DNA from: Geitlerinema sp. PCC 7407
GTDB taxonomy: Bacteria; Cyanobacteriota; Cyanobacteriia; PCC-7407
Direction: 5' to 3'
Length of the DNA: 64,000 nt
Assembly (NCBI RefSeq): GCF_000317045.1
Contig: NC_019703.1
Coordinates: 3,976,934 to 4,040,933, forward strand
Notes under the pieces: model-generated
The model's input: the letters and a program-made list of their open reading frames with translations, nothing else
What the model was told of the DNA's origin: nothing
Databases searched by the model: none
In this document: positions 1-64,000 of the stretch, in pieces
Position numbering within the stretch: position 1 is the first letter of the stretch
Layout of the letters: each line of letters starts with the position of its first letter
Program-made: the position numbers and the translations under genes

Positions 1-16
1 GCGGCAGCAGCTAGGG

Positions 17-1210
17 TCACCCTAGGTAGTTGAACGGGTCAACCGGTTCGCCTTCTTCGCGAACTTCGAAGTGCAGGTGCGGCCCGGTGGAAAAGCCCGT
101 CGACCCGACAGCGGCGATCGCCTCTCCCGCTTTCACGACTTGGCCCTCCCGGACATAGAGCTCGCTGGCGTGGCCGTAGAGGCTCGTGATGCCGTTGCCA
201 TGGTCAATTACCACCGTGTTGCCGTAGCCGCCGTACCACTCCGCGATGATCACCACGCCATCGGCGGCGGCCTGAATCGGGCTGCCGTAGTCCACACCAA
301 AGTCAATCCCCGCATGGAAGCGATCGGTGCCCAAAATGGGGTGGACGCGCCAGCCAAAGTTGCTGGTGATTTCGCCAGCGCTGGGGTAGACCATGAGCCC
401 CGACCCCCGAATAATCACCGGCTTGCGGATGATGGCTTTGGGAGCGGCGGCGGCAACCCGCTGCTGGATCAGGCCGCGCAGGCGGCTCGAGTCGCGGGCT
501 AGCTGCGTTTCGGCGGCTTCTAGGGCTGCGCGATCGCTGGTTAGGCGATCGACCAGCAAGGTCTGCGCCTGGGCCTTGGCTTGGACTTCAGATTTTTGGG
601 CGAGCAGCTGCTGGGTGAGCAGGGCAACGTTGTTGCGCTGCTCTTCGAGGGCTTGGCGCTGCTGGCGAATCTTGACCGTTTCGGCCTGGAAGTCTTCGAG
701 CCCCTGCCGGTCAGCGGCGTAAACTCGCTTGAGCTGCTCACGGCGGGCCAAAAATTCGCTCAGGTCGCGGCTTTGCAGCAGCACGGCCCAGCCATTGCCG
801 CCCTGCTGACGCTGCAAAAATCGCAGGCGTCCGATGGTGGCGGCTTGCTTTTGGCGGTAGGCTTTTTCGGCGATCAGATAGTCTTCTTGCAGCTCCTGGA
901 GCTGTTTTTGGGCCAGCTTCAGACGGTAGTCACTGTCTTTGAGCTGCAAGTTGGTGGTGTTCAGATCGAGCTGGAGCTGCCCCAGCTGCTGCTTGGCGGT
1001 GCCTTCGGCCTGCTGGAGGCGATCGCGCTCTTGCTGAATGGCCGATCGCTGCTGATCAACTTGCTGCTGCTGCTGCCGCAGCTGATCAATTTCATTGGCC
1101 CGCGCGGGCACCTGGGCGATCGCCCATCCCAGCACCCACAGACTCAGCAGCCCAGCGACGAGTTGTCCCCAGGTCCATTTTTGGAGCCATTTTTGCTGAC
1201 GCTTGCTCAC
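17..1210 (-). CDS. Murein hydrolase activator, EnvC-like M23 peptidase
   Basis: A 397-residue envelope protein. A basic start is followed by one hydrophobic segment (about residues 14-33, signal anchor or signal peptide). Residues 38-250 are a long Gln/Glu/Leu-rich coiled coil. The C-terminal 125 residues are a LytM/M23 domain with the zinc-site motifs HAGIDFG near residue 300 and HLHFE near 380. Proteins of this plan either cleave peptidoglycan cross-links or activate amidases at the septum. Both metal motifs are intact, so direct metallopeptidase activity is possible, unlike degenerate EnvC. It stands alone, and the next gene leftward lies outside the window. The family is certain; whether it is enzyme or activator is not. 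Confidence 0.9.
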   Translation of the reverse strand: MSKRQQKWLQKWTWGQLVAGLLSLWVLGWAIAQVPARANEIDQLRQQQQQVDQQRSAIQQERDRLQQAEGTAKQQLGQLQLDLNTTNLQLKDSDYRLKLAQKQLQELQEDYLIAEKAYRQKQAATIGRLRFLQRQQGGNGWAVLLQSRDLSEFLARREQLKRVYAADRQGLEDFQAETVKIRQQRQALEEQRNNVALLTQQLLAQKSEVQAKAQAQTLLVDRLTSDRAALEAAETQLARDSSRLRGLIQQRVAAAAPKAIIRKPVIIRGSGLMVYPSAGEITSNFGWRVHPILGTDRFHAGIDFGVDYGSPIQAAADGVVIIAEWYGGYGNTVVIDHGNGITSLYGHASELYVREGQVVKAGEAIAAVGSTGFSTGPHLHFEVREEGEPVDPFNYLG

Positions 1211-1335
1211 ACCGACGACGCTCCCACGCCTATCTCTGACCGCAACTGCGCCGGGTTCGGCTGATTGGGTCTGCTGACTGAGGTCGATGATAGTGCAAAA
1301 CCCCGCCAGCGACGCAATTTTGGCAGGGGCGAGTT

Positions 1336-1971
1336 CTAGGGTTTGGAGAGGCGATCGCTGACCACCAGGAGCGCAATGCCCCCAGCAATCACCACGGCGA
1401 CGGCTCCCGCCGCCGTCCAGGCGATCGGGAACTGCCGCAGCTTGCGATCGCCCGGTTCCGCGATCGCCGCGTTTGCCCCTTCAGCAGTCTGATTTGCCAC
1501 TGCCTCCGGAGGCTCCGACGTCGCTTGGCCCACGGCCACGGTCACCGGATAGGTAAACTGAAACGCCTGAAAGTCGCCCTCTGTCTTCGGTTGGCCCCGC
1601 AGCTCTAGGGTGTAGCTGCCCGGCCGCGGGAAAACAACCTCTGCTCCGGGCAGATTTTCGTAACGCTCGGCGGCGATCGCCTCCAGCGGCGGCTCTAGCA
1701 AAGGCTCAGCCTCAAGGGCGCGCGGCTCCGGATAGACCGCCAGCTCGCAATCACAGGCCTCTAGAGGAATCGACTCGCCGCCCCGCCGGGTCAGCAGAAA
1801 CCACACCTGGGCAGGCTGGCCCGCGGTGGGATTGTGATCGGGCTCTAGGTGAAAGGTTGCGGCCACGTCGTTGGCGGTGCGCACGGTGTGCGCCAGCCCG
1901 GGGAGCGCGGCGATCGCCCCTAGGCCCAGGGCCAGACTATTTGGAAGCAGAAACCGAAGGAGGCGCGCCAT
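1336..1971 (-). CDS. Small periplasmic protein, membrane-anchored, in the petJ-side cluster
   Basis: 211 residues. A signal peptide ends near AHT (about residue 28). The following extracellular/lumenal domain contains a CDC motif (around residue 80) and a beta-rich segment (GSYTLELRG). A single C-terminal membrane helix (about 180-205) ends in a short basic tail. The domain resembles YtkA/CopC-type small beta proteins that handle copper or help oxidase and cytochrome assembly, but this is a resemblance only. The gene overlaps the preceding TauE/SafE-like gene by 35 bp in another frame, so the two are almost certainly translated from one mRNA. I do not recognise a named family. Confidence 0.75.
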   Translation of the reverse strand: MARLLRFLLPNSLALGLGAIAALPGLAHTVRTANDVAATFHLEPDHNPTAGQPAQVWFLLTRRGGESIPLEACDCELAVYPEPRALEAEPLLEPPLEAIAAERYENLPGAEVVFPRPGSYTLELRGQPKTEGDFQAFQFTYPVTVAVGQATSEPPEAVANQTAEGANAAIAEPGDRKLRQFPIAWTAAGAVAVVIAGGIALLVVSDRLSKP

Positions 1972-3175
1972 AAAACTTTTCCAAGGACAGCAGGGACCAA
2001 ATCCAGCGCGATCGCACCAGCAGCACTCCCAGTACCAGGGCCGCCAAGACCAGCGATCGCGCTTGTTCGGGGCCTTGCCAGGTCAGATTGCCCAGGTAGT
2101 GAGACCCCAAAAAAATCGTGTGCAGGGCCGCCAGCACCCAGGCCGGCAGGGCTAGCAGGTGCAGCCGCCGCCAGGCCGGCCCCAGACGGCGGATCATGGC
2201 ATCCGAGCTGGTCAGAGCACCCGGCAAAAGGCACACCAGCGCCCCAATGCCAGCGGCGATCGCCCCTTGCTGCCAGCGAGGCAAGAACGCCCACGCCTCC
2301 CAGTTCCAGCCCCAGGCGTGCTCTAGCATGTGCAGCGCGTGCACCAGGGCCAGCACAAAGCCCCCCACCCCCAGCAACCGTCGGCAGCGCAGCAGCCCGG
2401 GCCACAGGCGACTCAGAGGCCGCGCCACCAGAGCCAGCCCCAGGCACACCAGCGCCCCGTGGCCGGTGTAGTCCACCATCTGACCCGTCCGCAAAATCGT
2501 CAGCAGACCGATCATCAGCGTGACCCACCCCCCGGCCTGAAATAGCTGACTGCGGCGATCGCGGCTCATCAGCGACGTCGAGATCCCGACCCCCAGCATC
2601 GTCGGCAGCGTCCCCAGACCAAAGGCCAGCATGATCAGCGCGCCCCACCAGCTCTCTCCCGTTTCCGCCGCCTTGATCTGGGCCGCGTAGAGAAAACCGC
2701 AGGGAATCAGGCCCCACACCATTCCCAAGAGAGCCGGTGTCCACCACTGTTTGCGCAGGGAAAGGGTGACCATCGCGCTGCTGAGGCGCTGATGCAGCTT
2801 CCCCTGGGTCAGCGGGTGCAGCAGCGGCAGCTTGGGCAGAAGTCCGGCGCTCACCTGGGCCAAGCCGGCCCACACCAGCAGCCCCCCGGTCACCAGGGCC
2901 ATCACCCGGCGCAGGTCGCTGCCGACCCCAGCCATTTGCCCGCCAGCCAGCAGCACCGACCCCAGACCGCCCATGGCTAGACCGACCAAGCCATAGCTCA
3001 GCAATCGCCCTAGATTCAGGCAGGTGTGGAAATAAAGCTGCTGAGTTAGGGAGTCAGAAGACTCTGAGCTGGATTCAGACAGGGAAAAGGCAACGGTAAT
3101 AGGGCCACACATGCCTGCACAGTGACCAAAGCTGCCCAGGAATCCCAGGGCCATCATGAGCAGAACATCAAGCAT
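1937..3175 (-). CDS. TauE/SafE-like (DsbD_2) membrane protein fused to a ferric-reductase-like haem domain
   Basis: About 412 residues from the ATG at 3175; an upstream in-frame start at 3265 adds 30 residues of weak signal. The N-terminal half is a six-helix DsbD/TauE/SafE-like unit that opens with the family hallmark GHCAGMCGP, carrying two cysteines. The C-terminal half (from about residue 275) looks like the YedZ/ferric-reductase transmembrane domain: histidines in VHALHMLEH, in the WRRLHLL loop and in ALHTIF, plus the ALTSSD...RRLG pattern. Known relatives of the first half move thiol reductant or metal for cytochrome and oxidase maturation. Known relatives of the second half bind haem b. 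The fusion suggests electron or metal transfer across a membrane. It lies downstream of petJ on the same strand. Confidence 0.8.
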   Translation of the reverse strand: MLDVLLMMALGFLGSFGHCAGMCGPITVAFSLSESSSESSDSLTQQLYFHTCLNLGRLLSYGLVGLAMGGLGSVLLAGGQMAGVGSDLRRVMALVTGGLLVWAGLAQVSAGLLPKLPLLHPLTQGKLHQRLSSAMVTLSLRKQWWTPALLGMVWGLIPCGFLYAAQIKAAETGESWWGALIMLAFGLGTLPTMLGVGISTSLMSRDRRSQLFQAGGWVTLMIGLLTILRTGQMVDYTGHGALVCLGLALVARPLSRLWPGLLRCRRLLGVGGFVLALVHALHMLEHAWGWNWEAWAFLPRWQQGAIAAGIGALVCLLPGALTSSDAMIRRLGPAWRRLHLLALPAWVLAALHTIFLGSHYLGNLTWQGPEQARSLVLAALVLGVLLVRSRWIWSLLSLEKFYGAPPSVSASK

Positions 3176-3324
3176 GGGGACGGCGCATTGAACAAATGGC
3201 AGTGAGGCCAGCAGAGCGATCCGAGGTCGAGGTGGCGTTGGCAGAAACCCAGTCGCTGGGAGCAACGCAACAGAACTTTATTGTTTCACGTTCGGCGGCG
3301 CGCTGGCAGACTCCAAAAAAGGAA

Positions 3325-3360
3325 GGGCGATCGCTCAATGCTGTCCAGAGGCGATCGCCC
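3325..3360 (-). terminator. petJ terminator built from two HIP1 sites
   Basis: Perfect 10-bp inverted repeat, GGGCGATCGC at 3325-3334 and GCGATCGCCC at 3351-3360, with a 16-nt loop. Read on the minus strand it is followed by a T-rich run (TTCCTTTTTT). It lies 30 bp past the petJ stop codon and before the TauE/SafE-like gene, so it should end most petJ transcripts and could allow partial read-through. Confidence 0.7.
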
Positions 3361-3389
3361 AGAAAACCGACAAATTAAAGCGTCAGGAA

Positions 3390-3722
3390 TTACCAGCCTT
3401 TCTCTGCCTGGGCCAGCACGTAGGCGGCCACATCCTCGATCTGCTGGGCAGTCAGCCGTCCTTTGAAGGAGGGCATGGCGTTTTTGCCGTTGGTGACCTG
3501 GGTCTGGATCGCTTCGGTGGAGGCCATACCGTACTGCTCTAGGTCAGCTTTTTTGAGGGTTTTGGCCGCGTTGACCACGTTGCCACCGCCGATGTGGCAG
3601 GCAGCGCAGTTAGCCCCAAACACCTGGGCACCGCTGTTGAGGTCCGCTGCCTGCACAGGCTGAGTCATCAACCAAAGGGACGTCGCAATCACGAGGGCGA
3701 TCGCAGAGAAAAGCTTTTTCAT
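3390..3722 (-). CDS. petJ: Cytochrome c6
   Basis: 110-residue precursor. A signal peptide ends at VQAA (about residue 25) and the mature lumenal protein is about 85 residues, the normal size. CAACH (residues 39-43 region) is the covalent haem site and the methionine in NAMPSFKG is the sixth ligand. Cytochrome c6 carries electrons from cytochrome b6f to photosystem I or to oxidases, replacing plastocyanin when copper is low. It is divergent from petR-petP, the repressor/protease pair that controls this exchange in Synechocystis, so copper-dependent control is expected. A HIP1 hairpin terminator follows the gene. Confidence 0.96.
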
Positions 3723-3924
3723 GAGCGATTTGGAAGCACTTTTAACTCCTCCGTAGTGTGTCGGCTGCCCAGGGGCAAGGTCAAAAGACGCTGCGTCAAA
3801 GGTTAAAGATTGTAACGTTATTCCCTATTTTCCTGGGTCGAGAATCTCGCTAAGCTGAGCCAAGACGCGATCGCCTTGGCTAGCCCGCGCTTCGCGTTTC
3901 TCGTGCTGACACTGGCGCATTCCT
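3723..3924. promoter_or_regulatory. Divergent petJ / petRP control region
   Basis: 202 bp between divergent start codons. It holds a perfect 8-bp palindrome TAACGTTA (3813-3820) preceded by GGTTAAAGATTG, so GTTA/TAAC half-sites recur within about 20 bp. This is the kind of short dyad that BlaI-family repressors bind, but I cannot match it to a known PetR box. No clear -35/-10 pair stands out. That this region holds the PetR operator is inferred from gene order. Confidence 0.4.
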
Positions 3925-4353
3925 ATGACTCCTTTGCCCGACCATCGCCCAAAACATTTGTCCCTAGGGTCTCTGGAGGCCGAGATTCTCGACATCATCT
4001 GGGAGTCAGAATCGGTGACGGCCAAGGAAATTCACGATCGCCTCCTGGCAGACCCCGATCGCGAGCTGGCCTATGCCTCGGTCATGACGGTGCTGCGGCG
4101 CCTGACAGAGAAGCGCTGGCTGGCCTGCGATCGCCAAGACAAGGCGTTTCGGTGGCGATCGCTGCTGTCGCGAGAGGAAACTCAGATTCTCAAGGCCCAT
4201 GAGCAGCTCCAGCGCTTTTTGGCCGTCAGCAATCCGGACATCGTGGCGGCTTTTGCAGACAGCCTGGACCAGGCAAGCTTGGAGCAAATTGAGGCGATCG
4301 CTCGCCAGCTGCAAACGCTGCGGCGCGCCCGGGAGGATGGCCCATGCACCTGA
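3925..4353 (+). CDS. petR: BlaI/CopY-family repressor (PetR type)
   Basis: 142 residues. Residues about 10-85 form the winged-helix domain of the BlaI/MecI/CopY family (LGSLEAEILDIIWE, then TAKEIHDRL and SVMTVLRRLTEKRWL as recognition elements). A helical dimerisation tail follows. In Synechocystis the BlaI-like PetR (slr0240) represses petJ and activates petE, and is removed by the protease PetP. Here the gene overlaps an M56 protease gene by 10 bp and diverges from petJ, which strongly supports the same role. The sequence gives the family; the specific PetR assignment rests on context. Confidence 0.85.
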   Translation: MTPLPDHRPKHLSLGSLEAEILDIIWESESVTAKEIHDRLLADPDRELAYASVMTVLRRLTEKRWLACDRQDKAFRWRSLLSREETQILKAHEQLQRFLAVSNPDIVAAFADSLDQASLEQIEAIARQLQTLRRAREDGPCT

Positions 4354-5189
4354 CTATGCTGCTACTTGCGGGGGGCTTGGCCCTGGGGGTTCACGGGCTT
4401 TGGCGGCCTCGGGTCGGGTCGTGGAGCGATCGCTGGCACTGGGCCTTGGGCAGCTTCTTGTTTCCGCCGGTGCTGCTGCTGACGACGGCCTGCGCACTGC
4501 TCTGGATGGGGCCTCACGGGGCGATGGTGGGCCGCTGGGGAGGCTGGCTGAGCTATGGGCTGAGCTGGCTGCTGATGGGCTGGGGGGCGATCGCCGGTCT
4601 TAGCCAGCTCTCCACCGCGTGGCAGAGCTGGCGACAGGTGCGCACCTACCGGGCGATCGCCCTGGGAGCGCGTCAAGGTCGTCTGCTGGAGACTGATTTG
4701 CCCTTTAGCGCCCAGATTGGTTTTTGGCGCTCTGAGCTGGTGATCAGCCAGGGACTGCTGGACATGCTCGACCCCGAGCACCTGGAGGCCGTTCTCACCC
4801 ACGAAGCGGGTCATGCCCACTATCGCGACACGTTCTGGTTCTTTTGGCTGGGCTGGCTGCGGCGGCTGACCGCCTGGCTACCCCGCACCGAGGCCCTCTG
4901 GCAGGAGCTGCTGGCGCTGCGGGAGCTGCGCGCCGACCACTGGGCCGCTCAGCAGGTCGATCGCCTCGCCCTAGCAGAATCGCTGCTGGCGGTGGTCAGC
5001 GCCCCCCTTCACTACGCTGAGGACCTCTGCGCAGCCTTTAGCTGCTCCGCCCCGCCCAATCGGCTCCAGGAGCGCATCGAAGCCCTGCTGTCCAACACAG
5101 AGGAGCGTCAGCAGACGTCCCTCTGGCAGGTGGGTCTGTGGCTCGGCTTCGCGCTGCTGCCCTTGATGGCGGTGCCGTTTCACCACTAG
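4344..5189 (+). CDS. petP: M56-family (BlaR1-like) membrane metalloprotease, PetP type
   Basis: 281 residues. Two or three N-terminal membrane helices (within residues 1-85) are followed by a zinc protease domain with HEAGH (in LTHEAGH, about residues 151-155) and a downstream glutamate in ELRADHWA. A last hydrophobic stretch forms the C-terminus. There is no penicillin-binding sensor domain as in BlaR1, matching the short cyanobacterial PetP. PetP degrades the repressor PetR; copper is the upstream signal in Synechocystis. The start overlaps petR by 10 bp, giving coupled translation. Its stop codon overlaps that of the convergent murF. Confidence 0.85.
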   Translation: MHLTMLLLAGGLALGVHGLWRPRVGSWSDRWHWALGSFLFPPVLLLTTACALLWMGPHGAMVGRWGGWLSYGLSWLLMGWGAIAGLSQLSTAWQSWRQVRTYRAIALGARQGRLLETDLPFSAQIGFWRSELVISQGLLDMLDPEHLEAVLTHEAGHAHYRDTFWFFWLGWLRRLTAWLPRTEALWQELLALRELRADHWAAQQVDRLALAESLLAVVSAPLHYAEDLCAAFSCSAPPNRLQERIEALLSNTEERQQTSLWQVGLWLGFALLPLMAVPFHH

Positions 5190-6550
5190 GACTGGGCAGG
5201 CCAGCGGTCCATGAGCTCAGCCACCACGCGATCGAGGCCGACGGCCCGAGACGCCTTGAACAGCAGGCGATCGCCCGGCTGGATTAGGGCCTGGAGGCGC
5301 GCCACCAGCGCGGCATGATCGGCGAACTGCTCTGCTACCAGGGGCTCTGCCCCGGAGGCCAAGGCCGCAGCCTCTGGCGGATCTGCCAAAATCAGCAGCC
5401 CGTCTAAGCCCAAATTTTGGACCGCTTGGCCCACCTGGTGGTGAAATTCGGGCGATCGCTCTCCCAGTTCCTTCATCGTGCCCAGGACGGCCAGTCGCCG
5501 GGTTCCTGGGGTCTGGGCCAGCAGGCGCAGCGAGGCCAGCATGGACTCTAGGCCCGCGTTGTAGGTTTCATCCAAGATCACCACGTCCGGAGCGAGCTCA
5601 TGGCGCTGGGCTCGGCCACCCGGCAGCTCCACCGCCAGACCCGCCTGCAAGCCAGACCAGTCCAGCCCTAGCACCTCCGCCACGCCGATCGCCCCCAGGT
5701 AGTTCAGGGCATTGTGCTCGCCGGACAAGGGCAAGGGCAGAAGGCGATCGCCCACTTGCAGCGAGCCATCTGGCAGGACCGTCCCCTGGAAATTTCCATT
5801 TTCTAGCCCGTAGCTGAGGGTCCGGCCCGACCATACCGTGTTTGCGGTCCGCATCAGGCGCGCGTTGTCTCCATTGAGCACCGCCACGCTCTCAGCCGGC
5901 ATTTCCGCCAGCAGCTCACACTTGGCGCGGGCGATCGCATCCTCGGACCCCAAGCGCCCAATGTGCGCCGTCCCCACATTGGTAATCATCCCCACCGTCG
6001 GGCTGGCAATTTGGCACAGCAGGGCGATTTCCCCAGGGCCGCGCATTCCCATCTCGATGACGGCGAATTGGTGCTCCGGCCCCAGCTCCAGCAGGGTTTT
6101 GGGGACGCCAATTTCGTTGTTGTAGTTGGCCTGGGTCTTGAGGACCGGCCCATGCTGGCCCAGGACCGCCGCGATCAGCTCCTTGGTGGTCGTCTTGCCC
6201 ACCGAGCCGGTCACCGCCACCACCGGAATCGCAAACTGCTGTCGCCACCAGTGCCCCAGGGCCTGGTAGGCGACCAGGGTATCGGGCACCCGGATCAGGG
6301 GCAGGTCCGCCGGAAGCTCAGCATCCTCGGCCACCAGCGCCGCGATCGCGCCTTGGGCGATCGCCTGGGCCACAAAGGCATGACCATCGAAGGTCTCCCC
6401 TCGCAAGGCCACAAACACTTGACCCGCCTGGATTTGCCGCGTATCCGTCGACAGGCCGGTCGCCACGGCCAACCGTTCAGGCTCCGGCAGAGTCACCTGC
6501 GACGGCTGGAGTATCGCCACAATTTGGGCAAGGGAAGCTCGAAAAGCCAT
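5186..6550 (-). CDS. murF: UDP-N-acetylmuramoyl-tripeptide--D-alanyl-D-alanine ligase
   Basis: 454 residues, normal length. The N-terminal Mur ligase domain is followed by the ATP-binding loop GSVGKTTTKE (about residue 115), the central-domain NYNNEIGVP motif and the C-terminal domain with DETYNAG. MurF adds D-Ala-D-Ala to the UDP-MurNAc-tripeptide in the cytoplasm, the last soluble step of peptidoglycan precursor synthesis. It is monocistronic here and convergent with petP: the two stop codons share two bases, so no separate terminator can lie between them. Confidence 0.96.
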   Translation of the reverse strand: MAFRASLAQIVAILQPSQVTLPEPERLAVATGLSTDTRQIQAGQVFVALRGETFDGHAFVAQAIAQGAIAALVAEDAELPADLPLIRVPDTLVAYQALGHWWRQQFAIPVVAVTGSVGKTTTKELIAAVLGQHGPVLKTQANYNNEIGVPKTLLELGPEHQFAVIEMGMRGPGEIALLCQIASPTVGMITNVGTAHIGRLGSEDAIARAKCELLAEMPAESVAVLNGDNARLMRTANTVWSGRTLSYGLENGNFQGTVLPDGSLQVGDRLLPLPLSGEHNALNYLGAIGVAEVLGLDWSGLQAGLAVELPGGRAQRHELAPDVVILDETYNAGLESMLASLRLLAQTPGTRRLAVLGTMKELGERSPEFHHQVGQAVQNLGLDGLLILADPPEAAALASGAEPLVAEQFADHAALVARLQALIQPGDRLLFKASRAVGLDRVVAELMDRWPAQS

Positions 6551-7370
6551 GGGCCGCTCAATTCAAAAGGGATCGGGAGTCATTAAAGAGCGATCGCCCA
6601 TCCCAGAGCAAGCCTGCAGGAAATTCGTCGCGATCGCCTAACGCAGTTTGTTATGGAATCCTGACAAATTTGATCAAATTCAAGGGCGATCGCCTTTGAA
6701 CTTTGCTACACTCAGCCCCTGTCTCCGACTAGCTTAATCAACCACAGAGCGCTTTAATTTTTAGATTTCTTTTAGATTTCTTTTAGATTTCCTTTGGATT
6801 TCAACTATTTTTTCAGAGAAATCACAGTACAATTACTTAAAATTTGACAAGAGATCGTTGCGGAACAACCCATTAATCCGCAATACTCAGGTTTGAGGAA
6901 GCGATGGCCCTGAGCCACAGGTTCATCAATTCTTTAATTCTCGCTTCCTGAGATTCTTGCTTTCTTCGCCGGATCTTTATCCTGCCCGATCGTCACGCGT
7001 GTAACTTTGGAAACATAGCCGGATTGCCAAGCGCAATTTTTCGCGTTAAGCAGCCCTGCCCAGAACGCTTGTCCCTTCCAGCCCTGTTTGCTTTTTTACT
7101 GGCTACTTCCGGTTCGAAGATCAACAACTGATTGGATTTGTTACCTGCTTTGCACTGCCTCAGAAATAATCCCCCTAGGATAAAGGGGCTTTTTTGAGAG
7201 GCTTTTGACGTTGAGTTTGTGATCTTGGCAGACCATCTATCGCCCCCCAAAGCAGCGCATCTCGCGAGGGTAGGGGTGTCCGCCAGCAGTTTCTTAGATC
7301 ACAAGCGGAACTCGCGTTTTTACTCAGCGTCTAGCGACATTAGGGGAAGGTCAAGAGGAGTACTCACACC
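6551..7370. other. 820-bp gene-free region with repeat and hairpins
   Basis: No ORF here looks like a protein. It contains the 11-bp tandem repeat listed separately; a 9-bp inverted repeat AGGAAGCGA (6896-6904) / TCGCTTCCT (6941-6949) with flanking CTCAG/CTGAG that could extend the stem; a weak terminator-like CCCC...GGGGCTTTTTT at about 7162-7186; and GTGATCT (7219-7225) / AGATCAC (7296-7302). The AT-rich 6720-6850 part is atypical of the window. A small RNA is possible but not demonstrated. Confidence 0.35.
6759..6802. repeat. 11-bp tandem repeat, four copies
   Basis: Unit TTTTAGATTTC at 6759-6769, 6770-6780 and 6781-6791, with a degenerate fourth copy CTTTGGATTTC at 6792-6802. One copy per helical turn. 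It lies in an AT-rich stretch between murF and the 451-aa gene. The function is unknown: it could be curved DNA, a protein-binding array or a variable-number repeat. Confidence 0.85.
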
Positions 7371-8726
7371 GTGTCTACTTGGACGGATTGCCACCACCGA
7401 CCGACCAATACCGATGAGCAGCGGATTTATAGTCATCTGCTTGATCGGGTGCAGGTTGAGTCTCCAAGCCAGCTGATCGATCGCTTTCAGCGGCTGTTTA
7501 TCGACGGGATTGGCTATCCCGAGAGCGACATCCTCGAAGCCCTCCGCCATCTCACCAGCGCGCGCGATGCAGAGCAGCAGTTCCGCTTCATCGTCAATCG
7601 CTGCTGTCACATTCTGATCAACCGATGGCAGATGCACCCGCACCAGCAAAGTGCCATCCCGACGTTGATTGAGCTTTTTGCAAATCCGACCCCCCGCCAT
7701 CTGGCCCACTACCCGATTTATGTGCGGCGGCTGCGGGACTTGGTGGACCAGTTTCGCAATAGCGAGCAGTATCTGACGCTGCGACGGCTGGCGGACGTGA
7801 TGCGGGAGAGCCAGCTCAGCGCTGAGGCAGAGCAGCTGCCGCTGGGTACGCTGATTCGGCGCTATCCCTACCTATATGAGCACTGCCTGCTCAGCGAAGA
7901 CAGCACCTACGAGCACCAGCAGACGGTCCGGCAGATCCAGGCTCAGGTTCAGCGGCAGTTTGAGCTGGATTTGTCCCAGTATGTGACCTATCGCGTCCGG
8001 CGATCGCAGATCAAGCGCTCCCAGGCCGCTGAAGCCAAAATGGCGATCGCAACCGCAGGCAAATCTTCTTCTTTGATCCTGCCTCAGCAATCTCGAATCA
8101 GCACGCCGCCCCGCGCCCTCACCCCAGTCACCAACCCCACCCTGCTCTCGGATCAGGAACTGGGTTTCGCCATCAAGCAGTTTGTCGGCAAGGTGAAAGA
8201 CGGCCACACCTACCGGGATCTGGCCAATCAGTTTTTGACCCACACCAGCCAGGGCCAGTCTTTCCATACTTTCAAAAGCGACCTGTACGAGTACATCACA
8301 ACGTCGGTGGACCGGGACTACGGCAAGCGGCAGTTCAATCACCAGCTCTGCAACCATCTCAAGAACACGCTGCCAGACAGCGACGGCCAGCGGATGAACG
8401 ATTTCTTGATGGTGCGCACCTGCAGCAACCTGCTCAACTTCTTGGTCGCAGAGGGCCAGCGCAATCCCAATCACTTCCTGTTCATTGACCTGATTACGAA
8501 TATCGGCCCCACGGTAACCACGGGCATTTTGCTGAAGGTGGTGCTGATCTGCCGCAAGGTCAAGCCCTATCTAGAGCGCCGTTTTTCGATCTTGTTTAAT
8601 CACTACGAAAGCTGCACCCACGACGCGGTTCTCTGGCTCGTGCAGGCGCTGGAGAACCTAAACGTTGCCCTTGTGACCAACTTTGGCGCGGTGGATTTGT
8701 CGTTTGTGGGTCAAAGCGCCCGTTAA
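7371..8726 (+). CDS. Conserved cyanobacterial-type hypothetical protein
   Basis: 451 residues, soluble, mostly alpha-helical, with no signal peptide or membrane segment. The GTG start at 7371 is preceded by AGAGGAG about 12 bp upstream; the encoded start is MSTWTDCHH. The first 230 residues are rich in Arg, Leu and Gln. A Ser/Pro linker lies near 225-255. The C-terminal domain of about 190 residues contains clustered aromatic and basic residues. I recognise no catalytic motif or named domain. It is monocistronic, with a strong bidirectional hairpin after the stop. The coding quality (HIP1 inside, even codon use) supports a real gene; the function is unknown. Confidence 0.8.
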   Translation: MSTWTDCHHRPTNTDEQRIYSHLLDRVQVESPSQLIDRFQRLFIDGIGYPESDILEALRHLTSARDAEQQFRFIVNRCCHILINRWQMHPHQQSAIPTLIELFANPTPRHLAHYPIYVRRLRDLVDQFRNSEQYLTLRRLADVMRESQLSAEAEQLPLGTLIRRYPYLYEHCLLSEDSTYEHQQTVRQIQAQVQRQFELDLSQYVTYRVRRSQIKRSQAAEAKMAIATAGKSSSLILPQQSRISTPPRALTPVTNPTLLSDQELGFAIKQFVGKVKDGHTYRDLANQFLTHTSQGQSFHTFKSDLYEYITTSVDRDYGKRQFNHQLCNHLKNTLPDSDGQRMNDFLMVRTCSNLLNFLVAEGQRNPNHFLFIDLITNIGPTVTTGILLKVVLICRKVKPYLERRFSILFNHYESCTHDAVLWLVQALENLNVALVTNFGAVDLSFVGQSAR

Positions 8727-8730
8727 AAGG

Positions 8731-8776
8731 CGATCGCCCCCAAGAATGCTCGTCAGAATTCCTGGGGGCGATCGCG
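8731..8776. terminator. Bidirectional hairpin terminator with HIP1 arms
   Basis: Arms 8731-8748 and 8759-8776 pair over 18 bp with one mismatch. Each arm begins or ends with the HIP1 octamer GCGATCGC followed by CCCCC/GGGGG. The 10-nt loop is GCTCGTCAGA. It sits between the convergent 451-aa gene and ffh, so it probably serves both. There is no long T run. Confidence 0.7.
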
Positions 8777-8816
8777 ATCTAGAGAAACCTAGGCAGCTTG
8801 GTTAGTCTGGAGATAT

Positions 8817-10265
8817 CTAGAGGTCTCCAAAGCCCTTGCGCTTGTTGGTTTTCTTTTTCTTCTTGGCAGCGCCAGGGTTGCCCCAGCCCGGCTGAGGGCG
8901 CCCCGTCCCCATCCCGGGCATACCGCCCATACCCGGCATTCCCATGCCTGGCATTCCCGGCAGACCGCCGTACTGGCCCATCTGCTGCATCATGGCGCGC
9001 ATCCGCTGGAAGTCGCTCACCAGCTTACTCACATCGCGCTCCGAATGGCCCGAGCCCTTGGCGACGCGCTGGCGACGGCTGGGCGAACTGGACAGCAAGT
9101 CTGGATTGCGGCGCTCCGCTTTGGTCATGGAGCTGATCATCGACTCTGCCCGCTTGAGCTGGCTTTCGCCCTGCTCTAGCTGCTCGCTCGAGATTTTGTT
9201 TAGGCCCGGGATGAGCTTGATCACGCTGCCCAGGGACCCCATGTTCTTCAAGAAGCGCATCTGCTTCAGGAAGTCATTGAAGTCAAATTTGGCCTCCAGG
9301 ATTTTCTCCTGCATCTTCTCGGCGTCGGCCAGATCAAACTCTTCTTGAGCCTTTTCGACCAGGGTCAGCACGTCGCCCATGCCCAGAATGCGCGAGGCCA
9401 TGCGGTCTGGGTAGAAAGGCTGGAGGGCCTCGACTTTTTCGCCGACGCCCACAAACTTGATGGGCTGACCAGAGATGCGCCGTACGGAGAGGGCTGCACC
9501 ACCGCGGGCGTCGCCGTCCATCTTGGTCAAGATGGCGCCGGTAATGCCAATTTGCTCGTGGAAGGTGCGGGTCAGGTTGGCGGCCTCTTGGCCGGTCATG
9601 GCGTCCACGACCAGCAGGGTCTCGTGGGGCTGCACCGTTTCTTTGATCTGGGCCAGCTCAGCCATCATGGACTGGTCAATTTGGAGACGGCCAGCGGTGT
9701 CGATGAGGACGACGTCAACGCCGAGCTCGCGCCCACGCTCTACGCCTCGCCGAGCAATTTCGACGGGGTTGGCCTGGGTTCCCATCTCGAAAACGGGAAC
9801 GTCGATTTGTTTGCCGAGGGTGATGAGCTGGTCGACGGCGGCGGGCCGGTAGACGTCGGTGGCCACCATCAGGGCTTTGCGGTTTTCTTTGCGCAGGTAC
9901 AGCGCTAGCTTGGCGGTGGCGGTGGTTTTACCGGTTCCCTGGAGGCCTGCCATGAGGACGACGGCGGGCGGTGTGTCGGGGCTGGCGAGGGGGGCGTTGG
10001 CCGAGCCCATGACTTCGACGAGCTGGTCATGGACGACTTTGACAAACACCTGGTCGGGGCGCAGGCCCTTGATCACGTCGGCTCCCAAGGCTTTTTCTTG
10101 GACCTCGGCGACGAAGTCTTTGACGACCTGGAGGTTCACGTCTGCTTCGAGCAAGGCGCGACGGACTTCCCGAATGGCCGCTTCGACGTTGGATTCGGTG
10201 ATTTTGTCTTGGCCTCGTAACTTTGTCCAGGCGGATTCAAGACGGTCGGCTAAGGCTTCAAACAT
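8817..10265 (-). CDS. ffh: Signal recognition particle protein Ffh (SRP54)
   Basis: 482 residues. N domain (1-85), then the G domain with GLQGTGKTTATAKLA, DTAGRLQID and TKMDGDARGGAAL, then the M domain with a methionine-rich C-terminus of repeated GMPGM units and a final lysine cluster (KKKKKTNKRK). Ffh binds signal sequences and the SRP RNA and delivers ribosomes to FtsY at the membrane; in cyanobacteria it serves both plasma and thylakoid membranes. The start is taken at 10265 (MFEALADRLE), the family's standard N-terminus. The gene is alone between a shared terminator and a 650-bp spacer. Confidence 0.97.
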   Translation of the reverse strand: MFEALADRLESAWTKLRGQDKITESNVEAAIREVRRALLEADVNLQVVKDFVAEVQEKALGADVIKGLRPDQVFVKVVHDQLVEVMGSANAPLASPDTPPAVVLMAGLQGTGKTTATAKLALYLRKENRKALMVATDVYRPAAVDQLITLGKQIDVPVFEMGTQANPVEIARRGVERGRELGVDVVLIDTAGRLQIDQSMMAELAQIKETVQPHETLLVVDAMTGQEAANLTRTFHEQIGITGAILTKMDGDARGGAALSVRRISGQPIKFVGVGEKVEALQPFYPDRMASRILGMGDVLTLVEKAQEEFDLADAEKMQEKILEAKFDFNDFLKQMRFLKNMGSLGSVIKLIPGLNKISSEQLEQGESQLKRAESMISSMTKAERRNPDLLSSSPSRRQRVAKGSGHSERDVSKLVSDFQRMRAMMQQMGQYGGLPGMPGMGMPGMGGMPGMGTGRPQPGWGNPGAAKKKKKTNKRKGFGDL

Positions 10266-10915
10266 ACGTTCGTCTGGGGATGGCAGGCTCTGGGCACGGA
10301 CTGGGGGCGATCGCGCTTACCGGCAGGCGGCGATGGGCGCGCTTTTGGGGCGTGACTGGCGATCGCGTTTTTTGACATTTATTTATCTTATCTCGCTTGC
10401 TTTCCCCACAGGGCGATCGCCCCGGAAGGAGTCAAGACGCTTTCCGTCCCTCGATCGCTTCCGCATAATGGAGACAGTCAATGCTCGGCAGGACTCTGCT
10501 GGATTGGCGCGGGGCATGGTTTTGCCCCATTGAGGGCGGTTTGGGCCGACCAGCGGGCCATGCCGCCGCGAGGGCCTTTGGGCCAATGGGTGAATGGGTG
10601 CATCAAGAGACATCAGTAGATTAGAACAGGCTGCGATCGAAGAACCAAGAGACTCGAGAACAACGCGAAAACAAAATTTTCAGCCGCAACGGCTTGCGGG
10701 ATAACCCTTTCAACTCTTTGAGGATTTGACCGGGAAAGTGCTGCGGTGACGTGTTGTTTCTCGTGGGGCCGTTCGCCGAATGCCGATGGCGCTGAGGACA
10801 GGCTTCCCTCGCTACCACGACACGCTGTCATGGCAGATGGGGCAGACCGACGGCGATCGCAACTATCCGCTTAGCTCAATGGTGTTTGACCTTTCGTTGG
10901 TGGCGCTACGTCGTT
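10266..10915. other. 650-bp spacer between ffh and the PAS/GAF gene
   Basis: No convincing gene. It contains HIP1 sites and a small perfect hairpin CCGCAA-CGGC-TTGCGG at 10684-10699. ORFs of 60-76 codons here lack good start sites and codon bias. The ffh promoter must lie in its left part and that of the PAS/GAF gene in its right part. Confidence 0.5.
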
Positions 10916-13171
10916 ATGCATCAGTCAACCTCCCAGCCGACTGCTCCCGCACTCAGTGCTGCACCGGTGCCGGCGCCGGTGCTGGACGCGATCGCCCACC
11001 CCAGTACTGACTCAGACTGGATGGCCACGCTCCTCGGCAGCAGTCGCCAGTTTTTCGCTGCGATCGACCCGGAAACGATGCTGATCCAGTTCGCCAACCC
11101 TCGCCTCCAGCAGTATCTGGGGCTGGCAGAGGAGCCGGCGGGGCACGTGCTGGCAGCGGGACTTCGTCTCGACAGCGTCTTGGGCGGGGGCGGGCGTCTC
11201 CTGGCGCGGCTGCTGCGGCAGCAGCTACTGCTGCGGGCGCTGGTGCTGGACTATGGCCTGGCCGAAGATCTGGTGCCGCCCGAGGAACCGGCAACCGCCA
11301 CGCTTCAGGGGCGCAGTGAGTCCTGCTTTTGTCAGTTTTGGCTGCGGGCCAACGCTTTGGCGGTGCGCGAGTCCCCAGATACCCGCGATTCAGAAGTTTG
11401 GAGCCGCGTCCAGGGCTACACCAAGGCCGATGTGGCGGTGCTGATGACGGATTCGGAGGCCACCAAGGCGTTGGCCCGCCGGATCAAGCTAGATCAGTAT
11501 CATTTCCAGGGGCTGCTGCTGTTTGAGGGCATGGACGTCACGACGACGGAGACCATGCGCCGCATTACCTACCGCCTGATCGATCGCGAGTCGGTCCTGC
11601 GCCCCGAAAAATTCGCCCAGATCAACCAGTGGATGCGATCGCTGTTTCGGGCGACCACCAGCGTGATCCTCAGCGCCGAGCGGGGCCAAGCCCAGCTGCT
11701 CGTGGGCAGCGCTGGCGACGAATTTAACGCCACTAGCTACCCGATTCAGGCCCTCCAGGGATCGTGCTTTATGAAAGCCGCCGAGGCCAATCGGGTCTGG
11801 AACGTCACCGATCTGACCCAGGAAGGGCACACCGAGGGCGAGCGGCAGCTGCTGGCGGTGGGGGTGCGATCGATGCTGCTGATCCCGCTGGTGGTGAAAT
11901 CCACCGAGGTGGGCGAAATTTCGCGGCAGCTGGTGGGTCTGGTGGGCCTAGCGAGCGATCGCCCGCAGCACTTCAATCACCTCGACTGCCGGCGCGCCGA
12001 AGCCCTAGTCGTCCCCTTCACCGTGGCCCTGCGCCAAGCGATCCAGCAGCGCTTTACCCGCTTCACCAACATTCATCCGTCCGTCGAGTGGCGCTTTTTG
12101 CAAGAGGCCGAGCGGCGCAGCTGGGGGCTGCCGCCGGAGCCGATCATTTTCCAGAACGTCTATCCCCTCTACGGAATCTCCGACATTCGGGGCTCCTCCG
12201 AAGAACGAAACCGCGTAATCCAAGAAGATCTGGTCCAGCAGTTCCAGCTGGGGCTGGCGGTGGTGGACGCCGTGTGCGGCTGCCAGGAAACCGCCCTCGG
12301 GGAGCAGATTCGCTTTGATCTACTGGACTATCTCCAAAAGCTCCAGGAAAAGGTCACCGTGGACTCGGAGGTGTCGGCCATTCGCTACCTGAGCGATCGC
12401 CTGGAGATTTATTTCGACTACTTTGCCCAGTGCGGCGAAGCGGCCCGCCAAGCCGTCCAGACCTACCGGGATGCCTGCGACCCAGAGCACGGCTGCGTCT
12501 ACGTTGCCCGAGCCCGCTACGACCAGATGATCCACCAGATCAACACCGAGCTGCGGGACACCTGGAATCGCTGGCAGGAGCAGATGCAAAAGATCACCCG
12601 CCACTACTGCGATATCGAGGCCACCGACGGCATCGACCACATGATCTATGCGGGGGTGTCCATCGACCCGAGCTTTAGCCCCTTCCATCTGCGCAGCCTC
12701 CGCTACGAGCAGCTGCGGGCCATGTGCGACTGTGCCCGGACCGCCTTTGCCCTCCAGTCCTCGTGCAGCACCAAGCTTCAGGTCGCCCATCTGGTCTTGG
12801 TCCAGGCTTCGACGGTGGACATTTTCAACGATGAGAAAACCGAAAAGCTCTTTGATGTCAAAGGCAGTCGCGACACGCGCTACGAGATCGTCAAAAAGCG
12901 CATCGATAAAGGTCTCGACACCGCAACCAAAAGCCGGATTACCCAGCCCGGCAAGCTGACCCTGGTCTACTCTACAGACGAGGAATTTTCAGAATATCAG
13001 CAGTATCTGCGCTATCTGGCCCGCGAAGGCTGGGTCGAAAGCAAGGTCGAAACGGGCGAAGTAGAGCCGCTCCAGGGCGTTGACGGGCTGCGGTTTGCTC
13101 GCGTGGCGGTGCTGCCAGACCCAGCGCGCGATTTGACCTTGCCGCCCGTGGCCCCTGAGACAAATCCCTAG
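10916..13171 (+). CDS. PAS/GAF-domain signalling protein without a recognised output
   Basis: About 751 residues from the ATG at 10916 (MHQSTSQPT); the in-frame start at 10886 adds ten residues. A PAS-like region (about 45-110, with IDPETMLIQFANPRLQQYLGL) is followed by a GAF-like domain (about 230-385). A long C-terminal part (390-750) contains the segment YPLYGISDIRGSSEERNR and a CDI/CDC-containing helical region. No histidine kinase, GGDEF, EAL or phosphatase motif is present. Similar proteins are annotated only as GAF-domain proteins in cyanobacteria. The output is probably the unnamed C-terminal domain. It is separated from priA by 62 bp, and co-transcription is possible. Confidence 0.8.
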   Translation: MHQSTSQPTAPALSAAPVPAPVLDAIAHPSTDSDWMATLLGSSRQFFAAIDPETMLIQFANPRLQQYLGLAEEPAGHVLAAGLRLDSVLGGGGRLLARLLRQQLLLRALVLDYGLAEDLVPPEEPATATLQGRSESCFCQFWLRANALAVRESPDTRDSEVWSRVQGYTKADVAVLMTDSEATKALARRIKLDQYHFQGLLLFEGMDVTTTETMRRITYRLIDRESVLRPEKFAQINQWMRSLFRATTSVILSAERGQAQLLVGSAGDEFNATSYPIQALQGSCFMKAAEANRVWNVTDLTQEGHTEGERQLLAVGVRSMLLIPLVVKSTEVGEISRQLVGLVGLASDRPQHFNHLDCRRAEALVVPFTVALRQAIQQRFTRFTNIHPSVEWRFLQEAERRSWGLPPEPIIFQNVYPLYGISDIRGSSEERNRVIQEDLVQQFQLGLAVVDAVCGCQETALGEQIRFDLLDYLQKLQEKVTVDSEVSAIRYLSDRLEIYFDYFAQCGEAARQAVQTYRDACDPEHGCVYVARARYDQMIHQINTELRDTWNRWQEQMQKITRHYCDIEATDGIDHMIYAGVSIDPSFSPFHLRSLRYEQLRAMCDCARTAFALQSSCSTKLQVAHLVLVQASTVDIFNDEKTEKLFDVKGSRDTRYEIVKKRIDKGLDTATKSRITQPGKLTLVYSTDEEFSEYQQYLRYLAREGWVESKVETGEVEPLQGVDGLRFARVAVLPDPARDLTLPPVAPETNP

Positions 13172-13233
13172 GCCACCCCGGACCCGCCGTGGCAGGATGG
13201 TTGGTTGGGAACGGGCGTCGCTAGGCAAGGGAC

Positions 13234-15750
13234 ATGGAATATCGGGGTGGCGTTTTGCAGCCGTGGCTGGAAGCTGGGGCACCAGAGAGCGAGGCTGAGC
13301 CTCCGGCGATCGCCCGCTGGGTGGAGGTGCTGGTCGACTGTCCTGGCGCCCAGGGCCTGTTTACATACGGGGTTCCCGACACGCTGACGGTGGCAGCGGG
13401 GGATATTCTCAGCGTGCCCTTTGGATCGCAGCAGGTGGGGGCGATCGCCCTTCGCGAGCTGACGGCGCTGCCCGACGAGCTACAGGACCAGCCCCTCAAG
13501 CAGGTCGAAGAGGTGGTGTCTCGGGGCTTTTTCCCGCCGACCTACTGGGCGCTGCTTCAGCGGGTGGCCGACTACTACTGCACACCGCTGATGTCGGTGA
13601 TCCGGGTGGCGCTGCCGCCGGGCCTGCTGGGGCGATCGCAGCGGCGGCTGCGGCTCTGTCCTGAAGCGATGCCGGCGGAGGCTGAGGCCTTTCTCAGCGG
13701 CCCCGCCCAGGACATCTTGGCCCGCCTGCGGGGGCAAAAGCAGGGCAACTATTCTTGGCAGTACCTCCAGCAAAAGGTCAAGGGCGCTAGCCGCGGCCTC
13801 AAGGATCTCCTGCAGCGGGGCTGGGTCGAGAGCTATCTAGAGCCGCCCACCCTGTCCCAGCCCAAGCGCCAGCAGGCGGTGACCCTGATCGCAGACTTCG
13901 AGGCCCAGGAGCTAAGCCCCCGCCAGCGGGAGGTGCTGGAAGTGCTGCGCCGCCAGGGCGGAGATCTGTGGCTCACGGAGCTGCTGCAGCTGTGTCAGGC
14001 CAGCTCGTCGGTTGTGAAGGCCCTGGCCCAAAAGGGGCTGGTGGTGGTGCAGCCGCGGGAGGTGCTGCGCAGCGATCGCGGGGTGGCGGTGGAGGCGGAC
14101 CAGCCCAAGGAGCTGACACCGGCCCAAGCCGAAGCCCTAAGGGCGATCGCGCCTCTGGCGGGCTACGCCCAGGTACTGCTCCACGGCGTCACAGGCTCCG
14201 GCAAAACCGAGGTGTATCTCCAGGCGATCGCTCCCCGCCTCGCCCAGGGCCAATCGGTGCTGGTGCTGGTCCCCGAAATTGGCCTGACGCCCCAGCTGAC
14301 CGATCGCTTTCGGGCCCGCTTCGGCGGCCGGGTCTGCGTCTACCACAGCGCCCTCTCCGACGGCGAGCGCTACGACACCTGGCGCCAAATGCTCAGCGGC
14401 GAGCCCCAGGTGGTTATCGGCACCCGTTCAGCGGTCTTTGCTCCGCTGCCCCGCCTGGGCCTGATCATCCTGGACGAGGAGCACGACAGCAGCTTCAAGC
14501 AGGACCAGCCAGCCCCCTGCTACCACGCCCGCACCGTGGCCACCTGGCGCGCCGAGGGGGTGGACTGCCCGATTATTTTGGGTTCGGCGACGCCGTCCCT
14601 CGAAACCTGGCTCCAGCTGCGATCGCCCCAGGATTCGCGCTCCGAATCGGCCCCCGAACCGCCCCGGTACTACCTATCGCTGCCTGAGCGAGTCCAGTCT
14701 CGCCCTCTGCCGCCGATTCGGGTCATAGACATGCGGCAAGAGTTTCATGAGCGCAACCGGTCGATCTTTAGCCGCAGCCTCCAGCAGGCATTGCAGCAAA
14801 TTCAGGAGCGCCAGCAGCAGGGAATTTTGTTCATCCACCGCCGGGGCCACAGCACCTTTGTGTCCTGCCGCAGCTGCGGCCACGTGATCGAGTGCCCCAA
14901 CTGTGACGTCTCCCTCAGCTACCACCACACCCACGCCGACGCCACGCCCCTGCTGCGGTGCCACTACTGCAACTACGGCTGTCCCCATCCCACTCGCTGC
15001 CCTGAGTGCAGCTCCACTTATCTGAAAAACTTTGGCAGCGGCACCCAGCGGGTGGTGCAGGAGCTGGCGCAGCTGTTCCCCGAGCTGCGGGTTCTGCGCT
15101 TCGATAGCGACACCACCCGCACCAAGGGGGCCCACCGGGCCTTGCTCAGCCGGTTTGCGGCGGGGGATGCCGATCTGCTGGTGGGCACCCAGATGCTGGC
15201 CAAGGGCCTGGATCTGCCCCAGGTGACCCTGGTGGGCATCGTGGCCGCTGACGGGCTGCTGAACCTGGCGGACTATCGGGCCAGCGAGCGGGCCTTTCAG
15301 GTGCTGACGCAGGTGGCGGGGCGATCGGGGCGAGGGGAGGATCCGGGAAGAGTGATCCTGCAAACCTACACCCCCGATCATCCAGTGATCACCGCCGTGG
15401 CCAACCACGAATTTGACTCATTCATCAACGCCGAGCTGGCGGAGCGGGAAGCCCTGAACTACCCGCCCTATGGTCGGCTGGTGCTGCTGCGGTTTAGCAG
15501 CTTGGACCCGGTGGCGGTGCAGCAGGCCGCAGAGGCGATCGCCGAAGCCCTCGACACCCCCGACGCACCCTACGATCTGCTCGGCCCGGCCCCCGCTCCG
15601 GTGCTGCGGGTGGCGCGGCGCTACCGGTGGCACCTGCTGCTCAAGCTGGGACTCCAGGACGACGTAATGCTGCCCGATGTCACCCTGCTGCGATCGCTCT
15701 GTCCTCGCCACGTCAGCGTGACGGTGGACGTCGATCCTCTGAACCTGTAG
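13234..15750 (+). CDS. priA: Primosomal replication-restart helicase PriA (N')
   Basis: 838 residues. N-terminal 3'-DNA-binding domain, winged helix, Walker A GVTGSGKTEVYL, Walker B DEEH, and a zinc-binding insert with eight cysteines as paired CxxC motifs (CRSCGH, CPNC, CHYC, CPEC). The helicase C domain ends near residue 730 (QVAGRSGRGEDPGRV). PriA reloads the replisome at stalled forks. The ATG at 13234 follows AAGGGA closely. The gene is about 100 residues longer than E. coli PriA, which is usual in cyanobacteria. Confidence 0.96.
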   Translation: MEYRGGVLQPWLEAGAPESEAEPPAIARWVEVLVDCPGAQGLFTYGVPDTLTVAAGDILSVPFGSQQVGAIALRELTALPDELQDQPLKQVEEVVSRGFFPPTYWALLQRVADYYCTPLMSVIRVALPPGLLGRSQRRLRLCPEAMPAEAEAFLSGPAQDILARLRGQKQGNYSWQYLQQKVKGASRGLKDLLQRGWVESYLEPPTLSQPKRQQAVTLIADFEAQELSPRQREVLEVLRRQGGDLWLTELLQLCQASSSVVKALAQKGLVVVQPREVLRSDRGVAVEADQPKELTPAQAEALRAIAPLAGYAQVLLHGVTGSGKTEVYLQAIAPRLAQGQSVLVLVPEIGLTPQLTDRFRARFGGRVCVYHSALSDGERYDTWRQMLSGEPQVVIGTRSAVFAPLPRLGLIILDEEHDSSFKQDQPAPCYHARTVATWRAEGVDCPIILGSATPSLETWLQLRSPQDSRSESAPEPPRYYLSLPERVQSRPLPPIRVIDMRQEFHERNRSIFSRSLQQALQQIQERQQQGILFIHRRGHSTFVSCRSCGHVIECPNCDVSLSYHHTHADATPLLRCHYCNYGCPHPTRCPECSSTYLKNFGSGTQRVVQELAQLFPELRVLRFDSDTTRTKGAHRALLSRFAAGDADLLVGTQMLAKGLDLPQVTLVGIVAADGLLNLADYRASERAFQVLTQVAGRSGRGEDPGRVILQTYTPDHPVITAVANHEFDSFINAELAEREALNYPPYGRLVLLRFSSLDPVAVQQAAEAIAEALDTPDAPYDLLGPAPAPVLRVARRYRWHLLLKLGLQDDVMLPDVTLLRSLCPRHVSVTVDVDPLNL

Positions 15751-15855
15751 CGTAGGGCGGCAATTCTCATCCAGGCAAAAAATTGTAACCAAGACAGCGG
15801 TTTTTGGGCTTTTCCTGGGCCACAATAGGCAGCAGTTGTCTCCAAGATTTGGCCT

Positions 15856-16227
15856 ATGCGACGCCTTCTCTGGACTGCCTTCCTAGCATCCGCCGCGATC
15901 GCCCTTCCCCTCGCGTCTGGCGCTACTGCCTTCGAATGCCCCTACAGCAAAGGCATTTCGGGCTCTGGCTCAGCCCAAGGCCTCAACGGCTCCTCGGGCG
16001 CTGGATCGATTCTCCAGTCTCCCTCCCAGGCCGCGCCCTGGGGCATCGCCACTGGCGGCGTTCTGGGTTTGCTGGCCGTGGCTGCCGCGAAAAAAGGGCG
16101 GCCCGCAACGTCTGAAGCCCAAGCTGCCGAAGACGAAGCAGTGTGGCCCGAAGCCGATCTAGAAATCGAGATCGTCACCGTCTCCGATCGCGCAGCCGAT
16201 GAGGCTGAAACGGTGGCGCTCCGCTAG
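15856..16227 (+). CDS. Small secreted or membrane-anchored hypothetical protein
   Basis: 123 residues. The signal peptide has a likely cleavage after ATA (about residue 25). A Ser/Gly-rich stretch follows (residues 30-52), then one hydrophobic segment (about 60-78), then a short acidic tail. The pattern GIATGGVLGLLAVAAAKK resembles the C-terminal membrane anchor of small cyanobacterial proteins (WGxxxG type). No domain is recognised. A clear rho-independent terminator follows at 16344. Confidence 0.6.
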   Translation: MRRLLWTAFLASAAIALPLASGATAFECPYSKGISGSGSAQGLNGSSGAGSILQSPSQAAPWGIATGGVLGLLAVAAAKKGRPATSEAQAAEDEAVWPEADLEIEIVTVSDRAADEAETVALR

Positions 16228-16343
16228 GCCCCGACGATGGGCACTCGTCCAGTCTCGGCACAGACTGGATTTCTCCCCTTCTCAGGGCCATCTACGAAAC
16301 TATCAAAACTATAGGGTTCTCCTGGTGGTCTCCGGATAAGCCG

Positions 16344-16370
16344 CTCCCAGTCCTTGGCTGGGAGTTTTTT
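16344..16370 (+). terminator. Rho-independent terminator
   Basis: CTCCCAG (16344-16350), 7-nt loop, CTGGGAG (16358-16364), then TTTTTT. It ends the transcript of the 123-aa gene and isolates the next gene. Confidence 0.85.
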
Positions 16371-16473
16371 GTGGCTTGACGCCGCCGCCAAAAGTGTCCC
16401 CCGACTCTCCGAAGCTCCTAGAGAAATCCGCTAGGATCGCCCTCGAAGACTCCGACGCGGGAGCAGCCAACTT

Positions 16474-16899
16474 ATGTGCAGATTTCAAGTTTTGAGGCGG
16501 GCCGTCCCTGGATTTTTGGTGATTGTCGCCGCCGCAGCCTGCGGACCGGTGGACTCGGCGGGCATTAGCGCCAACCAGCTGCTCAATGGCGCCCAGGTAA
16601 CCGAGATTCAGGCGATCGCCCAGACCGGCGATCGCCCCAGCACGGTCTATCTCCAGGGCACCGTCAGCGATCGCGCGCCGCTGCTGTCCGGCCATGCCTA
16701 CCAGCTCCAGGACGGCAGTGGCCGAATTTGGGTGATCACCACCCGCGAGCTGCCGGACCTAGGGGAAGAGCGTCTGATCCAGGGCACCGTGCGCTACCAG
16801 AGCATCCCGGTCTCTGGCCAAGAGCTAGGCGAGCGATTTGTCGAGGAAACCCAAGTTTTGCAGCGATCGCCCGCCAAAAACGCCCGCCGTGCCCTTTGA
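16474..16899 (+). CDS. Putative lipoprotein with an OB-fold-like domain
   Basis: 141 residues. A lipoprotein signal has the lipobox AAAAC near residue 23. The remaining region contains VYLQGTVSDRAPLL, AYQLQDGSGRIWVIT and LIQGTVRYQ, the spacing typical of small OB-fold proteins (the tRNA_anti/NirD-like group). A GGGAG ribosome site precedes the ATG. It is probably attached to the periplasmic face of a membrane; the ligand is unknown. A Nudix gene follows after 18 bp, and a shared mRNA is likely. Confidence 0.7.
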   Translation: MCRFQVLRRAVPGFLVIVAAAACGPVDSAGISANQLLNGAQVTEIQAIAQTGDRPSTVYLQGTVSDRAPLLSGHAYQLQDGSGRIWVITTRELPDLGEERLIQGTVRYQSIPVSGQELGERFVEETQVLQRSPAKNARRAL

Positions 16900-16917
16900 C
16901 GCTCCGGAGATGCTTCT

Positions 16918-17373
16918 ATGCCAAGGCCGCCTGAAGTCGCGATCGCCATTCTCTACCAGGGCGATCGCTTTTTGATGCAGCTGCGCGACAACGTGCCCAC
17001 CATTGTCTATCCCGGCCAGTGGGCCTTTTTTGGTGGTCACCTCGAGGCCAATGAGCCCCCTGCGATCGCCGTGCGCCGCGAGCTCCTCGAAGAGATCGGC
17101 TACGCCCCCGAGGTCCTCGAACCCTTCCGGATCTACGCCAGCGACACCGTCGTGCGCCACGTGTTTCACGGCCCCCTCACCGTGCCGATCGCCCAGCTGG
17201 TCCTCACCGAAGGCTGGGATTTAGGCCTGCTGTCCCTCGAAGATGTGCGGCGGGGCGAAGGCTACTCGGCGGTGGCGGGCCAGGTGCGGCCCCTGGGCGA
17301 GCCCCACCGGCAAATACTGCTGGACTTTGTGCAGCAGTATCCCGCCCTGCTCCAGGGCTCACGCCTGGGCTGA
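16918..17373 (+). CDS. Nudix hydrolase
   Basis: 151 residues. A complete Nudix box runs from [10 protein letters not shown] through [10 protein letters not shown] (about residues 39-62), with the REx2EE metal-binding glutamates. GGAG lies 8 bp before the ATG. The substrate cannot be read from the sequence; similar short cyanobacterial Nudix proteins act on nucleoside diphosphate derivatives. The 3' end overlaps the convergent phospholipase D-like gene by 15 bp. Confidence 0.9.
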
Positions 17374-18786
17374 GCAGCGGCGCGCCTGCTCGTCGATGCG
17401 CTCTTGCACCTGGGGCGTGAGCCCCAGGCGAGCAGTCTCGTACAGCCGCTCAAATTCCCGCTCAAAGTGGGCCGCCACGATGGGATTTTGGACCACCAGC
17501 AGGGTTTCGTCGTTGGTGTGGTTGCCGGCGGGGCTCCAGTTGTGGGAGCCGGTGATGACGATGCGCTGGTCCACGACGGCGAACTTGTGGTGCAGCAAGT
17601 CTCCCCGAGGCAGGGTCGGCGTGCCTACGGTGGCCACGGGGTTGCGCCAGGGGCGGTTGTCGGCTTCGTAGTCGCAGTTCTTGGGAGCGAGGGCGACGCC
17701 CAAGAGGTCGAGGCCCTCGCTGTAGTCCCGAAAGGCGAAGCTGGGGTCGATCAGGGCGCGCACCTGAGCCCCGCGATCGTGGCGCTGCTCGAGAATGTTG
17801 GCCAGGGCCTGCTCCGAGAAAACAAACAGGGCCAGGTTAACGGACTCGGCGGCGCTGTTGAGGGTGCGGCCAATCAGACCGTTGGTGCTTTGGCCAAAGG
17901 GCAAGGTGGGGCTGGTGGGCGAGAACTGGACGCGCACAACGCTGGAACCCAAGACAACGGTCTCCGGCGATCGCAGGGTTTTTTTCAGGCCAAACCGGCT
18001 GTCGCGCTGGCCGCCGGGACCGTCGCCCCACATCTGGTTGAATTCCTCTTGAAAAAGAGCCGCTAGCTCGGGGCTGTCAATTTTCAGCAAATTGTTGGCG
18101 TTGCCCTGGGTGTCGGGCGATCGCAAGTCGCCGTGAACATCGCTCAGGGTGAAGTTGGCGGAGGTGACGATCACGTGCCGCCCATCAACCACCACAAACT
18201 TGTGGTGCATCAGGCCGCTGCCCGCCGTGCCGTCTTCGCGATCGTCAATCAGGGGAATGCGCGCTTGCTCTAGCAGGGCGATCGCATCTCGATCGCGAAT
18301 CTCGGCGGGGCTGAGAGTCCCGTCGCCGTTTTCGTCAATGAGGCGAAGGCCCTCTTCGTAGCGATCGCGCTCTCGATCGCTTAGGGCCGCCACCTCCGCC
18401 GCAGGCAGGCCGCTCCAGGCTTGGCGATAGGTATTTTCGATAATCACCCGCACCTTCACCCCCGCTCGCTGGCGATCGCGCAGGGCCTGGGCAATGCGGG
18501 GCAGCCGAAACTCCTGCACAGCTAGCTCTACCGAGGACTGTGCCCCGGCGATCGCCTCGACGATCTGGGCCTCGAGGTCGGTGCCAGGGTGGGGCTGCTG
18601 GCGATAGGGATCGGTGTAGGTGCCCTCGCCGTGGTTGAAATACACCTGGATCAGCAGATCCTGGGGCAGCGAAGGCGGGGTCGAGTCCTGGAGCTGGCTC
18701 GGGGCGCAGCCCCCCGCCCCCAGGGCCAACAGCACAATCCACGCCCACACCGGCCAGCACCGCTGGGTTTGCCGCTGGTTTGCCAT
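17359..18786 (-). CDS. Phospholipase D-like lipoprotein with an EF-hand insert
   Basis: 475 residues. The lipoprotein signal has lipobox LGAGGC (Cys near residue 27). There are two HKD half-sites, [10 protein letters not shown]...SANFT (about 195-215) and [10 protein letters not shown]...GSHNWS (about 400-420), the paired catalytic motifs of the PLD superfamily. Between the first conserved strand and the first HKD lies [13 protein letters not shown] (about 150-162), a canonical calcium-binding EF-hand loop. It is therefore a secreted, membrane-tethered phosphodiesterase, possibly acting on phospholipid or nucleic acid, with calcium as a likely cofactor or structural ion. It overlaps the convergent Nudix gene by 15 bp. 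Confidence 0.88.
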
Positions 18787-18868
18787 CGCTGCCTCTCCTA
18801 AATTTCTCTTGATGCTCTTAGGCGTTTACCGCTTCCAGAGTTCCCGGGCAGACCGGCAAACGCTCGCC

Positions 18869-19555
18869 CTAGAGAAAATGGTAGGGCGGCAGCGCCTCAC
18901 CCAAAAGCAAGGACCAGTGAGGCGTCTGGGTTTGCCACGCTTGGAGCTGGCGCTGGAGTTCTGGCTCCTGGGCCCGGTCCACCAGCAAGTACACCCGCTC
19001 CGTCCCGGCTTTGGGTTCGCCTTGGCGCAGGTCGCCGTAGCGCTGGGAGATCGCCTCCAGCAAGTGATCTTTGTCTGCGGCCTGCTGGCGCTGGCGATCG
19101 GCCTGGGCCTGATAGCGCTGCTTCTTGGCCAAAAAGTAGGCCTTGCCGGTGGTGTCTTCGGGGGCGATCGCCGGTTCGGAGGAGGCCTCCAAGGGCGTCA
19201 GGCTCAGGCAGTACTCCGCTTTGCCCGCCAGATGCTGCAAGGTCCGCAGGTGCTCTTGGGAGTGCTCGATCAGGTACTGGGCCAGGGCCGCTTCGCTGGC
19301 CAGGCAGGTGCCGAAACGCAGCGGCAGCAGGGAGGTTTGGGCAAAGAGCGATCGGATCACCCGATCGTGATTGAGCACGGCCTGCATGAGGTGCTCGTCG
19401 TCCTGCTGCAGCGCCTCCACAGACGCGATGGCCTCAGCGATCGCCGCCAGAGGCCCCTGGCTGATCACCTGCACCGCCGCACTTGCAAACCCCGGCGGCA
19501 GGGCCAGCGCCGTCGTCGGCGTCGGCAGCAAGGCGTAGACATACATCAAGGCCAT
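18869..19555 (-). CDS. GvpL/GvpF-family gas-vesicle-type protein, orphan
   Basis: 228 residues. The GvpL/F signature is clear: start MYVYALLP, central LMQAVLNHDRVIRSLFAQTSLLPLRFGT and C-terminal RVYLLVDRAQEPE. In gas-vesicle clusters GvpF and GvpL are accessory or minor shell proteins. No gvpA, gvpC, gvpN or other gvp gene lies within this window, and the only partner is the duplicated MazG-like gene immediately upstream (29 bp). The family assignment is firm; a role in gas vesicles is not supported here. Confidence 0.9.
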   Translation of the reverse strand: MALMYVYALLPTPTTALALPPGFASAAVQVISQGPLAAIAEAIASVEALQQDDEHLMQAVLNHDRVIRSLFAQTSLLPLRFGTCLASEAALAQYLIEHSQEHLRTLQHLAGKAEYCLSLTPLEASSEPAIAPEDTTGKAYFLAKKQRYQAQADRQRQQAADKDHLLEAISQRYGDLRQGEPKAGTERVYLLVDRAQEPELQRQLQAWQTQTPHWSLLLGEALPPYHFL

Positions 19556-19584
19556 GGAAGCACCACCCCCTCACACGCAGTGGC

Positions 19585-19971
19585 TCAATTGGCGACAAAT
19601 TCTAAGTCTAAATGGAGCCGCACCCAGGCCTCTTGCCACTCGGCGTCTCCGGCCTGAATCTCAGCGGCCACGCCCTCTAGGAGCGCTGCGACCTCTGGCG
19701 CGCGCGATCGCAGCCGGTCTTGCAGCTCTGTCAGGTAGGCGATCGCGGACACCAGCGTGTCCCCCTGGGCGATCATCGCGTCGTCGGGCAGCGCCTCCTC
19801 GGCGATCGCCTGTCCCGTCGCCAGGTCCAGCACCCACTCCTGCTCGGTCGTCTCCACCAGGCCCAGGAGGCGCAGGCGCAGCAGCCCTTCTTGCCAGGGT
19901 GCTCCGGGCAGCAGCACCCGCACCGGCACCCCGCCAACCCCCTGCATCACTCGAAAATCACTGCTGGTCAC
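19585..19971 (-). pseudogene. 3' part of the duplicated MazG-like gene (second frame)
   Basis: A 128-residue reading frame that begins at GTG 19971, overlapping the TGA of the preceding frame (GTGA). Its residues match the second half of the upstream protein's first repeat: VMQGVGGVPVRV against LMQLLGGLPARV, and WVLDLATGQ against WALDLTTSQ. The same frame stays open upstream through the hairpin to at least 20064 and encodes more of the repeat (LPLEDWVSGLLW, matching PLGELALKLLW). The GTG is therefore probably not a true start: this is the C-terminus of one long protein separated by a -1 frameshift. Confidence 0.7.
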
Positions 19972-21104
19972 CCGCCACAGTAGCCCCGAGACCCAGTCCT
20001 CGAGGGGCAGCCTAGCCTGGAGGTGCCCCTCGAGGACTGGGCCGCCGTTTGGAAGCGATCGAGCACGGCACAGCCCGCCACCACTAGCTGGGTCACCAAA
20101 TTGGTGTCGCCCTGGGTCAGATCGGCTTCTTCTGCCTCTAAATGGCGCAGATCCGGCAAAAACTTGGCCACTTCTTGCTCAATGACCGAGGTCGCATAGG
20201 GCATGAGCATCAAGGGATCGAGGGATCGCACCCCCACCGCAGCCGCCGGAACTTCAGGGGCGTCGTCCAGATCCAGCGGGCGATCGCCGGCGTCTTCCTC
20301 TGGAGTAAACGCAAACCCAAAGCGCAGCCGCAGCACGCCGCTTTGCCAGCGCTGGCCCGGAATCAGCCACTCCGCCGGGAACGGGTCCAAGAACCCCGCC
20401 GCCTCCGGCGTCGCCGTACAGATCTGCTGCACGAGCTGCTGACGCAGACTCGCCACCCACAAAGACGTGCTCTCGGCCCCCGCCTCAAACTGGATCAGCG
20501 ACTCGTGGGGCAGCAGCGGAGGCACCGTTTGGCTGGTGGTCAGGTCCAGAGCCCAGCGTCCGTCCGGCCCCTTGGCCGACAGCACCACCACCAGCCGCAC
20601 CACTCCCGTTTGCCAGGGCTCCCCCGGCTGGCACACCCGCGCTGGCAGGCCCCCCAGCAGCTGCATCAGTCGGTAGGAGCCCCGCGCAGCGTACCAGAGC
20701 AGCTTCAGCGCCAGCTCTCCCAGGGGCCACGACGTGGCGCCGTAGTCGAGGCTAGGCGGCGCTGGGGTTGGTGGCTCTGGGGTTTGGCGGACCAAGGCTT
20801 CCAGGCACTCATAGACCTCTTCGAGGACGTAGGGCGCCAGGTTGTCGGGGGTCTGGGGCAGCTCCGCTGGCCACCCGCCCTCGGGCGATCGCAGCTCTGT
20901 CAAGATCGCCACCAGGCGCTGCATCGCGCCCACCACTGGTGGACTCAGAGGCAGGACATCTACGGGCATTGCCGCTGGCGGCACAAAGCGCACAATCCCT
21001 TGCTGAAGAATCTCAGGGGTCAACGCTTCGGAAGCAGGCGCTGTAGCGCTGGCCTCTTCCAAATCCATGATGTCCAGTGATGCAAAAAGCGGGTCAGTAT
21101 CCAT
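19968..21104 (-). CDS. MazG-like tandem-repeat protein, frameshifted near its 3' end
   Basis: 378 residues as read. The N-terminal unit (about 60-125) has the MazG-like pattern LRSPEGGWP...QTPDNLAPYVLEEVYE, i.e. the WD/QT region followed by an EExxE motif. The usual downstream ExxD is degraded to PLGE. Residues 130-285 form a second domain (LMQLLGGLPARV, WALDLTTSQ, RWQSGVLRLRF). A second, diverged copy starts near residue 300 (TNLVTQLVVAGCAVLDRF) and should continue into the frame ending at 19585. After residue about 350 the present frame reads low-complexity sequence (GTSRLGCPSRTG), as expected after a shift. MazG enzymes hydrolyse (d)NTPs or ppGpp; activity here is uncertain. The gene precedes the GvpL/F gene and probably shares its mRNA. 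Confidence 0.7.
   Translation of the reverse strand: MDTDPLFASLDIMDLEEASATAPASEALTPEILQQGIVRFVPPAAMPVDVLPLSPPVVGAMQRLVAILTELRSPEGGWPAELPQTPDNLAPYVLEEVYECLEALVRQTPEPPTPAPPSLDYGATSWPLGELALKLLWYAARGSYRLMQLLGGLPARVCQPGEPWQTGVVRLVVVLSAKGPDGRWALDLTTSQTVPPLLPHESLIQFEAGAESTSLWVASLRQQLVQQICTATPEAAGFLDPFPAEWLIPGQRWQSGVLRLRFGFAFTPEEDAGDRPLDLDDAPEVPAAAVGVRSLDPLMLMPYATSVIEQEVAKFLPDLRHLEAEEADLTQGDTNLVTQLVVAGCAVLDRFQTAAQSSRGTSRLGCPSRTGSRGYCGG
19992..20041. repeat. Perfect 18-bp inverted repeat at the frameshift
   Basis: Arms 19992-20009 and 20024-20041 are exact reverse complements (each contains CCTCGAGG), with a 14-nt loop. It lies inside the coding region just downstream, in the reading direction, of the point where the two frames must join. 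A GC-rich hairpin of this strength could cause replication or sequencing slippage; it is also where a stimulator of recoding would sit. Confidence 0.95.
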
Positions 21105-21274
21105 GGGCGGCCCCTGGGAAATCGCGAAGCGACGACTTGATCTTAGGGCATTCCAGCCATGAGACTTTTGGCCCTCACAGCCCGCTGATTTCAGGGCCGC
21201 TGGAGCTAGAGTGCCCAGATTCTTGGCTCAGATCATCGCCCGCGATCGCCCGGGGAGCGCCCTCCCTTCAGCGT

Positions 21275-21937
21275 CTACAGCAGGCCGCGATAGCGAATAA
21301 ACACCAAAATCACCGCCCAGGAACCCAGGGCTACCTTGATAGCCACCAAAATATTCAGCAAAGGCATGACGCCGCCGCTCAGCAGCGCTCCCAGTTCGCC
21401 GTGGGGCAGCTCAAAGCCCATTAAGGTCACCACCGCTAGGGCAATAAAGAGCAGCACCGAGATTTTCTCCCAGATCGCCGCGCGCCAGCGCCGGTAAATG
21501 GACTCCATCCACTCCGACGACGACGTGATGGCCACTAAGGCGATCGCCGTTCCCCCCGCGACCCCGGCCGCAAACCCGCCCCCGGGGCTGAGGTGGCCCC
21601 GGATCGCCAGCTCAACCCCGACAATTGCCGAAATCGTCGCTCCTAGCTGAGCCAGGACAATGGAAGGCTGATCGGTGAACTGGTAAATGCGGGGAAAGGG
21701 CCGCTCATTGGCCAACAGGAAATGAGCCCCCATAATGGCAATCGTGAAAACAATCACTTCAAAAATCGTGTCATAAAGCCGATTTCTGAAAATAATCCCG
21801 GATACGGCATTGGGCACGCCGCTATCTTGCACCACGGCCTCAACAATGGCCAAATCCGACCCATCCGCCATCGGGTTTGGCATCAGCAAAAACTTCAAAT
21901 AAAGCGCAATTCCTGCCGCAATATAAAGCCACTTCAT
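21275..21937 (-). CDS. mrpB: Mrp antiporter subunit MrpB/MnhB
   Basis: 220 residues. One N-terminal helix and an extended region (25-55) are followed by the MnhB domain with about four helices and the conserved segment GHLSPGGGFAAGVAGGTAIAL. In the Mrp complex MrpB is a small membrane subunit of the multi-subunit Na+/H+ antiporter related to complex I. It is the last gene of the seven-gene leftward module and follows the short MrpA-like gene by 12 bp. Confidence 0.9.
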   Translation of the reverse strand: MKWLYIAAGIALYLKFLLMPNPMADGSDLAIVEAVVQDSGVPNAVSGIIFRNRLYDTIFEVIVFTIAIMGAHFLLANERPFPRIYQFTDQPSIVLAQLGATISAIVGVELAIRGHLSPGGGFAAGVAGGTAIALVAITSSSEWMESIYRRWRAAIWEKISVLLFIALAVVTLMGFELPHGELGALLSGGVMPLLNILVAIKVALGSWAVILVFIRYRGLL

Positions 21938-21949
21938 TGCTTTCTCGCC

Positions 21950-22531
21950 TCAGTTGGCCAACTGAATATAAGTCAGGCTGCTCGCTGCCAATCGTTCAGA
22001 CTGCAAAATCTCGTAAAGACGACGAATACGAGTAATCACTTGATAGGGTTCAGGCTCCGCCTCAGGCATTTGAGCGTCTAGATTGATTGCCTGCGATCGC
22101 TCCAGACAGGTCGCATGAATTTCTTTTTCAACCAGGGCCTGGCGCAACGCTTCAGGGTCCGAAAAAGGCACTAATTCCAGACGCAAATGATATCGGTTGG
22201 CGACATTGGACAGCGTATTTTTGAGCTGATAGAAGGGACTATTTTCGGGCTGCTCCTCAGCATCGCTCAAGGTCTCTTGGAGAACCCCAACCCGCATCAC
22301 CAGGGAGGAGCGAACTGCGACCACGTTCAGCAAAACAGCCAGCATCGTGCCGACGAGGGCCTCGGTCAGCGCCACGTCCGCAGCCCCCAGCACCACATAC
22401 ACCAAAGCCGCGATCGCCCCCAAAATGCCGCGAATCACCAAGGCATGATAAGGATTTACCTGAAGCGTCAGCATCAATGCCGTCAAGGGCAAAAGAGCCA
22501 CAATCATGTAGAGGTAGCTATCGTTCACCAT
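21950..22531 (-). CDS. Short MrpA-like subunit (DUF4040/MbhD type) with soluble tail
   Basis: About 193 residues. Three helices (about residues 5-75) carry the DUF4040 signature (GILGAIAALVYVVLGAADVALTEALVG), equivalent to the C-terminal MbhD-like part of large MrpA. A soluble C-terminal region of about 110 residues follows. The 5' end overlaps mrpG. ATG 22531 and GTG 22528 both lie close to GGAGGA, and GTG 22540 is the longest option, so the start is uncertain. The large antiporter-like half of MrpA is absent from this module. Confidence 0.85.
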   Translation of the reverse strand: MVNDSYLYMIVALLPLTALMLTLQVNPYHALVIRGILGAIAALVYVVLGAADVALTEALVGTMLAVLLNVVAVRSSLVMRVGVLQETLSDAEEQPENSPFYQLKNTLSNVANRYHLRLELVPFSDPEALRQALVEKEIHATCLERSQAINLDAQMPEAEPEPYQVITRIRRLYEILQSERLAASSLTYIQLAN

Positions 22532-22799
22532 TTCCTCCACTGGTCGAACAGTAGGCCAACACGTAGCCCAAAACCGTATTCCAAATTGCCAAAGAAATCA
22601 GGGCCAAAACTAACAGCGACCACTCACTGGGAATCTTCAGCAGGAGACCGAAAATAATGCTCATGGAGCCCAGGGTATCGGCCACCGAAAGGCTGTGCAG
22701 CTTGAACAGCAGCGATCGCTTTCCTAGCAAAGGCACAGTCCCCCAGAACCAGAAAAAAATGCCCACACCAATGCAGAAGTAGCTAAGAAGGTTGATCAT
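22518..22799 (-). CDS. mrpG: Mrp antiporter subunit MrpG/MnhG
   Basis: 93 residues, three membrane helices. It carries the MnhG pattern FKLHSLSVADTLGSMSIIFGLLL. It overlaps mrpF by 4 bp at its start, so translation is coupled. It is a small structural subunit of the Mrp complex. Confidence 0.9.
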   Translation of the reverse strand: MINLLSYFCIGVGIFFWFWGTVPLLGKRSLLFKLHSLSVADTLGSMSIIFGLLLKIPSEWSLLVLALISLAIWNTVLGYVLAYCSTSGGNGER

Positions 22800-23047
22800 A
22801 GTTTGTTCAGTCGTTTGATCAGGTGTGCCAGCAGCATCAGTCCCGCATTGCCAACGCTCAGGATGATCACGCCGACCACGCCGATCATCCAGTCATCGCG
22901 GAGCACCGAAACCACCAAAATCATCATGGAAGTCTTGGTGGCAACACTAGAGAAAGCCAGCATTTTTTGCCAGATATCCTGATTTCGCCACGCCTCAAAG
23001 ATTGGAATCAGCAGGGCGAGAATCATGGCAATCAAAATTCCATTCAT
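22796..23047 (-). CDS. mrpF: Mrp antiporter subunit MrpF/MnhF
   Basis: 83 residues, three predicted helices, the usual MrpF size. The conserved charged segment RNQDIWQKMLAFSSVATKT lies after the first helix. It overlaps both neighbours by 4 bp. It is a membrane subunit of the Mrp complex. Confidence 0.88.
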   Translation of the reverse strand: MNGILIAMILALLIPIFEAWRNQDIWQKMLAFSSVATKTSMMILVVSVLRDDWMIGVVGVIILSVGNAGLMLLAHLIKRLNKL

Positions 23048-23433
23048 TTCCGCCGCCTCCGCTGCACCCGGTGCACTTCATAGCCGCCTTCTGGGTGGCA
23101 TTTCACAACAATGGTTTTGGGCGTAAAGGTAATCAGGAAAATATCTAAAAACACGAGGCCGGGCGATCGTCTGGGTGGAATATGCTCAATTTCGATTACT
23201 TCTTGACCATGGGGCTGAAAGATCAGTTCAAAGGCCTCTAGATAGGCCTGGGGAATGGCGATCAAAATCCTGCCTAGCATCTGCAGCCAATCTTTGAGAG
23301 CGCCGGGAGCTGTGCGGGCGCGCGGCAGCAGCAGGGCCACGCACAGGCCCATCAAGATGTTGGCCAAGCTCAGGTTAGCGGTCAGCAAAAACCAGATCGC
23401 CAGTCGCAAAATCAGATTGAGGGAGCCGATCAT
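23044..23433 (-). CDS. mrpE: Mrp antiporter subunit MrpE/MnhE
   Basis: 129 residues. Two or three N-terminal helices (LILRLAIWFLLTANLSLANILMG region) precede a cytoplasmic domain with the MnhE-type segment ITFTPKTIVV. It is required for assembly of Mrp complexes in characterised bacteria. It overlaps mrpD and mrpF by 4 bp each. Confidence 0.9.
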   Translation of the reverse strand: MIGSLNLILRLAIWFLLTANLSLANILMGLCVALLLPRARTAPGALKDWLQMLGRILIAIPQAYLEAFELIFQPHGQEVIEIEHIPPRRSPGLVFLDIFLITFTPKTIVVKCHPEGGYEVHRVQRRRRK

Positions 23434-24863
23434 GCCATCACCATCCAGAAGAGTAGAACTAGCATCAGACTCATCACGCCCATCAAGTGATCCAGTTGCT
23501 CAAGCATGCGCGGCAGCTTGATCGTGACCCGGCGAAAGATGAGGAAATAGGCCAGCCATCCTAAGCCAATGGTCAGCAAGGGTTTGATGATATTGGCGAC
23601 AGTATAGGCTTCGTAGTAGACAACATTTGCCACAACCAATCCGCCCAGCAATAGGGCCATCGCTGCCCAGAAACCTGGCTGTAACTTCTCGGGTTTTTCT
23701 GAAGGCTGATGGGGCAAAAAGATGAATTTTGCAAACGAGATCGCGGTGCCCAGGGCCGCCAAATTCATGGCGATAACCTGCCAAGGCAATAAGTTCTTGG
23801 TAGTCAAGACTTTAGCGCCAAAACCAGACAGCAGCGGGAACCCCGAAATCGAAAAGCTGGCGATCGCCAGAGCGATCCAAATCGTTCGGGAGATCGGCTG
23901 CTGGTGCAAATCCTTGAAATTTCGGCTGGGCAAAATCCCCGCAATTAAAAATAGGGCCGACTTTACCAAACCGTGGGTCAGCGCATAGAAACCACCCACA
24001 ATAGGTGCAGCCAAAATAAAGCCAAGCTGCGAGACAGTGTGAAATGCCAGCATTCGCTTGGTGTCTTTTTCAAAAACCGCATAGCTAACCCCTAATAGCG
24101 CGGTGCTGACTCCGAAGATCCGAATTAGCGGGTCTACTTCGGAGACAAGCAAAGCGCAGCGAACCAGCGGAAAAACGCCTGCTTTGACGACTACGCCCGA
24201 GAGCAGGGCAGAAACAGGGGTTTCTGACTCGGAGTGGGTCAGCGGCAGCCACAGCCCCGACACAAAGATGCCGCCCTTCACCAGTAACCCTAAAAAAATT
24301 AGCGCGAGGGCCTCGGGCGGGGCCTCTGCTAAGCCTGCAAAGGCGAAAGAATGGGTGGCTTGGTAAACCAAAATGACGCCAATCAAGTAAAACAGCATGG
24401 CGACATTGCTGGTAAACAGATAGCGCAGCCCAACCCAGATAGAGCGATCGCTCCGCGGATAGGAAATCAGCAAAAAGGCTGCAATGCTAATCACTTCTAG
24501 AGCCACATAAAGGCTCATAAAATCAGCACAGACAAACGCAGCATTAACGCTGCCGTGCAGAACCATCATCTGCAAATAAAAGAAGGCCGTTTTATCGCTG
24601 TTCCAGCAATAAAAAACCACGGCGGCCGTCACGATCGCATTGGTCAGAACAAAGAAGCCGCTCAGAGCATCAGCGAACAGCGTGACGCCAAAGCGATCGA
24701 GCAGTTGCAGGGCAATGGGAGGCTGCGTCAGAAGCAACAGAGCATAGCCTGTCGACGCGATCGCCCCGCCCAGAGCCAGATAGCGAGCCAGTTTGGGCAG
24801 CAGATATCCAACAAAGCCCAAGACAAACGGTAGGGCAATCCAGAGAATGGTCAGCATCTTCAT
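23430..24863 (-). CDS. mrpD: Mrp antiporter subunit MrpD/MnhD (NuoN/NdhD-like)
   Basis: 477 residues, about 13-14 membrane helices. It carries the proton-antiporter family signature with conserved lysines in LLVKGGIFVSGLWLP and VVVKAGVFPLVR and a glutamate in SLYVALEVIS. It is the only large proton-translocating-type subunit in this module, since no full-length MrpA is present. It overlaps mrpC and mrpE by 4 bp each. NdhD-type naming is also used for such cyanobacterial genes. Confidence 0.92.
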   Translation of the reverse strand: MKMLTILWIALPFVLGFVGYLLPKLARYLALGGAIASTGYALLLLTQPPIALQLLDRFGVTLFADALSGFFVLTNAIVTAAVVFYCWNSDKTAFFYLQMMVLHGSVNAAFVCADFMSLYVALEVISIAAFLLISYPRSDRSIWVGLRYLFTSNVAMLFYLIGVILVYQATHSFAFAGLAEAPPEALALIFLGLLVKGGIFVSGLWLPLTHSESETPVSALLSGVVVKAGVFPLVRCALLVSEVDPLIRIFGVSTALLGVSYAVFEKDTKRMLAFHTVSQLGFILAAPIVGGFYALTHGLVKSALFLIAGILPSRNFKDLHQQPISRTIWIALAIASFSISGFPLLSGFGAKVLTTKNLLPWQVIAMNLAALGTAISFAKFIFLPHQPSEKPEKLQPGFWAAMALLLGGLVVANVVYYEAYTVANIIKPLLTIGLGWLAYFLIFRRVTIKLPRMLEQLDHLMGVMSLMLVLLFWMVMA

Positions 24864-25216
24864 GGGGCATTATTCCGCTCGATTTCATGGACTTCTAGGG
24901 TGGGATTGTCCCGCGACAGCTTCATCACGCCCACCAGCATCAGAGCCTGAATCGACAGACCAATCACGATCGCCGTCAAAATGACGGCTTGGGGAACCGG
25001 ATCAGCATAGTTTCCTTTGGGAGCTTCAGAAAAAATGGGCGTCAATAAACCACCGCGAGAAGCAACTAGAACGTAATAGGCAATCACCCCTGTACTCATC
25101 ACGTCCATCGCAATGATTTTCATAACCAAATTCTTTTTTAGAATGGTTCCAAAAAATCCAAACAGGATGGTGGCAAATACAAAAGCCTCTAGAACAGTTT
25201 CAAGATTTAAAAGCAT
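24860..25216 (-). CDS. mrpC: Mrp antiporter subunit MrpC/MnhC (NuoK-like)
   Basis: 118 residues, three helices with the NuoK-like pattern (GFFGTILKKNLVMKIIAMDV; AVILTAIVIGLSIQALMLV). It is the first gene of the overlapping C-D-E-F-G set, so its upstream region should hold the operon promoter unless transcription continues from nhaS3, 285 bp away. Confidence 0.92.
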   Translation of the reverse strand: MLLNLETVLEAFVFATILFGFFGTILKKNLVMKIIAMDVMSTGVIAYYVLVASRGGLLTPIFSEAPKGNYADPVPQAVILTAIVIGLSIQALMLVGVMKLSRDNPTLEVHEIERNNAP

Positions 25217-25501
25217 TGAGATTTCGCCCTAATTTGATAGCTTTTAGAAGTGTTTTTATTGATTAGCCTAATTTCAAGAGCGACAAATTATTTTGGGAAC
25301 GCCCAAGGGCCAAGCCAAAGGTTCAATTCAAGGCCTAGAAGTTAGAAACTCAGGCCTACGCCTCCGCCAGAAGACTTCTATGGGCTTCATCAAAAGAGAA
25401 GTCCCAACAAGCATCGCGCAATCAACTGAATGTCGAGAAATGCAGAGCGATCGCCTTTGAGCTTGGTTTGCGATCGCTCTGTCAAGCAGCCACGGTCAGG
25501 T
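25217..25501. other. nhaS3-mrpC spacer with HIP1 hairpin
   Basis: 285 bp without a gene. It contains a perfect 12-bp stem CAGAGCGATCGC (25443-25454) / GCGATCGCTCTG (25470-25481) with a 15-nt loop, 20 bp past the nhaS3 stop. On the minus strand it is followed by a TGCATTTCTC stretch with few Ts. It is a likely terminator or mRNA-stabilising hairpin for nhaS3; the mrp promoter should lie left of it. Confidence 0.55.
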
Positions 25502-26926
25502 TTACGCTTCGTTCTCAAGTGCCGCAGGCTCTTCCAGCCCTTGAGCATCTCCAGACTGACCAAAGGCCACCCGCAGGAAGGGGGGCGCGAGGAAAGTTGT
25601 CAAAATCACCATCGCGATAATGGCAGCTTCCAGGGGCTTGCTCAGAACGCCGCTGGCGGAGCCGATGCCGGCAAACACCAGGCCGACTTCGCCCCGGGGA
25701 ATCATGCCAACCCCGATCGCCAGACGGTTAATGCCCGGTTGGCCAAAGGCTGCCCACCCCGTGACAACCTTGCCGATGATGGCCACAACAATGAGAAACG
25801 CCGCAATGACCAGACCTTCGCGGTTGGCGGGCACTGCCGGATTGAGCACGCCCAGATCGGCCTTGGCGCCCACCGTCACAAAGAAAATCGGCACCAAAAT
25901 ATCCGCGATCGGAATGATTTGCTGATCGAGTTCTTTGCGGCGATCGGTTTCATCGAGGACCAGACCCGCCGCAAAAGCGCCCAAAATCGCCTCTAGGTGG
26001 ATCGCATTGGCTAAAAACGCCAGCAAAAAGGCAAAGCTCAGGGCCGGAATCACCAGCTTGCCACGGGTTTGCAGCTTGTCTGCGATCGCCACAAAAGCCT
26101 GATTGAAGAACTTGCCCAGCAAAATTGCGCCTAATAAGAACGCCGTGGCGCTGATGATGAGATAAATCACATTCATCACGTCCACTTCGCCGGTTTTGGC
26201 CAGACTGGCAACCACCGCCAGCACGATGATGCCCAACACATCATCGATCACAGCCGCCCCGACAATAATTTGCCCTTCGCGAGACTTGAGCTGGCCCAGT
26301 TCCGACAGCACTTTCGACGTGATCCCAATGCTGGTTGCCGTCAGGGCCGCCCCCGCAAAGATCGCCGGAATCGCTGACACATGAAACAGCGTCATCAGGC
26401 CGACCGTACCGGCCGCAAAGGGGACAACCACCCCGACACAAGCCACGATCGCCGCCTGAGGGCCGACCTTTTGCAGCTCTCGCAGGTCCGACTCTAAGCC
26501 AATTTCAAACAGCAGAATAATGACGCCCAATTCTGCCAGGACAGAAACAATCTCACTTTGCGATGCAAAAACTTCTTGCACAGCTTCCGGGCTGAGGCCG
26601 CCCACCCACTGCAGCACGGGCATCAGCAGAGAGTCCGTCGCCTGGGCGCCGCTTTCGGGAAACACCAGCAGGTGCAGCGCCGAAGCCCCGACGAGCACCC
26701 CACCAATTAATTCGCCTAAAACCGGCGGAAAATCTAGCGCTTTGGAGACTTCTCCGCCCAGCTTGCTGGCGAAATAAACAATCACCAGACTCAGCAAGAC
26801 GCCCGACAGAACGATAGGAGCATTTTCAGCAGAGGCCGTCGCCAACAGCGGAAAGTCATGGCCTGCCCAAGGGAGCCCGGTGAATACCAATTTGGCTCCG
26901 ATAGAAACCATACTGGGTCCAATCAT
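25502..26926 (-). CDS. nhaS3: Na+/H+ antiporter of the CPA2 family (NhaS3 type)
   Basis: 474 residues, about 12-13 helices. Conserved CPA2 features are FASKLGGEV, PPVLGELIGG, the double-aspartate VIDDVLGII in the ion-binding helix, and MIPRGEVGLV. The sequence closely resembles the essential thylakoid antiporter NhaS3 (sll0689) of Synechocystis as I remember it. It exchanges cytosolic Na+ or K+ for H+. Its position upstream of a Mrp module groups two sodium/proton systems. The start at 26926 (MIGPSMVSIG) lacks a clear ribosome site; the second Met five residues on is possible. Confidence 0.9.
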   Translation of the reverse strand: MIGPSMVSIGAKLVFTGLPWAGHDFPLLATASAENAPIVLSGVLLSLVIVYFASKLGGEVSKALDFPPVLGELIGGVLVGASALHLLVFPESGAQATDSLLMPVLQWVGGLSPEAVQEVFASQSEIVSVLAELGVIILLFEIGLESDLRELQKVGPQAAIVACVGVVVPFAAGTVGLMTLFHVSAIPAIFAGAALTATSIGITSKVLSELGQLKSREGQIIVGAAVIDDVLGIIVLAVVASLAKTGEVDVMNVIYLIISATAFLLGAILLGKFFNQAFVAIADKLQTRGKLVIPALSFAFLLAFLANAIHLEAILGAFAAGLVLDETDRRKELDQQIIPIADILVPIFFVTVGAKADLGVLNPAVPANREGLVIAAFLIVVAIIGKVVTGWAAFGQPGINRLAIGVGMIPRGEVGLVFAGIGSASGVLSKPLEAAIIAMVILTTFLAPPFLRVAFGQSGDAQGLEEPAALENEA

Positions 26927-27462
26927 TGATTAAAACCTATGAATTTACGGAAACCTATCAGACCTTACCCATAAAAACTTATCATTGAGTTAAGTCTATC
27001 TAAAAGACCCATTTTCTCTTTTTTTCTGATGCTTATCCTAGAATTTACTTATGAAAAACAGCGTCCTGCTGACCAAGCGCGCGATCGCGCCTTGAGAGAT
27101 TTTTGAAGAAACCCTTGGGGAACAAGGCTTTCAGCGATCGCCCACCTTCAGCAACATCCTCCGTGTTATCACCCAGCCACCAAGAGGCGATCGCCCCTCG
27201 AAGGGCATCCAGCGATCGCCTGCACCCGCTCAATTCTTTTTCAGCCACGCACCGCACGCTGATCGGCTTTTTAATTTGTTTCTGTATTTTTTCTGTAATT
27301 TGTTTCTGTAATCTATTTTTAGAACTTTGAAAAATAAAAAGCCTCCAGACAGCATTTTCTAGAGGCTTTTGATTAGCTTTGGCTTAAGGCGATCGCAGGG
27401 TTCACTTACTTCCAAAAGCAGCGTTTTTTTGAGGCAATTTGGGTCTCGATCGCCCTAGCTTT
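26927..27462. other. 536-bp spacer upstream of nhaS3
   Basis: Gene-free. The right part (26927-27050) is AT-rich and should hold the nhaS3 promoter. The middle holds a paired-HIP1 inverted repeat AGGCGATCGC (27185-27194) / GCGATCGCCT (27212-27221). The stretch 27272-27312 repeats the TTTGTTTCTGTA motif. A terminator for the peroxiredoxin gene is at 27336-27370. Confidence 0.5.
27336..27370 (-). terminator. Rho-independent terminator of the peroxiredoxin gene
   Basis: AAAAAGCCTC (27336-27345) pairs with GAGGCTTTT (27362-27370); CAGA/TCTA next to the loop may extend the stem. Read on the minus strand the hairpin runs into TTTTTATTTTTC. It lies about 93 bp beyond the stop codon. Confidence 0.75.
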
Positions 27463-28014
27463 CTAGACCTTTTGCAACTCATCTAGGCGAGCCAGCACTT
27501 CCTTGCTATGAATCGCGGGCCGCACTCCCAAGAAGGTCTCGCGCAAAATGCCCTCCGGATCGATGAGGTAGGTGTGGCGCAAAGACGCATAGCCCATCCA
27601 CGAACCGTAGGCCTTGCTCACGCTGCCATCGGTATCGGCCAGCAGCGGAAACTTCAGCCCCTCTGAATCGCAAAACTCAGCGTGGGAATCCACATCATCC
27701 ATGCTCACCCCCAAAATCTGGGCATTGCGGGCCAGGTACTGGGGCAGATCTTCCTGGAAGCGCCGAGCCTCCAGGGTGCACCCAGGCGTAAAGTCTCGCG
27801 GATAGAAGTACAGCACCACCCACTGCCCCCGGTAATCAGCCAGGCTAAGGGTGCCATCTCCCGTGTTGGTGGGCAGCGCAAAAGTTGGCGCTGGCTGATC
27901 CAGGAGCGGCTGGGGCCCACCCATGGCCTGAGCAGGCCAGGCAGGACCGAAGCCGGTGAGCAAACTGAGAACACCAATCAACAACCACTGAACAAACGTG
28001 CGACGGGAAATCAT
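27463..28014 (-). CDS. Peroxiredoxin of the BCP/PrxQ family with a Tat-like signal
   Basis: About 183 residues from ATG 28014; a longer in-frame start at 28176 adds a non-conserved 54-residue stretch. Residues 1-31 are a twin-arginine-like export signal (SRRTFVQWLL, hydrophobic core, ending AQA). The peroxidatic cysteine is in FTPGCTLEARRF. The usual BCP resolving cysteine five residues later is replaced by arginine; another cysteine occurs in HAEFCDSEG. It reduces peroxides, here probably in the thylakoid lumen or periplasm. It is divergent from aroK. Confidence 0.88.
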   Translation of the reverse strand: MISRRTFVQWLLIGVLSLLTGFGPAWPAQAMGGPQPLLDQPAPTFALPTNTGDGTLSLADYRGQWVVLYFYPRDFTPGCTLEARRFQEDLPQYLARNAQILGVSMDDVDSHAEFCDSEGLKFPLLADTDGSVSKAYGSWMGYASLRHTYLIDPEGILRETFLGVRPAIHSKEVLARLDELQKV

Positions 28015-28142
28015 AGATTTTGTAACGTGACGGCAAAACGGGCGATCGCAGACCCAAGGGTCTTTGGTTAAGTTAGCAATGGCGATCGATTCTTGCATTT
28101 TTGCCGGGGGCGATCGCGCGCCGCTGTCCCGTAGGATGAGGA

Positions 28143-28748
28143 GTGGAAAACACAAACACACCCATGGCCGTGACAAGCATTCTCAAAGGCGTCAACCTTT
28201 ATCTCATTGGCATGATGGGCGCAGGCAAGTCTACCGTCGGCAGACTGCTCGCCTCTCGACTGGGATACCACTTCTTTGACACCGACGCCCTGATCGAGCA
28301 AGCCACTGGACAAAGCGTTCGCCAAATTTTTGCCGAATCCGGGGAAGCCATCTTTCGCCAGCTGGAGAGCCAAGTCCTCGCTCAGCTATGCGCCCAAAAA
28401 AATCTGCTCATCTCCACCGGCGGCGGCATTGTCACGACCCCATTTAACTGGAGCTACCTGCGCCACGGCGTCGTGGTGTGGCTAGACGTGCCCGTCGACA
28501 CGCTCTACGAGCGGCTTCGGCGAGATGGAGACCGGCCCCTGCTCCAGACGCCCGATCCCCTCCAGACCCTCACAGACCTCTTGGCCCAGCGCGAGCGCCT
28601 CTACGCCCAGGCCGATCTGCGCCTGAGCACCCAGCCCACGGAAACGCCCGAGCAAACTTGCGATCGCCTGTTGACAGAGCTGCCGTCCATCCTGCGGTCT
28701 GGCCCCCAGATCTTGGGGGAAGCCGCCTCCACCAACGGCCACGAATAG
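28143..28748 (+). CDS. aroK: Shikimate kinase
   Basis: 201 residues. Walker A GMMGAGKST (about 23-31), the shikimate-binding DTDALIE, the Walker-B-like ISTGGGIV and the lid region with RPLLQTPDP. It phosphorylates shikimate at O3 in the chorismate pathway. GTG 28143 has TAGGA 6 bp upstream; ATG 28164 lacks a ribosome site but gives a more typical N-terminus (MAVTSILKG). Its upstream region overlaps the 5' region of the divergent peroxiredoxin gene. Confidence 0.94.
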   Translation: MENTNTPMAVTSILKGVNLYLIGMMGAGKSTVGRLLASRLGYHFFDTDALIEQATGQSVRQIFAESGEAIFRQLESQVLAQLCAQKNLLISTGGGIVTTPFNWSYLRHGVVVWLDVPVDTLYERLRRDGDRPLLQTPDPLQTLTDLLAQRERLYAQADLRLSTQPTETPEQTCDRLLTELPSILRSGPQILGEAASTNGHE

Positions 28749-28947
28749 CGCGCTGCGCCCCACCCCCCGAACCGTGACATAAACCCGTCAGGGGGTTAGC
28801 GGCGAATCGCCAAAAGTGAGAAAATTGCAGCGTTCTCCCTCGGGGCAAGAGACGCCTGCCCAAACAGGTTTCTGCTCAGGAGCCCGCGCTGCAATCGCTG
28901 ATTGAAGCGTCAGGAAGATTTCACCACCGCATTCATCTGGGTTTTTC

Positions 28948-29853
28948 ATGCTGTCGGAACATGAATACTTTCAACAGGCAGAGGCAACGCGGGTTCGCGT
29001 CCTAAGCGAAGCACTCCCCTATATTCAGCAGTTCGCGGGCCGCACCATCGTGGTCAAATACGGCGGCGCAGCGATGAAAGATGGCGCTCTCAAAGAGAAA
29101 GTCATCCGCGACATCGTGTTTTTGTCCTGCGTGGGACTGCGGCCCGTCGTCGTCCACGGCGGCGGCCCCGAGATCAATAGCTGGCTGGGCAAGCTCAACA
29201 TTGAGCCTCAGTTCAAAAACGGGCTGCGGGTGACCGACGCCGCCACGATGGATGTGGTGGAAATGGTGCTGGTGGGCCGGGTCAACAAGGAAATTGTGTC
29301 CTTGATCAACCAGGCTGGCGGTCAGGCCGTGGGCCTGTGCGGCAAGGACGGCAACCTGATCACGGCTCGTCCCCAGGGCGATGAGGGAATTGGCTTTGTG
29401 GGCGAGGTCAGCAGCGTCAATATCAAGCTGCTGGAGTCGCTGGTCAGCAACGGCTACATTCCCGTGGTGTCCAGCGTGGCCGCCGATGAAACGTCCCAGG
29501 CCTACAACATCAATGCGGACACTGTTGCTGGCGAGATCGCGGCGGCCCTGGGCGCCGAAAAGCTGATTTTGCTGACGGATACGGCGGGCATTCTGCGGGA
29601 CTACAAAGATCCGGGCACGCTGATTCCCAAGCTGGACATTCAGCAGGCGCGCCAGCTGATCGATGCGGGCATTGTGGCGGGGGGCATGATTCCCAAGGTG
29701 ACGTGCTGCGTGCGATCGCTGGCCCAGGGAGTCAAGGCGGCTCACATTCTCGACGGTCGCATTCCCCACTCGCTGCTGCTGGAGATTTTCACCGATGCCG
29801 GGATCGGCTCCATGCTCGTGGCGTCGGAGTTTATGAGCAACTACAAGCGCTAG
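28948..29853 (+). CDS. argB: Acetylglutamate kinase
   Basis: 301 residues. KYGGAAM (phosphate-binding lysine), VHGGGPEIN, the substrate arginine region NGLRVTD and [12 protein letters not shown] all match ArgB. It phosphorylates N-acetylglutamate, the controlled step of arginine synthesis. The N-terminal helix ([20 protein letters not shown]) is the extension found in hexameric, arginine-sensitive ArgB, which PII protein relieves in cyanobacteria. The stop codon lies inside a 22-bp palindrome shared with the convergent kinase gene. Confidence 0.97.
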
Positions 29854-29868
29854 GCCCGGGCCTAGCGC
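29847..29868. terminator. 22-bp perfect palindrome between argB and histidine kinase
   Basis: GCGCTAGGCCCGGGCCTAGC plus GC, symmetrical about 29857/29858, containing the argB TAG. It ends 3 bp before the end of the convergent kinase gene. It could form a short hairpin in either transcript; no T run is present. Confidence 0.45.
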
Positions 29869-29870
29869 CC

Positions 29871-31943
29871 CTAGGAAATCTGGGCAGAGACGGCGGCATC
29901 GGGACAACAGATCTGGGCCTCCATCTGGCGAGGGGCGATCGCCTGCACCAAGCGCACCGGCAGCTCAATGATCGCCTCGGTTCCCTGCCCCGGCAGCGAC
30001 TGGATGGTCAGGCTGCCCCGGTGCTGGGTGACCACCGTCTGGTAGCAGATCGCCAAGCCCAGTCCCGTCCCCTGACCGATTTCCTTGGTCGTAAAGAAGG
30101 GGTCAAAAATCTTGGGCTGGATGTCGGGGGGAATCCCGGGGCCATTGTCGGCGATCGCAATCCGGATCAGGGCGCGGTGGCTCTCGGGGGACATCACCAG
30201 CTCCGTCCGCAGGTCAATCTGGCCCGATCGCCCCGGCTGCGTCTCCAGGGCCTCGATGGCATTCATCAGCAGATTCATAAACACCTGGTTGAGCTGCTTG
30301 GGGTAGCACTCCACCCGGGGCAGCTCGCCGTACTGGCGCACCACCTCAACGCGCTCCAGGCGATCGCGCAAAATGCACAGCGTGCTTTCTAGACCCTCGT
30401 GGACATTCACCAGCTTTCGGTGGGATTCGTCCAGGCGCGAAAAATTTCTCAGAGACAAGATAATCTGGCGAATCCGCTCCGCCCCGATGCGAATCGACGT
30501 CAAAATCTGCTGCGAATCCCGCACCAAAAAGTCCACGTCCACCTCTTCCTCCAGGGCTCGCAGCGCCAGCGGCGGATTCGGGCAGGCCTCCCGGTATCCC
30601 TTGACCAGCTGCACCAAATCCTGAAGGTAAGCATCGATATAGGGCACATTGCCATAGATAAACGTGATGGGGTTATTGACCTCGTGGGCCAGCCCCGCCA
30701 CCATTCGGCCCAGGCCAGACATTTTTTCGCTCTGGATTAGCTGGGCCTGGGTCGCGCGCAGCTCTTGCAGCGTGGCTTTCAGGTGAGCCGCCTGAGCTGC
30801 GCTTTCCGCCGCCTGCTGGCGAATTTGGGCGTAGAGATAGGCCTGCTGAATCGACACCGCCAGCTGGTCCGCCACCGCCTGGGCCAGCTTTTGGTCATTC
30901 ATCGACCAAAACCGGACGCGGGAGCACTGATTGAGATACAAGATGGCGTACAGCGCCTCGCGGGTCTGCACCGGCACCACCAGCGATGAGCGGATCTGGG
31001 CCTTGCAGTATTCCTCGTTGTCGGGGCCAATGCGCTCGTCTTGGTCCACATTGGCAATCACCACGCGGCGGCGGTGCTGGACCACCCACTGGGTGATCGG
31101 GCCGTGGGTGTCAAAGTCCTCCACTGACGCCGGAAAGTCTGGGTGGCAGGATTCGTAGAGGTGCTTGCGGCGAAAAGCGGGGTCTTGGGCAGTGCTGTCG
31201 TCGTCGTTGACCGACAGATCCGGCTCCCCCTCCAGCTCCACCAGGTGCACGATGCAGCGATCGACCGCTAGGGCCTGCCGGAGCTGCCCAATGGCCTGGG
31301 TCAAGATGGTTTCGAGATCAAAGCTTTGGCGAGTTTGGCTGGTGATTTGGTTGACGATGCGTTCGCGCTGGGCCTGCTTGTGGACCTGCTCGTAGAGCTG
31401 GGCGTGCTGGATGGCGATCTCGAGCTGCTGGGCGATCGCCTGCAAAAACGCCACCTCCCCCGGCAGCCAGCAGCCCGAGCTTTCCCGCAGGCACACCAGG
31501 TAGCCCAGGGAGCTATCTTGGCCCCGGACCGGCACCAGCAGATAGTCTGCTAGGCTCTCGCCCAGGAGTGGGCTCGCGCCCCAGGAGCGGCTCTCTGGCG
31601 TGCCGGGCTGCCCAACCAGCTGCCCCCGGGCGATCGCCTCCGCCCACAGCCCAAAATCCGCCAGCGCGTAGTAGCCCAGCAGCGGCGATCGCCCATCGTC
31701 CAGCAGCTGCTCGCATACCACCTGCACTCGCTGGGTATCTTCAAAGCACCAAAAAAAATAGCAGCGTTGCAAATTCAGTAGAGCTGCTATCTCATCAACA
31801 GCCGTCTGCAAGACGACCTTGAGTTCTAGAGATCCGCGAATCCGATCGACAATGCGCCGCAACAGAGCGCTTTGTTCTTGGGGGCTATGCAGCCAATTAT
31901 CAGACAACTCTCTAACGGGTAGGGACGGCAGGGATACAGACAT
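29871..31943 (-). CDS. Sensor histidine kinase with two GAF domains
   Basis: About 690 residues from ATG 31943 (MSVSLPSLP); a start at 32006 is possible. GAF-1 spans about 15-180 and GAF-2 about 185-375, with a coiled linker to 415. The H-box is GLAHEVNNPITFIYGN, and the ATPase domain has NQVFMNLLMNAIEAL (N box), DNGPGIP (G1), FFTTKEIGQGTGLGLAI (F/G2). There is no membrane segment, so it senses inside the cell. GAF-1 and GAF-2 lack the Cys-His pattern of bilin-binding GAFs as far as I can see. No response regulator adjoins it. Confidence 0.92.
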   Translation of the reverse strand: MSVSLPSLPVRELSDNWLHSPQEQSALLRRIVDRIRGSLELKVVLQTAVDEIAALLNLQRCYFFWCFEDTQRVQVVCEQLLDDGRSPLLGYYALADFGLWAEAIARGQLVGQPGTPESRSWGASPLLGESLADYLLVPVRGQDSSLGYLVCLRESSGCWLPGEVAFLQAIAQQLEIAIQHAQLYEQVHKQAQRERIVNQITSQTRQSFDLETILTQAIGQLRQALAVDRCIVHLVELEGEPDLSVNDDDSTAQDPAFRRKHLYESCHPDFPASVEDFDTHGPITQWVVQHRRRVVIANVDQDERIGPDNEEYCKAQIRSSLVVPVQTREALYAILYLNQCSRVRFWSMNDQKLAQAVADQLAVSIQQAYLYAQIRQQAAESAAQAAHLKATLQELRATQAQLIQSEKMSGLGRMVAGLAHEVNNPITFIYGNVPYIDAYLQDLVQLVKGYREACPNPPLALRALEEEVDVDFLVRDSQQILTSIRIGAERIRQIILSLRNFSRLDESHRKLVNVHEGLESTLCILRDRLERVEVVRQYGELPRVECYPKQLNQVFMNLLMNAIEALETQPGRSGQIDLRTELVMSPESHRALIRIAIADNGPGIPPDIQPKIFDPFFTTKEIGQGTGLGLAICYQTVVTQHRGSLTIQSLPGQGTEAIIELPVRLVQAIAPRQMEAQICCPDAAVSAQIS

Positions 31944-32567
31944 TGGGGATGATGCGAGACGCGCGATCGCGAAACAATCTTGAACGTGCACCCGGTGAAG
32001 GAACAATGAGACCGAGCTAGTCCCATCGCACCAGCGCTTTTTACAGCAGCATTCATCTTGGAGTTAACGACTCACGCCGCCTTTTACCAACCTTCAGCCC
32101 TTTAGGCGCCAAATCTGTTAAATTCACCTATTTTTGTGGCCCTCGGTTCACAATCCTATGACATTTCGCATCAGGGAGATACCGAGGCTCCTCGCAACTT
32201 CAGTGACGACCCTGTTTTTGACTCAGACCCAGGACTAGCTTCCCAAAAGTATCGAGAAATTTCGTCGCTTTCAGTAGCTTACGCAACGCTTCCCGATCCC
32301 CCTTTGCGCAGGGTTCTTTTAGACTGTGAGAAAAAGTCCATCTAAGAACCACAAATGCCCGAATTCAGGGACCAATTCTCCCTAAGCTATCGTGCAAATA
32401 CGGCCCTCAGCAGTGTCAAAGGTTGCGGCTCAGTTTGAAATTTCTCCGCAGATTTGCCCGGGAGTGATTGGGGAAACTCATACTTGGGTAGTAGCAGGGA
32501 CGGGATAAATACAGTACTGTGATGCTTGTTGATCGGTAACGCTACTTCAACTTCTGAAGAGGAGTGT
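31944..32567. other. 624-bp spacer
   Basis: No gene recognised. It holds the promoter region of the small lipoprotein gene. A 10-bp palindrome ACAGTACTGT lies at 32511-32520, about 48 bp before the lipoprotein start, close to where a promoter would lie. Confidence 0.4.
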
Positions 32568-32714
32568 ATGACTAAGAAATTTGTGGCTCTGGCTTTGCTG
32601 TTGGGTGTGACTGCATCATTAGTGACGGCTTGCGGCGGCGGCGATACAGCTCCGACTGAGTCTCCGGCTGACGCTCCTGCGACGGAATCTCCCGCACCTT
32701 CTCCGGCTAACTAG
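32568..32714 (+). CDS. Very small lipoprotein
   Basis: 48 residues. MTKKFVALALLLGV is a lipoprotein signal with lipobox VTAC (Cys near 22), then GGG and a Pro/Ser/Thr/Glu-rich tail (repeated ESPA). AGAGGAG precedes the ATG by 4 bp. It should be a lipid-anchored, unstructured peptide of about 27 mature residues. It is too small for function prediction; similar short lipoproteins are common and mostly unstudied. Confidence 0.75.
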   Translation: MTKKFVALALLLGVTASLVTACGGGDTAPTESPADAPATESPAPSPAN

Positions 32715-32968
32715 TAAGGGATTCGGCCTTAGAGGATCATTTATCTTTCTAAGACAGTTTAAGCAGGGGAGTAATTCCCAGAGCGCTGGTTTGCGGTTTC
32801 TCATGGCTTTGCCTGGGCTCCGCATTCACGCTTTGGCTGGATTGCTCCCCTTCTTGCTAGGAGCGGAGGTTGCGGTGGCTCTAGGCCAGTGCTGTGGACT
32901 ACGGTGAAGCTAGAGGGATGCACGAGTGCACCCATACACTGAACGCACAGGGAGGAAGGAAAAGAGCA

Positions 32969-33256
32969 ATGACACCCGCAATCTGGGGCGGCCTGCTGAG
33001 CGCGGGCTTGGTGATGGAGGTGCCGACGGCTCTGCCGGAGGAGATCCCGGAGGAGGTGCTGCGGACCGAAGTGATCGTTGAGGCGCGATCGCCTCTCGAC
33101 GGTTCGTCTCTGACCGCAGCAGAGTATGCTCAGCTGATGGAGCAGCTAGAGGACGGATCAGGCCCGCCTGAGGTGTCGCCTCAGCTACGCGAAACCGTTT
33201 TCTTACTGCGATTTCGCAAGCTGATCAGAACGCTAATCCCCTTTGCACCGCTCTAA
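32969..33256 (+). CDS. Small conserved-looking hypothetical protein
   Basis: 95 residues from ATG 32969, with a strong GGAGGAAGGA site; the in-frame start at 32894 is less likely. A short hydrophobic N-terminus (WGGLLSAGLVM) is followed by an acidic stretch (EEIPEEVLRTEVIVEARSPL), then helix (LTAAEYAQLMEQLE) and a basic, hydrophobic C-terminal helix (LRFRKLIRTLIPFAPL). It is probably membrane-associated. I cannot name a family with certainty. Confidence 0.65.
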   Translation: MTPAIWGGLLSAGLVMEVPTALPEEIPEEVLRTEVIVEARSPLDGSSLTAAEYAQLMEQLEDGSGPPEVSPQLRETVFLLRFRKLIRTLIPFAPL

Positions 33257-33381
33257 ACCACTCTAGAAAAGGCGATAGAGGGCAGTACGCTGTAGAGGAA
33301 CACTCCGGAGAAGCGTTTGAGACTTCTTCAATGATTTGCTAAGTTTTACGACAATACTTGATTTAGAGAGCTGCGTGTGAG

Positions 33382-33403
33382 GTGGACTCTCAGTCGAGTC
33401 CAC
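33382..33403. terminator. Hairpin in the spacer before glgB
   Basis: GTGGACTC (33382-33389), 6-nt loop, GAGTCCAC (33396-33403), perfect. It lies 126 bp past the 95-aa gene and 112 bp before glgB. No T run. It is either a terminator or part of the glgB leader. Confidence 0.4.
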
Positions 33404-33514
33404 GGTGAATACAAAATTTCTGAAGTTCAGCAGCGCAGAGATGCCTTTGTATGGGCGATCGCGCGTTAGCTTTTTCAATTCCTATAGCTAAAGTTGAGAT
33501 TGGGCAGGTTTTTT

Positions 33515-35818
33515 ATGGCTCTTACCGTTGCCTCTGAGCAAATTGATCGGATTGTCTGGAACCAACATCACGATCCGTTCGAAGTGCTAGGCCCGCATCC
33601 CGTTCAGCACGAGGGCAAAAATGCCTGGGCGGTGCGCGCCTATTTACCGACGGCAGAGGCGGCTTGGGTGCTGTTGCCAGAGCAGCGCAAAGAGTACCCC
33701 ATGCAGGTCAGCCACCACCCCCACTTTTTTGAGTGCATTCTGGAGGTCGAGACTCTGGGCAACTACCAGCTGCGGATCCAGGAGGGGGAGCACGAGCGGG
33801 TTACCTATGACGCCTATGCCTTTCGATCGCCGTGGCTGACAGAGCTTGACACCTATCTGTTTGCCGAGGGCAATCACCACCGAATTTACGAAAAGATGGG
33901 CGCTCATGCTACCGAAGTTGAGGGTGTGCAGGGCGTCCATTTTGCGGTTTGGGCGCCCCACGCCCGCAATGTCTCAGTCATTGGCGACTTCAATGTGTGG
34001 GATGGCCGCAAGCACCAGATGCGCCGTGGCGGTGCGGGCATTTGGGAGCTGTTTGTGCCTGAGCTGAAGGTGGGCGATCGCTACAAGTACGAGATCAAAA
34101 ACAACGACGGCCACATCTACGAAAAATCCGACCCCTACGGCTTCCAGCAAGAAGCGCGGCCCAAAACTGCCTCCATCGTGGCGGACCTCGACTCCTACCA
34201 GTGGAGCGACAGCAGCTGGATGGAAACCCGTCGCCACACCGAGCCCCTCACTCAGCCCGTCTCGGTCTACGAAGTTCACCTCGGCTCCTGGCTCCACGCC
34301 TCCGCCGAGACGCCTCCTACCCTGCCCAATGGCGAGACGGAGCCCGTCGTCATCGTTTCAGACTACAAGCCGGGCGCGCGCTTTTTGACCTACCGCGAGC
34401 TTGCCGATCGCCTGATCCCCTACGTCAAAGAGCTGGGCTTTACCCACGTCGAGCTTTTGCCGATCGCGGAGCACCCCTTTGACGGCTCCTGGGGCTACCA
34501 AGTGACGGGCTACTATGCATGCACCTCGCGCTATGGCACCCCTCAGGACTTCATGTATTTCGTCGACCAGTGCCACAAGAACGGCATCGGCGTGATCGTG
34601 GACTGGGTGCCCGGCCACTTCCCCAAGGATGGCCACGGCCTCGCCTTCTTTGACGGTACACACCTCTATGAGCACGCCGACCCCCGCAAGGGCGAGCACA
34701 AGGAGTGGGGCACCCTGGTCTTTAACTACGGTCGCCACGAAGTGCGCAACTTCCTGGTGGCCAACGCGCTGTTCTGGTTCGACAAGTACCACATCGACGG
34801 CATTCGGGTGGACGCCGTGGCCTCCATGCTCTATCTGGACTACTGCCGAGAGCCGGGCGAGTGGCTGCCCAACCAGTACGGCGGTCGCGAAAACATCGAG
34901 GCAGCGGATTTCCTGCGCCAGGTCAACCACGTCATTTTCAGCTATTTTCCCGGCGCTCTGTCGATCGCCGAGGAGTCTACCGCGTGGCCCATGGTGTCTT
35001 GGCCGACCTATGTCGGGGGCCTGGGCTTCAACTTGAAGTGGAATATGGGCTGGATGCACGACATGCTGGACTACTTCAGCATGGACCCTTGGTTCCGCCA
35101 GTTCCACCAAAACAACGTCACCTTCAGCATTTGGTACGCCTTCAGCGAAAACTTTATGCTGGCGCTCTCCCACGACGAGGTGGTCCACGGCAAGAGCAAC
35201 ATGCCGGGCAAGATTCCCGGGGATGAGTGGCAAAAATTTGCCAATCTCCGCTGCCTCTACAGCTACATGTACCTCCACCCCGGCAAGAAGACGCTGTTTA
35301 TGGGGATGGAGTTTGGGCAGTGGAGCGAGTGGAATGTCTGGGGAGACCTAGAGTGGCACCTGCTGCAGTTTGCCCCTCACCAGACCCTCAAGCACTGCAT
35401 CACCAAGCTCAATGAGCTGTACCGCAGCGAATCGGCGATCTACACCCAGGACTTTTCCCAAGAGGGCTTTGAGTGGATCGACTGTAACGACAATCGCCAC
35501 AGCGTGGTGTCATTTATTCGACGGGCCAAGGATTCGGATGAGTTTTTGGTGGTGGTGTGCAACTTCACGCCTCAGCCCCACGCGCACTATCGGATCGGCG
35601 TGCCAGAGCACGGCTTCTATGAGGAGCTCTTTAATAGCGACTCGCGGGAGTTTGGGGGCAGCAATATGGGGAATCTGGGCGGCAAGTGGGCGGATGAGTG
35701 GTCGTTCCACAGCCGGCCTTACTCGCTGGATCTGTGCTTGCCACCGCTCTCGACGCTGGTATTTAAGCTAAATCGCGAGAAAACCGCCCGCGCGATCGCC
35801 CCTGGCACTGACAACTAG
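33515..35818 (+). CDS. glgB: 1,4-alpha-glucan branching enzyme
   Basis: 767 residues. N1 and CBM48 beta domains (1-230), the GH13 barrel with [12 protein letters not shown] (nucleophile Asp), [10 protein letters not shown] (acid/base Glu) and [11 protein letters not shown] (third Asp), and a C-terminal beta domain. It makes alpha-1,6 branches in glycogen. ATG 33515 gives the typical start [18 protein letters not shown]. It is monocistronic and convergent with the pseudopilin operon. Confidence 0.97.
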
Positions 35819-35845
35819 GCGATCGCCCCCATGCCCGCCCCAGCG

Positions 35846-36433
35846 CTAGTAGCAAAACTTGTCGTCGCGAGGGCGGGCATTCTCTTTGCCGAGGCGCAGT
35901 GTGCCAATCAGGGTCGAAACGGTGACGCAGCGAAGTTTACCGCCTGTGGTCAGCGTGATCTGCCCGAGCTGGCCGTTGGTGTTGCCGTGGTAGTTGAACT
36001 GGACGCGCCATGGCCCCTCTAGAGTCCGGACTCCAGGGCTGTCGAGGGTCGTTTCGTAGGCATTGCGGCTGTTGGGGCCTTTGAAGACTTCGACATTGGG
36101 CGGCAGGTCGTTCCACTGGACACCGCTGGGAATAAAAACGCCCCGCTGCCGAGGATGAACGGCCCACTGCACCGTGGGTTTGCCGCTGGCTGTGACTTCG
36201 CGAATACTGACTTGCCAGGTACGCTTGTCGCGCTTGGCGTTGCTTTGGGCACTTTGCATCGCGCGATAGAGAGCTTCCTGGCTTGTAGCAAGACGCTGGC
36301 CATTGACAAATGCCAGCCATGCAGGAGCCGCGATCGCGCTCAGAATGCCAATCATGATCAAAACGACCAAAATTTCGAGCACGGTAAACCCGCCCGTTGA
36401 AGGCTTCAACGGACCCAAATGCCCCTGTTTCAT
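35846..36433 (-). CDS. Type IV pilin-like (FimT/GspH) pseudopilin, hps operon
   Basis: 195 residues. A 15-residue leader ends in GG before FTVLEILVVLIMIGIL, a standard prepilin peptidase site with Glu at mature position 5. One N-terminal helix is followed by a GspH/FimT-like globular domain with a C-terminal Cys pair. It is a close paralogue of the neighbouring gene at 36557: both share the run SAIAAP(A/S)WLAFVN. It is the last gene of the hpsA-B-C operon, and its position corresponds to the extra pseudopilin (HpsD region) of Nostoc hps loci. Confidence 0.85.
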   Translation of the reverse strand: MKQGHLGPLKPSTGGFTVLEILVVLIMIGILSAIAAPAWLAFVNGQRLATSQEALYRAMQSAQSNAKRDKRTWQVSIREVTASGKPTVQWAVHPRQRGVFIPSGVQWNDLPPNVEVFKGPNSRNAYETTLDSPGVRTLEGPWRVQFNYHGNTNGQLGQITLTTGGKLRCVTVSTLIGTLRLGKENARPRDDKFCY

Positions 36434-36556
36434 AGTGGAAAAAACTGACGACTGGCGTGCAAAATTTACACCTGAAATCAGTTTTCCCTCTATGTCAAAA
36501 AATCGATCACCCTAGCCAAAATTTTTTAAATGCCGCCTTAAGTTGATCCCCAAACT

Positions 36557-37252
36557 TCAGGGCGTACTACATATAGCTGGATCGTTGCTAGACTGCATTG
36601 AACCCAAAATCGTCCGAATGATGACACAGCGCTTAGTGCCATTCAGCGGTGTTGTGTAGTCTTGGCCATCCGGAACCGCCACAGCCAGCACAATACCGTT
36701 TGATCCAATATCAGCATCCCCAGCCAAAGCTCCAAATGGATCAAAGCTAACTGTTTTGACAGCACTGGGGGCATAGTCGAGGTCATCTACTGAGTTCGCA
36801 GCAGTATCAAGGTTTGTGTAAAACGTCACTTGCCCAGGGCGGATTTCTCGTGATGAACCAAGGTTTTTCCAAAGACTAGTGATATTTGTCGTCTGTGCTG
36901 GATACAGCGCTACTTGGGGACGCTTATTCGCAGTATCTACTCGGAAGCTGACGTTATAAATTCGCTTAGTTAGCTTGGCCCGTCTTTGTGCTTCTTGGAG
37001 ATTGCTAAACACCTCTTCATTAACAGAGGCCACTCGTTGACGGTTCACAAAAGCCAACCAGCTCGGAGCTGCGATCGCGCTCAGAATGCCAATCATAATC
37101 ACAACAACCAAAACTTCTAGCAGCGTGAAACCTGATTGCTGGCGCATTGGAGATTGAAGTCGATGACCAACGTCCAAAGATTTAGAGGCACAAGAGGTCG
37201 ATCTAGAGCTCCGAAAGCAATTGATAAACCGGATAAACTGCAAGCTGTCCAT
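36557..37252 (-). CDS. Type IV pilin-like (FimT/GspH) pseudopilin, hps operon
   Basis: About 231 residues from ATG 37252, which has GAGG 6 bp upstream. The leader is long (about 41 residues); a start at 37147 would give a six-residue leader (MRQQSG). The cleavage site is G/FTLLEVLVVVIMIGIL. The globular part has a Cys near the end (CVIIRTILG) and another in the last residues (AICSTP), as in its downstream paralogue. Role inferred from position: a minor pseudopilin in polysaccharide export by the HpsA system. Confidence 0.82.
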   Translation of the reverse strand: MDSLQFIRFINCFRSSRSTSCASKSLDVGHRLQSPMRQQSGFTLLEVLVVVIMIGILSAIAAPSWLAFVNRQRVASVNEEVFSNLQEAQRRAKLTKRIYNVSFRVDTANKRPQVALYPAQTTNITSLWKNLGSSREIRPGQVTFYTNLDTAANSVDDLDYAPSAVKTVSFDPFGALAGDADIGSNGIVLAVAVPDGQDYTTPLNGTKRCVIIRTILGSMQSSNDPAICSTP

Positions 37253-37291
37253 GATCGACCTCAATGAAACATTTATAAAAAGCAAAGTTTG

Positions 37292-38236
37292 CTACTGACC
37301 AATCAATCCACGTCCTTGAATTCGCATCTTCTCACGAGGGAAGAAAGCTGAATTGTTGGGGTTAAAAGAAGCATTGGCCTGCAAGCGCTGGAGTGCATTG
37401 CCACGCAGTTGAACATCCACCAGGGAGTTGTTGCTGTTTGCAACAACTGAGGCCTGGAAAGAATCCGCTTGCGTCTGCTCGATATAGTCTACAAGAACAG
37501 TCACATCAGGATACTGCGCGCCCGTTGCCAGTCCTGAGACCCAAGAGTTCATACTTGTTTGAAGCGTATCAGCCTCTCTGGGGTTGAATTTTGCGAATCC
37601 TGGACTGGCCAAAGCCCTTGCTGGTTCAGTCAGAGCTACACCGTTAAAATCCGTGGCCACATCATGTATTTCGAATCTGCCGACTCTAGCGGCCTTTGAC
37701 CAAGTACTAGGGGTCCCTGCTTTATCTGTGATTTTGTAATAGACCACCAAAGAGTAGACAAATGCATCATCGCAGCCTTCAACTGGTGGAGTAGCATCAC
37801 AGTCATCAGCATCTGTTGGAATCACGTCGTCAATCAGCTTACGCTTCCAAAAAGCTAAGACTGGCGTGCAGTTATGCTCGGTAGTATTGCAACCTGGCGC
37901 TGCTTTTACGGGGGGAATCTGATCAGCGATACCCGAAGTGGCTGGAGTAGTGCTGTGATTCGCTGTTAGAGCACTGCTGTCATAAACATAGAGCGCTTGC
38001 TGAAGATCCCGCGAAATATATTCGAGCGCTGCTTGAATTTCTTGTTCCGAAGCAGACTTAGCTTGCTCACGGCGATCGGTATTGAGAATGCTCAGCATAA
38101 AAGTCAGAAGCGAACCGATCACAATGCTGGCCAAGATCATCGCAACCAAGAGCTCTAGCAAAGTAAAGCCCTGCTGAGAATCACGCTTTGACTTTCCCCT
38201 AATTGCTTGACAAAAAATCCAAGAAATCAGTTTCAT
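37292..38236 (-). CDS. hpsC: Hormogonium polysaccharide pseudopilin HpsC
   Basis: 314 residues. Leader of 23 residues, then G/FTLLELLVAMILASIVIGSLL, and a large GspJ-like periplasmic domain with several Cys (CNTTEHNC, DCDATPPVEGC) and an Asp-rich loop (PTDADDCD). The order hpsA-hpsB-hpsC with two FimT-like genes matches the Nostoc punctiforme hps locus, where these pseudopilins are needed for hormogonium slime and gliding. The name is assigned by position and size. Confidence 0.82.
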   Translation of the reverse strand: MKLISWIFCQAIRGKSKRDSQQGFTLLELLVAMILASIVIGSLLTFMLSILNTDRREQAKSASEQEIQAALEYISRDLQQALYVYDSSALTANHSTTPATSGIADQIPPVKAAPGCNTTEHNCTPVLAFWKRKLIDDVIPTDADDCDATPPVEGCDDAFVYSLVVYYKITDKAGTPSTWSKAARVGRFEIHDVATDFNGVALTEPARALASPGFAKFNPREADTLQTSMNSWVSGLATGAQYPDVTVLVDYIEQTQADSFQASVVANSNNSLVDVQLRGNALQRLQANASFNPNNSAFFPREKMRIQGRGLIGQ

Positions 38237-38338
38237 CTTCTAGGCCTCAGAGCAAGCTAACAGTAATAAAGACGCCAGAGCTTGACAGAATCTGGCTGAT
38301 CAAAATGAGCCCCCAGCTCAAGCAAGATAGCTTGTGTC

Positions 38339-39025
38339 CTAAGGTTGTGACGTACGCCGGAAAATGTCGTTGTAAGACGTTTCGCGAGTCGCAATTTCAG
38401 TCGTCATTTCCAACAGCGGTAGATCTCGACGACCTACTCCTGACGTGAAAGTTGCCTGCGTATCAGTTTTTTTGAGGGTCACACTGTCTTTAAAGGCGCT
38501 GGCTCGGTAGACGCGCACCCCCAGCTGATATCCCTTATCAGGATCGTTTGTGATCCGGTTGTAGCGGAATCCTTGGACAATCATGTCCATCAAACTAGTA
38601 GTTGTACAGAAACCATCGTCATCGGCGTCAAAGCAAAAAAGCTCTTTGCCGCCGCTGGCTGGAGCTGGGACTGTGCAGTAGTCATTGGCCGTGCAGGTCA
38701 AAGTCCCTGTCGCCGTCGGTGCTGCATAGTTTGAATCCTTCAGATGGGCAGGAGTAGTCAACGGAAAACTCGTGTCTGCCGTAGTCGCCACGATGCTACG
38801 AGGAGCGTCCACGTCACCAGAGCGAAGGCTATCTATATACGCTCGGGCGGCCTGAGTAGCGACCTCAGTGCGACGCGCCTGAAGACGCGTCGCCACCGAG
38901 AAAACAATCACTGGCGCGATCGCGCTCAGCAAAATAGCCACAACAACGATCGCGACAAGCGACTCAATAATCGTGAAGCCAGCTTGACTCTTAGAGGCAG
39001 GAGAACTAGTTGATTTTGCACTCAT
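38339..39025 (-). CDS. hpsB: Hormogonium polysaccharide pseudopilin HpsB
   Basis: 228 residues. Leader MSAKSTSSPASKSQAG, then FTIIESLVAIVVVAILLSAIAP. The long helix is followed by a small domain with two Cys-bounded loops (CTANDYC; CFDADDDGFC); the second is an Asp-rich DxDxDG loop that could bind calcium. It lies 65 bp after hpsA on the same strand. Type IV pilus-related secretion role known from Nostoc HpsB; the assignment rests on order and domain layout. Confidence 0.85.
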   Translation of the reverse strand: MSAKSTSSPASKSQAGFTIIESLVAIVVVAILLSAIAPVIVFSVATRLQARRTEVATQAARAYIDSLRSGDVDAPRSIVATTADTSFPLTTPAHLKDSNYAAPTATGTLTCTANDYCTVPAPASGGKELFCFDADDDGFCTTTSLMDMIVQGFRYNRITNDPDKGYQLGVRVYRASAFKDSVTLKKTDTQATFTSGVGRRDLPLLEMTTEIATRETSYNDIFRRTSQP

Positions 39026-39090
39026 AGGGCTGATGATGCTCCAAGTAGACTGATGGCTCTAGCGTGTACTAAGGAAATCCCTCTGAGGCA

Positions 39091-42000
39091 CTAGGGGCAA
39101 CTGGTAGGTCGCTCGCTATCATTGACAGCGTTGCCTCCAGCTTCATTTTCCGCGCAGAGCAAAGTCGCAACCCACGGATCATCTCGTCCCACTTCTCGGT
39201 AGAACTCATTGGGTTGAGTATTGGGCTCGATCGTGAACTGGTTTGCAAAGACGTCAGGAGACTGCGTCAGCAGCGCAACATCAAAGCCCCAAGTTCTGGT
39301 AGGAGGCTCATAGTACGGCGCTGTCGAGAAGGCACCACCACCTCGGTATCTAAACCCTGTATAGCCATCTGATGCAGTCAAATTGGACAGGTACAGAGGC
39401 TGGTTCGATGTGAGCTGCGTAAAGAAGAGCGTAGATGGGGAGTTGCTGATGGTAGCCGGAGTGCTCACGCTCTGGAAGGGACCAGTTGCGTAGGCGCTAC
39501 GGCGATTTTGGATAAAGCTGCCGCTGATCTTCGCAGCGTTGGGCCATGCCTCTAGGAAGCGAACAAAGTTCAGCAGACCACCGTTGCTTTCGTTGGGATG
39601 GGATGGGCTATCTCCAGAAACAAAGGCAGCATTGAAGGTCGTCTCCGCAGCAGGTATGAGCCAGCGATCTTCCAGAAGTCCACCAAATGCATTCGCAGCC
39701 GTTGCATCAGGGTCACCCGTAGGGTTGAAAATCTGCAAGACAGGCTCAACAATCGGCTGTGCACCTTCAGGGATATAAATCGACGAGTTGCCGTTTAGGA
39801 AATTACTGTCGCTGTTAGCAGCAGAAGTAAATGCTCTCCCGTACAAGGTTGCTCCACCTTGAGAGGTACCAATTTTCAGGGCAGCTTTCGAGATGATGTT
39901 GCCGCGCATCACGCTATTTTCGCCCAGGGAAACCTGGCCACTGACCACCCAGTACACATTGTCCGCAGGAACTCCTACCAACTTAATAGATGCATTAGCT
40001 TGCAGCGCAAACTGAGCATCGACTTTGAAGACAAAAATTGATGAGGGATCCCCTTCCAAAGTCAATTCAACTGCAGGTGGGTTGTTACCATTCCCTCCAA
40101 TCTGAAGATTGCTGCTCGTGGAGTAAACCTTCACACCACCGCCAGGATGAACCAAAGTTCTAGTACCAGTAGTGAGGCTACTAATAGTGTCTGTCGATGG
40201 CAGGGCAGCAAAAGCATCGTAAAGTGCTTCAATTTGATCTTTAACTGCCTGAGGTACATTGGTTCCCAACGTTGTAATTGGGTCATCCAAGGCAGTCTCA
40301 TTAGTTGGGAAAGTAGCCTGGAATCGGTCATTCGCCGCAGCTAAGCCCCGCAGGCCCCCGAGGGATGGCAAGCCTTGATTGGCAGCCGCAAAACTGACGT
40401 AGAGCTTATTGTTGGTGTTCGCATCATAGGTGCGATTGCCATTCGCATCTCGAGTCACAAACCACAAGGAGTTTCGTCTTTTCGTTGTGGGATAGGGCTC
40501 TGGATATCCTTGCGCATCATAGTAATAGACACCAGAGTCCAGATCGCGCTTGAAGCGAACTCGACGCGCGAAGCGCTCATCACCCGGCAACGAAGGTTCA
40601 GCCGTGTCAACCGGGTCAGTACCATCAACGTAGCGAATCCAGTCGATAGGACCACACTCAGAGACAGGGATCTTGCGACAGATTTCAGTCTCGTAGGCTT
40701 GGACATCATGGCGGCGCTGAACCGGAGTCACGCCGTTCATGAAGTATGAGACCTTAGCATCATTTGTAGGCACAGTGTCAGTGCTCGAGTTCCCTGACCA
40801 CCATTGGTAAGTCGTTACAAAGTTGTTGGCATACAGGCCACTTTGCACTCGTCGACCGGCTGCACTGTTACCAGAGTTGTTGCGAAGGTCGTAGTCTCCT
40901 TGGACTCTGGAGCCGTCCAAGAAGTTGGCAGACAACAGCGTAATGGCATCAGTAATGATCGTTGCGGGCCGCCACTGATCTCCATCATCGCAGTCATTTG
41001 TTTGACCTGCCCGACAAGCAAAGTTGGGATCTAGATCATCTCGCGTGTAGAAATTCGACCAATTCGCTGCCAGAGCATCAGTTGCAGGATCAAATTCTTC
41101 TCGAACTGTGTTGCCACCTGGATCCTTGTGCAGGTTAAAGTCTCCCCTAACATAGACAGGCAGGTTGCTAGCCAAGATTAGGCCCTTTTCCGCAACTCGA
41201 TAGGTATCTTTACGAGCCAAATCGCTGCCATTGATCAAGCGAATTCCATTCGGTCGGCGACTAGGATCTAGCTTGAAATCGGTCGGGCTGGTGAGTGCTA
41301 CCTGGGAACTAATAGAGCTTACCGAAGGATTGTCCCCCGCTAGCGAGCTCACATCCGGTAGCGCATCTTCCCGAGTGGCATAGATGATGCCGCTGTTGGG
41401 CAAGAGAAACTCCTGAGCATCATCTGCTTCGCCCGCAGTTCCAACTTGAGACCCGATTGTCTTTCCGCGCAGAAGCTCTAGATCAAGCTCAGTGACTCGA
41501 ATTTCGAGCGGCTGGCGCTGCTCCAACGGCAGATCGTAAGTCGTGCGCAGTTCTGAGCGCTTCTCAGCGACGCGCAGCTTGTCACCAGATGTCTGGGTGT
41601 TGAGCGCTTTGACCTGACGACCATCCAAGAAAGCTTGTTCTCGGATCGCGCCATGGGGAATCACCGTGTTGCTTGCCGTCAGTGTGCCATCGGCGATCTG
41701 CAACTCGCACAGCGCAGCGTCGATCGCAGCTTTATCAGCTAGGGTGAAGGTCGCACTTGACTTGACAGCAAGGGAGGTGTCCAGCTTAGCAAGGGCTTCA
41801 TGCAGGGCCGGGTTTGCTAAGCGCCCGTCGGGGAACATCATTTGCGCCTGGGCAATGAGCTCTGTCTTATAGTCAGGCTTGCTCTGGAGATAGGTGAGGC
41901 GGTCAGTGGAGCTCGCATAGGGCGCAGCAAAAGAGACACCGTTGTTGGATCTGCCACTTGCGTTAGCGTTAAAGGCAGCCGCTGCCCCACCCGCACCATA

Positions 42001-44463
42001 AGGCCCGTTCAGCTTTGATGTCGCATCGGTGGGATCTAGATAGCTACTAACACAGGCGATCGGCTTTTGGTCTGCACCTGCGCTCGTTGTGTAGTGGTAA
42101 ACGACCGTCGCCCGCATCCGAAAATCTGGCAGCAAAGTGATCTGCGTACCAGTGGCATCTTTACCCCCTTTCATGGGCATCGAGTCTGGCCAAACAATGG
42201 TGTAAGCTGCGGCATCATTACCAGCCAGTTCCGGGGGATCAGGATTCGTCAGACCAGAAACTAGCTGAGGACGCGAGAGGAATGACGCACTACTCAAGCG
42301 GCTAATGCCAGAGCCGCTGCGATAGTACAAGCCCGCGCCCGTAATGACTCGCAGTCCGCCGTAGCCTTCGACGTCTGGGAGCTTGGCCGCAGCTTGCTCC
42401 CAAAAGCCATTGCGACCGGTATCACCAAGATCAGGGATATTTTCAATTTGGCTTTGGCGATAGCGCTGTTCGTCGGTATCAGGGGAGCCATTAGCCAGGT
42501 CCCAGTAGAGGGGGGTTGTCTGGGCAGTCTGCTCCTTAAAGACGGGCTGACGCTCTTTTTCGGCAGCAAAGGAGCTGAAGGTGCCAGTCGTCGTCAGCTT
42601 GGTCCAGATATAGGGGAGACCATTGCCAACAATGATGCGATCGCCTGTACGTGTCTCTCTGCCGTCTTCTCGCACTTGCTCTGGATCTAGAGCAGGCAAG
42701 AACAGCAAAGGATTGGTTGCATCAGTCTTGAGGGTCAGGCCCGTATTTGCAGAGTCTGGCGACATCCACTCTACCGGTGGCCGGACATCTCCCGTCGCCG
42801 GAAAGACAGTCGCTGCCGTTTTTCCTTCTAGGCCATCCGCACCAAAAGCAACGTCTGCATAGGGAACTTTGCGCGTTCTCTGACGAAAATATCGTTCGTA
42901 CTCTTCACGTAAGATATCTTCTGGTTTTTTTGGCGATTGGCGCTCGCTGTTTACCGCCAAGCTCTTGTCAAACGCTTCTTCTACCTCTTGTGGGACACGA
43001 GCAGCATTACTAGTAACACTAGCAGTTGTCGGCGCAGGCTCAGGGTTAGTGGTCGCGTTGTATGACGGATGGTTTGTTCGGTGGATTGCCAGCGCGGTAT
43101 CCAGCATCAAGCCAATGCGAGCCTCATAGGCCTGACTGTTAAACGCGACTGTCTGGCCACCCGCTGCCGTTGTGGTTTTATTGTCTGTGTTAATGACTTT
43201 GACGCCAGCACCAGGGGTTCGGTGGGCTGATTCGGTATCGCCCGCAGGCGCAACCCCAGCCCCTCGATAGAGATGAAGCACCGTCCGCGCTTGACTCGAG
43301 GTTTGAGCATCTGCCGCTGATTGGGCGCTGCCATTCGCGACATTGCCCGCGACAATGATTTCGCTATTTTCTTTCTGATAAAAGCAAGAGTTCGGGCTGC
43401 TGACCTGATAGAACAGGACCCTTGCGCTGTCACTTCGACCTGCTGCCAGCAAATTGCTGTTTGTGACAACTCGACCATTGAGGCGGAAGTTTGAGCCTGG
43501 GTCTGCGACTTCTAGGTCGTCTTCGAACCAAACAGCGTTGTTGCTCAGGGGAACTCTGACGCGATCTTGCTGATACTCTAGAGCCGAAAACCCGCTGCCG
43601 ACTGCTGCCGTTCTCTGTTCAAATTGATTAGCTGCCCAGTTGGAGTTAGTACCTGAGACGTCTAGATCAGCTAGGTTCGTGATCGGGACCGTTGCTGAGT
43701 AAACAAAGAAGCTTTTTTTCAAAGTGGCGTTGGACTTGTACCAGTCCGAGCCACCAATCAAGCTTGCGCTTGTACCTGAGCCTTGCGAACACTCCGGCGG
43801 CAAGGAGCCATCTTCCATGGGAGGCGTCCGGGCGTCTAGAGGCTTGCGCTCGCGCGTGAAGTTGTTGCTGGCATCGCGGCTGGGGGTCCGGAAGTACAGC
43901 CCATACAGCGTAAAGCTGTCGTATTTCCCGTTGTTGTCGGTATCAACAGGAAACTTCCAGGCTGTGTTTAATTTCTCGTTATTGAGCAGTGGATTGGCTT
44001 CGTCGTCGATCGTGCCGTCTTCATCGTTGTCATAGGACAACGTCAAGCGCGCTTCGTCGTCAAAGGTGTAGCCATTTTGCATGGCGCTGTAGAGCGCCAG
44101 TTCTGAAGGCGTCGAGCGAGGCAGGGTCGGATCGCGGAAGAGGGCGTCAATTTTGGCGCGGGCCCGATCGAGGGCGGGAGCAGCGGCGTTGAGGACGGTT
44201 TCGTTGACGCGGAAGTTGCGGGCGTTGCGGGAGCGATCGAAGGAGCGCAGCACCAGGGCAGTGGTCAGCAGCACCACCACCAAAGTCACCATGACCACCG
44301 TCGGCAGCACGAAGCCCGCTTCAGAGCTGCGGGCCTGGTTTGTGAGCATTTGCGATCGCAGAAGCCAGTGAAGCTGCTGCCTGAGAGATTTCTCGGAGGC
44401 GGCGATTTTTTCGAGCTGGCTCACGAAAGCTTGGACGATGTTTTGGAACTGGCGGCTAGACAT
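39091..44463 (-). CDS. hpsA: Hormogonium polysaccharide biosynthesis protein HpsA
   Basis: 1790 residues from ATG 44463 (MSSRQFQNIV); a TTG at 44634 would add an unlikely 57 residues. Residues 51-73 are a PilX-like N-terminal helix (AGFVLPTVVMVTLVVVLLTT), preceded by basic residues and followed by RNARNFRVNETVLNAAAPALDRA, the HpsA hallmark. The rest is a giant extracytoplasmic region. Asp-rich EF-hand-like loops occur near 144-154 (DNDEDGTIDDE) and 173-182 (DTDNNGKYDS). Residues about 1400-1560 resemble the DUF3494 ice-binding beta-solenoid (HPGGGVKVY; SSIFVFKVD; NVYWVVSGQVSLG; GNIIS; LYGRAF). HpsA is required for hormogonium polysaccharide and motility in Nostoc. First gene of the operon. 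Confidence 0.9.
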   Translation of the reverse strand: MSSRQFQNIVQAFVSQLEKIAASEKSLRQQLHWLLRSQMLTNQARSSEAGFVLPTVVMVTLVVVLLTTALVLRSFDRSRNARNFRVNETVLNAAAPALDRARAKIDALFRDPTLPRSTPSELALYSAMQNGYTFDDEARLTLSYDNDEDGTIDDEANPLLNNEKLNTAWKFPVDTDNNGKYDSFTLYGLYFRTPSRDASNNFTRERKPLDARTPPMEDGSLPPECSQGSGTSASLIGGSDWYKSNATLKKSFFVYSATVPITNLADLDVSGTNSNWAANQFEQRTAAVGSGFSALEYQQDRVRVPLSNNAVWFEDDLEVADPGSNFRLNGRVVTNSNLLAAGRSDSARVLFYQVSSPNSCFYQKENSEIIVAGNVANGSAQSAADAQTSSQARTVLHLYRGAGVAPAGDTESAHRTPGAGVKVINTDNKTTTAAGGQTVAFNSQAYEARIGLMLDTALAIHRTNHPSYNATTNPEPAPTTASVTSNAARVPQEVEEAFDKSLAVNSERQSPKKPEDILREEYERYFRQRTRKVPYADVAFGADGLEGKTAATVFPATGDVRPPVEWMSPDSANTGLTLKTDATNPLLFLPALDPEQVREDGRETRTGDRIIVGNGLPYIWTKLTTTGTFSSFAAEKERQPVFKEQTAQTTPLYWDLANGSPDTDEQRYRQSQIENIPDLGDTGRNGFWEQAAAKLPDVEGYGGLRVITGAGLYYRSGSGISRLSSASFLSRPQLVSGLTNPDPPELAGNDAAAYTIVWPDSMPMKGGKDATGTQITLLPDFRMRATVVYHYTTSAGADQKPIACVSSYLDPTDATSKLNGPYGAGGAAAAFNANASGRSNNGVSFAAPYASSTDRLTYLQSKPDYKTELIAQAQMMFPDGRLANPALHEALAKLDTSLAVKSSATFTLADKAAIDAALCELQIADGTLTASNTVIPHGAIREQAFLDGRQVKALNTQTSGDKLRVAEKRSELRTTYDLPLEQRQPLEIRVTELDLELLRGKTIGSQVGTAGEADDAQEFLLPNSGIIYATREDALPDVSSLAGDNPSVSSISSQVALTSPTDFKLDPSRRPNGIRLINGSDLARKDTYRVAEKGLILASNLPVYVRGDFNLHKDPGGNTVREEFDPATDALAANWSNFYTRDDLDPNFACRAGQTNDCDDGDQWRPATIITDAITLLSANFLDGSRVQGDYDLRNNSGNSAAGRRVQSGLYANNFVTTYQWWSGNSSTDTVPTNDAKVSYFMNGVTPVQRRHDVQAYETEICRKIPVSECGPIDWIRYVDGTDPVDTAEPSLPGDERFARRVRFKRDLDSGVYYYDAQGYPEPYPTTKRRNSLWFVTRDANGNRTYDANTNNKLYVSFAAANQGLPSLGGLRGLAAANDRFQATFPTNETALDDPITTLGTNVPQAVKDQIEALYDAFAALPSTDTISSLTTGTRTLVHPGGGVKVYSTSSNLQIGGNGNNPPAVELTLEGDPSSIFVFKVDAQFALQANASIKLVGVPADNVYWVVSGQVSLGENSVMRGNIISKAALKIGTSQGGATLYGRAFTSAANSDSNFLNGNSSIYIPEGAQPIVEPVLQIFNPTGDPDATAANAFGGLLEDRWLIPAAETTFNAAFVSGDSPSHPNESNGGLLNFVRFLEAWPNAAKISGSFIQNRRSAYATGPFQSVSTPATISNSPSTLFFTQLTSNQPLYLSNLTASDGYTGFRYRGGGAFSTAPYYEPPTRTWGFDVALLTQSPDVFANQFTIEPNTQPNEFYREVGRDDPWVATLLCAENEAGGNAVNDSERPTSCP

Positions 44464-45084
44464 GGCTGCTCTAGGGTGTCTGCGAAGGGACGGTAGACTG
44501 TTTGGCGGGCCGAAATACACGATATGAATGTTGCTGACAGTCACCACCGGAGGCTCACAGACCGATCCGGACGGAGCATATGAGAGCGCGAAAACTGGAT
44601 CAAACTCCAGCTGGTCGGGGCGCTGTCGAAGCAATTGTCCATTGCGATCTCAAGGGGCGATCGCGCAGTTCAAAGGTCTTTATCTAAAATTCAAAAAATA
44701 CAGATTGAAAGTTTCCATTGTCTTAGCAAGAATCGTGTAGAAAGTAACACCTGGAAGATACGAATATTGCCTCGTCCTTAATTATTCGGATACGCCCGTA
44801 AAGGCGGCGTTCCAAACACCGTAGGATTGCCCGGATAGGCGATCGCAGCTTCCAATTAAAGCGCCAAACTTCCGCTGTTTATTGCTTTTTGCCCTTAGTT
44901 GATTCAGGCACCTCAGCATAAATCGCTACATACGGAGGTGCTGTTTCACCTAAGAAGCAAACTTTAATAAACTTTGTGTGAAGTTAGCCGCAATTATCTT
45001 ACCCACCTGTTCTAACAAAACGATCAGGGACCCGTCAAAATCCCCCTAGAGGGTGAAGTTAAGCAAAAATTTGGCAAATTTTCA
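44464..45084. other. 620-bp hpsA upstream region
   Basis: No gene. It must contain the hpsA promoter. At 44908-44951 three short segments can pair in two mutually exclusive ways: GCACCTC (44908-44914) with GAGGTGC (44935-44941), or AGGTG (44936-44940) with CACCT (44947-44951). This resembles an attenuator but is short; no known riboswitch consensus is recognised. Confidence 0.4.
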
Positions 45085-45119
45085 TAAAAAAATCCTGCCT
45101 TGGTAACCCAAGACAGGAT
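45085..45119 (-). terminator. rpmB terminator
   Basis: ATCCTG (45092-45097) and CTTGG (45099-45103) pair with CCAAG (45108-45112) and CAGGAT (45114-45119) with one mismatch and a 4-nt loop. On the minus strand a run of seven Ts follows. It separates rpmB from the hpsA region. Confidence 0.9.
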
Positions 45120-45150
45120 CGGGAGTCGGCCCGAGGGCGCGATCGCCCGT

Positions 45151-45387
45151 TTAGAATTTGTTGAGGTCGATGCCAGCTTCTTTGGCGAAGGCAGAGAGGC
45201 TTTTGTGCTCGAGGGTCTTGATGGCTTTGGTCGAAAGACGCAGACGCACCCAGCGGTTGCCTTCGGCCCACCAGAGACGCTTCCACTGCAGGTTCACTTC
45301 TTGCAGCTTCTTGGTTCGACGGTGAGAGTGAGAAATGGCGTAGGCGTTGTTTGCCTTTTTGCCGGTCAATTGGCACTTGCGGCTCAT
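45151..45387 (-). CDS. rpmB: 50S ribosomal protein L28
   Basis: 78 residues with the L28 signature ([38 protein letters not shown]). Complete and of normal length. It lies between hpsA and the hpsL-like gene, followed by its own strong terminator, so it is expressed independently of hpsA. Confidence 0.97.
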
Positions 45388-45484
45388 GGGAGATCTCTAG
45401 CCCCTACTTGCTCAATGTGGGTACAACCCTCCTATTGTATACAAGAACGCCCTGAGGACCAATTAATCGCCAAAGCCCAGAGCC

Positions 45485-48181
45485 CTAGGGGGCTGCGGGG
45501 GTGGGCTCGGCTTCCAGGGTGCGGCGGAGGCGGGGGCGCTGGAGGTTGAGGGTTTGCTGCTGGGCCTGGACGATGGCCCGGTCTAGGGCAGGCGCGACGG
45601 GGAGCGGGCGAAAGAGGCCCAGCTGGGTGACCAGGAGATTTTCGGGCAGGGAGCGGGGCAGGCGCGTGAGCAGCGGGCCGTTGGTGTTGCGGTAGGAGAA
45701 GACGCCGATCCAGTCGGGGTCGGCGGGCACCCAGCCGTGGAGCGATCGCAGCCAGTCCCGAAAATCGCGGCGATCGCTGAGGCTCTGGAGGAGGGGCCGG
45801 ATCTCGCGAGCGAGGGGCGGGTAGAGGTTGGCCTGTTGCAGCAGGTCCACGGCGCTGTTGGCGGGCTCGAGCCAGGCCTGGAGCAGGAGACTAGAGGCGC
45901 GATCGCCGCCCAGGGCTTGGGGCGACTTGAGCTGGGCGATCGCCGCGTCGGTTTGGCCTTGATCGATCTGGCGCAGCACGGTCAGCAGCGGATCTTGGGA
46001 GGAGTCAGCCGCAGATTTGAGCGCCGCTGGCAGCACTGGCGAGAGCCACCAGCGCAGGGCGGCTTGGTTGTGCTGGAGGGCGATCGCGCCGGGGGTTTGG
46101 GGCGACACCTGGGCGATCGCCTGGTCATAGAGCTTGATCGTCGCCTCCGCCACGCGGGGCAGCAGGGCACTCAGGGGCTCTCGCTGCCAGAGCTGATTGG
46201 TCAAGAAAGCAGGATTGATCAGGCCCTCCACCGCAAAGGCCTTGATGGCGTTCTCGGAATTGTTGAGGTACACGTAGGCCGTGCCCAGCATTCCGTAGAG
46301 GTAGGGCGATCGGGGAATCAGCTGGATCCCATGGCGCAGGTAGCGGGCCGCCGTCGCTGCGTCGGCCTCCAGCAGCAGCGCCCCCGCGTATTTGTTAAAG
46401 ACCGGATCGCTGGGCGCGATGCCCACCGCCTGCTCGAGGTGTAGCCGCGCCTCCGCCAGCTGGCGCGCCAGCGCTGGGTCTGCCTCGGCATTGGGCACAG
46501 CCGCCTGAGCCGGGTCATCGGTGTTGGCCAAGCGAGCAAGCTGCGTGCCCAGGTGAAACTCATAGGTTGGATCCCAGGGTGTCAAGCCCGTGGCCGCACT
46601 GCCGAGCTGCTCAAAGGTGGCCGTGTCCTCCTGCTGGAGAGCCAAGAAACTCAGTCGCCCCAGCCCCATGGCTCGGTCCACGGGCAGCCAGACGATCGCG
46701 GCTTCGACCAAGAGAATCAGGCCCAGAGCTCCCAGATAGCGACGCAGCAGGGGCACCCTCACCACCGGCGGCGGCTCCAGGGTGTGGGCCAGATTCACCA
46801 AAAGGGCGATCGCGGCGGTGAGGGTCAGGCTGATGCCAATGTTTTCGAGTTGAAAGTCGCTCAGGCTAAACAAACCGTAGATCAGCAGGCTCTTGGTGCA
46901 GGCCCAAAATATCAGGCGATCGCGTCCCTGAAAGCGTCCCGCCAAGCGCCACACCAGCCGCCCCAAAAGAACGCCCCCCAGGGCGATCGCCACGACCCCC
47001 ACCAGTCCCAGCTCCGCCAAGATCTGGATCGGCAAACTCTGGAACTGCTGCACCTGAATCAGGGTGGGGCCAGCCTCGATGGGGCGATAGAGATTAAACA
47101 GGCGAATGGTATTGCCCAGGCCCGCGCCAAACCACAGGTGATCGCGCCACAGGTCCCAGGCCGCATGGACCAGCAGGCCCCGCTGGAGCAGCTCCAGGCG
47201 CAGGGGGCTCTGGGATTGCAGCAGGGTCCAGATCTGGACGCGCGGGTGCAGCAGGACCGCCGCGATCGCCGCCAGCGAGGCCAGAATCCCGGCTAGCCAG
47301 GCCGAGCGGCTCAGGCCCAGGCTGCGATAGCGCTGGCCCAGGGCGATCGCTCCCCCGATCAGCAGCGCCAGCAGCACCAGACCCGCCGCCCAAGACCCCG
47401 TCGTACCGATCATGATCAAGATCAGCGCCGTGCCGCCCAGGCCCAGCCAGCGTCCCAGGCCCGTCTCTCCCAGGGCGATCGCCCCCACCCAGGGCAGCAC
47501 CAGCAGGCCATAGCCCGCCACAAACTCGGGATGCCCGAAGGGATAGGGGTTAGCAGCAACGGATAAATTCGCGAAATTCAGCCCCCACAGCGCCAAGCTG
47601 ACGATACTGGTCACGCCCCCCAGCGCTGCCACTCCCCGAAACAGCCACCAGCGCCGCTGGTCGCTCTCGGGCTCAGCCAAAGGCTCCAATGGCGGCGGCT
47701 CTGCTGCCTCGGGTCGCGGCTCCTCGACCGCCTCGACCGCCTCAGGGGCCTCCGGCGGAGGCGGCGGAGCGTCTGGCGTCAGGGGGCGATCGCCGCCCAG
47801 CCCATTCACCAGGGCGTAGAGCAGCACGCCGTAGCTGCCCGCCATCACCAGATACCAGGCCGGCGGCTCTGGCTGACTGGCAAACAGCGTCGAAAAAATC
47901 AGCGCCAGCAGCGTCAGCGCCACCCCCCAGTCGAGCTGGTGCCCCAGCAGGCGAAAGGGCTGCCTGAGCCGCCAAAGCCGCAGCGTCACGCCCAGGGCGA
48001 TCGCCCAAAAGCCCAGCTGCCACACCATCACCCAAGGCCAGCGCACCATCAGGCCGTAGCTGTTGGGCCAAAACGTAAAAGGCGCTAGCAGTAGTCCTCC
48101 TAGAATCCAGAAGAACCACTGCCAGCGCACTTGGGGCCAGCGCAGCCGAAACGAACGCAAAGTGGAAGTCAACGAGGGCAT
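45485..48181 (-). CDS. hpsL: O-antigen ligase-like membrane protein with TPR tail (HpsL type)
   Basis: About 898 residues from ATG 48181; a TTG four codons upstream is in frame. Ten to twelve membrane helices (1-510) include the Wzy_C/O-antigen ligase loop (LWFGAGLGNTIRLFNLYRP) and a Pro/Glu-rich insert near 130-165. The C-terminal 380 residues are helical repeats typical of TPRs (ARLHLEQAVGIAPSDPVFNKY; GTAYVYLNNSENAIKAF). Such proteins polymerise or ligate lipid-linked polysaccharide at the outer face of the plasma membrane. The sequence layout matches cyanobacterial HpsL annotated in hormogonium polysaccharide loci. The name is an assignment by architecture and location. Confidence 0.82.
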   Translation of the reverse strand: MPSLTSTLRSFRLRWPQVRWQWFFWILGGLLLAPFTFWPNSYGLMVRWPWVMVWQLGFWAIALGVTLRLWRLRQPFRLLGHQLDWGVALTLLALIFSTLFASQPEPPAWYLVMAGSYGVLLYALVNGLGGDRPLTPDAPPPPPEAPEAVEAVEEPRPEAAEPPPLEPLAEPESDQRRWWLFRGVAALGGVTSIVSLALWGLNFANLSVAANPYPFGHPEFVAGYGLLVLPWVGAIALGETGLGRWLGLGGTALILIMIGTTGSWAAGLVLLALLIGGAIALGQRYRSLGLSRSAWLAGILASLAAIAAVLLHPRVQIWTLLQSQSPLRLELLQRGLLVHAAWDLWRDHLWFGAGLGNTIRLFNLYRPIEAGPTLIQVQQFQSLPIQILAELGLVGVVAIALGGVLLGRLVWRLAGRFQGRDRLIFWACTKSLLIYGLFSLSDFQLENIGISLTLTAAIALLVNLAHTLEPPPVVRVPLLRRYLGALGLILLVEAAIVWLPVDRAMGLGRLSFLALQQEDTATFEQLGSAATGLTPWDPTYEFHLGTQLARLANTDDPAQAAVPNAEADPALARQLAEARLHLEQAVGIAPSDPVFNKYAGALLLEADAATAARYLRHGIQLIPRSPYLYGMLGTAYVYLNNSENAIKAFAVEGLINPAFLTNQLWQREPLSALLPRVAEATIKLYDQAIAQVSPQTPGAIALQHNQAALRWWLSPVLPAALKSAADSSQDPLLTVLRQIDQGQTDAAIAQLKSPQALGGDRASSLLLQAWLEPANSAVDLLQQANLYPPLAREIRPLLQSLSDRRDFRDWLRSLHGWVPADPDWIGVFSYRNTNGPLLTRLPRSLPENLLVTQLGLFRPLPVAPALDRAIVQAQQQTLNLQRPRLRRTLEAEPTPAAP

Positions 48182-48226
48182 GGGCGATCGCAAGACGCTA
48201 CGCCTACAGAGTACCCCCTCGCTCTC

Positions 48227-48268
48227 CGCAACCTACAGGGACTTTTTGGAGTGTCCCTGTAGGTTGCG
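48227..48268. terminator. Perfect 16-bp hairpin between htpG and hpsL
   Basis: Arms 48227-48242 (CGCAACCTACAGGGAC) and 48253-48268 are exact reverse complements with a 10-nt loop. It lies 6 bp past the htpG stop and 46 bp before the hpsL start. No T run on the minus strand. It is probably the htpG 3' end. Confidence 0.65.
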
Positions 48269-48273
48269 ATCGC

Positions 48274-50265
48274 CTAGCGAGCTGCCCGCTCCGTTAGCCG
48301 CGTCAGCACCTGATTCGATCGCTCCACAAAGGTCTTCATGCCATCGGCATCAAAGCCCTTCTGGGACATCAGCGCCAAATCGTAAACGTGCTGACAAATC
48401 ATCTCCGCCAGCTCCGCCGATGGCGACGCGCCTTCCCCTTGGATGACGCTGCCCTGCTGGAGCGCCTCCAGGTGCTGAATCAGCGGGTGAGCCGTATTCA
48501 CCACCAGGGTGTGCTCCTCGGGGAACTCCACCGTCTGCTGCTGCAACAGCGCGTTCATCTCGCGCAGGCGGCGCAGCGCCTCGGGCAGCAGGACCATGGC
48601 CGGGGGCGTCTTCTGGGGATCGTCCGACTTCAGGGCTTCGGTGCGGATGGTCACCTTCGGGCGATTGAGGGCGTGCTGGAAGATGTCCTGAATCCGCTGC
48701 GATCGCGTTTTTTGGGTCGCCGGATCGACGATTTCAGAAGCCTGGTCGCGGTCCAGCAGATTTTCGTCTAGGTCCGCGTCCACCCGCGCGAAATTGACTT
48801 CGGAGTACTCCCGCTCCAGGAACGTCACAAAGTGGCTGTCAATGAAGGAATCCAGGTAGAGCACCTCAAGGCCCTGCTGCTTGTGCAGGTCAACGTAGGT
48901 CGCCTGGCTCACCGGATCGCTGCAATAGTACACGCGATTCTCGTGACGGTCCTTGGTGCGGGCCAGATACTCTTGCAGCGTCGTGTAGGACTGGCCGTCC
49001 AGGGTGTTGTTGGGCGTGCCGTCTTCGGCCACCGACTGCCACAGGTCATCCCCTTCGGACTGCACCTCCACCGCCGGCGCTTCGGTCTGGGACGCCAGAT
49101 CCGCCGTGGTCCGGTAGATCAAGATGTCCTCAACTTGTTTTTTGAACTTGTCGTCGTTGAGGGAGCCGAATTTGACGAAGGTGCCGATGTCCTTCCAGCA
49201 GCGAATGTAGTCCGTCCGGTTGTCGCGATACAGCTCCTTGAGGCGATCGCCCACCTTCTTGGCAATGAAGTCTGCGATGCGGCGCACCGTGCGATCGCCC
49301 TGGAGATAGCTCCGGGAAACATTCAGCGGGATGTCCGGGCTGTCGATCACCCCCCGCATCGGCAGCAAGAACTTGGGAATCACCTCTTCGCAGTTGTCGC
49401 TCACGAAGACCTGATTGCAGAACAGCTTGATATTGCCCCGCGTCACGTCCACATCGGGCTGCAGCTTGGGGAAATACAAAATGCCGTTGAGCAAGAAGGG
49501 GTAGTCCGTCTTCAGGTGCACCCACAGCAGGGGATCTTCCTGGAAGGGGTAGAGATAGCGGTAAAACTCCAGATAGTCCTCAGTGGTCAGATCGCGGGGA
49601 GACTGCCGCCACAGGGCCTTTTGGCGATTGATTTGCTCGCCGTCGAGCTTGATCGGCACCGGCATGAAGTCGCAGTAGCGCTTCACTAGCTGGCGCACCC
49701 GGCCCGCTTCGAGGTACTCCACCTCTTCGTCCATCAGGGTCAGGGTGACCGTGGTGCCGCGCTCCGTGCGCTCCGACTCGCTCAGCTCAAAGCGCGGCGA
49801 CCCGTCGCAGGTCCAGTGGACGGCCTGAGCGCCTTCTTTGTAGGAGAGGGTATCGATCTCGACCTGGCGAGCCACCATGAAGGCGGAATAGAAGCCCAAG
49901 CCAAAGTGGCCAATGATTTGGTCGTCAGCGGTTTTGCGATACTTTTCGACAAATTCCTCAGCGCTGGAGAAGGCAACCTGGTTGATGTATTGCTTGACCT
50001 CGTCGGCGGTCATGCCGATGCCATTGTCCGAGATGGCGAGGGTCTTTTGGTCTTTGTCGAGGGTGATGGTGATTTCGGGGTTCTCGGCGTCGCCCGAGAA
50101 CTCACCTGCGTGGGCCACCATCCGCAACTTTTGAATGGCGTCCACTGCGTTGGACACCAGTTCCCGGAAGAAGATTTCGTGCTCTGAGTAGAGGGACTTC
50201 TTGATAATCGGAAAAATATTTTCCGTATGAATCGTGATGTTGCCCTGCTCCAGGATTGTTGCCAT
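48274..50265 (-). CDS. htpG: Hsp90-family chaperone HtpG
   Basis: 663 residues. The GHKL ATP-binding domain has ELVSNAVDAIQKLR, DNGIGMTADEV and GHFGLGFYSAFMVA, followed by the middle domain (RGVIDSPDIPLNVSRSYLQ) and the C-terminal dimerisation domain. It is a general chaperone; in cyanobacteria it aids thermotolerance and phycobilisome assembly. It lies within the polysaccharide locus, with no evident functional link. ATG 50265 is the family start. Confidence 0.97.
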   Translation of the reverse strand: MATILEQGNITIHTENIFPIIKKSLYSEHEIFFRELVSNAVDAIQKLRMVAHAGEFSGDAENPEITITLDKDQKTLAISDNGIGMTADEVKQYINQVAFSSAEEFVEKYRKTADDQIIGHFGLGFYSAFMVARQVEIDTLSYKEGAQAVHWTCDGSPRFELSESERTERGTTVTLTLMDEEVEYLEAGRVRQLVKRYCDFMPVPIKLDGEQINRQKALWRQSPRDLTTEDYLEFYRYLYPFQEDPLLWVHLKTDYPFLLNGILYFPKLQPDVDVTRGNIKLFCNQVFVSDNCEEVIPKFLLPMRGVIDSPDIPLNVSRSYLQGDRTVRRIADFIAKKVGDRLKELYRDNRTDYIRCWKDIGTFVKFGSLNDDKFKKQVEDILIYRTTADLASQTEAPAVEVQSEGDDLWQSVAEDGTPNNTLDGQSYTTLQEYLARTKDRHENRVYYCSDPVSQATYVDLHKQQGLEVLYLDSFIDSHFVTFLEREYSEVNFARVDADLDENLLDRDQASEIVDPATQKTRSQRIQDIFQHALNRPKVTIRTEALKSDDPQKTPPAMVLLPEALRRLREMNALLQQQTVEFPEEHTLVVNTAHPLIQHLEALQQGSVIQGEGASPSAELAEMICQHVYDLALMSQKGFDADGMKTFVERSNQVLTRLTERAAR

Positions 50266-50405
50266 AGGTTTTATCCAGCGTTGAGTTGCCGCAGATCACT
50301 TCAGGATTCATCTTGCGCCATTGGCCCCGGTTTTGCGTCGGGGTTGCCCCACCCTCAGGCATTCGGATTTCCCTACCTTGGGCGTGGTTTCGGCGGTGCG
50401 CGGCG

Positions 50406-51611
50406 CTAGGGGCGGCGCAGTCGGCGGCCCGCCTGGAGCAGGGGATCGGGCAAGTGGTCCTTGAGCCAGGTGCGCGATCGCTGCAAGGCAGCGTGGCGGC
50501 GGCTGCGCCGGATACACTGCCCTAGGGCGCTGACCCAGGACTCGGTGATTTGGGCGGCCTGGGCGGCTTCGAGGACACGCTCCATTTCGGTCAAGGGGCC
50601 AGCCTCGACCAGGGTTTCGGCGATCGCGCGATCGCTGATGTCGGCCTCAAAGCACGGGGGCAGCCCCACCCCCAAAATGCGAAAGTTGAGGATCGTGCGA
50701 ATGCACTTTTCGCAGCGGCCACAGTTGCGGTCAGCCAGAGCGCCCTGCCAGCAGACCCGCAGGTTGGCCAGGGCGTCGGGCCACTGGGCGATCGCCCGCA
50801 TCTTCTCCAGTCGGGCCGCCACGGCCCCATCGTGAACCACGCGAAAGGCGTGGCTCGACAGCAGCGGATCGGTCACCGGGTTGGAGCCGTAGGGAAAGGA
50901 GAGCGCCCGATAGGGAAACGAACTGGGGATCAAGCCGGTGGTGTAGCGGCCCTGGAAGAGGGCCAGACAGGAGGCCAGACCCGCGCCGAAAATGTCCTCC
51001 CAGTTCAGGCCGAGGCCCGCCAAGAGCGCTCGAAAATTCGTCTGGACGGGGATCAGGTCTAGGCCCAGGCTGGCTAACATGGCCTGCGATCGCGCCGCTG
51101 CTCGCCAAAAAGCTTCCTCTTGATCTAGAGCAATGTCGAGGCCGTGCACCATCACGCCCGCCTTCAGGGGCTGCTGCGATCGCCCGCAGAGTCCCTTGGC
51201 GTGGCGAAACGCCGTGAAGCAGCTATCCACGCCGCCCGAGAAAGTGGCGATCGCCCCGGGGTACTGGGCGGCTTCGGCCTCCGCCTCGCGATCGGCCTGC
51301 AAGTCCACCGGCTGGTACCAGTGCGATCGCCACTCCGACCAGGCCGCCTGAAACTCGGTCAAGTTGCGCAGCAGCACCGGGGACGCCGTCCCGTGGATCT
51401 GGAGGTCCGCCCGCCGCCGCATCGCCAAAAAGAGCGTCCCCATCACAAAGGGGTCCATCTGGGTCGTCAGGGCCTCCCGATGGGCCACCGGGAAGCGGTA
51501 CCACAGGGAGTGGCGGCTGCCGTCCCACAGCTCCAAAGTCGCGATCGCCGTTAGCAAATCCTCCGTCACGGTCGGGGCCTCGGGCCAGAGGTGCAGCTGT
51601 CGTGAAGCCAT
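50406..51611 (-). CDS. PP-loop ATP pyrophosphatase-like protein (QueC/WbpG-like fold) in hps cluster
   Basis: 401 residues. The N-terminal part (1-115) is unassigned. The nucleotide-binding PP-loop ATFSGGVDSCFTAFR lies near residue 125-140. A cysteine cluster RNCGRCEKCIRT near 300-310 resembles the zinc site of QueC-type enzymes. PP-loop enzymes adenylate a carbonyl or carboxylate before amidation or thiolation. WbpG-type members supply nitrogen to nucleotide sugars in surface glycan synthesis, which would suit this neighbourhood. The gene lies 59 bp downstream of the pyruvyl transferase gene on the same strand. The exact reaction is unknown. Confidence 0.75.
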   Translation of the reverse strand: MASRQLHLWPEAPTVTEDLLTAIATLELWDGSRHSLWYRFPVAHREALTTQMDPFVMGTLFLAMRRRADLQIHGTASPVLLRNLTEFQAAWSEWRSHWYQPVDLQADREAEAEAAQYPGAIATFSGGVDSCFTAFRHAKGLCGRSQQPLKAGVMVHGLDIALDQEEAFWRAAARSQAMLASLGLDLIPVQTNFRALLAGLGLNWEDIFGAGLASCLALFQGRYTTGLIPSSFPYRALSFPYGSNPVTDPLLSSHAFRVVHDGAVAARLEKMRAIAQWPDALANLRVCWQGALADRNCGRCEKCIRTILNFRILGVGLPPCFEADISDRAIAETLVEAGPLTEMERVLEAAQAAQITESWVSALGQCIRRSRRHAALQRSRTWLKDHLPDPLLQAGRRLRRP

Positions 51612-51670
51612 GAAACGCCTTCCTCATGCAGGGTACAGCAGGTTTTCAGCCCGACGCTCGGGCAGGTCCA

Positions 51671-52753
51671 TCACAGGTCCATCAATAGAGTGGGCAAATC
51701 CGCCGCCGAACGCGCAAACCGGCCCCAGGGAATGTCACAAGTCCAGGTCTCGTAAAACGCCTCGTTCTTGAAATAGGCATTGGGCAAGAAAACGTGGGGA
51801 ATCCCCGCCAGCACACACAAAATGTGGCCGTGCAGGCGATTGGTCACCACCCGGCGATAGCGGCTGAACTGGTACAGGCCGCTGTGGGCCACGTCCCACG
51901 AGCCGCGCAGGACGGCCCCATCGGTGCGCTGACTCGCCTGGGCGATCGCCCCTGAGCGGTGCCACTGCTGGCGCGAGAGCCACTCACCGGGCGTCGCCAG
52001 TCCCCGCTGCCAGCCCTCCCGCACCAGCCGCACCAGCCCCGGCACCCGCCAGTAAATCGCCTCCGGTCGGGGCACCGTGTCTCGATACCACCAGCGCCCC
52101 GCCGACCAGTCCGCCATTACCCAGGCGCGCTCCTGGGCCAGAGCTTCGCCAAAATCCGCATTGAGCTCCCGGTCGTCGCGGCAGTGGTAGAGCAGGGGCG
52201 ACTGGCGCGGCGGAAAGGGCAGCGTCACGAGGCCTGCCAGCTGAAACGCCATGTCCGGCGCAAGCAGCACCTTGCAGCCGTCAAAGTACTGCTGCGCCGT
52301 GGCGTAACTGCGGCGATCGCGCAGCACCAAAGTCAGATCTGGGTGGGCGTTAAACTGCTTGGCCACTCGCTCCAGCGCCGCCTGCTCTCGGAAGTGCAGC
52401 GTCTGGGGCAGCAAGATCAGCGGGCGATCGCGATAGCGCTCCACGATGCGCTCTCGAAACGCCTGATTCACCGGCCAAATGTCCCCAAAGTTGCCGCCGC
52501 CCTGGAGCAGGATCGGCCCCTCCCCCACCCGCGCCGCCAGATCAGCCTCCGAAAAATTCTTGGGATTGGCCACGTAGGAGACTCGAGCACCGCGAGTTTG
52601 GGTGAGATAGAGCAGCGTGCCCAGCCCAATCAGGTGATCGCCCACGTTGAGATAGTTGGGATAGTCCAGCAGCGCGCAGGTCTCGAAGGCAGGCAGGGCC
52701 GCCAGCGCATCGTGCAGGGCAGACTTGAGAGCAGCGGGCGTCGTTAGACTCAT
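51671..52753 (-). CDS. Polysaccharide pyruvyl transferase family protein
   Basis: About 360 residues from ATG 52753 (MSLTTPAALK). Family patterns are LLDYPNYLNVGDHLIGLGTL near the N-terminus, ILLQGGGNFGDIW, and the C-terminal TNRLHGHILCVLAGIPHVFL. These enzymes add a pyruvate ketal from PEP to sugars of exopolysaccharides, giving the polymer negative charge. It sits 22 bp after the GT4 gene and belongs to the same leftward operon. Confidence 0.9.
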   Translation of the reverse strand: MSLTTPAALKSALHDALAALPAFETCALLDYPNYLNVGDHLIGLGTLLYLTQTRGARVSYVANPKNFSEADLAARVGEGPILLQGGGNFGDIWPVNQAFRERIVERYRDRPLILLPQTLHFREQAALERVAKQFNAHPDLTLVLRDRRSYATAQQYFDGCKVLLAPDMAFQLAGLVTLPFPPRQSPLLYHCRDDRELNADFGEALAQERAWVMADWSAGRWWYRDTVPRPEAIYWRVPGLVRLVREGWQRGLATPGEWLSRQQWHRSGAIAQASQRTDGAVLRGSWDVAHSGLYQFSRYRRVVTNRLHGHILCVLAGIPHVFLPNAYFKNEAFYETWTCDIPWGRFARSAADLPTLLMDL

Positions 52754-52775
52754 GATGATCTTGCTGGGTCCTGTC

Positions 52776-53948
52776 TCAAGGGCGAACAACGGCTTCGAGT
52801 AGCTGAGCCGCCTCAGCGCAAATGGTCCGCCAGTTCAGGCGAGCCTGATATTCCTCAAAGGCAGTCAGCGCCAAGGCTCGGTAGCGATCGCGGTTTTCCA
52901 TCAGCGGCTGAATATAGTCGCAATAGTCCGCCGCAGGGGCATCCAAGGGAAAACAGCGGCCATTGCGGCCCTCAGTGATAATCGACGGAATTCCCCCCAC
53001 CTGAGTCGTTAGGCAGGGCACCCCCAGGGCATTGGCCTCCGCCAGCGCGTGGGGCGAGCAGTCCGCCGTCGTCGGCAAAATCAGAAAATGCGCTCCCGAA
53101 ATCACCGATCGCAGCTGGGTCAGCCCGGACACCGTGGATTTGTCCAAAAAGCCCAGGATCTTCACCCAGTCCGGCCAGGTCGCTCGGGCGCGCGGCACCC
53201 CGCCGACTACCCACAGCTCCGTGGGGATGCCCCGCTGCCGGAGGGCCTCGGCCACCGCCAGCGCCACTTCGCCGCCCTTGCGCTGCCAATCTCCCCCCAA
53301 AAACAGCAGCCGGCAAGGCTGGGGCGATCGCTGCTCGATCAAGCTCTCTACTTCAGCGCGGCTCAGCGCAAAGTCCAGATTGGCCCCCCAGGGAATCATG
53401 CTGACTTTGTCCGGGTCCAGGTGGTAGAGGGCGATCGCCTGCTGAGCCGCCCACTGCGAGGTATAGACCACCCGCGCGCAGCCCTCGAGCGATCGCCGCT
53501 CCATCGCCAAAATATTTCGCCGCGTCTCCCCGCACAGATTGCTCAGGTAAGGATAAAAATCAATCAGCGCGCCCAGGGGCGCATCCGTCCACAAAACCAC
53601 TGGCCGATCGGCGTTGAGCGCCGCCACAGGCACAACATTTTCGGGACACAGCACCACCTCCGCCGCCGAAGTGCGAAGCTGACGCATCACCTGCTGGCCA
53701 TAGTCCCGCACGATCACCGGCTCCGCCCAGCGATAGTAATCCTTGCCAAAGCAGCGGCGATAAAGATTCCACTTCACCTTGGTCCGCAGAGAAGGGCGCT
53801 TGCGCAGACCGCCAATGAAGTCCACCGCCATCCCCCGCGCCAGCAGCTGCTGAGTAATGTGCTGGCCCGCCTGACACAGGCCCGGCTGCGTCGTCGGCCA
53901 GGTCTCCGGGCGCTGGACATCGTACACCGTCACGCAGGCTATCCTCAT
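52776..53948 (-). CDS. Glycosyltransferase family 4 protein
   Basis: About 390 residues from ATG 53948, preceded by GGAGGAGGG. The N-terminal Rossmann-like part (MRIACVTVYDV) and a C-terminal GT4 domain (LLFLGGDWQRKGGEVAL; SPHALAEANALGVPCLTT) are present. The reading frame extends upstream to 54464, but that is the shadow of the GT2 gene. It transfers a sugar from a nucleotide donor in the cytoplasm. It overlaps the previous gene (ATGA), so translation is coupled. Confidence 0.92.
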   Translation of the reverse strand: MRIACVTVYDVQRPETWPTTQPGLCQAGQHITQQLLARGMAVDFIGGLRKRPSLRTKVKWNLYRRCFGKDYYRWAEPVIVRDYGQQVMRQLRTSAAEVVLCPENVVPVAALNADRPVVLWTDAPLGALIDFYPYLSNLCGETRRNILAMERRSLEGCARVVYTSQWAAQQAIALYHLDPDKVSMIPWGANLDFALSRAEVESLIEQRSPQPCRLLFLGGDWQRKGGEVALAVAEALRQRGIPTELWVVGGVPRARATWPDWVKILGFLDKSTVSGLTQLRSVISGAHFLILPTTADCSPHALAEANALGVPCLTTQVGGIPSIITEGRNGRCFPLDAPAADYCDYIQPLMENRDRYRALALTAFEEYQARLNWRTICAEAAQLLEAVVRP

Positions 53949-54925
53949 TGGCCCTCCTCCCGCCGCCGGCCCCAAAACATCCACGGACTGAGCAGCCGCC
54001 CCAGACGGGCCTCCATTTCCCAGGCCTTGCCCGGGTCCGCGGCCAGCTGACCGCGAAACTGGAGATAGAAAGCAGCGACTTTGTAGGCGTCGACGACCCC
54101 GTAGCCCAGGGTCAGCACCGGCATCAAGGCCCGCTGCCACGGCTGCTGCCAGCGCGCAATGCGCAGGGCGTGATTGGACAAGCCCGAGGTGCGGGCCAGC
54201 TTGCGCAGATAGGCCGCCTCGAAGCGATGGGGAGGAATGTGGTGCCAGACCACCATGGCTGGATTGTGCCACACCTCCCACGGGCCGTTTTGGATGTAGT
54301 ACAACACTTCCAAGTCTTCGCAGGAGCCCAGGAAGGTCTGGTGCTTCTCGTCGCGGCCCCCGAGGAGCAGGCGCGGCGGCAGGCTCTGCTGCCAGGCCTG
54401 CTTGCGCACCACCGACCCAGGGGCGATCGGGATTCGGCGAGGTTTGGCCGTGCGCTGATAGCAAAAGGGCTCCGGACCGCGATCTTGGATAGCAATCAAG
54501 TTTTTGGCCTGCTCAAAATAGTCCGGCGGCGGTGCGTCCAGCTTGGCGCGGACGATCGCCCCGTAGGCCCCGGCCTGGGGATGGCTCTGGCCAAAGGCAT
54601 GGGCCGCCGCCACCCAGGTCGGATCGGGGAGATTGTCATCGTCTAGAAAGCCGATCAGGTCGCTGCGGGCCTCGGCCACCGCCCGCTGGCGAGCATAGGT
54701 CACCCCCTGACGCCCCTCGAAGCAATAGCGAATTTCGCTGTGGGGGAGGGACCACGCCTGGGCATAGCGGGCGACGACGGCGGCGGTGTCGTCGGTGCTG
54801 TTGTTGTCCACGACGAGGATTTCCCAGGCGATCGCCCCGAGCTGGGTCTGGGCCTGAAGGGCCTCTAGGACTTCGGGAATGCGAGTCGCGCCGTTATAGG
54901 TGCAAATGGCAACGCTAAAATCCAC
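53945..54925 (-). CDS. GT2 glycosyltransferase (HpsE-like)
   Basis: 326 residues. GT-A fold with FSVAICTYNGATRIPEVL at the start, VVDNNSTDDT, and IGFLDDDNLPDPTWV (the DxD metal site). The acceptor region has GSCEDLEVLYYIQ. The C-terminal 70 residues form a hydrophobic helix pair likely to sit on the membrane. It is a paralogue of the next upstream gene (similar throughout). It should add a sugar to the lipid-linked hormogonium polysaccharide. Confidence 0.92.
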   Translation of the reverse strand: MDFSVAICTYNGATRIPEVLEALQAQTQLGAIAWEILVVDNNSTDDTAAVVARYAQAWSLPHSEIRYCFEGRQGVTYARQRAVAEARSDLIGFLDDDNLPDPTWVAAAHAFGQSHPQAGAYGAIVRAKLDAPPPDYFEQAKNLIAIQDRGPEPFCYQRTAKPRRIPIAPGSVVRKQAWQQSLPPRLLLGGRDEKHQTFLGSCEDLEVLYYIQNGPWEVWHNPAMVVWHHIPPHRFEAAYLRKLARTSGLSNHALRIARWQQPWQRALMPVLTLGYGVVDAYKVAAFYLQFRGQLAADPGKAWEMEARLGRLLSPWMFWGRRREEGQ

Positions 54926-54965
54926 GCAGAAATCTCACCATGGTAAGGATAGGGAGCGATCGCGC

Positions 54966-55961
54966 CTAGGAGAGCGAGGGCGGACGCCGAAACCAAAAAA
55001 ACAGCGGACTAATCAAGCTCGCCCAGTAAAGCTGCATTTCGCAGGCCGCCACTACATCGGTCTGGACCTGGCGGCGATGGCGCAGCAGGTGACGCAGGAT
55101 CTTGCGGCCATCATTGAGGGCGTAGAGCACAAGAGCCCCGGGGCGCTGCCAAGCCGGGAAACTCAGCATCCGCGTCCGGTAGCGGCTCAAGCCAATGCCA
55201 AAAAAGAGCTTTTTGAGATAGTCGGCCTCCAGGCGACTGCGGGGAATGCGGTGGTGCACGACCATGGCGGGGTTGTACCAGATTTGCCACTGGGCCCGCT
55301 GGAGGTGCAGCAACGCTTCTAGGTCTTCTCCGGCCAGCATGCTGCCGCCGACCCGGCCCGCCAGGACGAGGGTTTCCGGTACGTGGGCCTGCCAGGCTTC
55401 GCGCCGCACCACCAGCCCGGCACCAGGCGGCAGGACTTTGCGATCGGGCAGATAGGGCAGGGGGTCTTCGCCGCGATCGATGATGGCCAGGAACGGCTGA
55501 ATCCGCTCGAAGTTGGGGGGTGGGGGTACCTCAAAGTCACCCAGCACGCGGCTGCCAAAGGCGCCCAGCTGGGGGCGATCGCGCCCAAAGGCCACCGCCG
55601 CCGCCACCCAGCCCGGATCGGGGCAGTTATCGTCATCGAGGAACCCGACCCACTGTCCGCGAGCAGCCTGAATGGCGCGATCGCGGGCAAAGGCCAGTCC
55701 CTGGCGCGTCTCCTGGACGTAGATCAGCGGCACCTGATGCGGCCAGTTTTGCTGATAGCGCTGCACGATCGCCGGAGTGGCGTCTTGACTGTTGTTATCG
55801 ATGACGATTACTTCCCAGCGCAGACCCTCAACCCCCGTTTGCCCCCGCAGCGCGTCGAGGACGAACGGCAGGCGCGACTCACCGTTATAGGTACAAATCG
55901 CCACCGTCAGGTTGAACGAATTCGGCAACATCAGGGCGTCAGGCAGAGGCGGACAAGCCAT
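54966..55961 (-). CDS. hpsE: GT2 glycosyltransferase (HpsE type)
   Basis: About 331 residues from ATG 55961; ATG 55931 (MLPNSFN) and a longer start at 56030 are alternatives. It contains LTVAICTYNGESRLPFVL, VIDNNSQDAT, VGFLDDDNCPDPGWV (DxD site) and LAGEDLEALLHLQ, closely related to its downstream neighbour. It is the first gene of the GT2-GT2-GT4-pyruvyl transferase-PP-loop set. The HpsE name is given to this GT2 family in hormogonium loci, so the symbol is an assignment by similarity and place. Confidence 0.88.
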   Translation of the reverse strand: MACPPLPDALMLPNSFNLTVAICTYNGESRLPFVLDALRGQTGVEGLRWEVIVIDNNSQDATPAIVQRYQQNWPHQVPLIYVQETRQGLAFARDRAIQAARGQWVGFLDDDNCPDPGWVAAAVAFGRDRPQLGAFGSRVLGDFEVPPPPNFERIQPFLAIIDRGEDPLPYLPDRKVLPPGAGLVVRREAWQAHVPETLVLAGRVGGSMLAGEDLEALLHLQRAQWQIWYNPAMVVHHRIPRSRLEADYLKKLFFGIGLSRYRTRMLSFPAWQRPGALVLYALNDGRKILRHLLRHRRQVQTDVVAACEMQLYWASLISPLFFWFRRPPSLS

Positions 55962-56335
55962 GGTCAGCTCAGAAAAACAGCACCCAGCGAAGATCTCCCC
56001 TATGGTACCCAGCTCCTTCCGGAAATCCACGCGCTCAGGGGCGATCGCGCGATCGGCGTTCCCAGACCCAAAAAAATGGTTGATTGGTTGATTTGCAAGT
56101 GAGTTTTAATGCTTAGTCTGGGAACACTTATTCCAAAGGCCATCAGAGCCCAGCATTCCCTTCACCTGCAAGGCTCACGCGATCGCCTTTTTCGGATGGC
56201 TCGTAGGGCTTCCTACCCCTCCGAGATTCGGTTCTCTCTCCTCGTCCTGGGCCGCTTCCAAACCTAGGATGGAATTATCGCTCTTAGCACAGATCTTGCT
56301 TCCGCTGTGAAGTGATCTAAGGAGTTTAATGCTTC
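55962..56335. other. Spacer between hpsE and the CP12-like gene
   Basis: 374 bp. It contains a perfect 10-bp inverted repeat GTTCCCAGAC (56058-56067) / GTCTGGGAAC (56116-56125); within its loop, two copies of GGTTGATT (56078-56093). A promoter-like TAGGATGGAA element (56265) is listed separately. The hps promoter and the CP12 promoter diverge from here. Confidence 0.5.
56265..56291 (+). promoter_or_regulatory. TAGGAT element upstream of the CP12-like gene
   Basis: TAGGATGGAA then GCTCTTAGCACA after a 5-nt gap. A nearly identical string lies upstream of the MBOAT gene at 56871. TAGGAT resembles cyanobacterial -10 boxes; it is 71 bp before the CP12 start. No clear -35 is visible. Confidence 0.35.
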
Positions 56336-56641
56336 ATGTCTAACTTTACCCATTCCACCCCCAACGCTTCTCGCTTCAGCCCTCGCGAAGCGGCTCGTCC
56401 CTGGAATGCGCCTTACAGCAGCACCGCTTCCCTCGCAGAGCGCATTCAGGCCGCTCGGGAACAGGCGCGGGCTATGACGGACCACTACGGTCTGTATTCC
56501 AGCGAGGCGGCGATCGCCTGGGAAGCCGTCGAAGAGCTGCTCGCCCAGGCCGCTCACCAGCGCCTCAGAGCCGCTAGCCCCCTAGAAGCCTACTGCCAAG
56601 AATTTCCCGACGCGCCAGAAGCGCGGATGTACGACGTCTAG
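56336..56641 (+). CDS. CP12-family protein with three of four cysteines missing
   Basis: 101 residues. The CP12 core AWEAVEELLAQAAH (61-74) and the C-terminal module SPLEAYCQEFPDAPEARMYD are unmistakable. Canonical CP12 forms two disulfides that clamp GAPDH and phosphoribulokinase in the dark. Here the only cysteine is Cys87: the C-terminal partner is Ala96, the Cys before the core is Ala58, and the N-terminal one is absent. It also has a 35-residue Ser/Asn-rich N-terminal extension. Disulfide switching within a monomer is therefore impossible. AAGGAG lies 11 bp before the ATG. Another ATG at 56329 is out of frame and ends after four codons. Confidence 0.85.
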   Translation: MSNFTHSTPNASRFSPREAARPWNAPYSSTASLAERIQAAREQARAMTDHYGLYSSEAAIAWEAVEELLAQAAHQRLRAASPLEAYCQEFPDAPEARMYDV

Positions 56642-56870
56642 GCTCTAAATCCCTGGGCGATCTTTGGCAACGCTCCTCACCGTCGGCTCTCTGCTTCGCC
56701 TCCCACACTCGTCTTGCGGGAGGCGATCGCATTTTAAAACCTGGTGCCAAATCAGAGGGTTCAAGCCTCCTCCTTGACTTGAGCTTCATGTCCCCTGGGG
56801 CGAACAGCAAAACTCAGGTTTCGTCCGTGAAGATACGGAGAATCCCCTAGCGTCCCTCAGGCTCTGTGCG

Positions 56871-56895
56871 TAGGATGGAACGAAGCTCTAGCACA
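56871..56895 (+). promoter_or_regulatory. TAGGAT element upstream of the MBOAT gene
   Basis: TAGGATGGAA, 4-nt gap, GCTCTAGCACA: the same pattern as at 56265-56291. It is 44 bp before the MBOAT start. The two genes may share a promoter type. Confidence 0.35.
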
Positions 56896-56914
56896 CGTGC
56901 GCCCTGCCGACGCC

Positions 56915-58486
56915 ATGCTATTCAACTCCTACGAATTCATTCTGTTATTTTTGCCGGTGACGCTGTGGGTGTTTGCCCAGCTAGGACGCCGCAACTGGAC
57001 TGAAGCAGCCCTTGCGTGGCTGGCGATCGCCTCTTTGGGATTCTATGCCTGGTGGAACCCGCCCTATCTAGCCCTGTTCGCGTTTTCCATCGGCTTCAAC
57101 TACCTCGTAGGCTCCACCCTCAGCCACCGCGACTGGCTGGGATTTAGCCGCAAGCTGCTGCTGGGCTTTGGCATTGTGGTCAACCTGGCCCTGATTGGCT
57201 ATTACAAATACGCCAATTTTTTCCTCAGCAATGTGAACACCCTTTTGGGCAGCGACTGGACCCTGGGCTCCATTATTTTGCCGCTGGGAATTTCCTTTTT
57301 CACCTTCCAGCAAATCACCTATTTGATTGACGCCTACAATCAAGAAACCAAAGAATACAACTTTGTTAAATACTGTCTTTTTGTGAGTTTCTTTCCGCAG
57401 CTGATTGCCGGTCCCATTGTTCACCATCGCGAGGTGATGCCCCAGTTTCAGGACCGCTCGATCTATCAGCTTCGAGATGACAACTTATCGGTGGGTCTAA
57501 CGATTTTTTCTCTGGGTCTGTTCAAGAAAGTCATCTTTGCCGATAGCGTGGCCGTCTACGCGACGCCGGTTTTTGATATGGCGGCCCAGGGAGGAACCCC
57601 TGCCTTCGGGGAAGCGTGGTGCGGTGCTCTGGCCTACACTTTGCAGCTTTATTTTGATTTTTCGGGCTACTCCGACATGGCTATGGGCGCAGCGCGGCTG
57701 TTTGGCATTCGGCTGCCGCTCAACTTTCACTCTCCCTACAAAGCCGTCAGCATGATTGATTTTTGGCGGCGCTGGCACATCACGCTGTCGCGGTTTCTGC
57801 GGGACTATCTCTACATTCCCCTGGGCGGCAACCGCAAGGGCGAACTGCGGCGATATTTCAACCTGTTTGTGACCATGCTGCTGGGCGGCCTGTGGCACGG
57901 CGCGGGCTGGACCTTTGTGCTGTGGGGTGGCCTCCACGGCAGTTACTTGGTGATTAACCATGGGTGGCGATCGCTCCTCAAGAGGCTGGGCGTGGATCTC
58001 AAGCGGCCCCATCCCGTGGCCCAGGGCTGCGGCTGGGCGCTGACTTTTGGGGCAGTGGTGGTGGGCTGGGTGCTGTTCCGGGCGGCGAACCTGGAGGCGG
58101 CGCTGCTGATCCTCAAGGCCATGTTTGGCGGCAATGGCATTTCGCTGCCGGCCAGCTTTGAGCCGGTGCTGGGCTTCTTGCAGGCTTGGGGGGTCCAGTT
58201 TGCGGGGCTCCAAGGCCCCACGAAGCTGCCTTCGCGATCGGCGATCGCCTGGATTGGCGGGCTGCTAATCGTGGCTTGGTACTTCCCCAATACCCAGGAG
58301 TGGCTGGCCAAGTACCGCCCTGCGCTGGACTTCCCCAGTCGACCCGGCGAAGGGCGACTGTCGGGCGTTTGGCGACGCCTGCGCTGGCGGCCGACCCTGG
58401 GCTGGTCGCTGGTGATGAGCGGCCTCGCAGCCTACAGCATTTTGTCGCTGGCCAAGCCGACGGAATTTTTGTATTTCCAGTTTTAG
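56915..58486 (+). CDS. MBOAT-family O-acyltransferase (AlgI-like)
   Basis: 523 residues from ATG 56915 (MLFNSYEFILLF); a GTG six codons earlier is in frame. About 11 membrane helices. MBOAT features are QITYLIDAYN, FPQLIAGPIVH, FDFSGYSDMAMG, the WRRWHITLSRFLRDYLYIPLGG segment and the catalytic His in LLGGLWHGAGWTFV. AlgI-type proteins pass acetyl groups across the membrane for O-acetylation of exopolysaccharide. A partner SGNH/AlgX-like gene normally follows but is not here: the next gene is tnpB. It could modify the nearby hps polysaccharide (inference). Confidence 0.93.
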   Translation: MLFNSYEFILLFLPVTLWVFAQLGRRNWTEAALAWLAIASLGFYAWWNPPYLALFAFSIGFNYLVGSTLSHRDWLGFSRKLLLGFGIVVNLALIGYYKYANFFLSNVNTLLGSDWTLGSIILPLGISFFTFQQITYLIDAYNQETKEYNFVKYCLFVSFFPQLIAGPIVHHREVMPQFQDRSIYQLRDDNLSVGLTIFSLGLFKKVIFADSVAVYATPVFDMAAQGGTPAFGEAWCGALAYTLQLYFDFSGYSDMAMGAARLFGIRLPLNFHSPYKAVSMIDFWRRWHITLSRFLRDYLYIPLGGNRKGELRRYFNLFVTMLLGGLWHGAGWTFVLWGGLHGSYLVINHGWRSLLKRLGVDLKRPHPVAQGCGWALTFGAVVVGWVLFRAANLEAALLILKAMFGGNGISLPASFEPVLGFLQAWGVQFAGLQGPTKLPSRSAIAWIGGLLIVAWYFPNTQEWLAKYRPALDFPSRPGEGRLSGVWRRLRWRPTLGWSLVMSGLAAYSILSLAKPTEFLYFQF

Positions 58487-58550
58487 GAGCAGTTTTGGGG
58501 GCAGTTTTGGGGCCGGTCTTGGGGTGGGCTCTGGGGGCGATCGCCCTTCC
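58487..58550. repeat. Degenerate GCAGTTTTGGGG-type repeat after the MBOAT stop
   Basis: Four imperfect 12-14-bp units (GCAGTTTTGGG, GCAGTTTTGGGG, CCGGTCTTGGGG, TGGGCTCTGGGGG) follow directly on the stop codon. The stretch is G/T-rich on the plus strand and ends at a HIP1 site. It has the look of expanded simple sequence; no function is evident. It may lie beyond the right edge of the tnpB unit. Confidence 0.6.
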
Positions 58551-58590
58551 CCCGGCGTCGGCGCAAGGATGCTGATAGGGTGACATACTC

Positions 58591-59949
58591 CTACACCGAT
58601 ACTGACGTATCCGGTGTCGGCTTCTCAGTGACCCCTGGCAACCCATCGGGCGTTTCCTGAGCTTTATTGACGGAATGCCCTACCGCCAAATACTTGATGT
58701 TGATCGCTACATTGTGGTCACGGTCAATCGTCAACCCACACTCAGGACAGGTATGGATTCTGTCCTGAAGTATTTTAGGCACCTTGACCCCGCAACCAGA
58801 GCAGTTCTGAGACGTACCGCTGGGATTCACCGCAATCGTTAGCAACCCGGCTCTTTCAGCCTTGATTGCCAGAATTTGCAGGAACTGGCCCCAACCAGCA
58901 TCATGAGTTGACTTCGCCAGCTTGCTTCTGGCAATGCCTCGAATGTTCAGCTTTTCATGGGCTATGTGCTTCCCCTTGGATAAAAGCTTGTTTGCGGTCT
59001 TGTAGTGAAAGTCCTTGCGCTGATTCAAGACTTTCAGGTGGGCCTTGGCAACGCGTTTAACCGCTTTTTTCCGGCGATTAGAGCCTTTTTTCTTGCGAGA
59101 CAGCGAACGCTGCAATCGCTTCAGGCGCTTTTCAGCTTTGCGGTAGTGCTGGGGGATCGGTTCTTCTTTCCCTGAGTCGTCCACCAAGAACGTCTTCAAT
59201 CCCAAGTCAATCGCGATGGTGTTCTCAAGACTGGGAACGTCAGGCGTGAGGGCAGGGACCGATGAGTCTTCCAGGCTCAGCGTCACGTACCAGCCATCGA
59301 CTTTTTGACTGACGGTCGCGGTCTTGATTTTGAAGCCTTCGGGCAAAGGACGATGCTGGATCAGTTTCACCCAGCCAATCTTGGGCAGGTTGATCTGCTT
59401 GCCCTGAATGCAGTCCTGTTTGATCTGCGGAAAGGTGAAGGAGCGGTAGCGCCCAGAGCTTTTGAAGCGAGGTCTACCGCTTCGCTTGCCGTTGCAGTCT
59501 CCTTTGAGCCAGCGGTCAAAGGTTTTCTTGACTCGGCCAATGCAGTCTTGCAGGACCTGGGAGTGAATCTGCTGATACTCCGGGAACAAGGCCTTGGAGT
59601 TTACCAAGTCTCGTTTTTGAGAGTAGAAGTCGGGATTCTCTCGCCGTTCTGGCAGATGACAGATAAGCGGACAGGCGTTGATGTCACAGCGATTTTGCTC
59701 GTACCAAGAGAACCGCTCACCGAGACGGTAGTTGTACTGTCTGCGTAGCAACTCTAGCCATTCGCTCATGAAGGCGATTTGACTGGAGGTTGGGCGCAGT
59801 CGGTACTGGTAGGCGGTTCTCACGTTTTCTAGCTGCTTGGGGAGGGGCGCGGTCTCGCTTCTCAAGCGATGCGTTGAGGAGCAAGACCCTTTGGTCTGAA
59901 GCGAAAGAGATGGTTCAGGGCGGAGCTGGTAGGTTCTCGCGTCAAACAT
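58591..59949 (-). CDS. tnpB: RNA-guided endonuclease TnpB (IS200/IS605 family), solo
   Basis: 452 residues as read from ATG 59949; GTG 59823 gives 410 residues and the usual TnpB N-terminus (RTAYQYRLRPT), so the first 42 residues are doubtful. The RuvC parts are intact: AIDLGLKTF (first Asp), AHEKLNIRG (Glu), and DRDHNVAINI (last Asp), with the zinc ribbon CSGCG...CPECG between. TnpB cuts DNA guided by an RNA from the element's right end. No tnpA or second IS gene is present. The C-terminal codons overlap a hairpin that should belong to the right end and guide RNA. Confidence 0.93.
   Translation of the reverse strand: MFDARTYQLRPEPSLSLQTKGSCSSTHRLRSETAPLPKQLENVRTAYQYRLRPTSSQIAFMSEWLELLRRQYNYRLGERFSWYEQNRCDINACPLICHLPERRENPDFYSQKRDLVNSKALFPEYQQIHSQVLQDCIGRVKKTFDRWLKGDCNGKRSGRPRFKSSGRYRSFTFPQIKQDCIQGKQINLPKIGWVKLIQHRPLPEGFKIKTATVSQKVDGWYVTLSLEDSSVPALTPDVPSLENTIAIDLGLKTFLVDDSGKEEPIPQHYRKAEKRLKRLQRSLSRKKKGSNRRKKAVKRVAKAHLKVLNQRKDFHYKTANKLLSKGKHIAHEKLNIRGIARSKLAKSTHDAGWGQFLQILAIKAERAGLLTIAVNPSGTSQNCSGCGVKVPKILQDRIHTCPECGLTIDRDHNVAINIKYLAVGHSVNKAQETPDGLPGVTEKPTPDTSVSV
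58593..58617 (-). ncRNA. Right-end hairpin of the tnpB unit (candidate omega/reRNA scaffold)
   Basis: On the plus strand ACACCG-ATAC (58593-58602), loop TGAC, then GTAT, one bulged C, CGGTGT (58607-58617): ten base pairs with a single bulge. It overlaps the last codons of tnpB, as expected for IS200/IS605 right ends, where the guide RNA spans the gene's 3' end and continues into flanking DNA. The exact end of the element is not determined. Confidence 0.6.
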
Positions 59950-60178
59950 AGCTTACCGATCGCTCCGTTATGAACGCGCCTTCATCTCACGCCAAATCAG
60001 CGATTATGGACGTGAGGCTTCTGGCTGAACTAGCTAAGTACGATTGGTATTTGGACCTCAAGCACTGCAATCGCCTGATATTTTGGTACAGCAGGCAGAA
60101 GTCCATTCAGCCAGCCTCGATCCACAATCGAGGAAACGCAGATCGTGCAGCGTGCCGGGGGAGTCGGCGATTTCTAGA

Positions 60179-61531
60179 ATGTCCTCAATTAGCGTTGAAC
60201 TTTTGGTCATTCTCGCGCTGTTGATTGCCAACGGCCTCTTTGCCATGTCGGAGATGGCCGTCGTCTCGGCCCGCAAGGCGCGACTTCAGCAGTGGTCCAA
60301 TCAAGGCAACAAGCGAGCCCAGGCCGCCCTAGCCCTCGCCAACTCGCCTAACCAGTTTTTGTCAACGGTCCAGGTGGGCATCACGCTGATCGGGATCTTG
60401 GCCGGTGCCTTCGGGGGCGCGACGCTCTCGGCGCGTCTGGCTGGGCTGCTCGCGCAGATTCCGGGACTGGCCCGCTACAGCCAGCCTTTGGCCTTCGGGT
60501 TCGTGGTGCTGCTGATTACCTATCTTTCGCTGATTATTGGGGAGCTGGTCCCCAAGCGCCTCGCCCTCAACGACCCCGAGCGAGTCGCCACGAATGTCGC
60601 CATGCCCATGGGCATGGTGGCGAAGGTCACTGGCCCAGTGGTGCATTTGCTCAGCGCCTCGACGGACCTGGTACTGCGCCTGCTGGGCGTCCAGCCTTCC
60701 TCCGAGCCGCTGGTGACCGAGGAAGAAATCAAGGTGCTGCTGGAGCAGGGCACCGAAGCGGGCATGTTTGAGTATGCCGAGCAGATGATGGTGGAGCGGG
60801 TGTTTCGCCTGGGCGATCGCCGCGTGAGCTCCTTGATGACCCCCCGTCCCGAAATTGTCTGGCTGGATCTGAGCGACTCTTGGGAAGTCAACCGCCAGCG
60901 GATCGCCGGGAGCATGCACAGCCGCTTCCCGGTTTGCCAGGACGAGCTCGACAATGTCTTGGGCGTGGTTTCGGTGAATGATTTGCTCAGCCGCAGTCTC
61001 TCGGGCCAGTCCCTGGACCTGACGACGATGCTGCGCCGCCCCCTGTTTGTCCCCGAGAACACCCGCGCTCTCAAGGTGCTGGAGCTGTTCAAGCAGTCCG
61101 GCGTCCACATTGCCATGGCCGTGGACGAGTACGGCGTGATTCAGGGCATTGTGACTCTCAATGACTTGCTAGAGGCGATCATTGGCGATATTCCCTCCAA
61201 GGACGAGGAGGAAACGCCCCAGGCCGTGCGCCGGGAGGACGGCTCTTGGTTGATCGACGGCATGATTCCCATTGATGAGTTTCGGGCGCTGTTTGACCTA
61301 GAGGAAATGCCGGGAGAGCATCGGGGCAACTACCACACCCTGGGAGGCTTTGTGATTACGCACCTGGGGCGAATTCCTGTGGCGGCTGACCATTTTGAAT
61401 GGGGGCTGCTGCGCTTCGAGGTGATGGACATGGACGGCAACCGGGTGGACAAGGTGCTGGTGATGCCGCGAAACCCGATCGCGGAGGAAGTCACAACCTC
61501 GGACCGGGCGTCTGATCGACCTGACGAATAG
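60179..61531 (+). CDS. CNNM/CorC-type (HlyC/CorC, DUF21-CBS) membrane protein
   Basis: About 450 residues from ATG 60179 (MSSISVELLVIL). The longer frame to 60044 lacks homologous-looking sequence. DUF21 domain with three to four helices (1-200, including LITYLSLIIGELVPKRLAL), a CBS pair (about 215-345, RRVSSLMTPRPEIVWLD; AMAVDEYGVIQGIVTLNDLLE) and a C-terminal CorC_HlyC domain. Relatives affect Mg2+ or Co2+ efflux and are often mislabelled haemolysins. It is convergent with the modA-like gene, 12 bp apart; the spacer is largely one HIP1 palindrome. Confidence 0.93.
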   Translation: MSSISVELLVILALLIANGLFAMSEMAVVSARKARLQQWSNQGNKRAQAALALANSPNQFLSTVQVGITLIGILAGAFGGATLSARLAGLLAQIPGLARYSQPLAFGFVVLLITYLSLIIGELVPKRLALNDPERVATNVAMPMGMVAKVTGPVVHLLSASTDLVLRLLGVQPSSEPLVTEEEIKVLLEQGTEAGMFEYAEQMMVERVFRLGDRRVSSLMTPRPEIVWLDLSDSWEVNRQRIAGSMHSRFPVCQDELDNVLGVVSVNDLLSRSLSGQSLDLTTMLRRPLFVPENTRALKVLELFKQSGVHIAMAVDEYGVIQGIVTLNDLLEAIIGDIPSKDEEETPQAVRREDGSWLIDGMIPIDEFRALFDLEEMPGEHRGNYHTLGGFVITHLGRIPVAADHFEWGLLRFEVMDMDGNRVDKVLVMPRNPIAEEVTTSDRASDRPDE

Positions 61532-61543
61532 GGCGATCGCCCG

Positions 61544-62356
61544 CTACGGGGGAGCTAGAAAGCCAAAACGGCGGGCGATCGCCTGTCCCGCCTCGCTCAG
61601 AAGAAAAGCCACGAAGCGCTGGGCCTCGGCCGGGTAGGGCGTCTCAGCCACCACCGCCACGGGATAGCGAATGGGCGGCGTCGCATCGGCAGGCAGCGTG
61701 TAGACCACCTGGGCGCGATCGCGCCCTCGAGCATCCGTGGCGTACACCAGACCCGCATCGACATTGCCCTGCTCCACGTAGGTCAGAGCCTGCCGGACAT
61801 TTTCCGCGAAGACTAGCTTTTGGGCTTGAGCCAGGGGCTGATAGAGGCCCGCAGACTCTAGGGCAGCTCGGGCATAGCGCCCCGCTGGCACCGTCTCAGG
61901 GTTGCCCAGGGCCAGTCGGCGCAGCCGAGGCTGCCCCAAGTCTTCTAAGGCCCGAATCCAGGGATCTTGTCCAGCGGGCTGGACAATCACCAAGCGATTT
62001 TGGACAAAGACTGCGCGGCTGTTGGGCAGCAGGAGGCTCTGGGCAGCGAGGGCATCCATCTGCGCCTCCCCGGCGCTAGCAAACACGTCAATGGGCGCCC
62101 GCTGCTCGATTTGGCGCTGGAGCAGGCCGGAGGCAGCGACGGTGAAGCGCAGGGAGACCGTCGGCTCCTGAGCCTCGAAGACGGGCTGGATCGCCCGAAA
62201 CAGATCGATCAAGGAGGCTGCGATCCCCACAGTTAGGGTGATACCAGCCGAGCGGACCGGGCGATCGCGGCAGCCACTGACCAGGGCGATCGCCCCCCAG
62301 CCTGCCGCGCCCCAGAGCAATCGTCGTCGGCTGACCCTGCACAGCCCCTGACTCAT
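61544..62356 (-). CDS. modA: ModA-like substrate-binding lipoprotein, orphan
   Basis: About 270 residues from ATG 62356. A twin-arginine-like signal with lipobox (SRRRLLWGAAGWGAIALVSGC) is followed by a ModA-type binding fold: GIAASLIDLFRAIQPVFE, FTVAASGLLQRQIEQRAPIDVFASA, ALGNPETVPAGRYARAAL, VEQGNVDAGLVYATDA. ModA binds molybdate or tungstate for an ABC importer. No modB or modC is adjacent: it is coupled instead to rlmD by an ATGA overlap. The partner permease must be elsewhere, or the protein has another role. Confidence 0.88.
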   Translation of the reverse strand: MSQGLCRVSRRRLLWGAAGWGAIALVSGCRDRPVRSAGITLTVGIAASLIDLFRAIQPVFEAQEPTVSLRFTVAASGLLQRQIEQRAPIDVFASAGEAQMDALAAQSLLLPNSRAVFVQNRLVIVQPAGQDPWIRALEDLGQPRLRRLALGNPETVPAGRYARAALESAGLYQPLAQAQKLVFAENVRQALTYVEQGNVDAGLVYATDARGRDRAQVVYTLPADATPPIRYPVAVVAETPYPAEAQRFVAFLLSEAGQAIARRFGFLAPP

Positions 62357-63753
62357 GGGCGATCGCCCCGCTCCAAGAAGGCCACGCACTCCACATGGGA
62401 CGTCTGGGGGAAAAAGTCCGCTGGCTGCACCCGCGTCAGCCGATAGCCCTGCTCCGCCAGCAGCTTGAGATCGCGGGCCAGGGTCGCAGGCTTGCAGCTC
62501 ATGTACACAATCCGCGCCGGGGCGATCGCGATCAGCGCCTCAATCACCCGGCGATCGCAGCCTTTGCGCGGCGGATCCAGCAGCACCACATCCGGCGTCT
62601 GCTCCAGGGACGGCAGCAGCGTCTCCACCGACCCCACCAAAAACGTCGCATTGGTGAGCCAGTTCAGCGCCGCATTCGCCCGCGCCTGCTCCACCGAGGC
62701 CTCATGAACCTCCAGGCCCACCACCTGGCGCACTCGCTGGGCCAGCGGCAGCGTCAGCGTCCCCACGCCGCAGTAGGCGTCCACCAGCATCTCTTGGCCC
62801 GTGAGCTGGAGCGTCGAGACAATCTGCTCCAGCATCGCCTCCGCCTGCTCCGTGTACACCTGGAAAAACGTCGTTGGTCCAATCTGGTATTGCAGCTCCG
62901 CAAAGGTCTCCGTCAAGAAACCCTGACCAGCAATGCAGTCCGTCTTCGGCCCAAAAATCGCATTCGTGCGCTGGGAATTGACATTCAGGCAGACCCCCAC
63001 CATCTGGGGATAGCGCTCTAGCCACTGGGTCGCCTGCTCCGCCAGCCCCGGAATCGACTCCTCCCGGCTCACCAGCGTCAGCAAAATCTCTCCCGTCCGG
63101 CGCCCCACCCGAAACGACAAATGCCGCAGCTTGCCCCGGTGCTTCTCCTCGTCATAGATAGACCAGCCCTGGGTTTGCAGGTCTTCCTTGATTTCGCGCA
63201 GCAGCGGATCAAAGCGCTCATCCTGCACCGGACACTGATTGAGGTTGATCAAGCGGTGGCTGCCCTTGCGATAGTAGCCCGCCTGCACCTGACCAGTGGC
63301 CGAGCGATCGAGGGGATAGGTCACCTTGTTGCGGTAGTGGAGGTCAGTGGCAGGCGCGAGGATCGGCGCTACGGGCGGATTCTCGAAGCCGCCAATGCGC
63401 TCTAGGGCCTGGATCACTTGATTGCGCTTGGCCTCGAGCTGGTGAGGATAGGCAATGTGCTGCCACTGGCAGCCGCCGCACTTGTCCGCCACGATACAGG
63501 GCGGGCGCTGGCGCTGGGGTGAGGGCTCCAGAATCTGGTGGAGCTTGGCCTCGGCGTACTGGCGCTTGACGCGCACCAGCCGCACCTCGACGCGATCGCC
63601 CGGCGCCGTATCCGGCACAAACACGACGCGGCCCTCCACCCGGCCCACGCCAGCCCCATCGTCACTGAGGTCTGTGATCGTCAGCTCGACCAGTTGTCCT
63701 TGCTGCCAAGAATCAGCCTCAGGGGAAACAGACGGAAGCTCTTGAGAAGTCAT
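62353..63753 (-). CDS. rlmD: 23S rRNA (uracil-5-)-methyltransferase RlmD/RumA
   Basis: 466 residues from ATG 63753 (MTSQELPSVS). An N-terminal TRAM domain (15-75) is followed by the iron-sulfur cysteines CIVADKCGGC and the later NQCPV, the SAM domain with DAYCGVGTLTLPLA, and the catalytic region LDPPRKGCDRRV and YMSCKPATLARDL. It methylates uridine in 23S rRNA using an active-site Cys and a [4Fe-4S] cluster. Whether it acts at U1939 or another site cannot be told from sequence. It overlaps the ModA-like gene by 4 bp. Confidence 0.94.
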   Translation of the reverse strand: MTSQELPSVSPEADSWQQGQLVELTITDLSDDGAGVGRVEGRVVFVPDTAPGDRVEVRLVRVKRQYAEAKLHQILEPSPQRQRPPCIVADKCGGCQWQHIAYPHQLEAKRNQVIQALERIGGFENPPVAPILAPATDLHYRNKVTYPLDRSATGQVQAGYYRKGSHRLINLNQCPVQDERFDPLLREIKEDLQTQGWSIYDEEKHRGKLRHLSFRVGRRTGEILLTLVSREESIPGLAEQATQWLERYPQMVGVCLNVNSQRTNAIFGPKTDCIAGQGFLTETFAELQYQIGPTTFFQVYTEQAEAMLEQIVSTLQLTGQEMLVDAYCGVGTLTLPLAQRVRQVVGLEVHEASVEQARANAALNWLTNATFLVGSVETLLPSLEQTPDVVLLDPPRKGCDRRVIEALIAIAPARIVYMSCKPATLARDLKLLAEQGYRLTRVQPADFFPQTSHVECVAFLERGDRP

Positions 63754-64000
63754 AAAGCAGGAAATCCGAATAAAGAATGCTGGTGCTGGGACGCCCCGCA
63801 CGTCCCAGGGACCACCGAAATACCAAGGAGAGTTTATCTCTGGCCGACGTCAGCCCCGTCTTCCCTCTACAGTCTCCTGGGGGTTGCGCCAAGGCCCCCA
63901 CCTCCAGCCGATTCGGGGGCCATCAGGCAATGAGCATCCAGAGGGATCAATCCGGTATGATTGAAGGACTCGTAAGAGTCTTGATTACCCATGGGTACAG
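63754..64000. other. Right-end spacer
   Basis: 247 bp upstream of rlmD, no terminator or RNA recognised. An open frame begins at ATG 63957 and runs off the window; too short to judge. Confidence 0.3.

Follow-up and report, generated by a model that had tools for sequence, protein, structure and literature searches.

A predicted DUF3494-type beta-solenoid at an optional insertion site of the pilin-like protein HpsA in Geitlerinema sp. PCC 7407

Introduction

The closest described counterpart of the protein studied here is ComZ of Thermus thermophilus (6QVI), a GspK-like pilin in which a beta-solenoid is inserted in the pilin sheet and whose closest fold is the ice-binding protein FfIBP. The ice-binding face of this solenoid is not conserved; the module binds DNA and was argued to be located at the pilus tip (PMC6561018). 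PilB of Streptococcus sanguinis, one of the modular pilins, likewise illustrates the concept of an adhesive module borne by a minor pilin; it differs from the present case in both module and organism (PMC8179133).

FfIBP belongs to the DUF3494 ice-binding proteins (PF11999; FfIBP 4NU2, 5UYT), which are secreted with a signal peptide. In 5UYT, the ice-binding face displays the row Ala41-Ala212-Ala193-Leu174-Ala147 (PMC5673226). A further Pfam family, pAdhesive_15 (PF20597), is described as a putative ice-binding-like domain that probably serves in adhesion. According to a paper from 2021, cyanobacterial genomes are devoid of ice-binding-protein-like proteins, except those of an Antarctic Nostoc and its close relatives (PMC7783341).

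HpsA of cyanobacteria has its function listed as unknown (PMC4284469) and has been called a hypothetical membrane protein (PMC6495340). The hpsA-D pseudopilins have been proposed to act together with the type IV pilus in HPS export (PMC6495340). Here we report that HpsA of Geitlerinema sp. PCC 7407 carries a DUF3494-type domain at a defined site of the protein, and we compare it with these systems. The window refers to the whole 64-kb stretch of DNA that was analyzed, and all coordinates are given within it.

Results

hpsA lies in a polysaccharide locus encoding pseudopilins

The hpsA coding sequence (39091-44463, minus strand) encodes a protein of about 1790 amino acids from its ATG and matches the equivalog model NF038301 (EPS_HpsA) with 1578 bits for a cut-off of 400. 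The enclosing open reading frame extends from 39091 to 44634 on the same strand, and the ATG at 44463, corresponding to M58 of this frame, was taken as the likely start because an MS dipeptide is common to other HpsA at this place. Directly downstream, hpsA is adjoined by the pseudopilin genes hpsB (38339-39025, minus; NF038303, 269.9 bits) and hpsC (37292-38236, minus; NF038304, 289.1 bits), as identified by NCBIfam matches. They are followed by two genes encoding prepilin-like proteins, the first with a GspG/GspH-like N-terminus (36557-37285, minus; TIGR02532, 28.1 bits for a cut-off of 16.3) and the second with a GspH-like N-terminus (35846-36433, minus; 18.4 bits with the same model and cut-off). 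Upstream of hpsA and on the same strand are found htpG, a pyruvyl transferase-like gene, glycosyltransferase genes and hpsE, encoding the hormogonium-polysaccharide glycosyltransferase (54966-56030, minus; NF038302, 475 bits for a cut-off of 300). The locus resembles that of HpsA of the Nostoc punctiforme type (NF038301), with which the window protein shares its family, a prepilin-like N-terminus and the presence of HpsB and HpsC. The first-pass annotation had designated HpsA as a polysaccharide export protein; pilin-like protein, or hypothetical membrane protein encoded with pseudopilins, is a better designation than that of an established export protein.

Three other genes of the window deserve mention. 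htpG (HSP90; 48277-50265, minus) sits between hpsA and hpsE amid polysaccharide genes, and the hps cluster of Phormidium sp. KS likewise holds htpG (PMC4284469), so that this linkage may be old and functional. The gene directly upstream of hpsA (45485-48193, minus) encodes a 902-amino-acid protein that looks by eye like an O-antigen ligase with repeats, and matched neither Pfam at 1e-4 nor NCBIfam at 1e-10. A TnpB-family RNA-guided endonuclease (58591-59949, minus; NF040570, 299 bits) is encoded close to the polysaccharide genes.

HpsA has a prepilin-like N-terminus

A prepilin-like motif, G/FVLPTVVMV (44287-44316, minus; the slash stands for the putative processing site), precedes a hydrophobic N-terminal helix (44149-44313), and the pattern GF[VIL]LP[TAV] was present in nearly all HpsA read. 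In the AlphaFold2 (AF2) model of a minimal HpsA of 1141 amino acids (pLDDT 80.8, pTM 0.80), a 57-residue helix starts just past the G/F motif. HpsA therefore appears, from motif and model, to combine a class III signal-like site with a long hydrophobic N-terminal helix, as in type IV pilins. Since the leader ahead of the G/F site is long, about 50 amino acids, and mature position 5 is a T and not an E, prepilin-type processing is regarded as putative only. Comparison of the minimal HpsA model with PDB folds gave no significant match, pilins included (ComZ came at E 3.4, which is noise), and the HpsA profile matched none of the PDB sequences. Between ComZ and HpsA no sequence similarity was detectable, and the fold similarity of the scaffold was at noise level only.

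HpsA carries an N-terminally truncated DUF3494 domain near its C-terminus

The only Pfam domain found in HpsA is Ice_binding (PF11999, DUF3494), matched with an E-value of 8e-18 and 65.3 bits, for a gathering cut-off of 28.7, over profile positions 51 to 196 of 208. The domain was delineated at 39817-40293 (minus strand), combining the Pfam match (39823-40293) and the core of the AF2 model (39817-40251) with Foldseek, and corresponds to residues ~1403-1547 counted from M58. It is the sole PF11999 match in the PCC 7407 genome (4,681,111 bases, one contig). A phmmer comparison with PDB sequences recovered 22 of them, all being ice-binding or antifreeze proteins, with 5uyt as best match (2.2e-13). 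The first-pass annotation had recognized in residues ~1400-1560 of HpsA the motif order of DUF3494 proteins, and each motif was recovered where it had been placed: HPGGGVKVY runs into the first strand, VKVYSTS (40114-40134), and is followed by SSIFVFK, NVYWVV, SLG, GNI and LYGRAF (39823-39846). Ahead of them, the sequence VPQAVKDQIEALYDAFAAL (40201-40257, minus) is modelled as an alpha-helix (residues 56-70 of the modelled fragment), the one that in DUF3494 proteins lies packed against the solenoid.

The AF2 model of the fragment 39715-40416 consists of one helix followed by regular short solenoid strands, with block pLDDT values mostly of 85-95 over fragment residues 61-180 and of 68-95 over residues 51-200. 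Foldseek with the domain model returned 29 PDB matches at E<=1e-3, every one a DUF3494 protein and the best being FfIBP (4NU2, 3.5e-7), and the next match beyond this set appeared only at E 0.58; the AF2 input alignment held six canonical DUF3494 sequences, which makes the fold match partly dependent on the sequence match. Profile search and structure prediction, the two approaches by which the annotation could have failed, hence agree on a discontinuous three-sided beta-solenoid with a parallel helix, predicted by AF2 and Foldseek, its handedness being taken from the match. The DUF3494 assignment is confirmed by profile and model, and is not due to chance. The domain shares with the ice-binding proteins the profile, the strand order, the side helix and the predicted three-sided solenoid. 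It differs from them in being an internal module of a 1790-residue pilin-like protein and in being incomplete, as the first ~50 profile positions, including the N-terminal coils, are missing. A similar truncation was seen in other HpsA, whose Pfam-matching inserts begin at PF11999 profile position 67 or later.

The ice-binding face is not conserved

Positions of the ice-binding face were placed from the description of 5UYT by sequence alignment and not from coordinates. In standalone relatives these positions are mostly T/T, S/T, S/T and A/T, versus Q/A, Q/S and A/K in the window domain, where the alignment of the fourth pair is poor (Y/P in the alignment, S/Y when placed manually); no conservation was observed there in other HpsA inserts. 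The window domain thus has neither the flat face with small residues nor the ladder of Thr/Ser in register that characterizes the ice-binding proteins. In addition, the segment missing from the HpsA match is the one which, in 5UYT, supplies one rung of the ice face, Ala41 (PMC5673226). With the N-terminal coils missing and the ice-face residues unconserved, binding of ice by the HpsA domain is unlikely, as judged from this mapping.

The domain is an optional insert at a fixed site of HpsA

In the window, the accessory insert (39760-40389, minus) is bordered by the conserved flanks LWF..NKLYVS (40390-40473) and QPIVEPVLQIF (39727-39759), and the conserved HpsA C-terminal block defined by the HpsA alignment (FNAAFVSGDSPSHPNESNGGLLNFVRFLEAW..., 39475-39636, minus) comes after it. 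Most HpsA have no insert, or only a very short one, at position ~1301 of the HpsA profile. When 31 HpsA were aligned, the domain coincided with a gap, most sequences passing from LWFRTT..PLFY to QPLLVPVLQ with few residues between, and the window HpsA mapped on the profile built from these proteins shows 166 extra residues at position 1301. The idea that the domain belongs to every HpsA was consequently rejected. Inserts at position 1301 were also found in other HpsA, with lengths of 209-292 amino acids in several families and of ~900-1200 in one family, whose inserts open with a proline/threonine-rich linker. The large inserts read as divergent versions of the same domain (..SIFVFQ..LVLDGVSPNNVFW..LAGNFLG..GRLLGF). 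A profile derived from the other HpsA inserts, with the window left out, matched the window insert in a one-protein search (domain E 1.9e-12) and ice-binding proteins of the PDB at 5e-4. One divergent insert passes the Pfam PF11999 cut-off alone (52.5 bits), and one related insert matches pAdhesive_15 (PF20597) at 1e-4, a family that the window domain did not match in the Pfam search.

Searching 390 genomes of the class with the insert profile gave 39 positive genomes. The HpsA C-terminal block was present in the same frame at 29 of the 30 insert loci read, the remaining locus ending at a contig end. A search of 386 genomes with PF11999 alone had suggested a domain unique to the HpsA of this genome, a view that was rejected since the alignment-derived profile finds divergent inserts that Pfam misses. 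Among named HpsA loci, 8 of 79 carry the insert: Gloeocapsopsis crepidinum LEGE 06123, Chlorogloea sp. CCALA 695, a Gloeocapsa, a Chroococcus, Trichocoleus sp. FACHB-40, Spirulina sp. CCY15215 and two other cyanobacteria. By contrast with the window HpsA, no DUF3494-type insert was detected in Nostocales HpsA (0 among ~60 loci examined). The comparison of HpsA proteins proposed with the first-pass annotation thus yielded divergent versions of the domain at the same site elsewhere, in a minority of lineages, so that it is not a general feature of HpsA. Because HpsA of the group of Nostoc punctiforme, the Nostocales, is without the domain, the latter seems dispensable for the secretion of hormogonium polysaccharide in itself; N. 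punctiforme HpsA, on which experiments have been done, was counted here as domain-less through its group and not by its own sequence.

Further observations were made on the same region. The four insert-bearing HpsA of Gloeocapsopsis, Chlorogloea, Gloeocapsa and Chroococcus (L186, L188, L189, L230) come from genera usually described as unicellular or colonial, and HpsA is therefore not limited to hormogonium formers. HpsA of family f26 (L102, L114, L115 and others) reach 2800-3200 amino acids and contain, in this order, a long extra region, a Pro/Thr-rich linker and the divergent DUF3494-like domain. HpsA of family f25 (L116, L117, L118) harbor different large inserts at residues ~1600-2300, in the same accessory region, the one of L118 having Cys/Trp-rich stretches that resemble thrombospondin type 1 repeats. 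The rows of family f25 and of genome L122, which have different inserts, were not counted as carriers. The accessory site of HpsA seems to be a general cargo position. Naturally short HpsA of ~1140-1240 amino acids (L098, L099, L101) are without the whole accessory region, and would be a useful minimal form for structural work; the one modelled above is still predicted to fold well in spite of this. Stand-alone canonical DUF3494 proteins occur in other classes of the same phylum (L032-L046; G013, G018, G032, G035, G230), with up to seven matches in genome G035.

Inserts in relatives are under purifying selection

On an HpsA tree built without the insert columns, 6 changes are required to explain the distribution of the insert, which is present in the branch of true HpsA that splits off first (family f26). 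Its history may be one of ancient presence followed by several losses, or one of several gains. In a tree of the domains, all HpsA inserts, including that of the window, fall on one side and six standalone domains on the other (100/99), the window row being the least diverged and the outgroup, these six domains, being small. The dN/dS ratios of the insert in three pairs of relatives were 0.27, 0.12 and 0.08, synonymous sites being near saturation in the last two pairs. HpsA inserts in relatives are under purifying selection.

The GC content of the insert is 0.475 versus 0.547 in the rest of hpsA, which ranks it with the AT-richest segments of the gene. This value gives a weak hint of a separate acquisition. 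Because GC declines gradually around the insert and ~4% of the 64 kb are equally low, a recent foreign insert was kept only as a minor alternative.

Discussion

Like ComZ, HpsA of Geitlerinema sp. PCC 7407 is a pilin-like protein with an inserted FfIBP-like solenoid whose ice face is not conserved. ComZ is encoded beside another minor pilin and is proposed at the pilus tip; HpsA is likewise encoded with pseudopilins, and for its domain we infer tip position, surface exposure and ligand by analogy. The two differ in that the ComZ solenoid comprises ~380 residues and binds DNA, whereas HpsA belongs to a polysaccharide system.

Our working model, to which we attach about even confidence, is that HpsA forms a pilin-like component at the tip of the Hps pseudopilus and that the domain acts as an adhesive head, variable between lineages, which is directed at polysaccharide or a surface. 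This giant protein would most likely stand at the tip of the pseudopilus that would drive polysaccharide secretion and gliding. The C-terminal-proximal site between conserved flanks would accept an optional module, here the DUF3494-type solenoid. The latter would keep its fold without the ice face and act as a rigid adhesive head, touching either polysaccharide, secreted or from the sheath of a neighbour, or a solid surface. Such a ligand contact is modelled on that of the ComZ solenoid with DNA. A glycan or surface rather than ice as ligand would fit with the missing N-terminal coils, the unconserved ice face and the ComZ precedent. We are more tentative about a bolder version, doubtful in our opinion, in which the pseudopilus would handle polysaccharide, HpsA would form its tip and the solenoid would be an old, lineage-lost receptor head gripping the extruded polysaccharide or the substrate.

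The solenoid could instead be a structural spacer or a docking surface within an Hps tip complex, in contact with HpsB, HpsC or the other prepilins, and have no external ligand. The location of the module between conserved HpsA blocks, and not at a free end, is consistent with this proposal, as are the open edge left by the missing coils, which a partner could fill, and the dispensable nature and variability of the module between lineages, which spacers can display. On the other hand, a docking surface that is needed should not be missing in most HpsA with the same pseudopilin neighbours, and the inserts evolve under purifying selection; we consider this explanation possible, while putting its probability well below even.

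A true ice-binding domain, protecting the filament or anchoring it to ice, would account for the PF11999 match and the fold. We find it very improbable: the match starts only at profile position 51 of 208, leaving out the N-terminal coils, Gln and Lys replace small and Thr residues on the unconserved ice face, and the carriers, judged by their names, are not a cold-habitat set, the habitat of PCC 7407 itself being recorded as 'unknown' (PMC4971617). It is slightly less probable still that the domain binds DNA like ComZ, HpsA then helping to capture DNA or to retain extracellular DNA within slime. The same type of fold is inserted in a pilin-like protein in both cases, and a Lys is found on the altered face in the window and in some related inserts, but no competence genes were seen adjoining hpsA, whose neighbours are polysaccharide genes, and HpsA has no detectable sequence relation to ComZ. 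Just as improbable is an insert devoid of function, either a remnant in decay or a recent horizontal acquisition, which the low GC and the patchy distribution on the HpsA tree might suggest, in view of the intact open frame, the confident predicted fold, the low dN/dS in relatives, the gradual GC fall and the equally low values elsewhere in the window.

The PF11999 annotation itself is not new, as Pfam would already label this HpsA. We found no description of a DUF3494 domain in HpsA in the openly searchable literature. New here are the fixed site of insertion, a divergent family that is confined to HpsA, the loss of the ice face and the parallel with ComZ. The inserts are overlooked by the 2021 statement on cyanobacterial genomes (PMC7783341). 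Together with ComZ, they also suggest that many of the DUF3494 annotations made outside cold habitats do not signify ice.

HpsA joins ComZ as the second pilin-like protein seen to have a solenoid of the ice-binding-protein type inserted in it, and the fact that both carry such solenoids suggests that the ice-binding-type solenoid is a general pilus-borne adhesive module. A recognizable ligand-binding fold at a defined and removable site offers a direct handle on HpsA, since the domain can be expressed, its ligand searched for and the module deleted. The question bears on the coupling between the type IV pilus and the secreted polysaccharide during the gliding of cyanobacteria. If the bolder version of our proposal is true, an antifreeze fold would serve some of the cyanobacteria as their foot in gliding.
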